From contig NC_135717.1 of assembly GCF_964656455.1 (NCBI RefSeq), positions 153,687,793 through 153,751,792 of the forward strand: DNA of 64,000 nt, in the 5' to 3' direction. The translations under genes were made by a program, and so were the position numbers. This document shows positions 1 to 64,000 of the stretch, one piece after another (position 1 is the stretch's first letter; every line of letters begins with the position of its first letter). The notes beneath the pieces were generated by a model, which did not search any database, was not told the origin of the DNA, and was given only the letters and a program-made list of their open reading frames with translations. Origin of the DNA: Halichoerus grypus. Taxonomy: Eukaryota > Chordata > Mammalia > Carnivora > Phocidae.

Positions 1-99
1 AACATTATAAACAATGGTCAGATAAGTAAGGCAGCTCATGTCATCAAAACAGTATGGCAGCATTCTTTATTTAACAAATTTCTGTGGAATAGTTGGGGG

Positions 100-420
100 C
101 CTAATTACAATTTACAGGAGTGTTTCTATTCTACTAAGTTGAGCAGAGACCTGGATTCTAATCAAGACTTTGTCACTTATTATCAATGGATTTTAGATAA
201 GTTTTATGAGCCTCAGTTTCTCTGTTAAAAGTGGATGAATATAGGGGCGCTGGCTGGCTCAGTCGGTAGAGCATGAGACTCTTGATCTCAGGGTTGTAAG
301 TTCAAGCCCCATGCTGGGTGTAGAGATTACGTAAAAATAAAATCTTAAAAAAAAAGTGGATGATTATACCTACATCTTCAGGTTGCTATGAAAATTAAAT
401 ATCACACACATACATCTAGT
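100..420 (+). repeat. MIR, split by a SINEC
   Basis: MIR text (agcagagacctggattctaa, agcctcagtttctctgttaa) is broken at 244 and resumes at 356. Confidence 0.65.
244..355 (+). mobile_element. SINEC (short old form) in a MIR
   Basis: tRNA-like head and AATCTTAAAA tail. Target copies gtggatgaatata/gtggatgattata. It splits a MIR at about 120-420. Confidence 0.85.
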
Positions 421-575
421 TTAGCACTGGGCAAAAAAGTACATAATAAATGTTAATTCCTTCCACCTCTTCCTTACTGCCCCCATCCCCCAAACAGAAA
501 ATACTGAATTCATCCCTGTAATGTATTTTAAGCCAATAAACAAAAAGTAATCTGCATTTACTTTATACAGTTTTC

Positions 576-793
576 TTTTTTTTTTTTTAAGATTTTATTT
601 ATTTATTTGACAGAGAGAGAGAGCGTGCACGTACGTGAGAGAGCACAAGCAGGGGGAGTGGCAGGGCAGAGGGAGAGGGAGAAGTAGGCTCCCCACGGAG
701 CAGGGAGCTGGATGCGGGGCTCAATCCCAAGACCCCGGGATCATGACCTGAGCTGAAGGCAGACGCTTAACTGACTGAGCCACCCAGGAGCCC
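576..793 (-). mobile_element. SINEC
   Basis: Poly-T, AAGATTTTATTTATTTATTT, (GA)n and an antisense head; target copies begin tttata(c/g)ag. Confidence 0.92.
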
Positions 794-1239
794 TTTATAG
801 AGTTTTCCTAGGTAAATACATAATCAACAAATATCAACTAATGCTATTTAAATATGACCTTATCTATTAAAGGAAATACAGATTTTTCAAGCACATCTAG
901 GATCCTCTGGAGCCCAGGTGCCTTTAAGGGGCCCCTCTGGCATCCCCCTGGTGCTAAGGCATCTGCCTGGGCCTCTCCCTACAGCCCTAGGCAGCTTCTT
1001 AACCATCCTGAAGCCTTCTCCCAAGCCCTAGACCAAATGGAAACAATAAAGCTTTTTGCAGGGAAAAAAAAAATTCAAGATTTGCTTCTTCTGTTAGAGA
1101 AATCAATCTTGAGAATAAGTAACTAAAAGTAAACTACAATCCAATTAGGCAGGGGAATGTGAAGGCAGATGAAAAAACCTTGGAAAAGGTTTCACAGAAT
1201 TATTAGGTCATGATGATAGAGATGGGCCTTAACAATCTC

Positions 1240-1790
1240 ACAATATACATATATCAAAATTTTAAATGTACATACTTAGACTCAGCAATTCTACTTCCAG
1301 GAATTTATTCTTACAACACTTAAACAAATGAATGTGGATGTAGTTACAAGCGAGTCACTGCAGCATTGTTTCTAATAGCATAAGGTTGAAGGCAATCTAA
1401 ATATCAGTAGTGAAGTGCTTGAAAGAAGAATGATTCTTTCATACAGTGGAATATTGTGTTGCTATTAAAAAGAATGCTAATTTTTTTTTTTTAAATATAT
1501 TTATTTATTTGACAGAGAGAGACACAGCGAGAAAGGAAACACAAGCAGGGGGAGTGGAAGAGGGAGAAGCAGGCTTCCTGCGGAGCAGAGAGCCCGATGC
1601 GGGTCTCGATCCCAGGACCCTGGGATCACGACCTGAGCCGAAGGCAGACACTTAATGACTGAGCCACCCAGGCGCCCCATGAATGCTAATTTTTTTAATA
1701 AAAAAAAAACACAAACAAAAATTCAAACAAAGAAGAACGCTATAGATACATCCAACTTACCACTATGGAAAAATGGCCCATAGTTTTAAG
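1240..1790 (+). mobile_element. Old L1 fragment, split by a SINEC
   Basis: L1-type text (actcagcaattctacttcca, atacagtggaatattgtg) is broken by the SINEC at 1481. It lies in NDUFA12 intron 2. Confidence 0.55.
1481..1678 (-). mobile_element. SINEC
   Basis: Full antisense SINEC with target copies gaatgctaattttttt. Confidence 0.93.
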
Positions 1791-1920
1791 TAAAAATATT
1801 TCCATTTACAAACAACATACATAACATAATCCCATGAAATTAAAAAAAAAGGTATGTTGTTTATACAGTTATAAAGAAGCTCTTTGTACATTATGGAAAA
1901 CAGAGTCAAATCAAGTCTCA

Positions 1921-2083
1921 GGGCGCCTGGGTGGCTCAGTCGGTTAAGCATCTGCCTTCCGCTTAGGTCACGATCCCAGAGCCCCCAGATGGGGAGTCTG
2001 CGTCTCTCTCTCCCTCCGCTCCTTCCCCCAGCCCCTGCTCTCTCTCTAATAAATAAAATAAAAAATCTTAAAAAAAAAAAAAA
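1921..2083 (+). mobile_element. SINEC, internally shortened, NDUFA12 intron 2
   Basis: The head gggcgcctgggtggctcagt is intact. The body is short (163 bp). Target copies agtctca. Confidence 0.92.
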
Positions 2084-2131
2084 GTCTCAATCTCACTCTC
2101 ATTTATTTATACCAAAAAATACTGTACTCAC

Positions 2132-2225
2132 CAAAAAACTGCTTGTTGTCTTCATAGTATTTGTTTCCATATTTGTCTTCCCCCACTAAGGTACCAACCC
2201 TCACATCATTTGCCCTGTGAATATC

Positions 2226-2256
<31 letters not shown>

Positions 2257-3216
2257 GAGAAACATTTTACAATGATTCTTTGTTCAAAGCACAAAATACA
2301 GTGAGTATAACAACTTTCAGAAACAAAGTCTGCTGCATCGACTAGTAAAATGAGGAGATGTGGGGATGGTCACTAGTTGTACACTTCTAGCCTCCATCTT
2401 CAGGATCAAGCCAGCCACTGCGGAAAAATCAGCTTCAGGTAAGAACTCTAGAATCCCTGCTCAAGTCGCCCCCAGTACCATGTAGACACAGAGAAAGATA
2501 GAAAAGATAGATCGACTCTACGGATATGCTTAAAATTACACTAAATATATAGATGCAATATCTTCAAATTACAAGACTACTTTTATCTATTACTCCAAGG
2601 CCATGAAGCACTGCAGGTAGCAAAAAACCTCAGGAAATCTGAAAGCCAAAGTATTTCATCTTAAAATGATTCGAATGTCTCCAAGGCTTTCATTTGATTC
2701 TGGGTCTCCGATTCGGTTCCCGCGGACGATGCTGCTCCTCCAACTGAACCAATGTCAGGACTAGTAGGGGCCGTTACGATCATCTCCGCCAATGCCTTAC
2801 TAGTACAGAGGAGGAAACTGAAGGCCAGTGAAGGTAAAAACCTTCCCAAGGTCAGAGCGTAGGGCAAAGCTCACTACTCTCCAGAAAGCCGGGCAGGGGT
2901 GCAGCCCACACGCCCTCGACTCTTACTGTCTCTACAGCTGGCTCTGATCCTGTCTCAAGGAGACTCCTGGACACACACTTCGGCCTGGGGACGCAGGGCA
3001 GAGACTGGGCAGACTGTCCTTGACAAGAGCTGCGAATTCGCCAAGGGGATCCAAGCCCGGGACTCCTTCCAAGAAACCAGGTAACTCAAGTATAATCCCA
3101 GAGGCCAAGAGCATGGCTCTGGCCACCTACCTGAAGAAAACCCGTAGATAGCCACGGAGGCCGCCGTGGCCGCTGACCTGCTGCAGCCCGCGTTTCAGGA
3201 CCTGCAAGAGCTCCAT
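2132..3216 (-). CDS. NDUFA12: NDUFA12, exons 1 and 2 only (5' part; gene continues off the left edge)
   Basis: NDUFA12 is an accessory subunit of mitochondrial NADH:ubiquinone oxidoreductase (complex I), on the matrix side. Coding exon 1 is 3131-3216: ATG at 3216-3214, start [13 protein letters not shown], then [13 protein letters not shown], donor CAG|GTAGGT. Exon 2 is 2132-2214: acceptor CACAG|G, encoding [17 protein letters not shown] and NKQFF, donor G|GTGAGT. The Arg codon split across the intron joins in frame. Together they give about 57 of the roughly 145 residues usual for the family. The remaining exons must lie left of position 1. The order NDUFA12 then NR2C1 on the same strand matches mammalian gene order. 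Confidence 0.95.
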
Positions 3217-3315
3217 CTTGTCCCGTACGCCCAGCCTCCCGGGTACGACGCTCAAAACGCACCGGAGGAAGCGAACACTGCGCAGGACGGTACCCACCAC
3301 GAAAAGTTCCCGCTC

Positions 3316-3326
3316 GCGCACGCGCG
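3316..3326 (-). promoter_or_regulatory. NRF1-like site, NDUFA12 promoter
   Basis: GCGCACGCGCG matches the palindromic NRF1 pattern (C/T)GCGCA(C/T)GCGC. It lies about 100 bp upstream of the NDUFA12 ATG. Nuclear respiratory factor 1 is known to drive many respiratory-chain genes. Confidence 0.55.
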
Positions 3327-3349
3327 TAAGAAACGCGGGGATGGCTCTA

Positions 3350-3359
3350 CGCATGCGCG
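3350..3359 (-). promoter_or_regulatory. Second NRF1-like site, NDUFA12 promoter
   Basis: CGCATGCGCG is a palindromic NRF1-type core about 135 bp upstream of the NDUFA12 ATG and 24 bp from the first such site. Confidence 0.55.
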
Positions 3360-3419
3360 GAGCTAGAGCTTCTCTGCGCGACCACTTTACGGTTTGCCGG
3401 GAAACGCTCAGCTAGTTTC

Positions 3420-4329
3420 CCTGGGAAGCGAAGGCACGGTAATTACTAAGTTTTTAGGGGCTCTATTTGAAGTGCGGGGCATGTGGTAGAGAGTTCACCC
3501 AGACTAGGCTTCCGTAGGTGGAGGTTCCTCCTCGAGGGACCTCAGTGTCCTCCTCTAAAATGATTGGCTCAGACTACTTCAAAAAATCCTTTCTTGTCCT
3601 AGAAACAAGATACCATTAACAAATTCGATATTGAATACATTCGATATGAGTACATATACTAGTGTAGGTAGGAGAGCGAGGAGGATGTATAGAAAAGTGT
3701 AAGTTTAATATCTGCTCTCAAAGATTTAGTTGCAAAGTTAAAATTCAAAATTTAAACGCTTAAAAATTTATTAGAAAACTAAATCGTGCGTGTTACTTAA
3801 AATTTTTAAATAATAAAGGATATTAAATGAATATTTCAATTTTCCAGTGTCTATTTTATTTTACATAGTATGCTTTAAAACTTGTGTTTTTGTTTCGTTT
3901 TGTTTGTGTGTGTGTGTGTGTGTGTGTCCTTCCAATTTATTTGACGAAAAAAACTGCAGTTTCTCCAGTAGAGTGTTCCACAGTCTGGATTTTGTTGATC
4001 ATGTCCCTGTGTTCCTCTATCCCCTGTATTTCCTGTGTATTTGTAGTTAATTACACCTAGGTGCTTGCCCAGATTTGTGTTTTTTTTTTTTTATGTTGTT
4101 AGGTATATTTTATAGGTGATGGTATCTTCCCATCAGGAAGCATACATGGTGTGTTTCACTTTTTGTGATTTTTAGCAGACATTGGTGAGCATTGCCTAAA
4201 TAATTTCATTTTCTTCTTCATTAGTCACAATTGTTAAAGAGACACTTCCCTTCAACTATCTGGTTCCTGATACACAGTTCATATAGAAAAGGCAGGATGG
4301 GTGCTTGATTCTCTCTTTTATTTAAGTAT
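3420..4329. other. Intergenic, between NDUFA12 promoter and the repeat block
   Basis: AT-rich apart from the TG microsatellite. No exon or RNA gene seen. Confidence 0.6.
3903..3928. repeat. (TG)n microsatellite
   Basis: About 12 TG units between NDUFA12 and the repeat cluster to its right. Confidence 0.9.
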
Positions 4330-4790
4330 TCTAGCATCTTTTTTTTTCTTTTGTGGCAAAAAACACAACATAAAATGTACTATCCTAACTATTCTTAAGT
4401 GTATAGTAGTGTTAACTATATGCACATTGTTGTACACCAGATCTCTAGAGCCTTTTCATCTTGCAAAACTGAAACCCTATATGCACTGAACCACCATAAC
4501 ATTTCACTTCAGATAGTTGCTATAAGTGGAACCATGCAGTACTTGTCTTTTTGCAACTAGCTTATTTTACTTAGCAAGATGTCCTTAAGTTTCATCCAGG
4601 TTGTAGCTATGACAGGATTTCCTTCTTTTTAAAGGCTGAATAATATTCTATTGCATGTATATATCACATTTTCTTCCTCCATGCATCTTTTGATGGACAT
4701 ATTGGACATTTTAGGTTGCTTCTACCTCTTGGCTAATGTAAATAATGCTGCAATAAACAGGGGAGTACGAATATCTCTTCCAGATTCTGT
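4330..4790 (-). mobile_element. Old L1 3' end fragment
   Basis: Antisense L1M-type sequence: gctgaataatattctattgc, taaataatgctgcaataaac and similar. Confidence 0.7.
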
Positions 4791-4889
4791 TTTCCAATCT
4801 TTTGGATGGATCCCCAGCATATCTTGTGTTTTCTGCTCTAGACATGCTATCAGCAGCTATTTCTCTAAGGATCCCTTCCCTAGGATTTT

Positions 4890-5265
4890 TTGTCTGTTCA
4901 AATCTCAGCTCTGTCACTTACTAGTTGTACTGGGCAAGGTGCTTAGCCTCATTTTACTCATTTGTAAAATGGGGTTAATAATATTACCTAGGGCGCCTGG
5001 GTGGCTCAGTTGGTTAAGCGACTGCCTTCGGCTCAGGTCATAATCCTGGAGTCCCAGGATCGAGTCCCGCGTCGGGCTCCCTGCTCAGCGAGGAGCCTGC
5101 TTCTCCCTCTAACCCTCCCCCCTCTCATGTACTCTCTCTCTCATTCTCGCTCTCTCAAATAAATAAATAAATCTTAAAAAAAAAAAAATTACATTATGGG
5201 ACCATTGTGAGGATTAAATAAGAAAAGGTACATAAAATCCTTAACCCACTGCCTGGTATTGTAAG
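4890..5265 (+). repeat. MIR, split by a SINEC
   Basis: The MIR core (cactagttg-type text, ctcatttgtaaaatggggtt) resumes after the SINEC at about 5189 with tgtgaggattaaataagaaa. Confidence 0.75.
4991..5188 (+). mobile_element. SINEC in a MIR
   Basis: Full SINEC that splits a plus-strand MIR (4890-5260). Confidence 0.93.
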
Positions 5266-5339
5266 TACACAACAAACATGAGTTGGATAAATTACTTCTT
5301 AATAATAGAAGAGGCATATGTCTTCTTGAATAAATTTTT

Positions 5340-6640
5340 CAGACTACTTTGATTTCCTGTTCCAATTTTGATCAATTGTCTTTAGGCCTGATGAACAGCT
5401 ATTATTATTCATGCTTCTATATGAATGAGTCTTGGATCCTGCATATTTTTCTTTCTTAGAATTCTGTCATTTGTTTGCTTGTTTCTGTTTTGTTTGTATT
5501 TGTTTTGGTAGAGTACCTTTTTTTTAATGTGTGTAGGAAATAAAATTTCCTTCTTTTTTTTTAATTTCCCTCTTGACTGATCATTTGCAGGGACATAGAA
5601 TTCTAGGCTCAAAACGAATTCTAGAGCATGGAATTCTCATAGAACTTTGAAAATATTGCTCCATTACCCTCTAATATCTAATATCATTGGTAGAAATCTT
5701 TCTGCCAATCTAATGCAGTTGACCCTTGACCAACACAGGGATTAGAGGCACTGACCGCCCCCCACACGGTTGAAAATCCATGTATAAATTTTGACTCCCC
5801 CAAAACTTAACTACTAATAACCTGTTGACCAGAAGCCTTACTGATAACATAAACAGCCAGTTAACACAAGTTTTGTATGTTACAAGTACTATATACTTTA
5901 TTCTTACAATGAAGTAGGCTAGAGAAAAGAATGTTAAGAAACCCATAAGGAAAATAAATTTACAGTACTGTATTGTAAAAAATCGGCATTTAAGTGGACC
6001 CATGTAGTTCAAACCTGTGTTGCTCAAGGGTCAACTAGATTTATTCCTTTGCAAGAAACTTGTTTCTCAGATTTTTCTGTTTGTTTTTAAAGTTCTGAAA
6101 TTTCATGTGGACTTATCTTGGGCTTTTTCCGGTTGATCCTTGTTGGAATTCAACACCATCTTTAAATTTGGAGATGTGTCGTTGTTAGTTGTAGAAACTG
6201 TTCTTTTGATAATTTCCCCCTCTCCATTTCTGAAATCTGGATATTAGGTGAACATTTGTCCTTCTGGATTCATCTTCTGTATTTTTAAATTTTACCTGCA
6301 TATTTTCCATTTCTACCTTTGCATTTTGCATTCTGAGCCACTTCTTCACCTTTATGTACCAGTTCACTCATCTGTTCCTTATGTGGGTATGGTCCAGTCT
6401 TGATAGATTTTTTTTCAATTTCAACATTATTCTATTTGATTTCTTGATCCCTGGTTGCTCTTTTGTCATAGTACCCAGTTCTGATTTTTGTCACTAACTT
6501 GATATTAGTATTATTATTACAGAGCCAAAGAAACCTAAAGGCACACGCAGAATCCAGATAATACTGTCCTCATGTGAACAAAAATATTGCCAGAAATCTT
6601 AATTCTGTCTTTTGCAATCTAATTTGCTGTTTAGCTCTTC
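5340..6640 (-). mobile_element. Old L1 ORF2 fragment, split by a Tigger element
   Basis: Antisense L1-like sequence on both sides of 5716-6037. The junction reads on as ccaatcta/gatttattcctttgcaaga. Confidence 0.5.
5716..6037. mobile_element. Tigger-like non-autonomous DNA transposon
   Basis: Inverted ends are cagttgacccttgaccaaca and ttgctcaagggtcaacta. The internal sequence (tgactcccccaaaacttaac) matches a common mammalian Tigger-derived MITE. It lies inside antisense L1 sequence. Confidence 0.8.
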
Positions 6641-6883
6641 CATTTTTTTCTTTTTAAAAATTTAATACATTTAGTATACATACCTGGTCGAAAGAATCAT
6701 ATAGGTCTGCTTCCTGATCCGATTTCCAACTCCCAAGATCAGTCTGGGAATTGTTTCAACCCTTTAACTGCTTATTTTGGTATTCACTAACATAATGCTA
6801 GATTACATTATTTCTAGATTTTTAAAATTTTAGGTATTATCTGACTTCCCAACATAGAAGATGAGGATTTCACTCTTTGACAC

Positions 6884-6901
6884 CACACACACACACACAC
6901 A
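6884..6901. repeat. (CA)n microsatellite
   Basis: About 8-9 CA units in intergenic DNA. Confidence 0.85.
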
Positions 6902-7249
6902 TTCATGTTCCATTCTCCTAATATAAGTTCACTGAATTTTTTGGTACATATCTATTTAAAGGCCAATTTGTGCTTACAACCTCTGAAGAACTTATTCCCT
7001 TCTTCTAGATACAGGAAATTGTGGCATTCTGAGGGTCTAAGACCACCTAATTTTTTCTATTTAAGGATCATTTTCTATCAAATATTGTGAAATATATATA
7101 TATGTGTGTATTTAATCTTAAGAGTCTACAACTGAGCCTAAGCGAATACTATCTGTGACAGATTGTTTTCCAAAAATGGCCACAAAAAAATTCTGGTTCG
7201 CTACACTGTTCCAGAATTTTGCCACTCTCCCATCAAGAAGTATAGTTTA

Positions 7250-7447
7250 GGGGCACCTGGGTGGCTCGGTGGGTGAAGCCTCTGGCTCTTGGTTTCCACT
7301 CAGGTCATGATCTCATGGGTTGGGGGACTGAGCCCCAAGTTGGGTTCTGTGCTCCGCCAGGAGACTGCTTGAAGATTCTCTCCCTCTGCCCTGCCCTCCA
7401 CTTACACGCATGTGCTCTCTCTCTCAAATAAATAAATCTTAAAAATA
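7250..7447 (+). mobile_element. SINEC
   Basis: Full element with a diverged head. Confidence 0.9.
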
Positions 7448-7517
7448 AGTATACTTTATCTTCCTCTGAATTTGAGAGGCCTTTGTGTCTGTCTCAATGA
7501 AGAAGCAATGATGCTTG

Positions 7518-7726
7518 TTTTTTTTTTTTAAGCTTAATTTGAGAGAGAGAGCACACATGTGAGTGGGGGGATGGACAATGAGAGAAGGAGAGAGAGAATC
7601 TCAAGCAGACTCCTCAATGAGCGCAGCCCAGAGCCCGATGCAGGGCTCAATCCCAGGACCCTGAGATCATGACCTGAGCTGAAATCAAGAGACGGATGCT
7701 TAACCGACTGAGGCCCCATGTGCCCC
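7518..7726 (-). mobile_element. SINEC
   Basis: Full antisense element, target copies near tgcttg(g)tt. Confidence 0.9.
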
Positions 7727-8055
7727 AATGGTGCTTGGTTTCTTAGTGCTATTCTCTGAACGTGTGCTCCCTCCCCCAAATTCATGTTGAAATCCTAACC
7801 CTCAAAGGTGCTAGTAGGTGGGGGCTTCCGGAGGTGTTTAAGTCATGAGGGTGGAACCCTCATGAGTGGGATTAGTGCCTCTAAAAGAGGCTCCAGAGAG
7901 ATCCTTAGCTCTTTCCATCATGTGAGCACACTGCAGAAGTCAGCAGCCTGCAACCCACGGTCAGGAAGTCACCTGAACTTGACCATACTGACACCCTGAT
8001 CTTTGACTTTTCAGCCTCCAGAATGGTGAGAAATAAATGTTCCTTATAAGCAACC

Positions 8056-8729
8056 TGTTGTCAAAAACCAACCTCTGTGCTCCAGAGCCGGAACAACCCA
8101 AAGACAGAATTTGGAGACGAAGAGGAACGCTAGTTTTATTACTTTGCGGGGCAAAGGAGGCTGCAGCAGGCTATCGCCTTCAAAACTGCAGACCCACCCG
8201 GGGTAAGGCTGAGGGGTTTTATAGGAAAATACAGGATCTGGGTGGTTTTTTGGTTTTGTTTGTTTTTAAAGATTTTGTTTATTTATTTGACAGAGAGAGA
8301 GTGAGAGAGCACAAGCAGGGGAGAGAGGCAGAGGGAGAAACAGGCCCGACTCTGGGATCAAGACCTGAGCAGAAGGCAGATGCTTGATCAACTGAGCGGC
8401 CCAGGCGCCCCCCCGGGCGGTTTTCAGAGGAATCTGGTACATGCTGCCAAACACAAACGTTTAGTCATGTCTTCAAGGTGGTCTCACGACCAGCGCCCGT
8501 GCTGGCCATCTGAGTCTCATTACTGAGTATACACTGAGGTCAGCAAAGATATCAGTATAGATACTGAGTTCTCGGAACAAAGGATTCTACAGAAAAATAA
8601 GCAAAGGGGAGGAGGAGGCTTCAAGAAGGAGGAAGAGAAAAATTTGTTCAGTTTTAAGCCAAGGTTTGCTGAAGCATTAGTGTATTCATCTTAATTTCTA
8701 TCCATCTTTACGTTTCTATAGCGGTTTCA
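8056..8729 (-). mobile_element. Solo LTR-like element inside a MaLR LTR
   Basis: It has TG...CA ends, an antisense poly(A)-like TTTATTA at its centre, and a SINEC insertion (8250-8414). Flanks caacc (8051-8055) and caccc (8730-8734) look like a 5-bp target duplication with one change. It has no coding sequence. Confidence 0.55.
8250..8414 (-). mobile_element. SINEC inside an LTR
   Basis: A shortened antisense copy within the LTR at 8056-8729; target copies gggtggtttt/gggcggtttt. Confidence 0.9.
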
Positions 8730-9059
8730 CACCCAGTCTGTGGTGTTTTGTATAGCAGCCCAAATGGACAAAGACACTGAGGCTAGGTTAGAAGACTATC
8801 TGGCTTCCATCTGTCTCTGTCTGTCTCTCTCAACACTCATCCCAATAGCCACATGGAAATTACCCTTTATTTCTCATGAAAGGAGCCCATGTCTGTAGCT
8901 GAATAGTTTTCTTAGCCTTCTTCCAGCCCATATAAGTTTGAAGGGCCAAAAGTCTCTTTATTTTGCACTGTTGTGTATCTTTTAGTCCAAAATGCTACAA
9001 TTGTTTTAACTTCTTACAATTTCTTGTGTCAATTTATAAACAACTTCATTAGATGAAGA

Positions 9060-9385
9060 CCCATCAGGAAATCTTGTCAGGGTAAGCTCTTCTCTACACT
9101 GAGATTCTCCGGAGGCTGCTGAGATATATCCTTTCCCAAGAACGGCTGACATATTTCTGGTCTTCATGCTCTTCCAGATGTTTGCTACTCTGGCACAGCA
9201 AACAGCTGCTATCAACCTCCAGATGTGTGTGATTCCAAAAATTCCAACCCCCCTTGAGCTGCTTGGTGCAGAAAAGCTGTCCATGCCAAGCTCCGTCCTC
9301 ACTGTAGATTCATGAGAGTAACAAATGTTATTTTAAACCACTAAGCCTGAGTGGTTTGTTACTAAGCAATAGAATTTGTACCAAA
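9060..9385 (+). mobile_element. Probable MLT-type LTR fragment
   Basis: It ends with taaaccactaagcctgagtg and gtttgttactaagcaatag, typical of MaLR LTR ends. Confidence 0.45.
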
Positions 9386-9499
9386 TAGAGTGCTATTAAT
9401 ACTTTGAAAGCCCCTTGTATGTCCCTCCCTGTTTGTATCTTCTTACTCTTCCAGAAGTAACTAGAATTCTATATTAAGTACTTGTAATTCCCTTGCTTG

Positions 9500-9614
9500 T
9501 TTTTTTTTTTTAAGTTTTTTACCTAAGTGATCTCTACACTTGACATGAGGCTTGAACTCATGACCCTGAGATCAGGAGTTCCATGCTCTTCTGATGGAGC
9601 CAGCCAGGCACCCC
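9500..9614 (-). mobile_element. Old short SINEC
   Basis: Diverged short form with target copies ccttgctt. Confidence 0.8.
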
Positions 9615-9689
9615 TTCCTTGCTTTTTAAGTTAATTTCACCACATACATAAGTACCTCTCAACAATATATTTTATTTACCTGTTTTCAG

Positions 9690-10010
9690 TAAACAGGTTA
9701 AATCATACTTTTGGGCTTGCTTTTTCATACATGACTTCTGGATTCATTGATGTTGGTATTTTATTCCTTTTTTGGGGTTACATAATACCCCATCGGGTGA
9801 CTACACTGCAATTTACCTATCCATTCTCCTGTCAATGGGTATTTGGAGGTTTTTGTTGTTGTTGTTCTTACAGTGCTGACATGAACACTTTTGTATGCCT
9901 CCTGGCACATGTTAAAGAGTTTTTCTAGGGTAAAATAGCAGATTTGTGCACATTATACTTTACTATGTAATGTTAAATTACTTTTGAGATGCTTGTATCA
10001 ATGGACACTA
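9690..10010 (-). mobile_element. Old L1 3' end fragment
   Basis: Antisense L1M-type sequence, for example atccattctcctgtcaatgg and gtgctgacatgaacactttt. Confidence 0.6.
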
Positions 10011-10447
10011 TCTTCAACACACATCCCGCTGTTCCACATACTCTACACTTGTTATCCCCAGACTTTCAGATATTATCATTCTAGTGTGTATCTGCCTCCT
10101 TAATAGACTTTCAATAAATCCCTTTATATCCTCTTCCAAAGTAGATGTTGTAATACTAAAGCATTCTGGAGGATCTGTCGGGCAAATCAGGCTGCTTCCC
10201 AGCTTTCCCCACTGCAGGCTAAGTCAACCTTCTCAGGTTTGCTAATAAGATGACCACCACTAATGTGTTTTCCAGCTTTCAAAATTTTGTGGCTTTATTT
10301 CTCTCCCATTATTTTTGTCTCTGAGATAATGCCTTAAACAAATTCTTTGGCTGTTTTAATGATATTTAAGGAGGGAGTTAGAATTAAATGTGTCAGCAGC
10401 ATGATCTTCCACCGTGGATAGATTTTTAAAATTTCAGTAAGTTTTTT

Positions 10448-10623
10448 GGGGTGCCTAGGTGGCTCAGTTGGTTAAGTGTCAGATGAGCTCATGATCTTGG
10501 GGTCCTGGGGATCAAGTCCCATGTTTGGCTCTGCACTCAGCAGGGAGACTGCTTCCCCTCTCCCTCTGCCCCTCCCCATGCTTGTCTTCTCTCTCTTTAA
10601 AATAAATAAATTCTTTAAAAAAA
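10448..10623 (+). mobile_element. SINEC
   Basis: Head ggggtgcctaggtggctcag and tail aataaattctttaaaa. Confidence 0.9.
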
Positions 10624-10904
10624 TTCATTATTTCTATATGTTGTTTTGGCTTGTTTTTAAAGTTTGGTCTTTTCTGCTGTTCCTGTTCCTTGCTTACTTT
10701 TTGATTCCGTTTTTTTCCTTAAAACCTATCATATACATTTATAATCTGGATGTGGCCATTTCTGTATCTCATATTGTCTTTCGGAGTCTTTATGTGCTGC
10801 TTATTTTGGACTCGTTCAAGTGGCTTGTTTCCTTGTGAATTTAATAATTTTGTGAGCTCATATATGGGTGAGCTTAATCTGGGACAGCCTTGAGGTTCTA
10901 AATC

Positions 10905-11114
10905 AGGGGCCAGCAACCTATGCCCCAAGGGCAGTTGGGTCCATTACCTGCTTTTGTAAATGTTCTACCAGACCACAGCCAGGCCCGTTCATCAGGTACT
11001 GTCTGTAACTCCTTTGCACTACAATAGCAGATCTGAGTACTTGCTAGACCGTGGATGGCCCACAAAGTAAAAAGTACTTACTTTCTGCCCTTTACAAAAG
11101 AGTGTGCCAACTTA
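10905..11114. mobile_element. hAT-type DNA transposon fragment (MER-like)
   Basis: The left end caggggccagcaacctatg and right end agtgtgccaactta frame a diverged element with ggcccacaaagt-like internal sequence. Family assignment is tentative. Confidence 0.45.
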
Positions 11115-11379
11115 TCTAAATTATGGATATTTGCTCCAGAGACGATGTATATTTGCTTCTGCCAGGACCAGAGATGGGGGGGGATCTCATGACCTGCACC
11201 AAACTTACCCTTCCTTGAGAACTCACGCCAAACTTATGAGCCCAGTAATAGAAAAAAAAGGCCTTCACAGTACCTATTCCACTATATTGCTAGAAGCAGC
11301 TATATAATATATTCTCTTTGACTATATTGTTCTGATTTTAAGACAGTATGGATCTTTTTCATTTAAAGGGTGGATTCTT

Positions 11380-11580
11380 GGGGTGCCTGGGTGGCTCAGT
11401 TAGTTAAGCCTCCGACTATTGATTTCAGCTCTGGTCTTCGTCTTAGAGTCCTGGGATCCAGCCCTGATTAGGGCTCCACACTCAGCGGGGAGTCTGCTTG
11501 AGATTCTTTCTCTCCCTCTGCCCCTTCCACCACTCTAGGCAGGCTCTCTCTCAAATAAATAAAAAAATATTTTTAAAAAA
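11380..11580 (+). mobile_element. SINEC
   Basis: Full element with target copies gggtggatt/gggtggatc. Confidence 0.93.
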
Positions 11581-11666
11581 GGGTGGATCCTATCAACCTA
11601 GAGACAGACACATGTCCTTTTATGTAACTTTTCTTGTATTATTTAATAATTTCCTTACCTCAAGTC

Positions 11667-11859
11667 TTTTTTTTTTTTAAAGATTTTATTTATTTTTTTG
11701 ACAGAGAGCAAGAGAGGGAACACAAGCAGGGGGAGCAGGAGAGTGAGGAGCAGGCTTCCCTCTAATCAGGGAGCCCGATGTGGGGCTCGATCCCAGGACC
11801 CTTGGACCATGACCTGAGCTGAAGGCAGACGCTTAACGACTGAGCCACCCAGGCGCCCC
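11667..11859 (-). mobile_element. SINEC
   Basis: Full antisense element, little diverged. Confidence 0.93.
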
Positions 11860-12077
11860 TCTTTTCTGTTTTCTTAAACTCTTGCTATTAAAATGTTAGG
11901 CCTCCTGATTTGATTTTCTAATTTTATTTTTCTTCTTTATTTATCTTTTGGTTATAGGTTTTCAGGGTGAGTTCCTCAACAACTTTATCTTCCAACCCTT
12001 CTAGTGAATTGCTTTGGCTATCATTTTTAATTTCCAAGGACAGTTCCTTGCTCCAAATGTCCGTTTTCAAAGCACCC

Positions 12078-14209
12078 AATAAGGTCAACTAATCTTTGAC
12101 AAAGCAGGAAAGAAAATCCAATGGAAAAAAGAGTCTCTTTTCAACAAATGGTGTTGGGAAAACTGGACAACAGCAACATGCAGAAAAATGAAACTGACCA
12201 CTTTCTTACACCATACACAAAAATAAATTCAAAATGGATGAAAGACCTACATGTGAGGCAGGAAACCATCAAAATCCTAGAAGAGTGCCGAAGCAACTTA
12301 TTAGACGTGTTGCTGGAGGCAAGAAACAAAAGCAAAAATGTTGGACCTTCATCAAGATAAAAAGTTTCTGCACAGCGAAGGAAACAATCAACAATACTAA
12401 AAGGCAGCCTATGGACTAAGAGAAGAAAGGGTTAGCATTCAAAGTTTATAAAGAACTTATCAAACTCAACACCTAAAAACAAATAATCCAGTTAAGAAAT
12501 GGGCAGAAGACATGAAAGACATTTTCCCAAAGAAGACACCAGATGGTTAACAGACACATGAAAAGATGCTCAACATTACTTTATCATCAGGGAAATACAA
12601 ATCAAAACCATGATGAGATACGACCTCACACCTGTCAGAATGGCTAAAATAAACAACACAGGAAACAACAGATGTTGGCGAGGATGCGGAAAAAGGGGAA
12701 CCCTCTTGCACTGTTGGTGGGAATGCAAACTGGTACAGCCACTCTGGAAAACAGTATGGAGTTTCCTATAAAGTTAAAAAGTAAATTACCCTACAACCTG
12801 GCAATTGCGCTACTAGGTATTTACCCAAAGGATACAAAAATACAGATTAGAAGGGGTACAGGCACCCCAATGTTTATAGTGTCATTATCAATAGCCAAAC
12901 TATGGAAAGAGTTCAAATGTCCATCGACTGATGAATGGATAAGGAAGATCATCAAAAAGAATGAAATCTCGCTATTTGTAATGATGTGGATGGAGCTAAT
13001 GTATTATGCTAAAGCAAAGTAAGTCAGTCAAAGATAAATACCATATGATCTCACTCATATGAACATATGGGAGGGGAAAAAAAAAGAGAGGGAAACAAAC
13101 CATAAGAGACTTTTTTTTTATTATGTTAATCACCATACATCATTAGTTTTTGATGTACTGTTCCATGATTCATTGTTTGCGTAAAACACCCAGTGCTCCA
13201 TGCAGAACGTGCCCTCTTTAATACCCATCACCACGCTAACCCATTCCCCCACCCCCCTTCCCCTCTAGAACCCTCAGTTTGTTTCCCAGAGTCCATTGTC
13301 TCTTATGGTTCGTCTCCCCCTCCGATTTCCTCCCCTTCGTTCTTCCCCTCCTATCTTTTTTTTTTTTTTAAACATATAATGTATTATTTGTTTCAGAGGT
13401 ACAGGTCTGTGATTCAACAGTCTTACACAATTCACAGCGCTCACCATAGCAGATACCCTCCCCAATGTCTATCACCCAGCCACCCCATCCCTCCCACCCC
13501 CCACCACTCCAGCAACCCTGTTTGTTTCCTGAGATTAAGAATTCCTCATATCAGTGAGGTCATATGATGCATGTCTTTCTCTGATTGACTTATTTCACTC
13601 AGCATAATACCCTCCAGTTCCATCCACATCGTTGCAAATGGCAAGATTTCATTCCTTTTGATGGCTGCATAATATTCCATTGTATATATATACCACATCT
13701 TCTTTAACCATTCATCTGTCGATAGACATTTTGGCTCTTTCCAGAGTTTGGCTATTGTAGACATTGCTGCTATAAACATTGGGGTGCACATACCCCTTCG
13801 GATCCCTAAAATTAACAAGTCAGGAAACAATAGATGTTGGCGGGGATGCGGAGAAAGGGGAACCTTCCTACACTGTTGGTGGGAACGCAAGCTGGTGCAG
13901 CCACTCTGGAAAACAGTATGGAGGTTCCTCAAAAAGTTGAAAATAGAGCTACCATATGACGCAGCAATTGCACTACTGGGTATTTACACCATAAGAGACT
14001 CTTAATGGTAGAGAACAAACTGAGGGTTGATGGAGGGAGGTAGGTGGGGGAGGGGCTGGATGGGGGATGGGTATTAAGGAGGGCACTTGTTATGATGAGC
14101 ACTGGGTGTTGCATATAAGTGAATTCTACTCCTGAAACTGATACTGCACTGTATGTTAACTAACTAGAATTTAAATAAAAATTTGAAAACAAACAACCCC
14201 TCCCGCCCC
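12078..14209 (+). mobile_element. 5'-truncated L1 (ORF2 3' part and 3' UTR) containing a nested L1
   Basis: Disrupted ORF2 C-terminal sequence runs from 12078, then the 3' UTR, broken at 13110 and resumed at 13988. Flanking direct repeats caaagcaccc (12068-12077) and caaagcatcc (14210-14219) mark the target site. Stops and frameshifts make it non-functional. Confidence 0.85.
13111..13987 (-). mobile_element. Younger L1 3' end with 5' inversion, nested in the L1 at 12078
   Basis: 13111 to about 13803 is antisense L1 (poly-T, 3' UTR, end of ORF2). About 13804-13987 is the next upstream ORF2 segment in opposite orientation, the twin-priming pattern. A 12-bp target duplication, accataagagac, lies at 13099-13110 and 13988-13999. 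Confidence 0.85.
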
Positions 14210-14219
14210 CAAAGCATCC

Positions 14220-15329
14220 TGTTCTCATTTAACGTCTACTTTCTTTCAAAATGTTAATTACCTTTGAGGGTGGATATTTTTCTGATCCCTGGATTTATTT
14301 GCCTGCCCTCAGCCCTAACAATGTCTGATCTCTTATGTATTGGAGATTTTCCTCAATTATTGGTGATCCTGGTTCTAAGTTCAAATTTAATAGTAGGCAA
14401 TATAGAGTTGAACAGAAACTGCATGTATACTTCTATGACTTGAAATTAGTGGGCTTCACTGAAGAATGATAAAGTGGCCAGCAGGCTTTTCATCAAGATA
14501 CAACCAAAAGTGAGTATCTGGAGATCTTTTCTCTAAGACCAATTAATTTCTCTGAAGAAGAAAACCCTGGCAGAGGAGCCTATACCCATGGCCAGCATTG
14601 TGAAAACATGATTGTGGAGCCCACATTCAGAATGCAGATTTTCACTTAACCCATATTTTCAACCCCATACATATCTAACCCAGGCTTTCTGTTATTCCTG
14701 GTGCCCTGTTAAGTCTGATCTTCCAGTTCAGTTGCTCAAGAAAATTAACCTCTGGCCCTCTGATCAAAAAGGTAGAAGGACAAAAAGTGGTCAGCTGGCT
14801 TAAGTAAGGGCAGGAAAAGGTAATTCAATGATTTTGTACACAGACTTGCAACCAATTTTTTTTTTTTTTTAAATGTCCCAAGCATCATCTCGGAATATGA
14901 GTACCAGTTCTTCCAAGTACTAAGCATCTTTTCTGAGGATACTGGCCTTTCTCACTGAACTGCCTTTTGCAGGCACTCAGAATAGAGCTTCCTTCGTTCT
15001 GGCTCTGCTAATAAGTCAGTTAGTCTTTATCGCATTTTGTTTTCCAAGAATTTACTGAATTCTCTTATCCTTTGATTTCTTGTTTCCTGTTTTATTTATC
15101 ATTGTGTGGTTACACTTTACTGCTATTTTACTGAAATTTCAGGAGAGAGAAAATAAATTAATAATCTGCAGTTTTAGAAGAAATTCTTCAAAGCGAATTG
15201 GAAATAGTCCTAAAATATTGGATATGGAAATGTTTTCCATGCATTTCCCTTCCTAGTTAATAAATCCTGTTAGAGATTTCTCAACAATAGAACAAATGGA
15301 TGACAAACACTGAACAAACAGGACTCTGA
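14220..15329. other. Intergenic, left of NR2C1
   Basis: Old repeat remnants near 14220-14460, then AT-rich sequence without a gene. Confidence 0.5.
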
Positions 15330-17051
15330 AATCAAATAAATGGACATTTTTAATGTAGTTCACATTTTAATATAGTTTTAAAAACACTTCCAAATATAAC
15401 TACAAATTTAATCAGGACAAATACCTGAAAGGAACATGTATCTTAATTAACCATTAGTACATTATTTTAAAGAATTATTTTCCTGAATCCTTGGCTTACT
15501 TCATTGGGTTTATAAAGATATAAACCTACTGAGTTTTTCATATGAATTATTTTGTACTAAATGTAGTTTTTCCTAGTTGATAATTATAAATAAACCTGTT
15601 GATAAAAATCACATTTTAAATAGGGAAAAAAGTTTCCCTTAATAAGTTGGTAAAGACTGTAAGTTGATACTTTTAAACTTCTGATTTACTATAAAGTAGC
15701 AATTTGTAAAATCCACACCCTCCCCTAAATTCAGCTTTTCTATTGCAAAAATCTTTATAAAAAATGTACTCTGAGTGCAATAAAATCTCCGTATTTGTTT
15801 TTTTTTAAATCAACACACAGACATACCAAAATAATTCATCATGACAATCAGAGCAAAGAAAGATTTAACAGTCTCAGTTTTGCTAAGGAAAACATTACTG
15901 TGGAAGGCATCCAAGGAGTCTAAAATGGTTTTGCTGTGGCAACAAGGCTTCAGGCTGATGCTCATACTACTGTTAAAACAGCTTTCCCCCCTTTAGAGTG
16001 AAACATCAGTGCATATTCCTTTACATATTAAAAAACTTAAATTTTTAAAAATTATCAATCTGCTTTAAAATAATTGTTTAACTCACCTTGAAAACACAGA
16101 TTGGCTATGATAAATCCATTATTTAACAAACTGGGTATTTCTAATGACCTAAAAGAAAAGGGCTAAAACTCACTGAAGGGTCAGGAAGTTCTAACTCAGG
16201 TCCGAAAAGAGGGAGAGAAGTCCAATGCTTTTTGTGGAATGGAAGAGCAACAATTTTAATGTCTATTTTAAAATATTGAAACATTTTGGGCTCAGTCTCT
16301 ACTACTTTTAAAACACAGCAGTAAACCAAAAATATTAAAACATGAACCCTATCTCATTCTCAAAAACAATTTTCTGCTACATACATAAATAAAAAGTGCT
16401 TGTAACTAATAATATACAACACTAAAAAAAGTCTTGAGATCATGTAGGCTTATGTCTCATTGCCAGCAATGAGACTGGTATATGCTAGGGTGCCGTAATA
16501 TTTACAAAAGACAAAAAATATATATATATTTAATTAATATTTCCTATGGTTCTAATGTTATCATCATACCATTGAGCATAAAATAATCTTTTACATGGTA
16601 ATTAAAACAAACAGATTATATTATGGAAGAGTAAACTGCAGGAAATCCTCCTTAGGGATTTCTGAAGATTAAATGTTTGTACTAGTTCATAATGAAAACA
16701 TGAATAGAACACAATTCTGGAAAAAAAAAAAGACTAATTTATTTGTTTTATAAGATAAAATATAATAAGTGATCTTAGTTTAGATGCCAAGAAGTGATAG
16801 CGTAGGGTGTCATCCTAACCAAGAATAAATTCATAGTATTTCTTAGTCACTTAAGACAGGAAGGGAAATTCTAATTCCTGCCACCTGCCCAGTCACTTCA
16901 AAAATTCTTAGGAAGTTAAAATAAAAACACCTTGGGTTTTTGGTTACTCTTTAAAGTCAAAATTTTCCGATACCCTGGAAGCAATGAGTTCAATTTGGTG
17001 TCTTCTTGTGTTCTGGGAAACAACAGTAAGTTTATACTAACATCTCAGCCT
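15330..17051 (-). other. NR2C1: Probable NR2C1 3' UTR (extent uncertain)
   Basis: The 1.7 kb after the stop codon is AT-rich and free of recognisable SINEs or L1. Several minus-strand poly(A) signals occur. An AATAAA at 16743-16738 would give a short UTR. An ATTAAA near 15353-15348, followed by a T/G-rich stretch, would give a long one. The sequence does not decide between them. Confidence 0.4.
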
Positions 17052-17226
17052 TCAGATGCTGTGACCGATTATTTGTGAGTTATAATCTGCAGGCTCCATT
17101 TTTAAAATATGTGGGATGACACTGTCAATTCGTACATTGCCAATGAGACCTTTGAAAAACAATTCTTCAGTGATGGTAGCATTCATCAATCTCAAAGCAG
17201 GCAATCTGAGTAGCAGTCTGGACAAC
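17052..17226 (-). CDS. NR2C1: NR2C1 exon 14: last coding exon, residues 548-605 and stop
   Basis: The acceptor is TTTTTAG|G. It encodes [14 protein letters not shown], the ITEELFF segment and the C-terminal helix region ending NSQIIGHSI, then TGA at 17054-17052. Confidence 0.97.
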
Positions 17227-20200
17227 CTAAAAAGGGGAAGGAAAAACAAGGGTGTAAATCCAAAAGAGATTTAGTAGAAAAATAGAGGAGTAATTTCTGC
17301 ATGTATATTGGTTGTGGTCTAATTTAATAAAGATCTAATTTTAAAAAGTTAAAAAATAAAAACTTAAGTATTCTCAGCCTTAGAGGGTATGACAATCATC
17401 TGGATATAAATGCAGTCCAACAGACTTGATAGGAAAGCTTTGCTCTTAACTACTATACTGTGTTGCCTCCACTTGGCTGAACGGACCATGGAACTAATAA
17501 GTTATTTATTTTAAAAAATATTTATTTATTTTAGAGAGAGCACATGTGCACACACGAGCACTGCGGGGGAGGGGGCAGAGAGGGAGAGAGAGAGAGAGAG
17601 AATCTCAAGTAGACTCCCCACTGAGCTTGGAGCCCGACACGGGCCCATCCCACGACCCTGAGGGTCATGACCTGAGCTGAAATCAAGAGTTGGACGCTCA
17701 ACCAACTGAGCCACCCAGGCGCTCCACCATGGAACTAAGTTATTAAAGCACAGATCAAATTATACATTTAAGAATGGCTTAGAGATTCAGTTGAGGTTGT
17801 AAGAACAGCAATGTTCTGTGTTATCAGGACACATGGGGCTCAGTGGTAATCAAAAAACAAATGGAAATGGTAAAACAGGCAATAGTTATTACTGGGAAGA
17901 CTGGGGAAGAGCACAGAATATGGAATCAAGACCACTGGGTTCAAATCTTGATTCAACTACCCCTCCACCTATGTGAACGCATGTTAGCCACTTACTCCTG
18001 GTCTCTCTGTGTTGTGGTAAAGATTAATGAAATGATTCCTGCCAGTTTCTGTGCTACTGAGGATCTTAAAGGCAAAACCATACTTTGCATAAGGTATAAG
18101 CTGAAAACTCCTATCCAAAGTTAATTTATTATATTATTATTTTTTTAAAAGATTTTATTTATTTATTTGACAGAGAAAGACAGCGAGAGAGGGAACACAA
18201 GCAGGGGTAGTGGGAGAGGGAGAAGCAGGCTTCCTGCTGAGTAGGGAGCCCAATGTGGGGCTCGATCCCAGGACCCTGGGATCATGACCGGAGCTGAAGG
18301 CAGATGCTTAACGACTGAGCCACCCAGGTGCCCCCAAAGTTAATTTATTATTTTTAAATAAATCAGAATATAAGAAACTGAGAGAGTTCAGAGATCAATC
18401 AAAGCACCTGGAACCTACTGGAACAGAGGTCAGCCAACAGCTATATGTCAAGAAGGAGGAAAAATTTAAATACTATATTTGTTTGTACAATGAGGTATAA
18501 AACAATTTTAGAGACTTTAAAAAACTGAGAACAATCATAACAAAACCACCACCAACAAAAAAAACCAACTTTCTGAAAAGCTTGGGTATATGTATCCCTC
18601 TTGTATTCTAAGGCCTTGCACTCTAACATTTGTGACCAATCGAAAACAGGATTAAGTCACTTTTTTTTTTTTTTTAAGATCTTATTTATTCATTTGTCAG
18701 AGAGAGAGAGAGCGCACAGGCAGGGGGAGCATCAGGCAGAGGGAGAAGAAGGATCCCTGCTGAGCAAGCAGCTCGATGTGGGACTCGATCCCAGAACCTT
18801 GGGATCATGACCTGAGCCGAAGGCAGATGCTTAATCAACCGACTGAGCCACCCAGGCATCCCTAGTCACCTTCCTATAGCCACTAGTCTCCTCTTCAAAT
18901 TACCCAGTTCCTATTTGTTCTTACCACGTGAGCTGCAGGAATAAAACTGGTAGGAAGCAGGGTAGGAAAACTGATTAGATAAACTAAAGGTGATTTTCAT
19001 GATGGAACTGGCTTATCAATCTATTATTTATTATCTGTAAACAATTGTTTTATGTAAAACATTCTTTTATTAGTACGAAGCATGTTAATTTAATAATCTT
19101 AGTAAACATTTATATAGTCCTTATTATATATTACATATATGTTACACTATATGCAATACGATATACTATACAATAGGCAGTGTTCTAAGCTATTTACATA
19201 TATCAACTGATTTAATCATTATACTAATTGTGGGTACTATTATCTACATTTTACAGACAAAGAAACTGAAACACAGAAGTTGAGTAACTTGCCCACGGTC
19301 ATACAGCTAGTAAGTGATGGGGTCAGGAGTAGAGCCGTGGTATTCTGGCTCTGCCAGCCACGTGCTAGCAGAACTACTCTCCAATACTGTTCCTCTTAAA
19401 AACTGAGTTGGATCTTATTAAAAAAAAATTTCTTTTCAAGGGATATTGGCAAGAAATATCTTGGTAGAAATATCATAAACCAAATTCCTAATTATTTATA
19501 AAATAGTCAAATGGTGTTTTTATTCATTCATTCCTGTTTTTTCCCTTTCACTAATAAAATCCTTTATTTGGGGCTCCTGGGTAGCTCAGTTGTTAAGCGT
19601 CTGCCTTTGGCTCAGGTCATGATCCCGGGGTCCTGGGATCGAGCCCCACATCGGGCTCCCTGCTCAGCGGGAAGCCTGCTTCTCCCTCTCCCACTCCCCC
19701 TGCTTGTGTTCCCTCTCTCACTGTGTGTGTGTCTCTCTCTCTCTGTCAAATAAATAAATAAAATCTTTAAAAAAATAAAATAAAATCCTTTATTTCATCT
19801 GAAGAAAATAGTTTGGGCACTAGAGCCAGACAACCTGAGCTCACAGGCAGGCCCTGCCATCTGTATGTGACCCTGAGCAAGTTATTTAACCTCTCTCTGC
19901 TCAAGTCGTCTTCTATAAATTGTAAGAAATGCATGAAATACTACTGTAAATCACTTGCAACAATGCACTACTGCTTTTAATAGGATTAGCTATTTCAAAG
20001 GTCCATGCTGACTAAAACACTGATATACTCTTGGAAGGGAAAATAATGAAATAGATTCATAAAAAATTTTAAGATGGATTTAATTAAATAGTATTTAACT
20101 TTTAGATACCTGTAGGTGTCATCTGGGTATGTTTTGGTTATATAATCTTGGAATTCCACATATGCCTTTTCCTGAAATTTCTCAATTTGTTCCATGTTTT

Positions 20201-23200
20201 CTAGGCCTGGATGATCTGAAACATTAAAGAATATTTGTTACCCTAGTTCTGAATGTTCATTTAATAAGACACAGAGAGATGAGATAGAAGGGGGTGGGAA
20301 GAACAGTTCAGTCAAAAAAAAAAAAAAAAAGCGCTATCCTATGCGTGGTTCTCTCACTCCACAAATGTATTTAGTAACCCACCTACTAAATGCCAGACAC
20401 TCTACTTTAAACCCTTTAAAAAATTTATTTTAAAAAATATTTTATTTATTTATTTGAGAGGGAAAGAGAGAGAGTATGAGTGGGGGGGAAGGGCAGTGGG
20501 AGAGGGAGAAACAGACTTCTAGCTGAGCAGGGAGCCCCATGTGGGGCTCAATCCCAGGACCCCGGGATCATGACTGGAGCTGAAGGCAGACACTCAACCA
20601 ACTGAGCCACCCAGGTGCCCCTGTACTTTAACCCTCATAATGATTTTGTCTCATATACATATTCTAAAATGTAAATAAATGAGATCACTGGTTTCTACTA
20701 AAATAGTTTTCTCTATTCCAAAAGTCATGGAAGGGAGTTTGATCATTTTGCTTCAACAGGAACCAAAAAATAAAATGACATAGCTTAGTGAAATATCTGC
20801 AGATTACATTCTACACTACTTTTTTCATAAGAACCTCCCCATCATTGTTAGGTAAAAAGATACTTCTGAAATTATCAAAGAATGGACAGTATCTCTATCA
20901 GAAAAACTGTAACACAGAAACACAAAATAATATATATAAACATTTCAATAATCACTACAAAATTGCACAAAAATGGGAATATTAAGAGAACTTCAATAAA
21001 ATTATGCCTAACTTAGGCAATATTGAAAAACATGGAAAGCTCTGCTCTGACTAAAGAGAATAAAAAATAAATAGAAAATATTGGGAATACTTAATAAAAT
21101 TATACTAAATCAAATCTATGTTCTTTCAATTTTAAGGTAAATGAAGGTGGCAAATTGGTTGTGATTAAAATGGAAATACATGTTATTAACTTACATGAAA
21201 CTCTTAAGAAACAGGAAAAAAAAGCTTTAATTGTCATATTAGTATCACTGAGTTTAAGAAGCAGGTTTCCTCATATAATTTTATTATGATGCACAGGAAT
21301 AGACATACCAAAATAAAAAATACAGGGTCTAAGAGAATAGTCAATTTTTCTTATTCATAAATTGATCATTGAGCTTACTGTCATTTTACTGTATGTGAAA
21401 GCTAGAAACTGGCAGGAAAATAAGAGACATTTTTCTATTTGTTGGTAACTCTAATAAGATGTTTAGAAGTTTAACCCATTAACAAACCAATACTCACCTT
21501 TCATTTGCCTTCTCATGATGCCTACCAAAATATGCCTAAGAATTCAAATATTGATGTGAACATAATTATGTCATTTCAATGATTTCTTCAACTTTCCTCT
21601 TCATACCTAGATCAATGTCTAATATCCATAAAATTCACTGATTTAAAGTGTGTAATTCAATAGTTTTTCGTAGATTCAGAGCTGTGCAACCATCATTACA
21701 ATTGAATTTTAGAATATTTTTGTCATCCCAAGAGAAATTCTGTGCCCATTGGCAGTCACTTCCCATGCTCCCCCTCCTTAGTCCCTGGTAGCCACTAATC
21801 TAGTTTATGTCTCTACAGACTTGCCTATTCCAGACATTTCATATAAATGGAATCATATAAAATGTGGTCTCTTGTGACTGGCTTCTTTCACTTAGTGTAC
21901 TGTTTTCAACCACGGTGTAGCATGTACCAGAATTTCATTCCTTTTTATGGCTGATACCCCACCGTCTGGAGATATTACATCTGGTTTATTCATTTGTTGA
22001 TGGACACTTGGGTTGTTTCCACTTTCAGTGCATCCTTTCACATTCCCACCAGCAATGTATGAGATTCCCCCAATATTGTGTTTTAAATAAGAAAGAAATG
22101 TTTATGTACCTGGACTGAAGAGTACTATTGCCTTCAGGTAGGCATATTCATATCCATCAATGCAGAGTTTAACCATGCTGTTACAGAACTCCTGTAGTTT
22201 AAAGATGTGCTCCATCAATAATTTTCTTCTTTCTGTTGACATTTTATCTTTAATTAAAAACAAACAAACGAAAGCTTCTAGTTTTTGGCTAAAATGTATG
22301 ACTATTTTTACTCAATATATTTCCTTCCCACTAATTTCTAGCTTTGAATATAACCAAGCTGTGAATGTTTAAAATTCATTATCTCTGCAAGTAAAGATGA
22401 AACTTGTGATCTTCAGACATTGCTCATTCAAGGAAAAAAACAAGTTGTTAGAAAAAAAAAAAAAAAACCCCAAGAAATTTAGTGTTTCAAGATATATCTT
22501 TGAGAAGATAAGCTGTAAAGATAACCTCCTGAAAAACTAGCCTATAGAAGACTAAAATTTTGGTAACAAGACTTTATTTAAGCTTGTAATTGGTTGGAAA
22601 AAATGAGCAAAAGCACCTAGATTTTTTAAAGTTCCCAACACTATTAAAATAAAAACACTTAGCAAAAAAACACTGCCAAGACCAAAGAAAAGTTGAGTAT
22701 AATAAAGTTTTATAATAACTTTTAAAATTTATTGTGTTTATGTTTAAAACACATCTGACTAGTCAACCACAGCTTTAATGAAGTAGGCTATATATAACCC
22801 ATTACAAATTCATGCGAAATGAATCAAGACCAGGAGTCCATAAATAAGATGGAATGTCGTGCTACCTTCTAGCAGATCTACTGCTGATGACATTTTAAGG
22901 TGATTTTTCTGCCTCAAACAGGAAGTGGAGGCAGATGATTTAAAAATAACGCAAAACAATGAGAAATGGGACATGCTAAGGAAATAAAACATGATTCCCA
23001 ATTTGTAAATTATTCCTAAATTCAAAAAGCAGTTCTTCCCATGCTCATGGTTAGTCACAAGCCAATTTAAAATTAAACATTTATAAATCAGTGACCGCCC
23101 GTGTCCTCAATTAAAGCCGTAATCACCACGGCATCAAGAAAAGGAAAAAAGTAAAGATTGCTCTGTTTAAGTGAAAGAATATATCCCAATGAACTGATAA

Positions 23201-26200
23201 AAAACAAAAACAAAAACAAAAACCACCCAGCCTATGCTGGGATTCAGAGGACTATAATTAAAAAAAGGCAGTTTGAAAATTGGTGAGAAGTATACATTTA
23301 AAAATATCTGGTCACCTCTATGTAAGCTAATCCCTGGATTCTTTGGTATCTATGTCCAAATATGCAAAACTTCACAGGGCCTACTCAGAAGCAGCCTGCC
23401 AGAGTTAAATATAATTGTTTCAATTTTGTTATGCTCTCATTTGAAAATATTTTTGGGTGATTAATGGGTGAATTTATCAAAATGTAAAAGTTATCTCTAG
23501 TAAAAAGGCTGCTGGTATCTTAAACATTAATCAACTATCTAACTTTAATGATAACATAGTTTATAAAATTGACACCCCCTCTTATATCCTGGAAAAAGAA
23601 ATAAATAAGATGCTCCTTACCCTGTTGAAGGCTACTGTGAAGACAATTGACAAATGTTGCTAATATAGTTGCCACATTCATCACTTGCCAACACTGGGCA
23701 AGACCAAGAGTAAAAAGTTCATTCCAATAAGCTTTCACCAATGATATGCTATTTTCTTGCCTATTAAAATGAAACACAACAAACACGTATCAGATATTAA
23801 CATGTATTTTATAAACTTTACAACCTTTTTTTTTTTTTAAGATTTTTATTTATTTATTTGAGAGAGAGAGCACGAGCAGGGGGAGGGGCAAAGGGAGAGG
23901 GAGAAGCAGACTCCCTGTTGAGCAGGGGCTGGATCCCAGGACCCTGAGATTATGACCTGAGCCGAAGGCAGATGCTTAACAGACGAGATCGGGCGCGTTC
24001 AGGGTGGTATGGCCATAGACGGCAGATGCTTAACAAACTAGGTCACCTAGGCATCCCGAAACGGTTTATTAAGCATGTTTCAGATGGGATATTAGTATCC
24101 CTATAAATGAGATACTGTGGATTTTGCTAGGAGAAATGAAAATAAGAATGGTCCCTTCCTGAACTTCTGAATACATCTCCAGAGCATGAGAGAGTAGAAA
24201 AAATATTAGAAGTCAGCCACAGTTTTAAAAACTAGATCATCCACTGATTATCCATTTGAAATCTGGCTAATAAGCTTCCCAGGTCTCAGCTGCCTAGCTA
24301 TATAAAATGAAGAGAAACTATACGTCCTATTCCCTGCTCTCATTATTATGAGATGTAAATATAAGAATTATGTGAATAAGGGATGACATAAAGTATATGC
24401 CAGGCACTATTCAAGGCACTGGAGAAACAGCAATAAACAGGATGGATTAAGTCTGCCTCCATGAAACAGAAGGTAAACATACAAAAATACCATTTCAAAT
24501 ATTTTATATATTATATACACATGTATATGGTTATATATACATTAGGTTTCTCTCAGGTAAGAAAAATTCTCCATTACTATAAAGCAGGATTATGAATTAA
24601 AAAACGGTGGGGGCGGGGGTGTTCAGGTAAGGTGGCTAGAAAAGGCCAGCCTGAGGGGCTGACATCTGAGTAGAGAAAGATGGGAAAGAACTTAAAAAAC
24701 AAAAAGATCTAGGGTATTGCCAATTTCTTATGGCAATCAAAATCTATTTGAAAGTGAAGTTTAAATGAAAAGAAAATCCGTATTTTCAAATCTCCATATA
24801 AAAAATGATGTAAAATTTACATCTTAAAATCAAAGAAAATAAGAGAGACCAAGATAATATTTTCATGTATCAGAAAAGACAGCTAAAATCCAGAATCGAG
24901 GATGGTGTGAGGAAATAAGCATTCATTCTCACGTAAGCATTGCTGAGGTGTTAACTGGCTCAACATCTTTTTGGAGGACAATTTAATAGTACCTCTCTAT
25001 AAAAAAACTAGAACATACACCCTCTGAGACTTAGCTATTCCACTTGTAAGAACCTATTTTATAGAAATACACAAAGTAGGCAAATTATACATACAATGCT
25101 ACAGTGCTTATTGTAGCACTGGATAGAATAACAAAGAAAATTAGCAAGAACCCAAATGTCTACTAATAAAGAATGAGTAAATCAATAAGAGATCCTGTAA
25201 AAGAGAATACTAGGCAACCATTCAGGAGAACAGGGTAAATTGACATGTGCAGACATAGGAAGACACCCATCTTTTAAGTATAAAAAGAAAGGCAAAGAAT
25301 AGGATATGCAAGTGTGTAATGGATTGTTAAAATATGGCACTGAAAAGGTCTGGTAGGACACCAAACTGTTAATTAGTGGGGTTAGTTACCTCTGGAGAAT
25401 GAAGTTTTACTTTATATTTCTATACTTCAGTGTTACTTTAAAATTTTATAAACAGGAGGAAAAGGTTAAAAGCAAACACGATGGGAAAGTTCACAGTAAT
25501 TCAGTTTTCACCTTAACCTCTGAGTCTGAAGTTTTAAAGAGGGAACAGCTAACCAAGGTAATTAGTGGACACAGGATAGGAAAATGAACAGAACCAACTG
25601 ACAAAAAAAAAAAAATCAAAGCTCTTTCTGGCCTGTGTTATACCTAGTAGGATGAAAGTACTTTGACATTGTTGTGGGAGACTCAGAGAAAAGATTGAGT
25701 AACCGTGCAGAGGATGAGGAACACCAAAATTGTTATGAGTACCCTAAAGGAAAAATGACGAAAAGTGGCAAATAAGGAATAAGCCACCAGATTACTTTGT
25801 TTCCAAAGGAAAAGTGAAAGAACTAAATATGGAGATTAATTGCAGAAAGATACATATATTTACATCTTCATCCAAAACAAAACCCCAAATATCCTTGTAG
25901 TATAGCTAGCTATGCTGTTCAAATGTTTTTAAAAAGTTCATTAGGAAAGGAAAACAGCAAGTCCTTTTTAAAGAGAAGGTTCCTAAGAGAATGAAGGAAA
26001 ACGAGCATTGATAATCTAGTTTGCAGTAGCACTGGATTAGATAATTTACATTCATCATCTCAGCTAAGTAGCCTCGCCAGCAAGAAAGCATTTCTGCTCT
26101 TAAATTATAGATGTAGAAATAGAGCCTAGTTAAGTAGCAAAGCTAGCAGATGAACAAATCCAGAATTTGAACCCAGGTGTTCAAAATCTATGCTTTTGTA

Positions 26201-29200
26201 TAACTCATTAAAATTTTAGCAAGTAAAATGCTGAAGTCAAATTTCTCAGTAGAGACTCCCCTTTACAGCTAGTATTTTGTGACAGTAAGGGCATGTTTGC
26301 TATCAACTTTTTTCTGTGAAAAACAAATAACTATTGTAATCACATTATACTACCTATTTTCTAAACATCTTTCCTTTGAAAAGCAAAAGGAGCTGGATGG
26401 GGTAGTTAAAGTATCAGTCAGGTACACTGAAACAATGCCAGTGTTAATTAATAGAGGCATTAGGTTGCATAACGGTAAATATGTCAACTTCTTTTACAAA
26501 TAGGTATAGGTATTTTTCTCTAACTAGTCTTCTATATTGTTAAGTTCATTAAAATATGTACATAGTACTCAGAATTAGAGATCAGATCATTGTTTATACT
26601 ATTTATTTTGATAAAATAAGATTTCCGAAGTCATGTATACATGGGGATAACCTAACCATTTGTCTTCCACGCAAATAAACCCAAGGCATTATACTTTACC
26701 TAGCAGCATGTGTTTGAAAGGAAAGCATGGTTCTTAGGGAAAAGTTGTCAGTGATACGGCAATAAAGCTGGTTTTATTTTTATTTTTTAAATTTTTTAAA
26801 AAAGATTTTATTTATTTGACAGAGCACAAGCAGGGGGAGTGGCAGGCAGAGGGAGAGGGGGAAGCAGGCTCCCCACAGAGCAGGGGGAGCCCAATGTGGG
26901 ACTCGATCCCAGGACCCCGGGATCATGACCTGAGCCAAAGGCAGTCGCCCAACTAATTGAGCCACCCAGGTGCCCAATAAAGCTGGTTTTAAACCCGCAT
27001 CTATAGTAAAACATTACTTTGTTTTAGTGGGATTTTAAAAGATTCAACTTTCAGATTTAGCATCTATGGAAGGTTTCTTAAATTACTCAAAAAATAAAGT
27101 CTCCTGTAGCAAATAGTGGTGGTTTAGAACTTTGGGTTATATTACGAGAATCCAGGTAGAGAGGACTGCTGACAAATCATGCCAAGTGCCTGTAACTGAA
27201 CTTACTACTGTGTAATCACCTAAATTATGCAGGTAGAAGTGAGAAACAACTGAATTCCTATAAGTTTTGAAACTACAAATCTTAAACAGAAAAGTAAAAT
27301 CCTTGTAAAATATAAAGGACTGTACAATACAGACAGTATTAACCACCCACTGTTTGAAAGGTTCTTGAAGCTACTGTTCTCCATTTAAATAAGTAATCAA
27401 AACAAACTCGACTTTTAGTAACTGATTAATGTTGCTTATCTGTTTCTCTGCAATACTAGGGCTTTGTTCCCAAGTTTTGGGTCTACGGATAAAAATGCAA
27501 CCAATGTCAGTTTCTAGGAGACTCAGAATAGCTTTTATTACCACTCAACAGAATTTCCCATCATCAGTACTTAGTCCTCTTCCATCTGATTAACTCGAAC
27601 TACAAACAATCTAGATGGCGACAGTGAGTTTATGTAGCGATTAATGGCCTCACATGCTACACCAATGGTTAATTCTGATTGCAAAGAATCCTGTGGCTGT
27701 TACATTAAAACCATTTTTCAGTACAGATCAGAGGGAAATGTGGCTGCCACTGTAAGACTGGATTATAACTGGAAACCTCAGGTTTTATTTTTGGTTTCTT
27801 TTTGGAGAATGTTTCCATAGGATAATCACACTTAACAGAAGTACTTAAGATCAACAGTGCTATATAAATAATTCAAAGAGTTCAAAGCACTCCCTAAAAA
27901 TCGTTTTTTTTTTTTTTTTTTTTACTATAATAGTTGATAGCCTATTATGACAAATATCACCAGATTACTTTTCAACACAAAAGTACTCCAGTTACAAGCT
28001 TAGGGAACTAAGTAAACCTAACCCTTTAAAATAAACTGCTAATATGTAAATTTATATCATATTTTAATTCTTTGTTAAAAAAAGCAGACTGGAGAAATTC
28101 TGAAAACTAAATGTTATTTTGAGAGAAAGGGCTAACAATAGTTCTAAAGGTTAACCATTCTAAATTAGGCTTTCAATCTATGTAACTATATTAGTTAAGT
28201 ATGTGATTTAATGCATGGTATACCCAACACCAAATTATACTGGGGTTCTATGTGTGCCTTTTTTTTTTTTTTAAAGGAGGCTCCATGGCCAGTGCAGAGC
28301 CCAACGTGGGGCTCGAACTCATGACCCTGAGCATCAAGACCTGAGCTGGGATCAAGAGCCCGACGCTTAACTGACTGAGCTACCCAGGCGCCCCATGCAT
28401 GCTTTTTAAAGTCATGACTGAGATATTTCTTAATCATATTAAATACTCTGTAAGAATAAAGGATGGACAGTATCATTCCTTTGGCAAATGGGAGAACAGA
28501 AGTATAGGATATGAAAGCACATTATTTATGAAATCATGTTGGTAAGTAGGGCCCTGTGACTAGAAAAATACTTTTCTAACTATGGACTTAACTTTTTCCA
28601 TAGTCTCTTTGCGTCTTCATACCAGTTACTTTAACACAATCTAAATAAATCTGGCAAACATCAGGTAATACAGATGTAATACAGATTACTGGTGTGTTTT
28701 TTGGTGGTAAGTATCTCCAAATTATCACTGTGGTACTATGGGGTCTACAATATCTCCCCCTTCCCCACTTTTTGTAATCACAGATTGGAAAACAACTGTT
28801 TCTATTTTGAAACATTCACTGTATGCAAGTTTCAGCTCCTTATGAACATGCCTGAGATGAACACTGAAAACAGTGGGGCTGGGAGGGAAACAACAGCCTA
28901 GGGCATACCTACAGCCTCCCTATCTTCAGGTCAAAGACAGCCTATTACAAATGCTGGCCATGATTTATCAGCTCCACTGCATATATTCCATTTGAATTAT
29001 TAACTCAGTCAAATTATGAAACATGGATACCCTTCCTACATAAAAATAATATAAGAAAATACTAACTGCCATAATTTGTCATATAAATAACAAAACTTTA
29101 TAATGCTATACCATTTTTTCCCTTTAATACAAATCCATCCAAAATAAAAGTTCTTGCTTAGTGTACATTTGTGCGGTAAAATCACATTTATACTCAAGGA

Positions 29201-30276
29201 CTTCAAAACACTTACCCTAAAGCCTGGAAGGAAGGAATCGAAAGTGCCCAGTGCATTGATAAGAACAGCAGTCTGGAGGCAGACTCCCCAATGTAGTGCA
29301 CATTCAGGTACTCAGGCATAGGAGAAGGCATGGTGAGCTAGTGTGAACAGGGACTGAGGTAAATTATGACAGTTCTAAATGATACTTTCTTTGAAAAAGT
29401 TACATGTAAACATATCAAATAGGAGTTTGATATATTCACCAAAAGGCAAATCTTGAAATAATCCAAGTGACTGGATTTTACAGCTATAAATAGGATTTAG
29501 AATGAGTAGATCATAGTTGCTAACAAAGCAATATTTAGACAAGCAGGATCCCATTTAATAAATATCAGGTATGATATTCTCTGGTTGTGTTTTTAAGTTA
29601 TTTCTGTCTTGGTCTAACAATGTGCTTTTTTTCCTTTCTTCTCTTCCTTTATCAATAATGGTATAGTTCAGTTTAAGGAGTAATCCTGTGTGTTAAATGT
29701 TCCATTCATGCAGGCTATGGGGAGTAACAAATTCAAATCTTACAGGGTCAGGAGAATAATGAGTGAAGTGGGCCTGCCGGTGCCATCTGGGAAGTGCATA
29801 TTCCTTTATCTGGGACTCGAATTCCATACACCGAAAACATATGGCAATTTGGACTAAGGACTGCCTGCTCTATTTTTCAAAGAGCAGGTTCTGTGTGCAA
29901 CTCCCTGTTTAATCTACAGGTAAAACAAAATGTGTCTGTGGCTATAATACTCACAGGCTGTCAGTCTGTACTCCTGACCTCAGGTAGTCACTTTAAGTGT
30001 GTGTCAACTGTTGAAAATAAATATCCCACATCAAAAGCATTTTTCAAAAGCTTGTTAAAGAGAACTTTCATTACTATAAATGAAATGTAATTTCATCTAT
30101 AACCTAAATTTCTATCACTAAGGAAAATAACCTATGCTATAGAGTACTTTGTAGGCATTAAAATTAGTGAGATAAACTGAGATGTAATGGCATAGAAAAA
30201 AAATACCTCACAGACGTCTAAGTGGAAAAACTACGAAACAATGTGTAGATGACCTAATTTATGTTAAAGAGAAAGG

Positions 30277-30343
<67 letters not shown>

Positions 30344-33300
30344 AAGGACGGAAGATCTATCACAGCAAGTTAACACTGGCTACCTCAGGGGTAGAGTAGG
30401 TGGATGTACCCATATGTATTTTTCTGAGGAAAGGATAGCTTTAATCAGATTCTCAAAAGTGTCTATGATGCCTAACAGATCAAAAGGTTTTCATCAAAAT
30501 GATACAAAAATTCTCCAGAAATGTTAGGTAAAAAATATTAATTGCCTTTGTTCATTATTAGCCACAAATGGTTTATCTATTTATAAATGGTGCCACTAAT
30601 AAAACAACAGAGAAATTAACAGTTGAAATTTCATGTATGAGAAGAATATATATATATATTTTAAAATATTTTATTTATTTATTTGAGAGGGAGAGAGAGA
30701 GTGAGCACGGGTGGGTTGAGGGGCAGAAGGAGAAGCAGACACCCCACTGAGCAGGGAGCCAATGTGGGGTCCGATCCCGGGACTCAGGACTCTGGGATCA
30801 TGACCTGAGCCGAAGGCAGACGTTCAACTGACTGAGCCACCCAGGTGCCCTGAGAAGAATATTTTTTATTTAAAAAAAAAAAAATTTAAGATTTTATTTT
30901 TAAGTAATCTTTACATCCAACGTGGGGCTCAAACTCACAACCCTGAGATTAAGAGTCACACACTCCACCAACTGGGCCCGCCAGTGGGCACCCTGAGAAT
31001 ATTTTTTAAATGCTTGAGAAATGTTTACTGGAGCAGCAAATTAAAATGCCACTATTTAAAGAGAATTCTTAAGAGAACTGTAGGCAAGCAGATATTAAAC
31101 ATCTTAAATGTAATTATCAGGATGCAACTGTTTCTATATGTAAGTATATAAAAAACAAACTGGGAACTATCACACCTTTTCAGAATTGCCCAAGGGGAGT
31201 AGAGGGGCGAAAAAGCCTGAAAGATCAGGGGAATTACCAGAGATGACTAGTTTTAGGGGGTTGGAGTAAGTAAGATGCAAAATAACAACTGTTAGTCACT
31301 TTTAAGAAAGTAAAATAGTTACAGTATTAAAAATTAGACATAAGGGCTAAAAGATACAGATGTACCCTCATTGACACAAGAGTGGTGGTAATGTTGAAAA
31401 CTTTCTGTGCTTTAATCATAAAATTGAAATCATTTGCAATACATACTAGAGGAATTCATTATTTAAAAGACTGCCATGCATTGTATGTATGCAGGTATTA
31501 TAAAGAGAAGAAATATCTCATAATTTATCTGTTTTAATACTTAATTTTCTTAAACAAGATACACCTCTAGCATCATGAATCAGCCAGTACTGGCTTAAGA
31601 AACAAGAATTTATTCAACAAGTCTTTTAGATTGCAAAGACAAAGATTTCTTCCTCTATATAGAGAAGATGAGTTTCTACTAAAGATGTTAAAGAGCGTCC
31701 CAAAACTGCCTGTGGACTTTTAGGTTTATAAATTGAAATACACACATTTTAAAAATGATACACATTCAGTACACTGAGATGATTTTTTTTTTTTTTTTAA
31801 GTAGGCTTCATGGCCAGCATGGAACCCAACACAGGGTTAGAACTCATGACCATGAGATCAAGACCTGAGCTGAGATCAAGAGTTGGAGAGTTAACCGACT
31901 AAGCCACCCAGGTGCCCCAATATATTGGCTACCCATTTTAGAAGTTACTTGTCTACCATTACCTTTATAGCCCTTTCTGTAATTCTGACAATAAGCTAAA
32001 TGACAGAACTTTAAAAAAGTCATTTGACTTGAGTTAGGAGATCTGAATTCTATTCCCAACATGTCATTAGTTGTGTGACCCTGGATTACACATTATAATT
32101 CAGCAAACACTTACATCTTGAGATCTCTTTCTTTCTTTTTAAAGTAAATCCAACCCCCAATGTGGGGCTCAAATTCACAACCCAAAAATCAAGAGTCACA
32201 TACTCTACCAACTGAGCCAGCCAGGTGCCCCAACTGAGATTTCACTGTAAGGTACTAAGCTAAGTGCTAAGGCTTCAATAGAAGAATAAACTGAAACAGA
32301 ATGAGCTACAGAAAGGGCTAAGAGGAGGTGACTGGGTGGCTCAGTCATTAAGCATCTGCCTTTGGCTCAGGTCATGATCCCAGGGTCCTGGGATCGAGCC
32401 CCACATTGGGCTCCCTACTCAGCAGGAAGCCTGCTTCTCCCTCTCCCACTCCCCCTGCTTGTGTTCCCTCTCTTGCTGTCTCTCTCTGTCAAATAAATAA
32501 ATAAATAAATAAATAAAATCTTTAAAAGAAAGGGCTCAGAAAGAGATGGCATTTCTGATAAATGATGGGCAACTGAATCAAAATGTGGAAGGTCCTAAAA
32601 GGTCATAAACTTTATCTCAACGAGCAATAGGAAGCTAATGAAGGCTTTTAGGTAGCAGAGTAACATAACTGGCCTGATTTTTTTTTTTTTAAGATTTTAT
32701 TTATTTATTTGAGAGAGAGCGCACACACATGTGAAGAGGAGAGGAGGGGCAGAAGGAGAGGGCGAAGCAGGATTCCTGCTGAGCAGTGAGCCTGACTAGG
32801 GGCTCGATCCCAGGACCCTGGGATCATGACCTGAGCTGAAGGCAGACGCGTAACTGACTGAGCCACCCAGGCGTCCCATAACTGGGCTGATTTTTAACAA
32901 ACATCACTCTGTTACCGCGCACAGGACAAGATGAAGAGACTGGAAGCAAAGATATTACTCTAACAGTTTAGGTAAGAAATTTTAAAAGGCCTTGAAATAC
33001 GGTGATAAAAATGAAGAGGAAGGGAGAAATTCAAACAAAAGAATGGTTAGGATTCAATTAGGGAATGGAGGGGAGTGAAGTATGGGGAGAATGATGATGA
33101 CTCCCAAACATCAAACATGGTGACCTGAAGGACTATGGTTTTTTTTTTTTTTTTTTTTAAAGATTTTATTTATTTATTTGAGAGAGAGGATGAGAGGAGA
33201 GAGAGAACACATGAGAAGGGGGAGGGTCAGAGGGAGAAGCAGACTCCCTGCTGAGCAGGGAGCCCGATGCGGGACTCGATCCCGGGACTCCAGGATCATG

Positions 33301-36300
33301 ACCTGAGCCAAAGGCAGTCGCTTAACCAACTGAGCCACTCAGGCGCCCAGGACTATGGTTTTAATACTGAGATGATACATATGAGAGAACAGTTTTAGAA
33401 ATCACCTACCTCTGTCTCATATACTTATTTCTAAATGGGAATTCTATCCACTTTGATGATCTATGTAATCAAATTGCAAGAATCAAGAATAAAGTATATG
33501 AAATCACACCAAAAACTCTGAAATTTAATAAAAGTATTTAATATTTCTATTGTCCTAGATTCTACAGAACCAAATTCCAAGATGTATTATTAGACTATTT
33601 CTCCTTTCTGTTTGGATTGCTTTGAACAAGACACTGAAAACCTCCAAATCTTTTTTCATTCACAAAATGACAGTAAAAATCCAAACCTTCACAACCAACT
33701 GTGATTAAGGCTCAAATGTAAGAATGTACACATGAAAGCATGCTGCAAACTACACTGTACATAAAAATGCAAGATAGGAACAAAATGCTATTTAGCTCAG
33801 TTAAGAAAGAACTGAGTTTTTGATTACAGATGTCAGGTTTTGAAACTCATGACTATAAAACCTCAATGAGAAAGCCAACTATGAAAGTACTGAGCTGGGA
33901 AGTGAGGGAAAAGTAAAACTCTTGATTTCACAAAGGCTGGAAATGTAAACAAGCATCAGAGAAAGAAGCTGTCTTTGTCAGGAGACCAAGAAACTTCACA
34001 GTGCTGATTCTGAGGACACCCAGAGAACAGCAGGTTGAAGACTGTATGGAAAAAAACCAATTCCAGAGACGGGAAAAAAGTTCTAATTTGCCTAACTCAC
34101 CTGTCCATAACAAATATTTAAAAGAATCAAACATTTTGAGGACCAACATCAACAATTAAAAAAGGACTATTTCTACTTTCTATAGAAGTACTCTATACTT
34201 TTTCTTGCAATGGGTCCTCTTCCCACATGTCTTTTTCTTTCCTTCCCATTTAAATCTAAACGTACAAAATAAAAGTAAGACAACAAAAACATGTCTTTTA
34301 TTTAGAATAAAAAGTGCAATTGGGAAAAATCAGTTTTGCCTTGCTCCACCCTTGTCCATAGCTCCTACCATAAATTTTAAGGATGACACTGATTATTCCC
34401 ATTATCTTTTCTTACAGCCCCCATAAAAAATTTTCATGTATAGTACACATGAAACATTTCTAATTTTTTCATATAGGTTTATCTTTGGTAAAATTTTATA
34501 TGAAGATTGGTTTCATGGTCTATATCAGATTACAGCAATTTACTAAGTCACTGAGTTTTCTCTGTGGCTACTTCTACCAATTCAAATCTTACAAATATAA
34601 ATTTTATTGTATGCAGTTTTAACCAATGTTAGATTTGTGTTATTTGTACCAGTCACACAAACCACTATTTGATAACTGTTTATATTTTCATTAGAAACCC
34701 ACGGAAATTTGTAATCTACAATAAAGTTATACACAATTTCCATCAGGTATTCTAGGACTGCTGTGTATTGCTAACTGAAATCTCCTATATACTTTTAATC
34801 ACTTTGCATATGATTTGCTGATAGTACTCATAGCCGGCAGAGAAAAGATACAGAGTGGTTAAAATGGAGGGGTCAAAACATCAGAGTCTTAATGTAGGGC
34901 CTCAATGGTCAGTGTATCTATAGCCATAGTCCAAACATTATCTGAATGACAAAGTTATTTTCTAATATTCTGCATGTATTGTTTCCATCATAAATTAATG
35001 TATTTAGGGGAGCAAAAAAGAAACTACAAATGTACCTCCTTCAAAATGGTTAAAGTGTAAAAAGTTAAAAGCCAAAAGTTAAAATGTATTAAATAATTTT
35101 TACATTCTTAATACTGAGAGCTAGTTAATCAGGGGACTACGTAATAAATGGAGTTCTTTATAGTTACTATGGTAAGAATACTGGGTCTCACATACTGGTT
35201 TACACCAAAGCATTGAACAAAACCGGTGTATACAAACATGATGTCAATACTTAAGAGTTAACAACAACATCCAAAACTTATGTCTAAATGTTCTAAAAGC
35301 TAGCTTTTATAGACTTAAAACCACTAATCGATATTATAACCATGATTTATAAATAGGATGCTTTATTGAGCCATTATTTAAATAGCCAGATGTGTATGTT
35401 TCAGTTGCTATTTTGAATTCTATCAGGAATATTTCTGACTTTAAAAGCATAACAAATATACTTTGATTTCTGGAGGGAAGATTAAAATCAAAATGGATAA
35501 CACAACATAAAAATTATATTAAAAAATATGGAAATACCCTGAAAGCTACATGTGAATCGCTGAGAAGTGGCCCCTCTTTTTCGATGTAATTTATGCTCGA
35601 GTCTCCAGCAATTAGGTGTACGCTTCCTTCCATGCCCTCTACTGAGCTCTGACAGGCTGTGCTCTCTCCAGGATTCAATGCTTTTGCAAGAGTGTCAAAT
35701 GCCCTATTAGGAGACATCAGATGCTGTGAGCTTGGTCAATCTCCACAATAAAATAAAAATTCTACATAAAATTCTGGAATTAAGATTTAGGCCTAAAAAA
35801 ATTATTGAGAATACAGAACTTTGATGTATCACTGATTACTCTATTTCATTGACATCTATACCTGTTTCCAAAAGCAACAAATTAAATTTGAATATGTATA
35901 GTATGAAAAGCTGTATTATATTAATGTATTATCAGAGAATTAAAGTCTTTAAAAAAAATTTATGTGATTACCAGGAGAAAAAACCCTAAAATATGCTTTT
36001 ACAAGTTATACATTTGAAACTACAAGATAACAGACCATTTACTTTACATACAGAAGTTATTTAGAAAGAATAAGGGCAAGAACTTATGTCAACTTTACTG
36101 CATTCTACACAACACAGATTTTATTTAAAAATTCAGAAAATATTTTAAAACTTGTGTTAACACAGCTACATCTGTAAGAATTTGAGATTAGGATGGCAAA
36201 TAATGAACTAATGTTAGCAAATAATTATTTAAAATAGCTCCCCATATTTTTCAATGAGAGGCCTTTTAAAGAGTTACTTAAAATCTCATGTTCAACAAAG

Positions 36301-39300
36301 TACTTATTGAGACTCTTAAATGCAGTTTCCTCAACATTTAGATGATGAACAGTGTGAAAAAAAGCCTGAAGAGATCCAGTTTCTACATCCCATGTATTAA
36401 TATAAAGAGAATGAAAAATAGAATTCTCACATAAGTTTCCCGAAGTGTAACTTAAAATTGTAGTTGATTCAATTAAGTGTTTTAAATCTATTTTCATCAT
36501 TAAAAATTGGTGGGGAAAATGAACATGGCTGCCTGGGGTAAGACAAATGTTTAACTCTAAATACACAGAAGATATGGGGTGGCTGGGTGATAGACACTGG
36601 GGAGGGTATGTCCTATGGTGAGTGCTGTGAATTGCTCAAGACTGTTGAATCACAGACCTGCACCTCTGAAACAAATAATACAATATATGTTAAAAAAAAG
36701 AAGAAGAAGAAGATAGGAGGGGAAGAATGAAGGAGGGGAAATCGGAGGGGGAGACGAACCATGAAAGATGATGGACTCTGAAAAACTGAGGGTTCTAGAG
36801 GGGAGGTGGGTGGGAGGATGGGTTAGCCTGGTGATGGGTATTAAAGACGGCACGTTCTGCATGGAGCACTGGGTGTTATATGCAAACAATGAATCATGGA
36901 ATACTACATCAAAAACTAATGATGTAATGTATGGTGATTAACATAACATAATAAAAAAAAAGTATGGGGAAATCTAAAAAAAAAATAAATACACAGAAGA
37001 TAAAATATCACCTTTAGCAAGAAAAAAATTCCTAAATTTTATGACTATATTTCTAAGCTTATAATATTCATTTATTGCTCATTATTTAGAACGTAACCTG
37101 CTGAATAACATTTTACAATTCTTGAATGTGCTTTTTCAGTTAAAACTATGCTTTAAATTTTCTAAGTCTAACAGAAATACTTGTTTTCTGAAACTTCTGT
37201 AAATAGTATTCAACATAAGAATATTGTAAGACATACTAAGATCAAAACAGACCTTACCTTGAAACATCACCATTCGTCTGCATTTCTTGATGAAATTCAC
37301 ACAAAGAGGTATCACCATTACTTAAGCTTTCAATCATAGACATTTCATTACTATTCTGAGAAAGATCTTTAGTTTTTCCAAGATTTGCTAATGATGTAAC
37401 CACACTGGCCAATGTACTTAAATCTCCCTGACATGATTCAGCCTTAAAAAAAAAAAAAAAAAAAAAAAAGTATTAAAATCTGCAAATTGGATCAGAGAAC
37501 TTTTTGTCTGAAATATCCAATTCTAGATTATGAAATGCCAAAATTAAAGTACTTCTAAGATAACTGAAGCCTAGAAAGTAAAATCAAAGAGCTCTGAGCT
37601 TTTAGAAACTTCCTGAGGAAAATATAAGTTTAAAAACGTCAGGTACATTTCCTAGGAAATGTTTATACAAAAATTACATTAAACGAAAAACTGTACTTAA
37701 TGACTAATCTATTCACATCAACAATCCCTTCCCCTGTAAAAGGATCTTAGATGATCTTTTAAGTTCTTTTAGAATTAAAATTCTGACAATTTCCAAAACT
37801 TACTATATGAACTATAAAGTTGTACAGAATGTATTAAAATTAGTATTACTGAAAAAAGAAAAAAAGGTAAATGTGTATTACTGAACAGAATTCTTAGAAT
37901 GCCAACTCTTACCAGTCAGTGGTATATGTTAAATACCAGGTGCTGTGTAGGTGAAAAATCTCTCATATTTAAGATAATGGTTTTTGTTTTTAAGATTTTA
38001 TTTATTTGAGAGAGAGAGAGAGAGAGATTGAGAGAACGAGTGGAGGGAGGGTCAGAGGGAGAAGCAGACTCCCTGCAAAGCAGGGAGCCTGACACGGGAC
38101 TTGATCCCAGGATCCTGGGATCATGATCTGAGCCGAAGGCAGATGCTTACGGACTGAGCCACCCATGCACCCAAGATAATGGGCTTTTGCTGTACACTGC
38201 ATATTTTCCCATTTGTCTTTAGTTTTTATTTTTGTTAATCATGTATATATTCTTTATACACTAATTAGCTATAATTATTTTGTGAAAAAGTATTCTCTCT
38301 CCTTAACTGTTTGACTACCCAGAAATATAATTTCTGTAGGAAAGGCAGATAGATGCTTGATTTTTATCAATTTTCAGAGCAATGAGTCAATGCCCTTAGC
38401 AACCTCTACTGGTAACAGGTGAGTTTTAAGTATCACTTTAAATTCATAGATTTTTATATATTTGATGTGTTTAAATGAATCATTCTTTTTTAAATACTCA
38501 AATTATTCCATTCTAACCTAATGAGAGTCCCTTCAATTGCCTTCTATGGCCAACTGACTGAATCCTTTAATAAAATTTAATTCTTCCTTTACGGTTTGTA
38601 GTGTTTTTAATCCTAAGAAAATACATGTTTCCTTGATGTTTCATGTTTTATCAATTCTTCAGTTTATGTGAAATTGGTTTTAGTGAACAGAATGAAACAA
38701 TTTTTGTGCTTCCTAAATTAATGAATGGTCCCAGAATCATTTACTGAGAAACCTACCAGTTGTGAGGAATTCTTACTTGGTTCCTACTAATATATGTATT
38801 TTATTTAATCCTCATAACAACCCTGTGGAATAGGAATCATCATCCCTTTATTACTGACAAGAATCCATTGTCACTGCGGCAGCAAATAGTGAAGGCAAGA
38901 CTGGGAAGTCAGGTCTGATGGGAAAGCCTGTGCTCTTAACCACTGTTCCAGGCTTTGTATACATGAGTAAAAGGAGTTAACATTTTTAAGTGTTTTAAAT
39001 TCAACTAAAACTTAAACATATCTATTTTCTTCCATTTTCTAACATGCCTATCTAGCTAGATTAAACTTTTGCCAATGAAGACTCTTAGCAATGTGAAAAG
39101 ACCTCACCTTGTGACTGTTTGTCAGAAACTTACACACAAGGTTATTATAATTCAATACAAAGACATATAGAAAAGTAGTGTCTGGGCAAATAATTTCTCA
39201 ACAAAACTTAGTTGTCTTCCTTTCCTAAAGGAGTTAATACGTCAGTGAAATCGTAACTACCATCCTAACCTTGAATCACGTATATAAAGCGAAGCAAAAT

Positions 39301-42300
39301 CTTCTAATTCCAAAATATATGGTAAAAGGTCAAATCTCCCCACTTAATAACAAAATGCTAAAGCCCAACCTGTATGGTTGACACTCTTATTTGCCCTATT
39401 TTACAGACGAGGAAGGAAACTGAAGCACTGAGAGGTCAAATAACTTGCCCAAGGTTATATAGCTAGTAAGTGGCAGATGAAATTTGATTCCAGAGCTCAA
39501 GTATTAAGAGTGCCTTAAGAATACTGGGTATTTACCCCAAAGATACAAATGTAGTGATCCGAAGGGGTACGTGCACCCCAGTGTTTATAGCAGCAATGTC
39601 CACAACAGCCAAACTATGGAAAGAGCCAAGATGTCCATCAACAGACGAATGGATAAAGATGTGGTGTGTGTGTGTACATACACACACAATGGAATACTAC
39701 ACAGCCATCAAAAAACCCGAAATCTTGCCATTTGCAATGACGTGGATAGAACTAGAGGGTATTATGCTAAGCGAAATATAAGTCAATCAGAGAAAGACAA
39801 GTATTGTATGACCTCACTGATATGAGGAATTCTTAATCTCAGGAAACAAACTGAGGGTTGCTGGAGTGGTAGGGGGGTGGGTGGGATGGGGTGGCTGGGT
39901 GATAGACATTGGGGAGGGTTATGTGCTATGGTGAGCGCTGTGAATTGTGCAAGACTGTTGAATCACAGACCTGTACCTCTGAAACAAATAATACATTATA
40001 TGTTAAAAAAAAGAAGATAGTAGGAAGGGAAAAATGAAGGGGGGGAATCGGAGGGGGAGACAAACCATGAGAGACTATGGACTCTGAGAAACAAACTGAG
40101 GGTTCTAGAGGGGAGGGGGGTGGGGAGATGGGTTAGCCTGGTGATGGGTATTAAGGAGGGCACGTTCTGCATGGAGCACTGGGTGTTACACACAAACAAT
40201 GAATCATGGATCACTACATCAAAAACTAATGATGTAATATATGGTGACTAACAACATAAAAAATAAAAAAGAGTGCCTTTAGAATATCAAACAAATGTAT
40301 AATAAATCTGGCCATAAATTGGATGAATAATCTTATAGTTTATATAAAACCAGATCACATTACAGGCTGAGGGAAATACTAATCATAGGCTCCCTAAAAT
40401 CTGTTTCTAGACAAGAGTCTTCAGGAGAAATTTTTCTTTTTGTTCTCATAAGGGGTTTCTGAACACTGCAGAAATAAACCTTTTTTCCTTGAGACTCCTT
40501 GCTCAAAGAGGACTCCAACCTTTAAAAGAAACCAGATAACTCAGACACGTAATGAAAGCTCTTGCAATCCTATTCCTACTCTTGACTCAAGTTAATGTTT
40601 TGAGTAAAAGGTATGCTAGGAATTTCTCTTCACCTGAAATATTTTAAGTATTTTGTTACTGTAAAATCTGTAGGGGAGCATAAAAGAAATATTAAGAATT
40701 TTGCACTTGGGGCACCTCGGTGGTGCAGTTGGTTAAGCGTAGGACTCTTGGTTTCGGCTCAGGTTATGATCTCAGGGTCATGAGATCAAGCCCCCGTGCT
40801 CAGCACAGAGTCTGCTTGAGATTCTCTCTCCCTCTCCCTCCTGCTCATGCTCTCTCTCAAATAAATAAATAAATCTTAAAAAAAAAAAAAGGGGAATTTT
40901 GCACTTAATATACATTTCCATTTCTGAGGACTTTTGAGATGAAAGAAACCTTGAAGACTTTTGTCTGTCATTTCCATTTTGAAGCTGTAATTGTCCTAGT
41001 GGAATAATGAACATTTCTACTGATAGTTATTCATATATGAGGACACACAAAATGGAAGCTATCCTGGTCACAAATCTAAACCCAAGTCAGCAAGCACTTA
41101 CAGGAAACACCTGTTAAGGAAACCTAACATACACCAATCACAATCCGCAACTCCGCTTTAACTAGCTCACCTTACCCTAAGAAACAGGACCCACTAGCCT
41201 TACAAGGAAATCTTCAAGCTCCTAGCCAATAAGGCCATTTCCATATTGCTGCTTCTAATGTTCTCTAAAACTCACTCTTGCCCAAAATCCCTCAGCAAAA
41301 GTGCTCTCCTGATCTATGGATTGTTTTCCCTTGAATAAAGGCACAAATTTGTTACTAAATTGTTTTAGCTGTCATTTGACACTATCAAATAGTTGATCAT
41401 TTATATTAAAAAAGAAAGCAGTTTGTAATAGGAATATTTAAGACCAGATCAATTAACCAAAGTAATTGCGGAGATTAAGAAAAGGAAAAAAATATTTAAA
41501 GCTTAAAAAAATTTAAGCTTTAAATTAATTGCACTAAACACACCTTATCTGGTGTCATCAGCACAGTTGACTCAGTTTTTATTCCAGACTGGTGAATATT
41601 CACAAACATTCCTGAATCTAACAGTCCTGCTGACCTGTAACAAACAAGTACAAATTTTAGCCTTAGTTTCATTGGGAAGAAAAACAAATGACCAGCTCTA
41701 CTTAATGTATGTTTTGCTTGTTTTTACTATACCGTGCAGTTTCACTATCTGTTACAAAAGTTGGAGTTGCAGCTAATGGACTTCGAAGGTCTTTTCGGAT
41801 GTAGATTTTTTCTGTTGAAGCGGCACAGTTGGAAGATTTTTCTCGTGATACTTCAATAGGTTTTCTTTCACACTGAACAGCTACAAAAATGCATTAAACT
41901 ATTACACCACAGTGTGGAATTTATAAGCAATTATAAATGTAACCATTCGGTCAGCAATGCTCACTGCTCATGGGAGACAGTTACCATAAGTGAACTCTAA
42001 AGGTAATTCTTAATCTTTAGAAATTATTTCCAACTTCAACAAAGTTGCTTCAGAATAGTTATTTCCATCTCTTGCTCTCTTTTCTCTCCCTGACCCAGCT
42101 GTGGTTGAAATGTAGAGAAATTCTTATTTTTTTAAAAGTTCACTGTCAAGAAGGAAAAGATACTGTCAAGAAGGAAAAACTGAAGATAGGAGTCTCTTAC
42201 CTATCTATGTGAGAGTTAAAAAAATAATATTTGACCAATTGAAAACAATAGTAATAGAGAGCCACAAAAAGTTAAATCTTTTTTTAGTTAAGGGCAAGGA

Positions 42301-45300
42301 GATTTTTGAGAAGTAATTCAACTGTTTAATCTTCATTTATAAAATATAGGTAGTGTATTTCATTTATTTTATAGGAATTTTATTTCATGATACTTAGGAG
42401 ATAGTATAGTTTAGTTGTTAAATGTACATTTTCTGAGGAAAAAAAAAACCTGCCAAGATTCAGATCCAAGTTCTGCCACTTATTAGTTATGTGACCTTGG
42501 GCAAGTTACTAAATCTGTTTACTCAAATGTAAAATGGGTAAGAGTAGTACCTAGTGCATGGTGTTTTACTATAGGAATAAATAATTCATATGCTATACAC
42601 AGAGTTAGGCATGGTGAGAGCTCAATCAATATTAGCTACCCTACTTATCACCTTAGTAGTTTAATCGGAAACTAAACTGGCATCTAGTTAGTTGTGCTTT
42701 TTTTAAAAAACCATGTTCAAACATACATACATGCATAGCATATAGGCATTCGATGAGTATCTTGTTGAATAAAAAATACATGCATATGTACACATTTCTA
42801 AACTGTTAGTTGGAAATCTGTAAATTAAAAAGCATATATATTGACATATTGTGTTAATTTTGACATACTTCTAGAGGTTGCCTGAATTCTTAAAATTATT
42901 TTCTCCTTTAAAGCTAATACATACAGTCTTGTCTCATTCCAAACGCAATACATCTCTGTAACCTGCAGTATTGACAGCGGTTTCGATGGTGTTTATTGAT
43001 AATACAGTCCTTTGATCCTCGACATGAATAAACTAAATTTTTTCGGATGCTTCTCTTAAAAAATCCTTTGCAGCCTTCACAGGTTACTGCTCCATAATGA
43101 CGCCCTAGAGACAAGATGTTTAAGGAAACACAAAAGTCACATATTTTAGAACAGAAGTAGAAATAAGCCCATTTCTTCCCTTTAAGTAACAATAATATAT
43201 GTAATGAAATGGAGATTTTTGAGTTTGTGACATGGAAAAATTTTTTAGGAGTTACTAAACAGAGAATGAAACAACCATATTCTTTTTTTTTTTTTTTTAA
43301 AGATTTTATTTATTTATTTGACAGAGAGAGAGCGAGCGAGAGAGGGAACACAAGCAGGGGGAGTGGGAGAGGGAGAAGCAGGCTTCCCGCTGAGCAGGGA
43401 GCCCGATGCGGGGCTCGATCCCAGGACACTGGGATCATGACCTGAGCCGAAGGCAGACGCTTAACGACTGAGCCACCCAGGCGCCCCTAAACAACCATAT
43501 TCTTTGATAAATATATTAAATAATATGAATTTTTAATTCTGTAAAGTAACTTTAACAATGATACGAAAAATTTCGGAAAGAGAAAAAACAAAACCACCCA
43601 TGACACCATAAGTAAAAACTATTTTCACTTCTGAGATCACTTACAAATTATAATTCTCTTATATGTTATATAAAGATACTCTATTCTGAAAACTCTGCTC
43701 GGAAAAAAGATACATCAATTAATATTTGAGCTATAGTATTCTCTTTTTTGAGGGGTGGGGTGGGAAAGGATAGAGGGAGGGGGAGAGGAAGAATCTTAAG
43801 CAGGCTACACGCCCTGTACAGAGCCTCCATGGGGCTTGATCTAACGACCCTGAGATCGTGACCTGAGCCGAAATCAAGGGTCAGACATTTAATCAACTGA
43901 GCCTCCCAGGTACCCCTATAGTAATCTGAAGAAATCTGTCACACTTTGATTAACCTACCACTTCACAGGCCATTTCTTTGATACAACATCTATTAAATTG
44001 AACATACTCTGGGAAAAGCTGTAGTGTGAGATTTTTGCAATAAAGCTATGGAAAAGATTAAAGATTATATATGAGTAAACATGGGTGCTTTCCTGGCATA
44101 AAATAACAATGAACATAACTAAAATGACATAACCCTGAGTACTAGTAATAGTACTTGGAGAAATGCTGCTCAGTTATGCACAGCATTAAATGAAGAGTAA
44201 CCAGAGCTTTTCCATCTCAATAATTTAAGTCACTCTATATTCCTGGACTAGCAACAGGGCTCAGCAGGTAAGTTAACAACTTAATGTTATGTATTATTAA
44301 GGACCACAACTCATTTTTAAGCAACTGCTTTGACAAAACTGATTTTACTTTCAAGAAAAATTTCCACATATTCAGTTTACATTTAAAAAGCAGAACTCTT
44401 GGGGTGCCTGGGTGGCTCAGTTGTTAAGCGTCTGCCTTCGGCTCAGGTCATGATCCCAGGGTCCTGGGATCGAGTCCCACATCGGGCTCCCTGCTCGGCA
44501 GGAAGCCTGCTTCTCCCTCTCCCACTCCCGCTGCTTGTGTTCCTGCTCTCGCTATCTCTGTCTCTGTCAAATAAATAAAATCTTTAAAAAATAAATAAAT
44601 AAAAATAAAAAGCAGAACTCTTTGGGGGACCTGGGTGGCACAGTTGGTTAAGCCCCTGACTCTTGGTTTTGGCTCAGATCATAATCTCAGGGTCAGGACA
44701 CTGAGCCTCGTGTGGGGCTCCATGCTCAGTGTGGAGTCTGCTTGAGTTTCTCTCCCTCTCTCTCTGCTCCCCCACCCGCCCAAATAAACAAATCTTTTTT
44801 TGTTTTTAAAGCAAAACTGTTTTTCACAATTCTTCAAAATATACATTTTATGTAATTGCAAGATCAAATTAAATTGCATTCAAGTAAAAAAAAATCTTTG
44901 GGTGAATAAAAAGCTTTGGGGGGAAATCAGTTAAATTTTATAGGCTTCAAATAGGAACTGTAAAAACAACATGCTCTTTTTACTTTCAGAAGAAGAAACA
45001 TGGTAGTGTGGTAGTTATTTTAACAACACAACACATACAGAAGGCTATTTTTAAAATGTTACCTGATGCTTTGTCTCCACATACTACGCAAAGATCAAAA
45101 ACCTTATTTGGTCCTTGGTCTGGGGAAGAATTATCTGTTAAGAGCTAAAGAAAACCCCCCAAAACAAAAAACAAAACAATAATTTGTTAATAACACTCTT
45201 AGTTAAAATGTAAAAGAACAGTCTTAATTATTGCTTTCTTTCTCATAAGTTATTCTGAAACTTTGAACTCTATTATGCATATATCAAACTACTGTTAATT

Positions 45301-48300
45301 TTCTTTATATATAAGTAAAAATTTCAATGTTATTAGAAGCAAAGATCAGAATACCTTTTAAATTTGTTCCATAACAATCTCATTAAATACTGTTAAACAC
45401 TCAAATACATGAGTATTTAATGTATCTTACCTATTAAGCACTTATTATTCATTATTCATTCAACACATCAAATTACTGCAGCAATTATCAGCCCTATCAT
45501 GACGTGTCTTTGAACAGCTCAAAATTTTTCCATGTGGAAAAATAAGCTATAACAGCATAAAAAGATAACTGAATTTTTTAAATAGAAAAGTACTTAAAAA
45601 TTTTTTGAGTTATTTATTTATAATTATGGAAATGATTGATAAACTTTTCATCGATGAGTTGTCTAAGATTTGGATCTTAGTGTAATCATTGACAACGTGG
45701 GCTGCAGAGTCTGATAAACGGTAGCAGGTTAGTGGGACTGGGTGGAGAGGCCTTGGGCAAATTACAAACCCTCTTTATAAATTATATAAAGAGCTAATCA
45801 CTAGTTATAGCTAATATAATGCTGTAAAAGAAATACTAGTTTCTTCTTTTAGGTTTATCTTCTAATCTTTTAATTTTTTTTTTCAATCTTTTGAAACGTG
45901 AACAAATTAATTCAATCCCAAAAATGTGATAGGGAATTCACCATATCACCTTGCCCTGGCTTTAAAACAACCCACAAACTAACCTCCACTTTGACTTTTT
46001 CTTCTCTTAGGGGTGTGAATGCCTTCAGGAGTAATTCTGATTTTAAAAACTTCAAACAGTCCTTAAAACAGCTGTCCCTTGCTATGTTCTAATAGCATCA
46101 TTTCTTCTTATACCATCATAAAAATTAGTCTTTAGCAGAAACTTAAAAAAAAATAGGCTGTCCTTTGAAAGCATCTATGAAAGGCATCACTCTTCCTTAA
46201 CAGCACATCTATTGTGAATGGTGCTAATCTTTTATCTATTATTCCTAAGGGTAGAAGAAATACTGAGAGATTAAGGGACTTGCCCACATCCTTTAGGTCA
46301 CTAGATCAGAAATTCAGTCTTCTTGGCCCAGGGGAATTTTATCCTGTACCTGTTTCTATTTCTTTGCCCTGAGACGTGATCCATAAAGTAGGCAAAGTAC
46401 CAATATTATCTTTTTTTCTTGAAACAGAAATTTTATTTTTTTTTTTTTTTAAGATTTTATTTATTTGCGAGAGAGAGAATGAGAGACAGAGAGCATGAGA
46501 GGGAGGAGGGTCAGAGGGAGAAGCAGACTCCCTGCTGAGCAGGGAGCCCGATGTGGGACTCGATCCCGGGACTCCAGGATCATGACCTGAGCCGAAGGCA
46601 GTCGCTTAACCAACTGAGCCACCCAGGTGTCCGAAACAGAAATTTTTTAAAAAGAGTAACTTTACAGTGGAGAAATCTGATACACACTACTTCAGCCAGG
46701 TGGTGAAGATCAATGTCACCAGTTATAAAACATGAAGATAGTTAAGTACACTTGATATGTGATGAAAATGGCACTTAACCTCTGTGATCCTCCTCACGAA
46801 AACCAACAATCCCAGTCTAATCATGAGAAAAACAGTAGTCAAAGTCCCATAGCAGGGCCATCTACAATATACCTGACCAGTACACCTCAAAATCGTCAAG
46901 GTCATCAAATACAAGGAAAGTCTGAGAAACTGTCACTGCTAACAGGAATCTAAGGAGACATGATGACTAAATGTAATATGGTATCCTGAAACCAAAAAGA
47001 ATATTAGGTAAAAATCAGGGAAAGCTAAAAACATCTATGGATTTTAGTTAATAATATATCAAAATTAGTTCACTAATCATAATAAAGGTATCATATTAAT
47101 ATAAAATGTTAATAGGAGAAATTGTGTTGAGAGGTTATATGGAAACTCTGTACTAACTGCTCTATATTTCTGCAACTATAAAACTGTTCTAAAAAATCAA
47201 ATCTGTTGATAAGAAGAAATTAAGGTATTCATGATGTTACACATTTTTTTTAGTGACTTCTGTCTTGTTGATAAAATAACTTCTTATAAATCCCATCCAC
47301 TTTTTACCTTAGCTGTTTCTAAAAATAATATAAATAATGCAATTAGAAGAATAATAGAATCTATCAGGATATACAGGCAAAATTTTGTATTTTATGAATT
47401 AGTTTTTCAATCCTAAAAGGAACTTTCTTTGATCAGCTTTTCATCACAAAAGAAAGAATTCAATTTTAAGTGGGCACTCCACCAAAAAGTCTCCAAAGGC
47501 AAACTTAAGGGTTTGTTGGATTTGTGTTCAATCACAGCAACCAGCAGTGAAAATTATCTACATAATCACAGGCATGCAGTGTGTATAAGCCTTAACTCTT
47601 CAAAAAATATATAACTAGCAAAAATTAAAATGATGTGAAGTTAATCTAGACCACTGACTGAATTTCAGTGTTAAAGCAGACGTTGGGGATCAAACTGTCT
47701 GCTACATCAAGGAAAATAGAAATGACGACCAAGGAGGCAAAGTGACAAAGATGCAGCCATAATACCGACTTCTTGGTTTGGCAGCTTCTTGTTGCCCAGG
47801 TAAGCGTGGTCTTGGGAAGTGCTGCTACCACAGAAGAGGCTCTTAATTTGGCAGTTTCCTAAACATGCAGAAGCAGCAGGTCTCTTAGAAGCCAGTTCTG
47901 CAGCACGTCTGAGTGGTTATTCTTGGAAACCTGACCTGGAGCTGTTATCTTCAGCCTTCCCAACAATTCTGTGAGTTCTCTATACCCTTTATAAAACCCC
48001 TTCCTGGGCAAACTAATCAGAGTGAATCTTACTATACGCAACTAAGAACCCCCCCCCCCAAAATATATGGATGTGAGGGTGCGTGAGGAAAAGTACAGTG
48101 GCAGATAGGAGAGGGCAGTCACCACAGATAATCTGCACAGCACATAATTTTATGCAACATTTTTTTTCCTACGGACCACGGAGGACGTAAAGTCTTAACA
48201 TTAGGACTTATACTTATGACGTGCTTTTTAATTCTTTCAAGGTAAGATGAAAAGACACTCTGAAGTTATTTACCTGGAGATGTTGTGCAGACAGATCAGG

Positions 48301-51107
48301 AGTTGTAAAAAATAACTGATTAACACCTGCTGCATCTGGAGTAGTGAGGAAAACTTTCCCTGGAGTGGAATCTTGCCTGGCCAGAATGACTTTGCTTGGG
48401 GTAGAGCCATCGTGATTTGTCAGAATGAACTGCTTGCCTTGTGTATTATGATCAAGTGCCGTCACGATCTGGATTTTCTGGCCAGTTTGCTGCTCGGTAA
48501 CAATCTAACACAATCACGTCAAATTAGTAATCAATTCAACTTATCTTTTTTTTTTTCTCTCTTTAAGGGCACAATTTTCTCCTACCTTCAGACAAAGCTA
48601 GGAAAGCATACCATTACATATATATTCAATACAGTACACATACATACATACATACCTTTTAAACTAGCAATTCTACTCCCACAAAATCCCATCCTATAGA
48701 AAAACAAATGTGCAAATAAAGGTACAATAGTAAAAACATTTGGACCTATTTTGATTCCTTCCTTCCCCTTCCCTCCCACCTTCCATTTAGACAAATGTTT
48801 ATTGGGTGCATTCCAATTGCCAAGCACTGTTTGTTCTGGGTCCTGGAATATAGCAATAAACAAAACAAAACCTTTGTTCTCATAAAGCTTTTATTTTAGT
48901 GAGGAAAGGCAGATAAAAAACAAACAAGCAAATAATATTGTCAGATGGTATCAAGTGCTACAAAGAAAAAATCAAGCAGCGTAGAGATGGTGAGAGTCAC
49001 TGATGGAACAAAAGCCATGAGGAGATGACATTTTTGCACAGATCTGAGTGAAGTAGCAGACCAAAGCTTAGGACTAGCTAGAGGAAGTGCATCCTTTACC
49101 TGGGACACAGGGAGAAGGCCATGGGGCAGTGTTTCACACATTTGAGGCAAGAGACACTGCAAGAGAGCTATGTGAGTGAGACAGAGTGGCAGAAAGGATT
49201 ACGGTAAAAGACGGGATCTGAGCGACAGCAGGAGCCACATGGTATGGGGCTTCGTAAGGACTACAAAATCTGGATTTCCTCCTGTGTGAAATGGAGATCC
49301 ACTGGAAGGTCACAGAGCAGAGTGGCAAGATCTTTTTCAAAAAGGGTAATTCTAGATTTAGTGTGTAGACTAGCCTGTGATGTTCAAGAGAAGAATTAAG
49401 GGAGACCAGAAAGGATGCTATTGCTCACACACTGGCAATATCTGGGAATTATATATGGGCAGAGATGCTGGCAGGGGACAGGGTTATAGCCATGCTGGAG
49501 GAAAAAATGATTGGATTTGGGATATTTTATGAAGGGAAATGTGACAAGATATGCTGATGGACTAGATGTGGAATATAAGGAGAGAAGAGTCAAGGATGAC
49601 TAGCAAATTTTGCTCTGAGCAATTGGGAGGACAGGATTGCTATCTACTGAGTTGGAGGAGCCTAGGGAAGAGCAAGTTCATGAATAAAGAGAACCAGCCC
49701 AGCATTGAGGGCTTTTGTTGTTGTTGAGCAAATATTTTACAGAGTAAATTCATTAAGCCAATTTAATCCCTTGGTTCAAATTTAAAATGGCAAAGTTGGT
49801 TTGTTTCCTACTTTTTTCCATTTCCCTGAAATTATTTTCAAGATTCTTTTCTATGCAAAATTTACAACAAAGTTCTGAATTACTAATCAGTTTTTGTCTA
49901 GAGTAGAACCGTACTGATTATAGCTGCTGCCAATTTGAGTTTTCTTTGTTGACCATTATTGCCAGCATGTCTTATTTTCCTGGGTGTCCTTTTCACTGCT
50001 GTCAATTTTATTTTACATAGGTTATTTCCACCACTATCTTCCCTAACAATTTTCAATTTTACCTCTAAGATGTGAATTTGAATCAGTTTATAACAAATTT
50101 TACCATGTAAAGCTTAAGCTGTTGTAGGCTTCACTGTGGATTATTTCTATCAGTATTATTACTGTGAAGTAAACAAAATTCTAATGGCTGACAAACATTT
50201 CTTAGAGAAGAGCTTTAGGTGCATGCAACGTGTGGTAGTTCTTTGATAGCACATTCAAACTCGACAAGTGGTAGCTTTTTAAAGACTAGTTGTAATGTGA
50301 AATCAGAAACTATATCAAAATCCATTGATCTATCCTGTAATTTGAATGGATCCTTCACTTGTCAGTGATTTTGTAATATCACACTAGCCCACTGAGTGAT
50401 GTACATCTTTTATATGTCGACATGTTTCATCATACCATATCATTACATGGCAGGCAGCCCCTGGGGGAAAAAGGGCAATGAACATTTCAGTATTATTAGA
50501 AAACGGTTTTGACCTTGCTGACCCTCTGTGAAGAGTCCCCAGAAGATACTCTGAAAGCCTCTGGATTATGGTACCTCTTACTAAGGAACTGGGCATCACT
50601 GTTCCAGGTCTCATCACCCCTCCACAACTCTTTGTTAGCTGGCTTTCTTCTGCACTCCCGTAACACTCTACACAGCCATCTGTTAGAGACCTTACCACCG
50701 TATTGTGACTGTGGGATGATCTGACTATCTCCCACTAGATTTAAAGCTACCTGAAAGTTGAAAGTATCTTTTATTTCTGTACCTTCAGAACCTAGCATAT
50801 ACATTTGATTTATTTTTTAAAAGATTTTATTTGAGAGAGACAGAGAGAGCATGTGCGAGAGCACAAGTAGTGGAGAGGGAGAAGCAGGCTGCCCATCGAG
50901 CAGGGAGCCTGATGCGGGGCTCCATCCCAGGACCATGGTATCATGACCTGAGCCGAAGGCAGCCGCTTAACCGACTGAGCCACCCGGGCGCCCCTATACA
51001 TTTGATTTAAATAGGCTTGATGGATCCGCAAATGAACTGTAAATCAAACATACCTCTCCCATCTGTTGTTCAATAATTTGATGTGCAATTTCTTCTATGG
51101 TTGCCAT
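17052..51107 (-). CDS. NR2C1: NR2C1 (testicular orphan nuclear receptor TR2), complete coding region in 13 exons
   Basis: This is an orphan nuclear receptor of the NR2C group. It acts in the nucleus and, as known for the family, binds direct repeats of AGGTCA as a homodimer or with TR4 (NR2C2); TR2/TR4 is part of a repressor complex on embryonic and fetal globin genes. The coding exons, in gene order, are 51054-51107, 48274-48504, 45063-45144, 42925-43104, 41733-41880, 41544-41634, 37258-37442, 35538-35703, 29216-29337, 23621-23760, 22110-22247, 20110-20215 and 17052-17226. Every junction has GT/AG ends and compatible phase. The sum is 1818 bases, 605 codons plus TGA, close to the 603 residues I recall for human. 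The DNA-binding domain covers about residues 114-179, with zinc cysteines at 114, 117, 131, 134, 150, 156, 166 and 169 and P-box CEGCKG. The ligand-binding domain fills roughly residues 345-605. The ATG has a good context (A at -3, G at +4) and an in-frame TAG two codons upstream. No frameshift or premature stop is seen. Confidence 0.97.
17504..17725 (-). mobile_element. SINEC, NR2C1 intron 13
   Basis: Full element in the gene sense; target copies begin accatggaacta. Confidence 0.92.
17830..18070 (+). repeat. MIR
   Basis: gaccactgggttcaaatctt, then cacttactcctggtctctct. Confidence 0.65.
18132..18335 (-). mobile_element. SINEC, NR2C1 intron 13
   Basis: Full element; target copies aaagttaatttatta. 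Confidence 0.93.
18661..18862 (-). mobile_element. SINEC, NR2C1 intron 13
   Basis: Full element in the gene sense. Confidence 0.92.
19180..19400 (-). repeat. MIR
   Basis: cattttacagacaaagaaac, gagtaacttgcccacggtca. Confidence 0.75.
19569..19780 (+). mobile_element. SINEC, NR2C1 intron 13, antisense to the gene
   Basis: Full element with target copies taaaatcctttattt. Confidence 0.93.
19800..19965 (+). repeat. MIR
   Basis: gaccctgagcaagttattta and acctctctctgctcaa. Confidence 0.7.
20110..20215 (-). CDS. NR2C1: NR2C1 exon 13: ligand-binding domain, residues 513-548
   Basis: The acceptor is TTTCAG|AT and the donor TACAG|GTATCT. It encodes [20 protein letters not shown] through TYPDDTY. Confidence 0.96.
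20416..20621 (-). mobile_element. SINEC, NR2C1 intron 12
   Basis: Full element about 200 bp upstream of exon 13; target copies tactttaaaccct/tactttaaccctc. Confidence 0.92.
21600..22080 (-). mobile_element. Old L1 3' end fragment, NR2C1 intron 12
   Basis: Antisense L1M-type sequence: gagctgtgcaaccatcatta, cccttagtccctggtagccac-like text and tcatttgttgatggacactt. Confidence 0.65.
22110..22247 (-). CDS. NR2C1: NR2C1 exon 12: ligand-binding domain, residues 467-513
   Basis: The acceptor is ATTAAAG|AT, an A-rich tract that is weak by consensus; the donor is CCAG|GTACAT. It encodes [18 protein letters not shown] and [16 protein letters not shown]. Confidence 0.95.
23621..23760 (-). CDS. NR2C1: NR2C1 exon 11: ligand-binding domain, residues 420-467
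   Basis: The acceptor is AATAG|GCAAG and the donor CAGG|GTAAGG. It encodes [17 protein letters not shown] and the following helix. The poly(A) end of a SINEC with an embedded 5S rRNA piece lies 66 bases upstream in intron 10. Confidence 0.96.
23826..24057 (-). mobile_element. SINEC interrupted by a 5S rRNA fragment, NR2C1 intron 10
   Basis: The poly(A) end is at 23826 and the tRNA-like head at 24057. The copy is diverged. It has an extra 54 bp: a 5S rRNA piece plus a second copy of a 15-bp SINEC stretch. It is in the same sense as NR2C1 and ends 66 bp above exon 11. Confidence 0.9.
23982..24020 (-). repeat. 5S rRNA fragment (nt 1-39) inserted in a SINEC
   Basis: On the minus strand this reads as the first 39 nucleotides of vertebrate 5S rRNA, from G1 through the GATCTCGTC segment, with one difference (C6 to T, a CpG transition). 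Perfect 15-bp direct repeats, ggcagatgcttaaca, flank it at 23967-23981 and 24021-24035. It lacks the rest of the 5S gene, including the internal promoter, so it is not a 5S gene. It looks like a tailless retro-insertion or a template-switch product. Confidence 0.9.
24380..24690 (+). repeat. L2 fragment
   Basis: tatgccaggcactattcaag and ggccagcctgaggggctgac. Confidence 0.65.
24890..25440 (+). mobile_element. Old L1 fragment, NR2C1 intron 10
   Basis: L1M-type text: cttagctattccacttgtaa, gaacccaaatgtctactaat and similar. Confidence 0.6.
26030..26200 (-). repeat. MIR
   Basis: gtagaaatagagcctagtta, aatttgaacccaggtgttca. Confidence 0.65.
26777..26975 (-). mobile_element. SINEC, NR2C1 intron 10
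   Basis: Full element with perfect 16-bp target copies aataaagctggtttta. Confidence 0.94.
28261..28394 (-). mobile_element. SINEC, short form, NR2C1 intron 10
   Basis: tRNA-like region and tail, without the long middle. Confidence 0.9.
29216..29337 (-). CDS. NR2C1: NR2C1 exon 10: ligand-binding domain, residues 380-420
   Basis: The acceptor is CACTAG|CTC and the donor TTAGG|GTAAGT. It encodes [19 protein letters not shown] and a [11 protein letters not shown] helix, the receptor signature around helix 3. Confidence 0.95.
30100..30480 (+). mobile_element. Old L1 fragment with microsatellite, NR2C1 intron 9
   Basis: L1M-type text (tagagtactttgtaggcatt, cactggctacctcaggggta) surrounds the (GA)n(GT)n repeat. 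Confidence 0.5.
30281..30341. repeat. Compound microsatellite (GA)n(GT)n
   Basis: About 30 bases of GA repeat run directly into about 30 bases of GT repeat, inside old L1-like sequence in NR2C1 intron 9. Confidence 0.95.
30650..30850 (-). mobile_element. SINEC, NR2C1 intron 9
   Basis: Full element with target copies tgagaagaatat. Confidence 0.93.
30871..30993 (-). mobile_element. Old short SINEC, NR2C1 intron 9
   Basis: Diverged short form directly next to the SINEC at 30650-30850. Confidence 0.82.
31783..31918 (-). mobile_element. Short SINEC, NR2C1 intron 9
   Basis: Poly-T and antisense tRNA-like part ending aagccacccaggtgcccc. Confidence 0.88.
32128..32231 (-). mobile_element. Old short SINEC, NR2C1 intron 9
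   Basis: Diverged short form ending ctgagccagccaggtgcccc. Confidence 0.8.
32322..32526 (+). mobile_element. SINEC with (AAAT)n tail, NR2C1 intron 9, antisense to the gene
   Basis: Full element; target copies agaaagggct. Confidence 0.92.
32540..33090 (+). repeat. L2-like fragment split by a SINEC
   Basis: L2 text (gagtaacataactggcctga, then aaacatcactctgttaccgc) is broken by the SINEC at 32681. Confidence 0.6.
32681..32878 (-). mobile_element. SINEC inside L2, NR2C1 intron 9
   Basis: Full element; target copies ataactggcctgatttt/ataactgggctgatttt. Confidence 0.93.
33142..33348 (-). mobile_element. SINEC, NR2C1 intron 9
   Basis: Full element; target copies aggactatggttt. Confidence 0.93.
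33350..35537. other. NR2C1 intron 9, 3' part before exon 9 boundary region
   Basis: The longest repeat-poor stretch inside the gene (2.2 kb). By the exon model it lies between exon 10 and exon 9, on the exon 9 side. No additional exon, RNA gene or young repeat was seen. Confidence 0.5.
35538..35703 (-). CDS. NR2C1: NR2C1 exon 9: start of the ligand-binding domain side, residues 324-379
   Basis: The acceptor is AATAG|G and the donor TTCAGG|GTATTT, ending at phase 0. It encodes [13 protein letters not shown] through SDSHVAFR. Confidence 0.95.
36575..36985 (+). mobile_element. Truncated L1 3' UTR with double poly(A), NR2C1 intron 8
   Basis: Only 3' UTR is present, ending in A9, then about 14 bases, then a second A-run. 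A 17-bp perfect target duplication, taaatacacagaagata, lies at 36558-36574 and 36986-37002. It is antisense to NR2C1. Confidence 0.85.
37258..37442 (-). CDS. NR2C1: NR2C1 exon 8: hinge, residues 263-324
   Basis: The acceptor is a long poly-T tract then AAG|GCT; the donor is TCAAG|GTAAGG. It encodes the [16 protein letters not shown] segment and an acidic Ser/Asn-rich stretch ending NGDVS, with the next Arg split across the junction. Confidence 0.95.
37980..38172 (-). mobile_element. SINEC, NR2C1 intron 7
   Basis: Full element; target copies aagataatgg. Confidence 0.92.
38770..38975 (-). repeat. MIR
   Basis: atcctcataacaaccctgtg, gtgctcttaaccactgttcc. Confidence 0.7.
39380..40300 (-). repeat. 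MIR, ended by an L1 insertion
   Basis: gaagcactgagaggtcaaat and taacttgcccaaggttatat; the L1 at 39517-40268 sits at its end. Confidence 0.7.
39517..40268 (+). mobile_element. Truncated L1 (ORF2 end plus 3' UTR), NR2C1 intron 7
   Basis: It encodes a broken ORF2 C-terminus ([14 protein letters not shown]) and a full 3' UTR. The target duplication aagagtgcctt lies at 39506-39516 and 40269-40279. It splits an antisense MIR. Confidence 0.85.
40708..40893 (+). mobile_element. SINEC, NR2C1 intron 7, antisense to the gene
   Basis: Head variant with ggtggtgcag; target copies gaattttgcactt. Confidence 0.92.
41035..41390 (+). mobile_element. Probable solo LTR, NR2C1 intron 7
   Basis: It has CCAAT motifs (41136, 41225), an AATAAA at about 41334 close to the end, and a TTAGCTGTCATTTGACA end. 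There is no coding sequence. The family was not identified. Confidence 0.45.
41494..41525. repeat. Perfect 14-bp inverted repeat with 4-base loop, NR2C1 intron 7
   Basis: Arms 41494-41507 (atttaaagcttaaa) and 41512-41525 are exact reverse complements around AAAA. On the minus-strand pre-mRNA the hairpin covers intron positions +18 to +49 after exon 7. Confidence 0.85.
41544..41634 (-). CDS. NR2C1: NR2C1 exon 7: hinge, residues 232-262
   Basis: The acceptor is TTACAG|G and the donor AAG|GTGTGT. The 91-base exon encodes [12 protein letters not shown] and ends with the TPDK motif. A perfect hairpin-forming inverted repeat lies 18 bases past its donor. Confidence 0.94.
41733..41880 (-). CDS. NR2C1: NR2C1 exon 6: C-terminal extension and hinge, residues 183-232
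   Basis: The acceptor is TTTGTAG|CT and the donor CACG|GTATAG. It encodes the [12 protein letters not shown] segment after the zinc fingers, then a Ser/Thr-rich hinge. The intron to exon 7 is only 98 bases. Confidence 0.95.
42400..42650 (+). repeat. MIR
   Basis: gatccaagttctgccactta, tgtgaccttgggcaagttac. Confidence 0.8.
42925..43104 (-). CDS. NR2C1: NR2C1 exon 5: most of the two zinc fingers, residues 123-183
   Basis: The acceptor is CTCTAG|GG and the donor GACT|GTATGT. It encodes RHYGAV, P-box CEGCKGFF and both cysteine pairs of finger 2, then the CQYCRLQRC segment. All eight zinc-binding cysteines of exons 4 and 5 are present. A young same-sense SINEC lies about 180 bp upstream in intron 4 (43286-43488). 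Confidence 0.97.
43286..43488 (-). mobile_element. Young SINEC, NR2C1 intron 4
   Basis: Near-consensus sequence, 16-base poly-T, and a perfect 17-bp target duplication aaacaaccatattcttt (43269-43285, 43489-43505). It lies 180 bp upstream of the zinc-finger exon. Confidence 0.95.
43740..43916 (-). mobile_element. SINEC, NR2C1 intron 4
   Basis: Diverged antisense copy; target copies ctatagta. Confidence 0.85.
44401..44606 (+). mobile_element. SINEC, first of a tandem pair, NR2C1 intron 4
   Basis: Full element; target copies aaaagcagaactctt on both sides (44386-44400, 44608-44622). Confidence 0.94.
44624..44807 (+). mobile_element. SINEC, second of a tandem pair, NR2C1 intron 4
   Basis: A more diverged element just after the first. 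Its right flank aaagcaaaactgttt is a third copy of the same target. Confidence 0.9.
45063..45144 (-). CDS. NR2C1: NR2C1 exon 4: start of the DNA-binding domain, residues 96-123
   Basis: The acceptor is TTTAG|CTC and the donor TCAG|GTAACA. It carries the first cysteine pair (CVVCGDKAS) of zinc finger 1. The Gly codon that ends the exon is split with exon 5. Confidence 0.95.
45665..45800 (+). repeat. MIR
   Basis: ggctgcagagtctgataaac, ggccttgggcaaattacaaa. Confidence 0.55.
46215..46340 (-). repeat. MIR
   Basis: gagagattaagggacttgcc. Confidence 0.5.
46435..46632 (-). mobile_element. SINEC, NR2C1 intron 3
   Basis: Full element; target copies gaaacagaaatttt. Confidence 0.94.
46750..47215 (+). 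mobile_element. Old L1 3' UTR, NR2C1 intron 3
   Basis: Typical text: acaaggaaagtctgagaaac, ctaaggagacatgatgacta, ataaaactgttctaaaaaat. A 64-codon frame across it is not a gene. Confidence 0.65.
47640..48052 (+). mobile_element. Possible ancient ERVL-type LTR fragment
   Basis: The end (taccctttataaaacccc, cttcctgggcaaactaatcag, caactaagaacc) resembles LTR ends of old ERVL families. It lies 220 bp below exon 3. Confidence 0.35.
48274..48504 (-). CDS. NR2C1: NR2C1 exon 3: N-terminal activation region, residues 19-95
   Basis: The acceptor is GTTAG|ATT and the donor CAG|GTAAAT; 231 bases, phase 0 to 0. It encodes a Q/T/S-rich segment with two related FLTTPD/FFTTPD stretches, typical of the unstructured N-terminus of TR2. 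The exon is a multiple of three, so skipping it would keep the frame. Confidence 0.95.
48785..49730 (+). repeat. L2 fragment, NR2C1 intron 2
   Basis: gccaagcactgtttgttctg, agcaataaacaaaacaaaac, gaccagaaaggatgctattg: nearly 1 kb of L2 3' sequence. Confidence 0.75.
49740..50480. other. NR2C1 intron 2, no feature seen
   Basis: AT-rich unique sequence. Confidence 0.5.
50480..51030 (+). repeat. L2 3' end, split by a SINEC
   Basis: The run from tatctcccactagatttaaa to tttaaataggcttgatggat resembles an L2 tail, broken at 50813-50994. Confidence 0.45.
50813..50994 (-). mobile_element. SINEC, NR2C1 intron 2
   Basis: About 60 bp downstream of exon 2; target copies tatacatttgattta. It splits an L2 end. 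Confidence 0.94.
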
Positions 51108-51127
51108 GTTCTAATTGCCAAAATGTC
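51054..51127 (-). CDS. NR2C1: NR2C1 exon 2: start codon and residues 1-18
   Basis: The acceptor is TTCTGGCAG at 51128-51129. About 20 bases of 5' UTR follow, then ATG at 51107-51105. The encoded start is [10 protein letters not shown] and the exon ends GAG before donor GTATGT at phase 0. An in-frame TAG two codons above the ATG fixes the start. Confidence 0.94.
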
Positions 51128-52003
51128 CTGCCAGAATAAAAAGATGCCCTTTCACAATTGTACTCATAAAACATATATACTGAAGAATTTACAAATGAAA
51201 TCACATGATAGCTAAGATTTATTTCAAAATAATCCAGTTGAGGTGGGTGGGGGAAGGACAGAATAAACAAAACAAGACTGGCCATGCACTGACAATTATT
51301 GAAAACTGATGAAGTTTATAGAGGGGTTCATGAAATTATTCTTTTATATATTTTGAAAATATCTATTTACTTGACACACTCTTTTATAAATATACTGTAA
51401 AAACTGACAAAAGAATTGCATTTGTTCAGAAGGAAAGAAGATTTCTCCAGAATTATGTGACTGTTCATTAGTGGCAGTTTCTTAAATATTAAGGTTAATT
51501 TGCATTTAAGGTAAAACTTTCTCCAAATGGACTTGAGAGACTGAAAGATTAATGCATTGACTTTGACTTTTGCTTTTTCTATCAGACAAGAACACAAAAA
51601 TTATTTCTGACTTTGTCACATTATATAATACCTGTCATAAATTCACTTTGGTTGTACTAAAAGCAATGCTCAATATTTAGCTTTATTCAACTATTTCTCA
51701 CTAGATTGAAAAGCAGTGGCTTCATCCTCTCTGGAACCAACTGAGGAAACAGAGCTGCTCCCTCGGCCTGTGTCCTCTGGGCCTCCACCCCCATGAATTG
51801 CAGGGAAGGCAGTAAGATTTCTGAGAATTTTATATCAGCAGAAACGTTGCCAGCTTGGAATGAAGGGGACACAGATGGGATGAAATGAAGAAAAATTTTC
51901 GGACTTGTGTGATTCTTCTAGATGGGCCAGTAGAGCTATTCAGTTTCAAACATCTGTTATCCTTCAAGGAAAGGGGAGAAAGATTCAAAGATGGGTCAGA
52001 GGC

Positions 52004-52027
52004 CCGACTAAGCCACCCAGGTGCCCC
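52004..52027 (-). mobile_element. SINEC stub (tRNA-like end only)
   Basis: ccgactaagccacccaggtg and four further bases remain of an older SINEC, directly before the next one. Confidence 0.7.
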
Positions 52028-52028
52028 C

Positions 52029-52232
52029 TTATTATTAAGATTTATTTATTATTTGAGAGAGAGAGTGCCCATGTGTGGAGAGAGGGGCAGAGGGAGAGAA
52101 TCTTCAAGCAGGCTCCCTGCTGAGCACTGAGCATGAAGCACCAAGCAGAGCTCGATCCCACAACCCATGAGATCATGACCTGAGCTGAAACCAGTGTCCG
52201 ACACCCAACCAACTGAGCCACCCAGGCGCCCC
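52029..52232 (-). mobile_element. SINEC, NR2C1 intron 1
   Basis: Full antisense element. Confidence 0.92.
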
Positions 52233-52496
52233 TAATGTTTATTATTTCTATCAACATTCTGTTCACGAAGCTATCTGTGTATCTCTTAAGAGAACAGCTC
52301 TTCTACAGTTCTCTTTTCTTTCTGAACCCTCACCAGAATTGCCTTTGGCATCCATATTTCTACCAACAATCTCTTCAAGGCAATCCAGGCTTTCTCTAGC
52401 ATGCATCTCAAAACTCTTCCAGCCTCTATCCATTTCCCAGTTCTAAATTTTTAGGCATTTGTTACAGCAGCACCCTACTTCCCAGTACCACAATCT

Positions 52497-53085
52497 ATAT
52501 TGGTTTGCTAGGGCTGACATAACAAAGCCTAACAGGACTACTTCTGGCTGGGTAGTTCAAACAACAAAAATTAATTTTCTCACGGGGGCGCCTGGTTGGC
52601 TCAGTCAGTTGAGCAACTGACTCTTGGTTTCTGCTCAGGTCATGATCTCAGGGTCATGAGATCAAACACCATGCTCAGCTCAAGAGTCTCCTGAAGATTC
52701 TTTCCCTCTACCCCTCTCCCCTCCCCGAGCTTGCATGAGCTCTCTAAATAAATTTTTAAAAAATTAATTTTCTCACAATTCTGGAGGCTAGAACTCTGAG
52801 ACAAGCTGTCAAATAGGGATGGTTTCTGAGACCTATGTCCTTGGCTTTTAGATGGCTGTCTTCTCTTTGTCTCTTCACATGTCTTCCCTCTGTGCCTGTG
52901 TTGTAATCTCTTTTAATAGGGATAACAGTCACATTGGATTGGGGCCTACCCTAATGACCTCATTTTAACTCAGTTATCTCTTTAAAGGCCTCATGGCCTT
53001 TAAATACAGTCACATTCTGAGGTACTGGGGGCCAGGACTTCAATATGAATTCTGGGGGGGGGGGGCAGCCCATAACACTTAGGCA
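52497..53085 (-). mobile_element. ERVL-MaLR LTR (MLT1/MST type), split by a SINEC
   Basis: The antisense LTR begins ggtttgctagggctgacata and ends agcccataaca. It is broken at 52584-52758 by a SINEC. It contains a 12-G homopolymer at 53054-53065. Confidence 0.75.
52584..52758 (+). mobile_element. SINEC inside a MaLR LTR, NR2C1 intron 1
   Basis: Target copies aaaaattaattttctcac. Confidence 0.93.
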
Positions 53086-53129
53086 CAAATCTAATAGGAA
53101 ACACGCATGATATATGTAAGGAAAGCTTT

Positions 53130-53310
53130 AAAATGTTACCTAGAGAGAAGAAAAACTAGCTGAAAGAACACCAAAGAAAATGATTATAGTGACTACCTCC
53201 AGGGAGAACTGGAAATTTTGGAACAGGGGTAGAATGCAGACTTATTTTTCATGGAATAAGTGTCTGTTTCTTCTAAATTTTACCTACAAGTATTAACATA
53301 CACAAAAAAT
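53130..53310 (+). mobile_element. Old L1 fragment
   Basis: L1M-type text, for example gactacctccagggagaact. Confidence 0.4.
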
Positions 53311-53934
53311 TAATTTTAAGTAGAAAACAAAAAGCCAGTTTAAAGGAATCTTTTCCAGAAATCCTAAAATCAACACAGTGTTATCAGCACATCAGACCCA
53401 AAGAAGTTACTTCATAATGAAAACTTTGGCAGATAAACTATTTATATATATTATAGTTTGACTACTTAAGTGTATGAATAGAAAGGACTAAAGTCAAATC
53501 TCAGTGCTATTATATGAGCAAACAGTTACACTAAATCAACTATCATTTTAGCCAAAGAAACCAAAGAGTATTAGGGTATTATGTGTGATGCACCTATGTG
53601 CATGGTACACATATATGAATGCATAGGTTCATGCTTAATTGTATACTTTGTCATCAGCAATGCTACAGGTAATACAATGTTAAAGGATTTGAATGTTAAT
53701 ATTCTTGGAATAGTATTCTTAAGTACTGAATTCAGGGATATTCTGATTTTTTTTTTTTTTTTTTGCTTCTGAAGAAAAGAGCAGGAAATGATACTGGATT
53801 CCTAACTTCTGGAGTTACAAACTCTAAGCTTAGAGAATCTGACAAAAGCTATACACCCTCTTCAGAAAAACGTACACATGCATGTATTTGGTAGATTCCA
53901 TTTTGTGATCCAATACATCAATTTTCTACTTCTT

Positions 53935-54104
53935 CCTATTTATTTTTGGAGGGAAAGGGGCACAGGGAGAGGTAAAGAAAATCTTAAGTAGGCTCCATGC
54001 CCAGCACAGAGCCCAATGTGGAGCTCGATCTCACAACCCTGAGATTATGACCTGAGCTAAAATCAAGAGTTGAATGCTTAACTGACTGAGCCACCCAGGT
54101 GCCT
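53935..54104 (-). mobile_element. SINEC, NR2C1 intron 1
   Basis: Diverged antisense copy; target copies tttctacttctt. Confidence 0.88.
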
Positions 54105-54685
54105 CTTTCTACTTCTTTGTATATAAACTTTCCGCATTACTGCAGTAGTCTAGAGCCCTTATCTCATATTGTTTTATAGATCCATATAATCCAAACTGAT
54201 TAGCAAACCAATGCTTAGGGAAATTTTTTGAAATACTTACCTCAATGAGCATATACCTAAATTTGTATTGAGTGAAACAAATGAGAGGAATTTAGGGAAT
54301 AGATTTGACCAGAAAGGTGGACTAAGAATAATTTTTCCCCTTTGGACCCCTCTCCAACCAAACATAGATATGTACGGTGCATACGTTGCAATATGAAACT
54401 ACTTACCTATCCTACTTGTAAAGCCTGGTATGTGTCTGTAAAGCCAGCTTATTAACTTAAGATTCGAGTCTAGAAAGGCACAGACACAATGATATAAAGT
54501 CAAATCTGTAATCTCATTTTCATTATTACTTATTTTTCTCATTAAACTATCAAGGAATACAATACATCTTTATGTGTAAATAAATCCACAAAATAATTCA
54601 AATACATCATATAATCTTGTTCATTAAAATTTTTTTCCACCATTTGCAAAAAAGAGGCAGACTATCTAAATTAATCACAAATTAT

Positions 54686-54880
54686 GGGGTGCCTGGGCAG
54701 CTCAGTTGGTTAAGCATCAGACTCTTGATTTTGGCTCAGGTCATGATCTCATGATTGTGAGATGGAGCCCTGTGTCGGCTCACACTGGGCATGGAGCCTG
54801 CTTAAGACTCTCTCTCTCTCCCTCTGCCTGCCCCCCTCCCTCGTGTGCTCTCTCTCACTCTAAAACAATAAATAAATAAA
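54686..54880 (+). mobile_element. SINEC, NR2C1 intron 1
   Basis: Full element; target copies near acaaatt. Confidence 0.92.
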
Positions 54881-54889
54881 TTACAAATT

Positions 54890-56215
54890 GTATCCAAATG
54901 TATTAAGTTTTACTAAAATTTAGAAATTCCCAGAGGATAGGATTATTCACTCTGATAAATGAAAGTATTTGCAAGGGGGAAATGTTAAAAATGAGTAAGA
55001 ATGAAGTAGGTATTTGGCATAAAATTAGGCATTTATGATAATGCATTTAGTCACTTTGGTTGTGCTAAAAGCTCAACTACGGCTAGTTTAAGCAAAAAGG
55101 CAGGGGGTGGGGGAAACAAGATACACACAGCTAGGACCCAAGCAGAGCTGACCTTGGGAAAAACTGGAGCTTGGGTTTGTGATGCTGTCAGGAATCTCCT
55201 TATCTCTATGTTCTTTTATTATCTCTATTCTATTATTTTTATTATCTCTATTCTCACCTATGTGGCTTATTTTCTACTTTGTAGTAAAGCACCAGGAAAG
55301 GAAAAGCAGTCTTCTCTAATCACAATTTTAAAATTTGGTTAATAGATTCTGATTGGCCAGCTTAGGTTATGTGCTTATCTCTGGAATTAATCACTGTAGG
55401 CAGGCTAGGAAGAGGGAAAGGAAGGATTGGCAACTTCCACTTTTGGAAGGTCTATTTACCAAAAGATGGGAGACTAGCATAGACATGGCTATTGATAACA
55501 ATCATCATGAGCCAGGCAACCACTTCAATTTGTTTCTACTATTGGTACACAGAATTCTTCAATCAGAAGTCCACTGAACACTAAGCTGCTCAAAAACCTT
55601 ACTTCAGCATTGATTCTAATTTTCTGTTGTCAGTTGGAGAAATCCCCCCCAAAAAAGAAGGGTAAAAAACGCTTATACTTATAAAATATTCTATCAAGAG
55701 TTCTCCTTTTGGCTACTTCCAGATCAAAGTCCTTCTAATTTCTTGCTCTGTGAGTTTAGTAAAAGACAAATTTAGTTTTATAGCCATATTGTTTTAAAAC
55801 AACCTCCACAGTTTCTAGAGAATTCACAAAATAAATTAATTTTGAATTTTTTCTAAACATAACAAAACTTTTTTGTTTTGTTTTAAGATGATAAAAAGGC
55901 ATAAGGAGTGAGGGCAAGGCAGCTTTTAATCCTCCATATTAAAAACTTGAGGCCTGGAGCCTTAAGGACTGGAAGCCGTTAGAGTTTCTCATGAAACAAA
56001 AAGATATTAGGCATTATCAATTACCCTGATATATTGATAAACAGAATCTTTCTGATGAGGAGATACTACTGACATTAGAGAAGAATCAAATTAGTTTTGG
56101 GTTACCAGTCCAGATTTTATTCCCAGCTTTCAAGTTAAAAATGAGGAAGCTCATGAAGTGGAATTCAGTAACAGGGTAAAGAGATACAGTCTTGATGCTT
56201 TCTACAGAAAATTAA
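54890..56215. other. NR2C1 intron 1, old unassigned sequence
   Basis: 55340-55420 (gattggccagcttaggttat, tctggaattaatcactgtag) looks repeat-derived, but I could not name the family. No exon seen. Confidence 0.4.
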
Positions 56216-56221
56216 ATTTAT

Positions 56222-56563
56222 GCTGAGCAAAATAAGTCAATCAGAGAAAGACAATTATCGTATGATCTCACCGACACATGGAATTTAAGAAATAAGGCAG
56301 AGGATCATAGGTGAAGAGAGGAAAAAATGAAACAAAACGAGAAGGAGACAAACCATAAGAGACTCTTAATCATAGGAAAGAAACTGAGGGTTGCTGGAGG
56401 GGAGGCGGGTGGGAGGGATGGGGTGGCTGGGTGATGGACACTGGAGAGGGTATGTGCTATGGTGAGAGCTATGAATTGTGTAAGACTGATGAATCACAGA
56501 CCTGTACCCCTGAAACAAATAATACATTATGTTAATTAATTGAATCTAAATTTAAAAAACTAA
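56222..56563 (+). mobile_element. Truncated L1 3' end upstream of NR2C1 exon 2
   Basis: It starts within the last codons of ORF2 and runs through the 3' UTR to an AATTTAAAAAA tail. It lies in NR2C1 intron 1. The target duplication is short and unsure. Confidence 0.75.
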
Positions 56564-57349
56564 ATTTGAAAGATATTCTTTTTTTAAAAGGAATCATTCG
56601 TTATTCTTAATGAAGACAATAAAATACTTCAAAATAGGCAAATGAGCATGAAACTATTTATCTTGTATTTATATGTATATGTATACATGTACACAGCTCA
56701 AGGACAGTGCTAATGTTGTAGGCCTCTGAACAAGCCTTATTTTCTCCCACACCAAAAATACTTCCTCTGAGATTCTTTTAAGTTATACCATACTTTCTAA
56801 CGACTTTATTACTGTCATTCATCAGCTTCTGCTCTAATACCATTGTTCATCGAAAATTTTGACACTGAGTGTTGTCCCTTTCCTGCCACCAACATGGATG
56901 ACTTCAGTGACCACTGACAATCCAAACTACCAACCAATCTAGTTCCAAATTTCTTGACTTAAGTACAATAATACTCACCTAATCGCAACTATAATACTTT
57001 GCTGCCAGATTAAATATGTATTTAATATTATTTCACCTCTTAATATTCTTCAAAGCCCTCCCTTTATCTATAGGATTTGAGGTGTCATTTGTTAAACCTT
57101 ATATTCTAGCCATACACACTATTTGTAATTCCTTGAATTTAGATGTTTCTCATGTCTTTGCTAATGGCTTCTCTTTCTACCATGACCAAGAAATCACTAG
57201 ATCAATGTTTGTTTTCTAAGACTAAATTTAACTCCAAAAATTAGGCAAAACAAGCATTCTTCACATATTGATGGAAGTCTGAATTGTTATAACCTTCTGG
57301 AAAAGTTAATTTGCCAATGTGTATCAAGAGGTTCACTGACCCAATGATT

Positions 57350-57660
57350 CATTCACTATTCTACTCAACAAATACTTGCCGAGTGCTTACTACAGGCCAG
57401 GCATTTTTCTAAGTGTTAGGGATACAGCAGATAGTACTAAAACAAACTTCCCCTTGTGAAGTTTCTATTTTGGTGAGGTTAAACAAACAACAAACAAATA
57501 AATACACGATACCAATAAATGGCAAAAAGTGGAATGGAGAGAAGTAGAGCAGGGACTAGTGACAAAATGCTTGGGGCAGGAAAGGAACTGCTTTTTTTTT
57601 TTTTTTAATTAAGAGGTCAGAGATGGCCTTTCTGAGGTAACATCTTAGCAAAGACAAAGA
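57350..57660 (+). repeat. L2 fragment
   Basis: ctacaggccaggcatttttc, ggggatacagcag-like text, gatggcctttctgaggtaac. Confidence 0.75.
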
Positions 57661-58079
57661 ACAAAGATTTGTACAAAAATTCTTTTCATTAAAATAACAT
57701 ATGAGGAAAATGTTTAATGACAAAGAGAAAATGCCAATGACAAACTAAATGCAAAGATCAAGGAACAAAATTTTATTTAACTGATTTTAACTATGCAAAA
57801 CACACAAGGACTAAAAATAAACATTCTCAAACGTTAAGTGACTTTTCTAGGTGAGAGTTATAAGCTACTTATTTTTTTCTTTCTGCTTTTTGAAAGGGTA
57901 TCTACAGTTGTAATGAGAAAGTAAGCATTCCCTCATCTTTAGCCTACTGTATCTTGTGCCCATTTATCCTCTAAAGCACCCTGTCCTTTGCGTAGATGAC
58001 CCATCTCTAATAGACTTCTAAGGAAAAGAACTGTAGTTTTCAACGAACCTCTAGTATTTAGCAGTGCCTAGTATTCACA

Positions 58080-58660
58080 TCTAACTTCATAAGTATTTAC
58101 TGGAACATATTTACCAGGCACTGTGAGACTTTGGGACTTGACAGTGAACAAGGCAGAAAAGATCTTTGCCCTACAGGGCTTATATTTTAGTGAGAAAACA
58201 GATTTTTAAAAATTACCATGTGCTAAATGCTATGAAGCATACTAGGAAGGAGTGATAAAAACAGAGAAACGGCAAAAGTTTACATAGGTGGTAGTGTCCT
58301 AGACCTCAAGTCAAACCCATTTTACTATTTATTAAATGACTACATGTCACTCACTGTGAGGCTCAGTTTCCTCACAAATGAAATGGATTCAATATAATCT
58401 ACTTCAAAAGGTTGTAAAAATTCAATGTCAGTGAAAATATCTATCCCAGTGGTTAAGTTTCTTTATAGGTAAGAGGTATTTCCTGCAAGCTGAATGAACA
58501 GTGTTCAATAAATGAACAAAAGGAGCTCAGAACCACCACACTAGAGAGGGAAGCTCTGGAAAAACCTTATAGAAGAGACATCTGAGTTAGGCACTGAAGG
58601 TTAAGTATTTTCACCAGCCTGAGGAACAATGCAAAAAGCATGAGGATGCTGTCTTTACTG
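58080..58660 (+). repeat. L2 fragments with a MIR (about 58300-58440)
   Basis: gggcttatattttagtgaga for L2; ctcagtttcctcacaaatga for MIR. Confidence 0.55.
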
Positions 58661-60530
58661 CTCTAGAGCTAATTAACATACAGAAAACAAACAGTCCTGC
58701 ATTTTTGGCCCTGAGTTTCTCCAATTTACCAAGATCTCATTTCTACTTATTTCCACAGAAAAGCAAGAGTATAAATGGTGCTATCCTTTTTCCATTCAGA
58801 TTCAAAGTTTTAAGTCTGTGCTCTTTGACAACAGAAACAGTTCGTTTTTCCCCCACCAGCCCCTCTACCATCAACTGAATGTAGGCTGCTATTATCCAAA
58901 ACAGTATTTTGCAAACTTTGTGTTGTGAGCCACTTATGGATGGGGAAATTAATTTAGTAGGTCAGATTTTCTTTAAAAGGAAAATGGAAAAGAGTGTATC
59001 AGGTATAGTGAGGGTAAGAATAGTCTCATTAAGACTTTATTTCAGTTTAATCCGTGTGAGTGTGCTGAGTCATGATGCAAAATGTATTTCCTTCTGGGGG
59101 ATACAAAGTTTGAAAATATGATATAAATATGACATAAAACAATGATTCTATTTTTTCCAGTAGAGTGGGTCAAATATCTCTTTGAAAACTGATGGAAGTT
59201 AAGGTTTCTCTCACTAGAAAACACAAGTTCACATTCACTCACACTACAAATGACAGTATATGCTGAATTTCAAGGGGTTCATAAAGCCTCTCGTAGCCTT
59301 GAAGGCCTTCCAGTTAACTCTTCAGGTAAAATTTCAGCTACTGTTGAGTTTCCGGAACATATATTTAATATATACGACTTTGTGGACATGAAAAGCCCCT
59401 ATTAGGCAAGAACCATCTTTGTGTATATTGAAGTGCCAAGAAGGCAAAACCATTAGTGTTCAGCATCCTTGACAAGCAACACTTACAGAACTGAAACATC
59501 CTTATTCTCCTGCTTCAGAACCATCAATGCCTTTTTAATGGCCAAAGGATAAAGTTTCAGTCCTTCTCCTTCTATTTTTTCAGTATTTATTAAGCATCTG
59601 ATACATGCCTGCCACTGTGGACACAGAGTTTCTTTATAGTCTGACTTCCTCATCTTCCCATTTTACCTCTTATCGCTCCCTAGAGGGGCCTCTCTTTGGG
59701 TCAAACTGGGATGTTCTTTATGCCTCAATGTACCATTCTAAGCTCCTCTTCCCTCCCTTAAATTCCACCTGACCTTTAACACTCAGTTCAAATTTTTAAA
59801 AAATCCAATCCTTTGAGATGGGTCCAGCATTTACTGTGTATACTAAAGCAACTGACTAGAATTCACTGAGACTTTTGTTAACTTCTAGTATCATACGTAG
59901 AATTTCCCCCAGGGCTTTCATAAAAGATTTTAAGAAGTTGCAGAGAGTCCTATGAATCAAAAAAAGGTAACTATATTTATACCATTAATTATTTATGCTG
60001 TTTCTTTTGTCTTTTCTATTCCCCCAGGGCAGGAATTACAGGCTTTGTGTGGCAGAAACACAAACAGAACATATCTTAGGAATGTCTGATGCCTTTGATT
60101 TGCGTCTCCCTCAAAACTCTTCCTAAAAGACTGAAATGCCTCTACAAATAATGAAATTTGTTACATTTATATGTGATCCACTTTTTTTTAAAAAATATAT
60201 ACAAGAACAGAAACATCCCTCTTCTGGATCTACCAACTGGACATAAAAAGCAAAATTTCAAAACAATCACCGTGTGCCAAGCAACCACACAACATTGTTC
60301 AAGAACGTCCAAATCGAAGGCCTTTTTACAACATCCAGAAGAACAAAAACCCGAAAGGCCTTAATTTCCAGTCTTTTTGCTTCTCCTTTCCAGTTATTTG
60401 TTTAAACTGGCCGACCTACTTAGTGAAGGTTATGAGACAACTTGGCAACATTTGTAACTCATAAAATGATTATCTGCAGGAGTTGCAGGCAGAATTCCTT
60501 AACAAAAGAACTCCTGGAAGTTTAGATATG
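58660..60530. other. NR2C1 intron 1 adjoining the CpG island
   Basis: Repeat-poor, AT-rich, no exon recognised. Confidence 0.45.
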
Positions 60531-60809
60531 CCCAGGGCAGTGAGGACCCCGGGCCGTTCCATTTTTCTCAAAAGATACGGGTCCAAAGGCAGCGGCTGCT
60601 CTCGCCCTATTTGTCGTGAAAGTCAAGGGCGTTGCTCCGTCCGTCCCGTTCAGGCACGAGAATTAGTAAGCGGCCTCAGGAAGGGACGGAGGCCTCGGCT
60701 CGCCGACGCTCGAGCCCACGGTGCGCCCCGGAGCCCGGCCGCTGCGCGCGGCTCTCCGAGGCGGGGAAAACGGCGGCGGCGGCGGCGCCGAGACGGAAGC
60801 TTTTCCTGT

Positions 60810-60822
60810 AGGTGAAAGGTCA
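60810..60822 (+). promoter_or_regulatory. DR1 nuclear-receptor element in the NR2C1 CpG island
   Basis: AGGTGA-A-AGGTCA is a direct repeat of the hexamer with 1-base spacing and one deviation from AGGTCA. DR1 is a high-affinity site type for TR2/TR4 and also for HNF4, COUP-TF and RXR/PPAR. It lies about 355 bp inside intron 1 of NR2C1 by the present gene model. Confidence 0.6.
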
Positions 60823-61176
60823 GAGGCGCCGCAGGAGGCGCCGGGGGAGAGGCTGCTGCGCGCGCGGTGCAGCTCGCGGACTTGCCTCCCGCGCCCCGGA
60901 CCCGCTCCGCACCCCGCGCCGCGGCCCCGGCCACTGCCTCAGCCACTCTGGGAGCCCCGCACGTTCGGTCCCGCCACTCCGGCCACTCTGCGCGTTCCCA
61001 ACCCAACCCGAGCAGCCTGCCGCCGCGCTGCCATACGCGCCGGCCGTACCGGCCGCAGCCCGGAGACTGTTGGGGGACCTGGGGGTGCGTCCGTTGGCAG
61101 TTGGGAGGAAGGGACACCCCGCCCCCCGCTCCAGGCGCGGCCACGGCTGCTTTTCTCCCTACTCGGCACTTCTTAC

Positions 61177-61290
61177 CGGCGCTTCTCCGACGAGCTACGT
61201 CCCGCGCCGGGCGTAGATCGGACAGTCCCGCTCTGGCGGCTGCTTGGGGTTCCGGGAAGAGACAGGTTGGAGAAAAGCTCAAGAGGGTAG
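61177..61290 (-). other. NR2C1: NR2C1 exon 1, non-coding (5' UTR); upper limit approximate
   Basis: A strong minus-strand donor (GCCG|GTAAGAAG, GT at 61176-61175) lies in the CpG island about 10 kb upstream of the first coding exon. This is the expected place for a separate untranslated first exon. The lower end follows from that donor. The upper end, the transcription start, is not visible and is put near 61290 only because the GC-rich core falls off there. Other donors in the island are weaker, so this is the best candidate, not a proof. Confidence 0.55.
61250..61287 (+). repeat. Source copy of a short dispersed duplication (NR2C1 promoter)
   Basis: A stretch from TTCCGGGAAGAGACAGG through AAGCTCAAG in the CpG island recurs at 62778. 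It overlaps the assumed 5' end of NR2C1 exon 1. Confidence 0.8.
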
Positions 61291-61390
61291 GGTAAAGAAA
61301 AGTGGGGGCAGGGAGCTTTCTGGATTTGTGTATTTGGGGGGGTCAGAGTTCGTGACCCCTCCCTCGGCTCTGCGGTACGTGCTCCCATCC

Positions 61391-61401
61391 GCGCCTGCGC
61401 A
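61391..61401. promoter_or_regulatory. NRF1-like site upstream of NR2C1
   Basis: GCGCCTGCGCA is the reverse complement of the common NRF1 form TGCGCAGGCGC. It lies about 100 bp upstream of the assumed transcription start. Confidence 0.5.
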
Positions 61402-61430
61402 TTACTGGTGGAGAAGCGGTGAGGAGGTCG

Positions 61431-61436
61431 TGACGT
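61431..61436 (+). promoter_or_regulatory. CRE half-site upstream of NR2C1
   Basis: TGACGT within GTGACGTTCC is a CREB/ATF-type half-site near the CpG-island edge. Confidence 0.3.
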
Positions 61437-61559
61437 TCCCTGGGTGGAGGGATGAGAAAACCGAGCCTCTGAAAGGCCGCTGCCCCCCATCGGCTGGGAG
61501 GGAAACTGCCCCGCCAGAGCTGCCCTATCAAGGACTTTCGGAAGCCGCGTGCGCTTAGC

Positions 61560-62349
61560 ATCCCTTTTGCCAAAGGTGGTTGGTCGTTAAAGGAAGTTTT
61601 GAGACGTTTCAAATTCGAGTAATACTAGATAACCTCATCAGTTTGGGGCAGTTTGGTTTCTAACTTGTGGAAAATTGGGCTCAGTTTTAGGATATCTCTT
61701 ACCTTAAAGTTTATTAGGAGTTAACAAGTCTGGGTAGATCCCAATAAAATATTTAAAATTCCCTTAAATAAAACAAGCTAGGGCAGAATCCTCCAGTCAG
61801 GCAAAGATTTACTTATCAGCTCTTGTGGGTAAATACCTATAATGGCTAAATGGAGCAAGAATTATTATCACTTAGAATATAAACTTCTGAAGTCTGGCTT
61901 TTTTGTCCAGTGGTGTATTCCCAAGCATACGGGACAATGCCTAGTGGTCAATAAAGATTCATGAAAAGAAGAGGCATTGACAGAACATTATGAGAGTGAC
62001 CACCTGCGGCACAGAGGTGTGGCAGGAAGAGCTGTGTGCAAAGCACTGTGTGGTTTGGACTTTAAGAGAAGAGGTCCTTGAAATTTCTTTAGTATTGATC
62101 AGCACTAGAAAAGCAGTTCCAGATTCAGGCCAGAAACCCAAGTCAGGAAAAACAAAGGTGCACTGGGAAGGAGAACATCTCCTCTGTCCTTTCCCTCTGG
62201 AAGTAGGCATCAGGACACAGAAAAATGGCATGCAACAATCTCTAAGAAGGGGAATATGCTTTATGCCTCATTCTCTGAAAACCCCTCTTTGTGGTTCGTC
62301 TTTAACTATGTGACTCTAGAAAAATATATGGCTTAAAGACATCATCACA
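61560..62349. other. Upstream of NR2C1, intergenic
   Basis: No gene seen; 61890-61970 has a faint L2/MIR-tail look (caatgcctagtggtcaataa). Confidence 0.45.
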
Positions 62350-62777
62350 CCAAAAGTAGATACAGTAAATTTATTTTGTATAAATATAATACATATGGAC
62401 ATTATTTACAATACTAGTATTTTATTTATAAAGGATCTATATCTATATGGACAATAAGATACAAACTATTATCACTTTAAGTAAAAAGTGTTTCTAGAAA
62501 TTCATGTCACTTAAAAAAAACAATATAGTATTTCAAGATTGGTTCTTAACATGCTATGACCAACTCATATTAAAGAGAGTTGCCCCCTTTCATCTCCCCC
62601 CACCAAGGGAATTTGATATTGAGGCTTTTTAAAAAATTTCTACTACCTTTATCTTAAAAAAAAAAAATTAAATCCTATTAGAAATTATCTCTTTTCTTAG
62701 AAGGGAAAGTCATAGATAAGATTTTCCTTTAGAGAATATTAAATGTGGCATAGGCTCCAGAATATTTGTATATGGAA

Positions 62778-62832
62778 TTCCGGGAAGAGACAGGTCGGAG
62801 AAAGCTCAAGGGGAGCTTAAAAAAAAAAAAAT
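62778..62832 (+). repeat. Second copy of the NR2C1 promoter segment, followed by poly(A)
   Basis: About 33 of 35 bases match 61250-61284 (one substitution, one deletion). Then comes GGGAGCTT, which also occurs 27 bases further on in the source, then 13 A. No target-site duplication was seen. Confidence 0.75.
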
Positions 62833-62859
62833 CAGAAAGGATCCATTTGGAGTAATTTA

Positions 62860-63600
62860 ATTCACCAAATACTGGGTGTCCATAGCATGCAAGGTACTCT
62901 GCCAGATGCTGAGGAGTCTCAGATGCTCAAGGACAGAATGTGATGGGCACCGTATGAAAGTGTGTTTCCTAGCTAAAGGCTATGGAGACCTAGAGCAAGG
63001 AGAGACTAAATCCGGTCTGGAGGAATAAGGGAGGAAGAATAGGAGAGAAGGACTAGGAGCAACTATCACAGAAAGAAAAGTCTTGGGTACACAGGCAGAA
63101 ATGGGTTGGAAAGAGGGTGAGAACAAAGAAGAAAGGTTGGGGTGGGGTTAGCTGGAGAGTGTGACGACTGAGGAAGAGTGTTCCATGCCGAGCCCTGGGA
63201 AGCCAATGGCGGTTGCAAAGAGCAGGGATGAAGCTAGGTTAGAGCTATGCTTTGCAGACAGCTCTGGCGGTGTTCAAAATGAGACCACGCAAAGGCGGCA
63301 CTGGAATTAGAAGAAAAGTTATTCTAATCATTGGGAAGAGGTAACAAGGACTTGAGCCAGGGTCTGTGCAGTAACGGGAATGAAGATGGACTGGGTACAA
63401 GAGCAATAGCAGAGGGTCTTGTTGAGACTTGGAGGCAGATTCTGGAGCCTAGATTGGTGTTTTTCCATTACAGAAGAAAATAAACAGATCTGAAGGAACA
63501 GAAAGTGAAGTCATATAAAGTTTAAAATGCTTAAGAAGGACTCATGTAGATGTCCAACAGGTAGTTGCAAATACGGCCTTGCAGGATGGTGGAAAGAGTA
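62860..63600 (+). repeat. L2-like sequence
   Basis: Text such as gcaaggtactctgccagatg and aagccaatggcggttgcaaa fits a diverged L2. Confidence 0.45.
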
Positions 63601-64000
63601 GGTCTAAGGTCTGAGTTATAATGAGGGCATGTGGGGGGCTGAGTTTGAGTTGCAGACGACAAGACTCCTGTCCTCACCTTCTATGCATTTCAACAACTAT
63701 TTTCTCTTAAAAGACACAGGATAGGTATTTTGTGAGAAACATACAGTATTTGCCTTCAAGGCATGTACGGTATAAGAAATAGGATTTATCTCTCTGAAAA
63801 TCCTAGTGACTACATTTGACTATAGTGGTTCCCAAATTTCAAAAATGGGAGTACAAATCGATGCATACTCCAAGACAGATCAACATATGCTGTGATAACA
63901 TTTACATTTTAACTGAATTACTAAATAGAAGGCTTTCCCTATTTCTGGACATATCCTACCAACATCTAGTTAACAAAACTACACTTTAAAGTTATCTTCT

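Follow-up and report, generated by a model that had tools for sequence, protein, structure and literature searches.

A 5S rRNA fragment nested in a minus-strand SINEC of Halichoerus grypus, a probable tailless retropseudogene

Results

An interrupted SINEC beside an NR2C-family exon

We analyzed a stretch of 64,000 nucleotides of Halichoerus grypus DNA, hereafter the window. A SINEC on its minus strand, starting at 24057 and ending with its A-tail at 23826, is interrupted by a piece of 5S rRNA sequence and by one copy of a 15-bp direct repeat (Table 1). Read along that strand, the 37-base SINEC head (24057-24021) is followed by the 39-nt 5S piece (24020-23982) and then by a repeat copy (23981-23967) that duplicates the final 15 bases of the head, after which the SINEC resumes. 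We take the SINECs of the window to be of the type of caniform carnivorans. The host element also lacks 13 body bases that are present in 19 of the 21 copies used for our consensus.

An exon of the same strand orientation starts about 65 nt downstream of the SINEC; its frame (23759-23622) matches NR2C2 chains in the PDB, the best of them with an E value of 1.4e-12. Because this adjoining same-strand exon matches NR2C2, the insertion is most likely intronic, within an NR2C-family gene and in sense orientation relative to it. The gene is presumably NR2C1.

Table 1 Features at the locus, in window coordinates.
Feature	Position	Strand	Basis
Host SINEC, tRNA-derived, containing a CT-rich stretch and an A-tail	23826..24057	-	Alignment to 32 other window copies
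5S rRNA nt 1-39, probable tailless retropseudogene	23982..24020	-	38/39 identical; Rfam 5S_rRNA the sole match in the stretch, weak
5' copy of probable 15-bp target-site duplication, TGTTAAGCATCTGCC	24021..24035	-	Sequence identity of the two copies
3' copy of probable 15-bp target-site duplication	23967..23981	-	Sequence identity of the two copies
Adjacent NR2C-family nuclear receptor exon (context)	23622..23759	-	46-aa translation against NR2C2 chain 3p0u_A, E 1.4e-12

We aligned the host SINEC with at least 32 other copies from the window; of the 34 other BLAST rows, the short ones at 28394 and 31912 were left out. The consensus was built from 21 of the 32 copies, leaving out 11 with a small insert, and target-site duplications were sought in 31 other copies, leaving out the one at 43916. 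Twenty-four of these 31 have their own duplication at p <= 0.05 and the other seven have no clear one; the host SINEC has no recognisable duplication of its own (search p 0.70). Since 7 of the 31 others are likewise without one, the missing outer duplication is only a weak sign that the host element was interrupted later.

Elsewhere in the window, at about 244-355 on the plus strand, lies a short tRNA-like SINE with an A-tail and, unlike the other SINECs, no CT-rich body. It matches Rfam tRNA at 250-317 with 34.2 bits and has an apparent target-site duplication, AAGTGGATGAATATA / AAGTGGATGATTATA; ARAGORN found no tRNA gene at this SINE.

The interrupting piece is the 5' part of 5S rRNA

The piece agrees with 5S rRNA nt 1-39 at 38 of 39 positions; this identification rests mainly on direct comparison with a 5S reference sequence, the first 24 nt of which agree with a 5S primer listed in the excerpt of PMC3078939. 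The single change, C6>T, falls at a CpG, and four of the five CpGs in nt 1-39 are intact. The next two bases of 5S rRNA, U40-G41, are the same as those with which the repeat begins (TG), so that the 3' end of the piece could lie at nt 39, 40 or 41; with this ambiguous TG included, BLAST aligned 5S nt 1-41 with an E value of 4e-16. The piece thus ends at nt 39-41 of the 121-nt RNA, and the repeat follows directly, without an A-tail between them. A preliminary description of the locus had placed 5S nt 1-39 with a C6 to T change inside an antisense SINEC, with a start at nt 1, no poly(A), a TG shared with the repeat, and four of five CpGs surviving. All of this was reproduced, as was its stop at nt 39, within the ambiguity of the end.

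When we compared the 81-nt stretch 23960-24040 with Rfam up to E 10, only 5S_rRNA was returned, from model position 1 on and on the minus strand, with a weak score of 10.9 bits (gathering score 38; E 5.5). At gathering scores, Rfam found no 5S in the whole window. A single Rfam match at E <= 1 in 2 kb, ARRPOF at 24486-24650, lies far under its gathering score and was taken as chance. The next-best ungapped 39-mer anywhere in the 64-kb window matches 5S nt 1-39 at 22 of 39 positions, and none of the 32 aligned SINEC copies from the window carries a 5S piece. In a set of viral contigs, a pattern for the 5S junction had 0 hits, as did a SINEC pattern used as a control, and this outcome is therefore uninformative about other SINECs. 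The 5S piece probably has no function.

The junctions are known from the assembly and could in principle stem from an assembly or sequencing artefact. A chimeric read would hardly be expected to combine a CpG-site C>T change with perfect 15-bp flanking repeats, however, and we give an artefact next to no credence.

The locus has the anatomy of a tailless retropseudogene

According to the excerpt of PMC2912911, target-site duplications of full-length L1 peak at 14-16 bp, and the 15-bp repeat falls at this peak. Its two copies are identical at 15 of 15 positions, as the preliminary description had held, and an identical pair of 15-mers using all four letters within 80 nt occurs at just one other place in the window.

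Tailless retropseudogenes were reportedly described by Schmitz et al. in 2004. In the excerpt of Noll et al. 2015 (PMC5322556), a screen for such copies allowed at most 5 nt missing at the 5' end, a 3' truncation of at least 10 nt, no A-tail, a length of at least 30 nt, an identity above 69%, and a target-site duplication of 8-35 nt that is at least 70% identical. We applied these sequence criteria directly to the locus, and the piece falls within each of them: it starts at 5S nt 1, ends some 80 nt short of the 3' end with the repeat next and no tail, is 39 nt long with the one change noted above, and is flanked by a perfect 15-bp duplication. In the Rfam structure line, nt 39 falls within the apical loop of helix III (model positions from 35), so the piece is truncated within a loop. 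According to the PMC5322556 excerpt, the target pairs with the last 2-18 nt of the RNA; the 2-nt TG overlap, which the earlier description had also pointed out, is at the lower bound of this range.

The excerpt of Noll et al. 2015 (PMC5322556) further counts 555 human 5S tailless insertions, names Boreotheria (cow, dog, mouse, human) as the group in which the class is most abundant, and favours internal priming at single-stranded regions. In the excerpt of PMC2912911, just 3 of 25 ncRNA retrocopies have a poly(A) tail; the other 22 are called similar to tailless retropseudogenes.

The 5S piece is very probably a tailless 5S retropseudogene that L1, through target-primed reverse transcription, added to a pre-existing SINEC; L1 as the enzyme and the priming step are what we infer from the anatomy. 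In such an event, the L1-encoded endonuclease/reverse transcriptase would have nicked the existing SINEC, and the freed 3' end (bottom strand, ...TTAACA) would have primed internally on 5S rRNA in the helix III loop, pairing with at least U40-G41. Starting at nt 39, the enzyme would then have copied the RNA through to its 5' end; a second-strand cut 15 bp away, followed by fill-in, would have created the target-site duplication. The expected product is a 5S retropseudogene that is 5'-complete, 3'-truncated and tail-free. A more extended pairing, of the target with 5S nt 53-58 (TAAGCA, 6 nt), was considered and rejected; 6 nt is reached by 11% of shuffled repeats.

The cleavage site is the weak point of the structure. 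Set against the tailless/L1 target consensus TT/WAAAAWW in the excerpt of PMC5322556, the site TT/TGTTAA matches at the first three positions and not in the A-run, which is a poor fit. The absence of a good TT/AAAA motif would suit repair of a DNA double-strand break without L1 endonuclease, with 5S DNA or cDNA as filler and a duplication arising from staggered ends. Nothing about a DNA filler, however, would make it start where the mature RNA does, at nt 1, or end in a loop of that RNA, and L1 insertions typically leave a duplication of about 15 bp; we consider break repair very improbable. The reading as a tailless retropseudogene with a target-site duplication, proposed in the preliminary description, is supported by the structural features we tested except for this motif, and the age comparison leans the same way.

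The 5S piece appears younger than its host

The preliminary description had also suggested that the 5S piece arrived after the SINEC. If it had arrived with the SINEC, the two would be expected to show the same decay. The SINEC differs from the 21-copy window consensus at 9 of 99 non-CpG positions. Its head differs at 5 of 31 non-CpG and 4 of 6 CpG-type positions, in line with the diverged, CpG-depleted head reported earlier. A difference in age between the head and the body of the SINEC was considered and rejected (5/31 vs 4/68 non-CpG changes; not significant, p 0.13).

The 5S piece, in turn, has no change at 29 non-CpG positions, and the two repeat copies show no difference at 15 places (30 exposed bases). 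Taken together, the piece and repeats have 0/59 non-CpG changes compared to 9/99 in the SINEC (Fisher p 0.027), where 2 of the 59 bases form an intact CpG across the left junction (24021/24020) that was scored as non-CpG. Counting the repeat once gives 0/44 vs 9/99 (Fisher p 0.057), and dropping SINEC differences common to at least three other copies gives 0/59 vs 7/97 (p 0.045). The probability of seeing no changes in the 5S piece and repeats is 0.0082 if they are as old as the SINEC and 0.183 if they are younger, a difference of about 22-fold; these comparisons of age rest on small numbers and vary with the consensus.

CpG retention points in the same direction, at 4/5 in the 5S piece compared to 1/5 scorable sites of the SINEC in the consensus columns; when the SINEC sites are counted by hand relative to a reference consensus (4/5 vs 2/7), the difference is not significant (p 0.24). 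The claim of a later arrival is thus modestly supported by the non-CpG changes (p 0.027-0.057), whereas the CpG retention on which it had drawn is not significant alone. States common to both repeat copies do not prove the order of insertion, because the derived A in both (GCATC for GCGTC) also occurs in 6 of the 21 other SINEC copies and the leading T that they have in common could derive from 5S U40. On balance, these modest statistics favour an insertion of the 5S piece later than the SINEC, and it is from them that we infer the order of the two insertions.

An alternative is a double template switch while the SINEC was itself being inserted, in which reverse transcription would have left the SINEC RNA at TG, copied 5S rRNA from nt 39 through its 5' terminus, and returned 15 nt 3' of the point of departure, repeating 15 nt. 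The TG microhomology at the departure point and the exact run-off at 5S nt 1 would fit such a path, and the excerpt of PMC13174262 documents 5S/L1 chimeras, often with 5S nt 1-45. Yet in those chimeras the RNA is joined at the L1 5' end, with 5S typically antisense, and does not have one and the same element on either side (PMC13174262, excerpt). Two jumps would be needed, moreover, and the back-jump would have to coincide with the modal length of a target-site duplication. A template switch also predicts one age for 5S and SINEC, and equal age is disfavoured by the ratio 0.183/0.0082, with the ages differing at the p values given above. It would further give 5S and SINEC one target-site duplication in common; no outer SINEC duplication was found. 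We regard a double template switch as decidedly unlikely.

The SINEC sequence left of the repeat resembles 5S rRNA

Nine SINEC bases left of the repeat (24036-24044, minus strand) match 5S nt 31-39 in register at six positions, a level reached by 0.6% of the 9-mers in the window on both strands. Together with TG, these bases (GACCTAGTT) match 5S nt 31-41 in register at 8 of 11 positions. Three of the six matches, at head positions 15, 17 and 18, are substitutions that no copy in the 21-copy consensus set has. One could imagine that private mutations made the SINEC resemble 5S and so become a target, with annealing over more than 2 nt and trimming of the mismatched 3' end before extension; we think this unlikely. 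The likeness was noticed post hoc and may be due to chance.

Discussion

The locus has in common with tailless retropseudogenes a complete 5' end, a 3' end truncated in a loop, the lack of an A-tail, a target-site duplication, and 5S as the source. It is unlike the usual ones in that the 5S copy lies inside a SINEC, the priming overlap is minimal (2 nt), and the endonuclease motif is weak. We see it as a further example of a well-described class, and its nesting in a SINEC as the sole modest peculiarity.

Other combinations of 5S sequence with retroelements are known. In 5S-derived SINEs (SINE3 and others), 5S sequence is found within the retroelement. The present locus is similar in this respect, but no repeated family was seen here, only one occurrence among 33 window SINECs. 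Like the locus described here, the 5S/LINE-1 chimeras in the excerpt of PMC13174262 carry the 5' part of 5S truncated in the loop. They are, however, the product of one event at the L1 5' end, with 5S typically antisense, whereas here 5S is in sense orientation to the SINE, in mid-element, and has its own direct repeat. In the titles and abstract openings of the literature that we searched, we found no report of a 5S piece in mid-SINEC, which is no proof of absence; the excerpt of PMC9599045, from the literature on 5S rRNA and Can-SINEs, contains no such junction.

On its own, the locus does not change the understanding of the process; what it offers is a clean case of tailless 5S retroposition within a SINE of carnivoran type. 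Should an ortholog with an empty site be found, the insertion would be usable as a presence/absence marker, and a collection of nested insertions of this sort would help to date the retroposition of small RNAs relative to SINE subfamilies.
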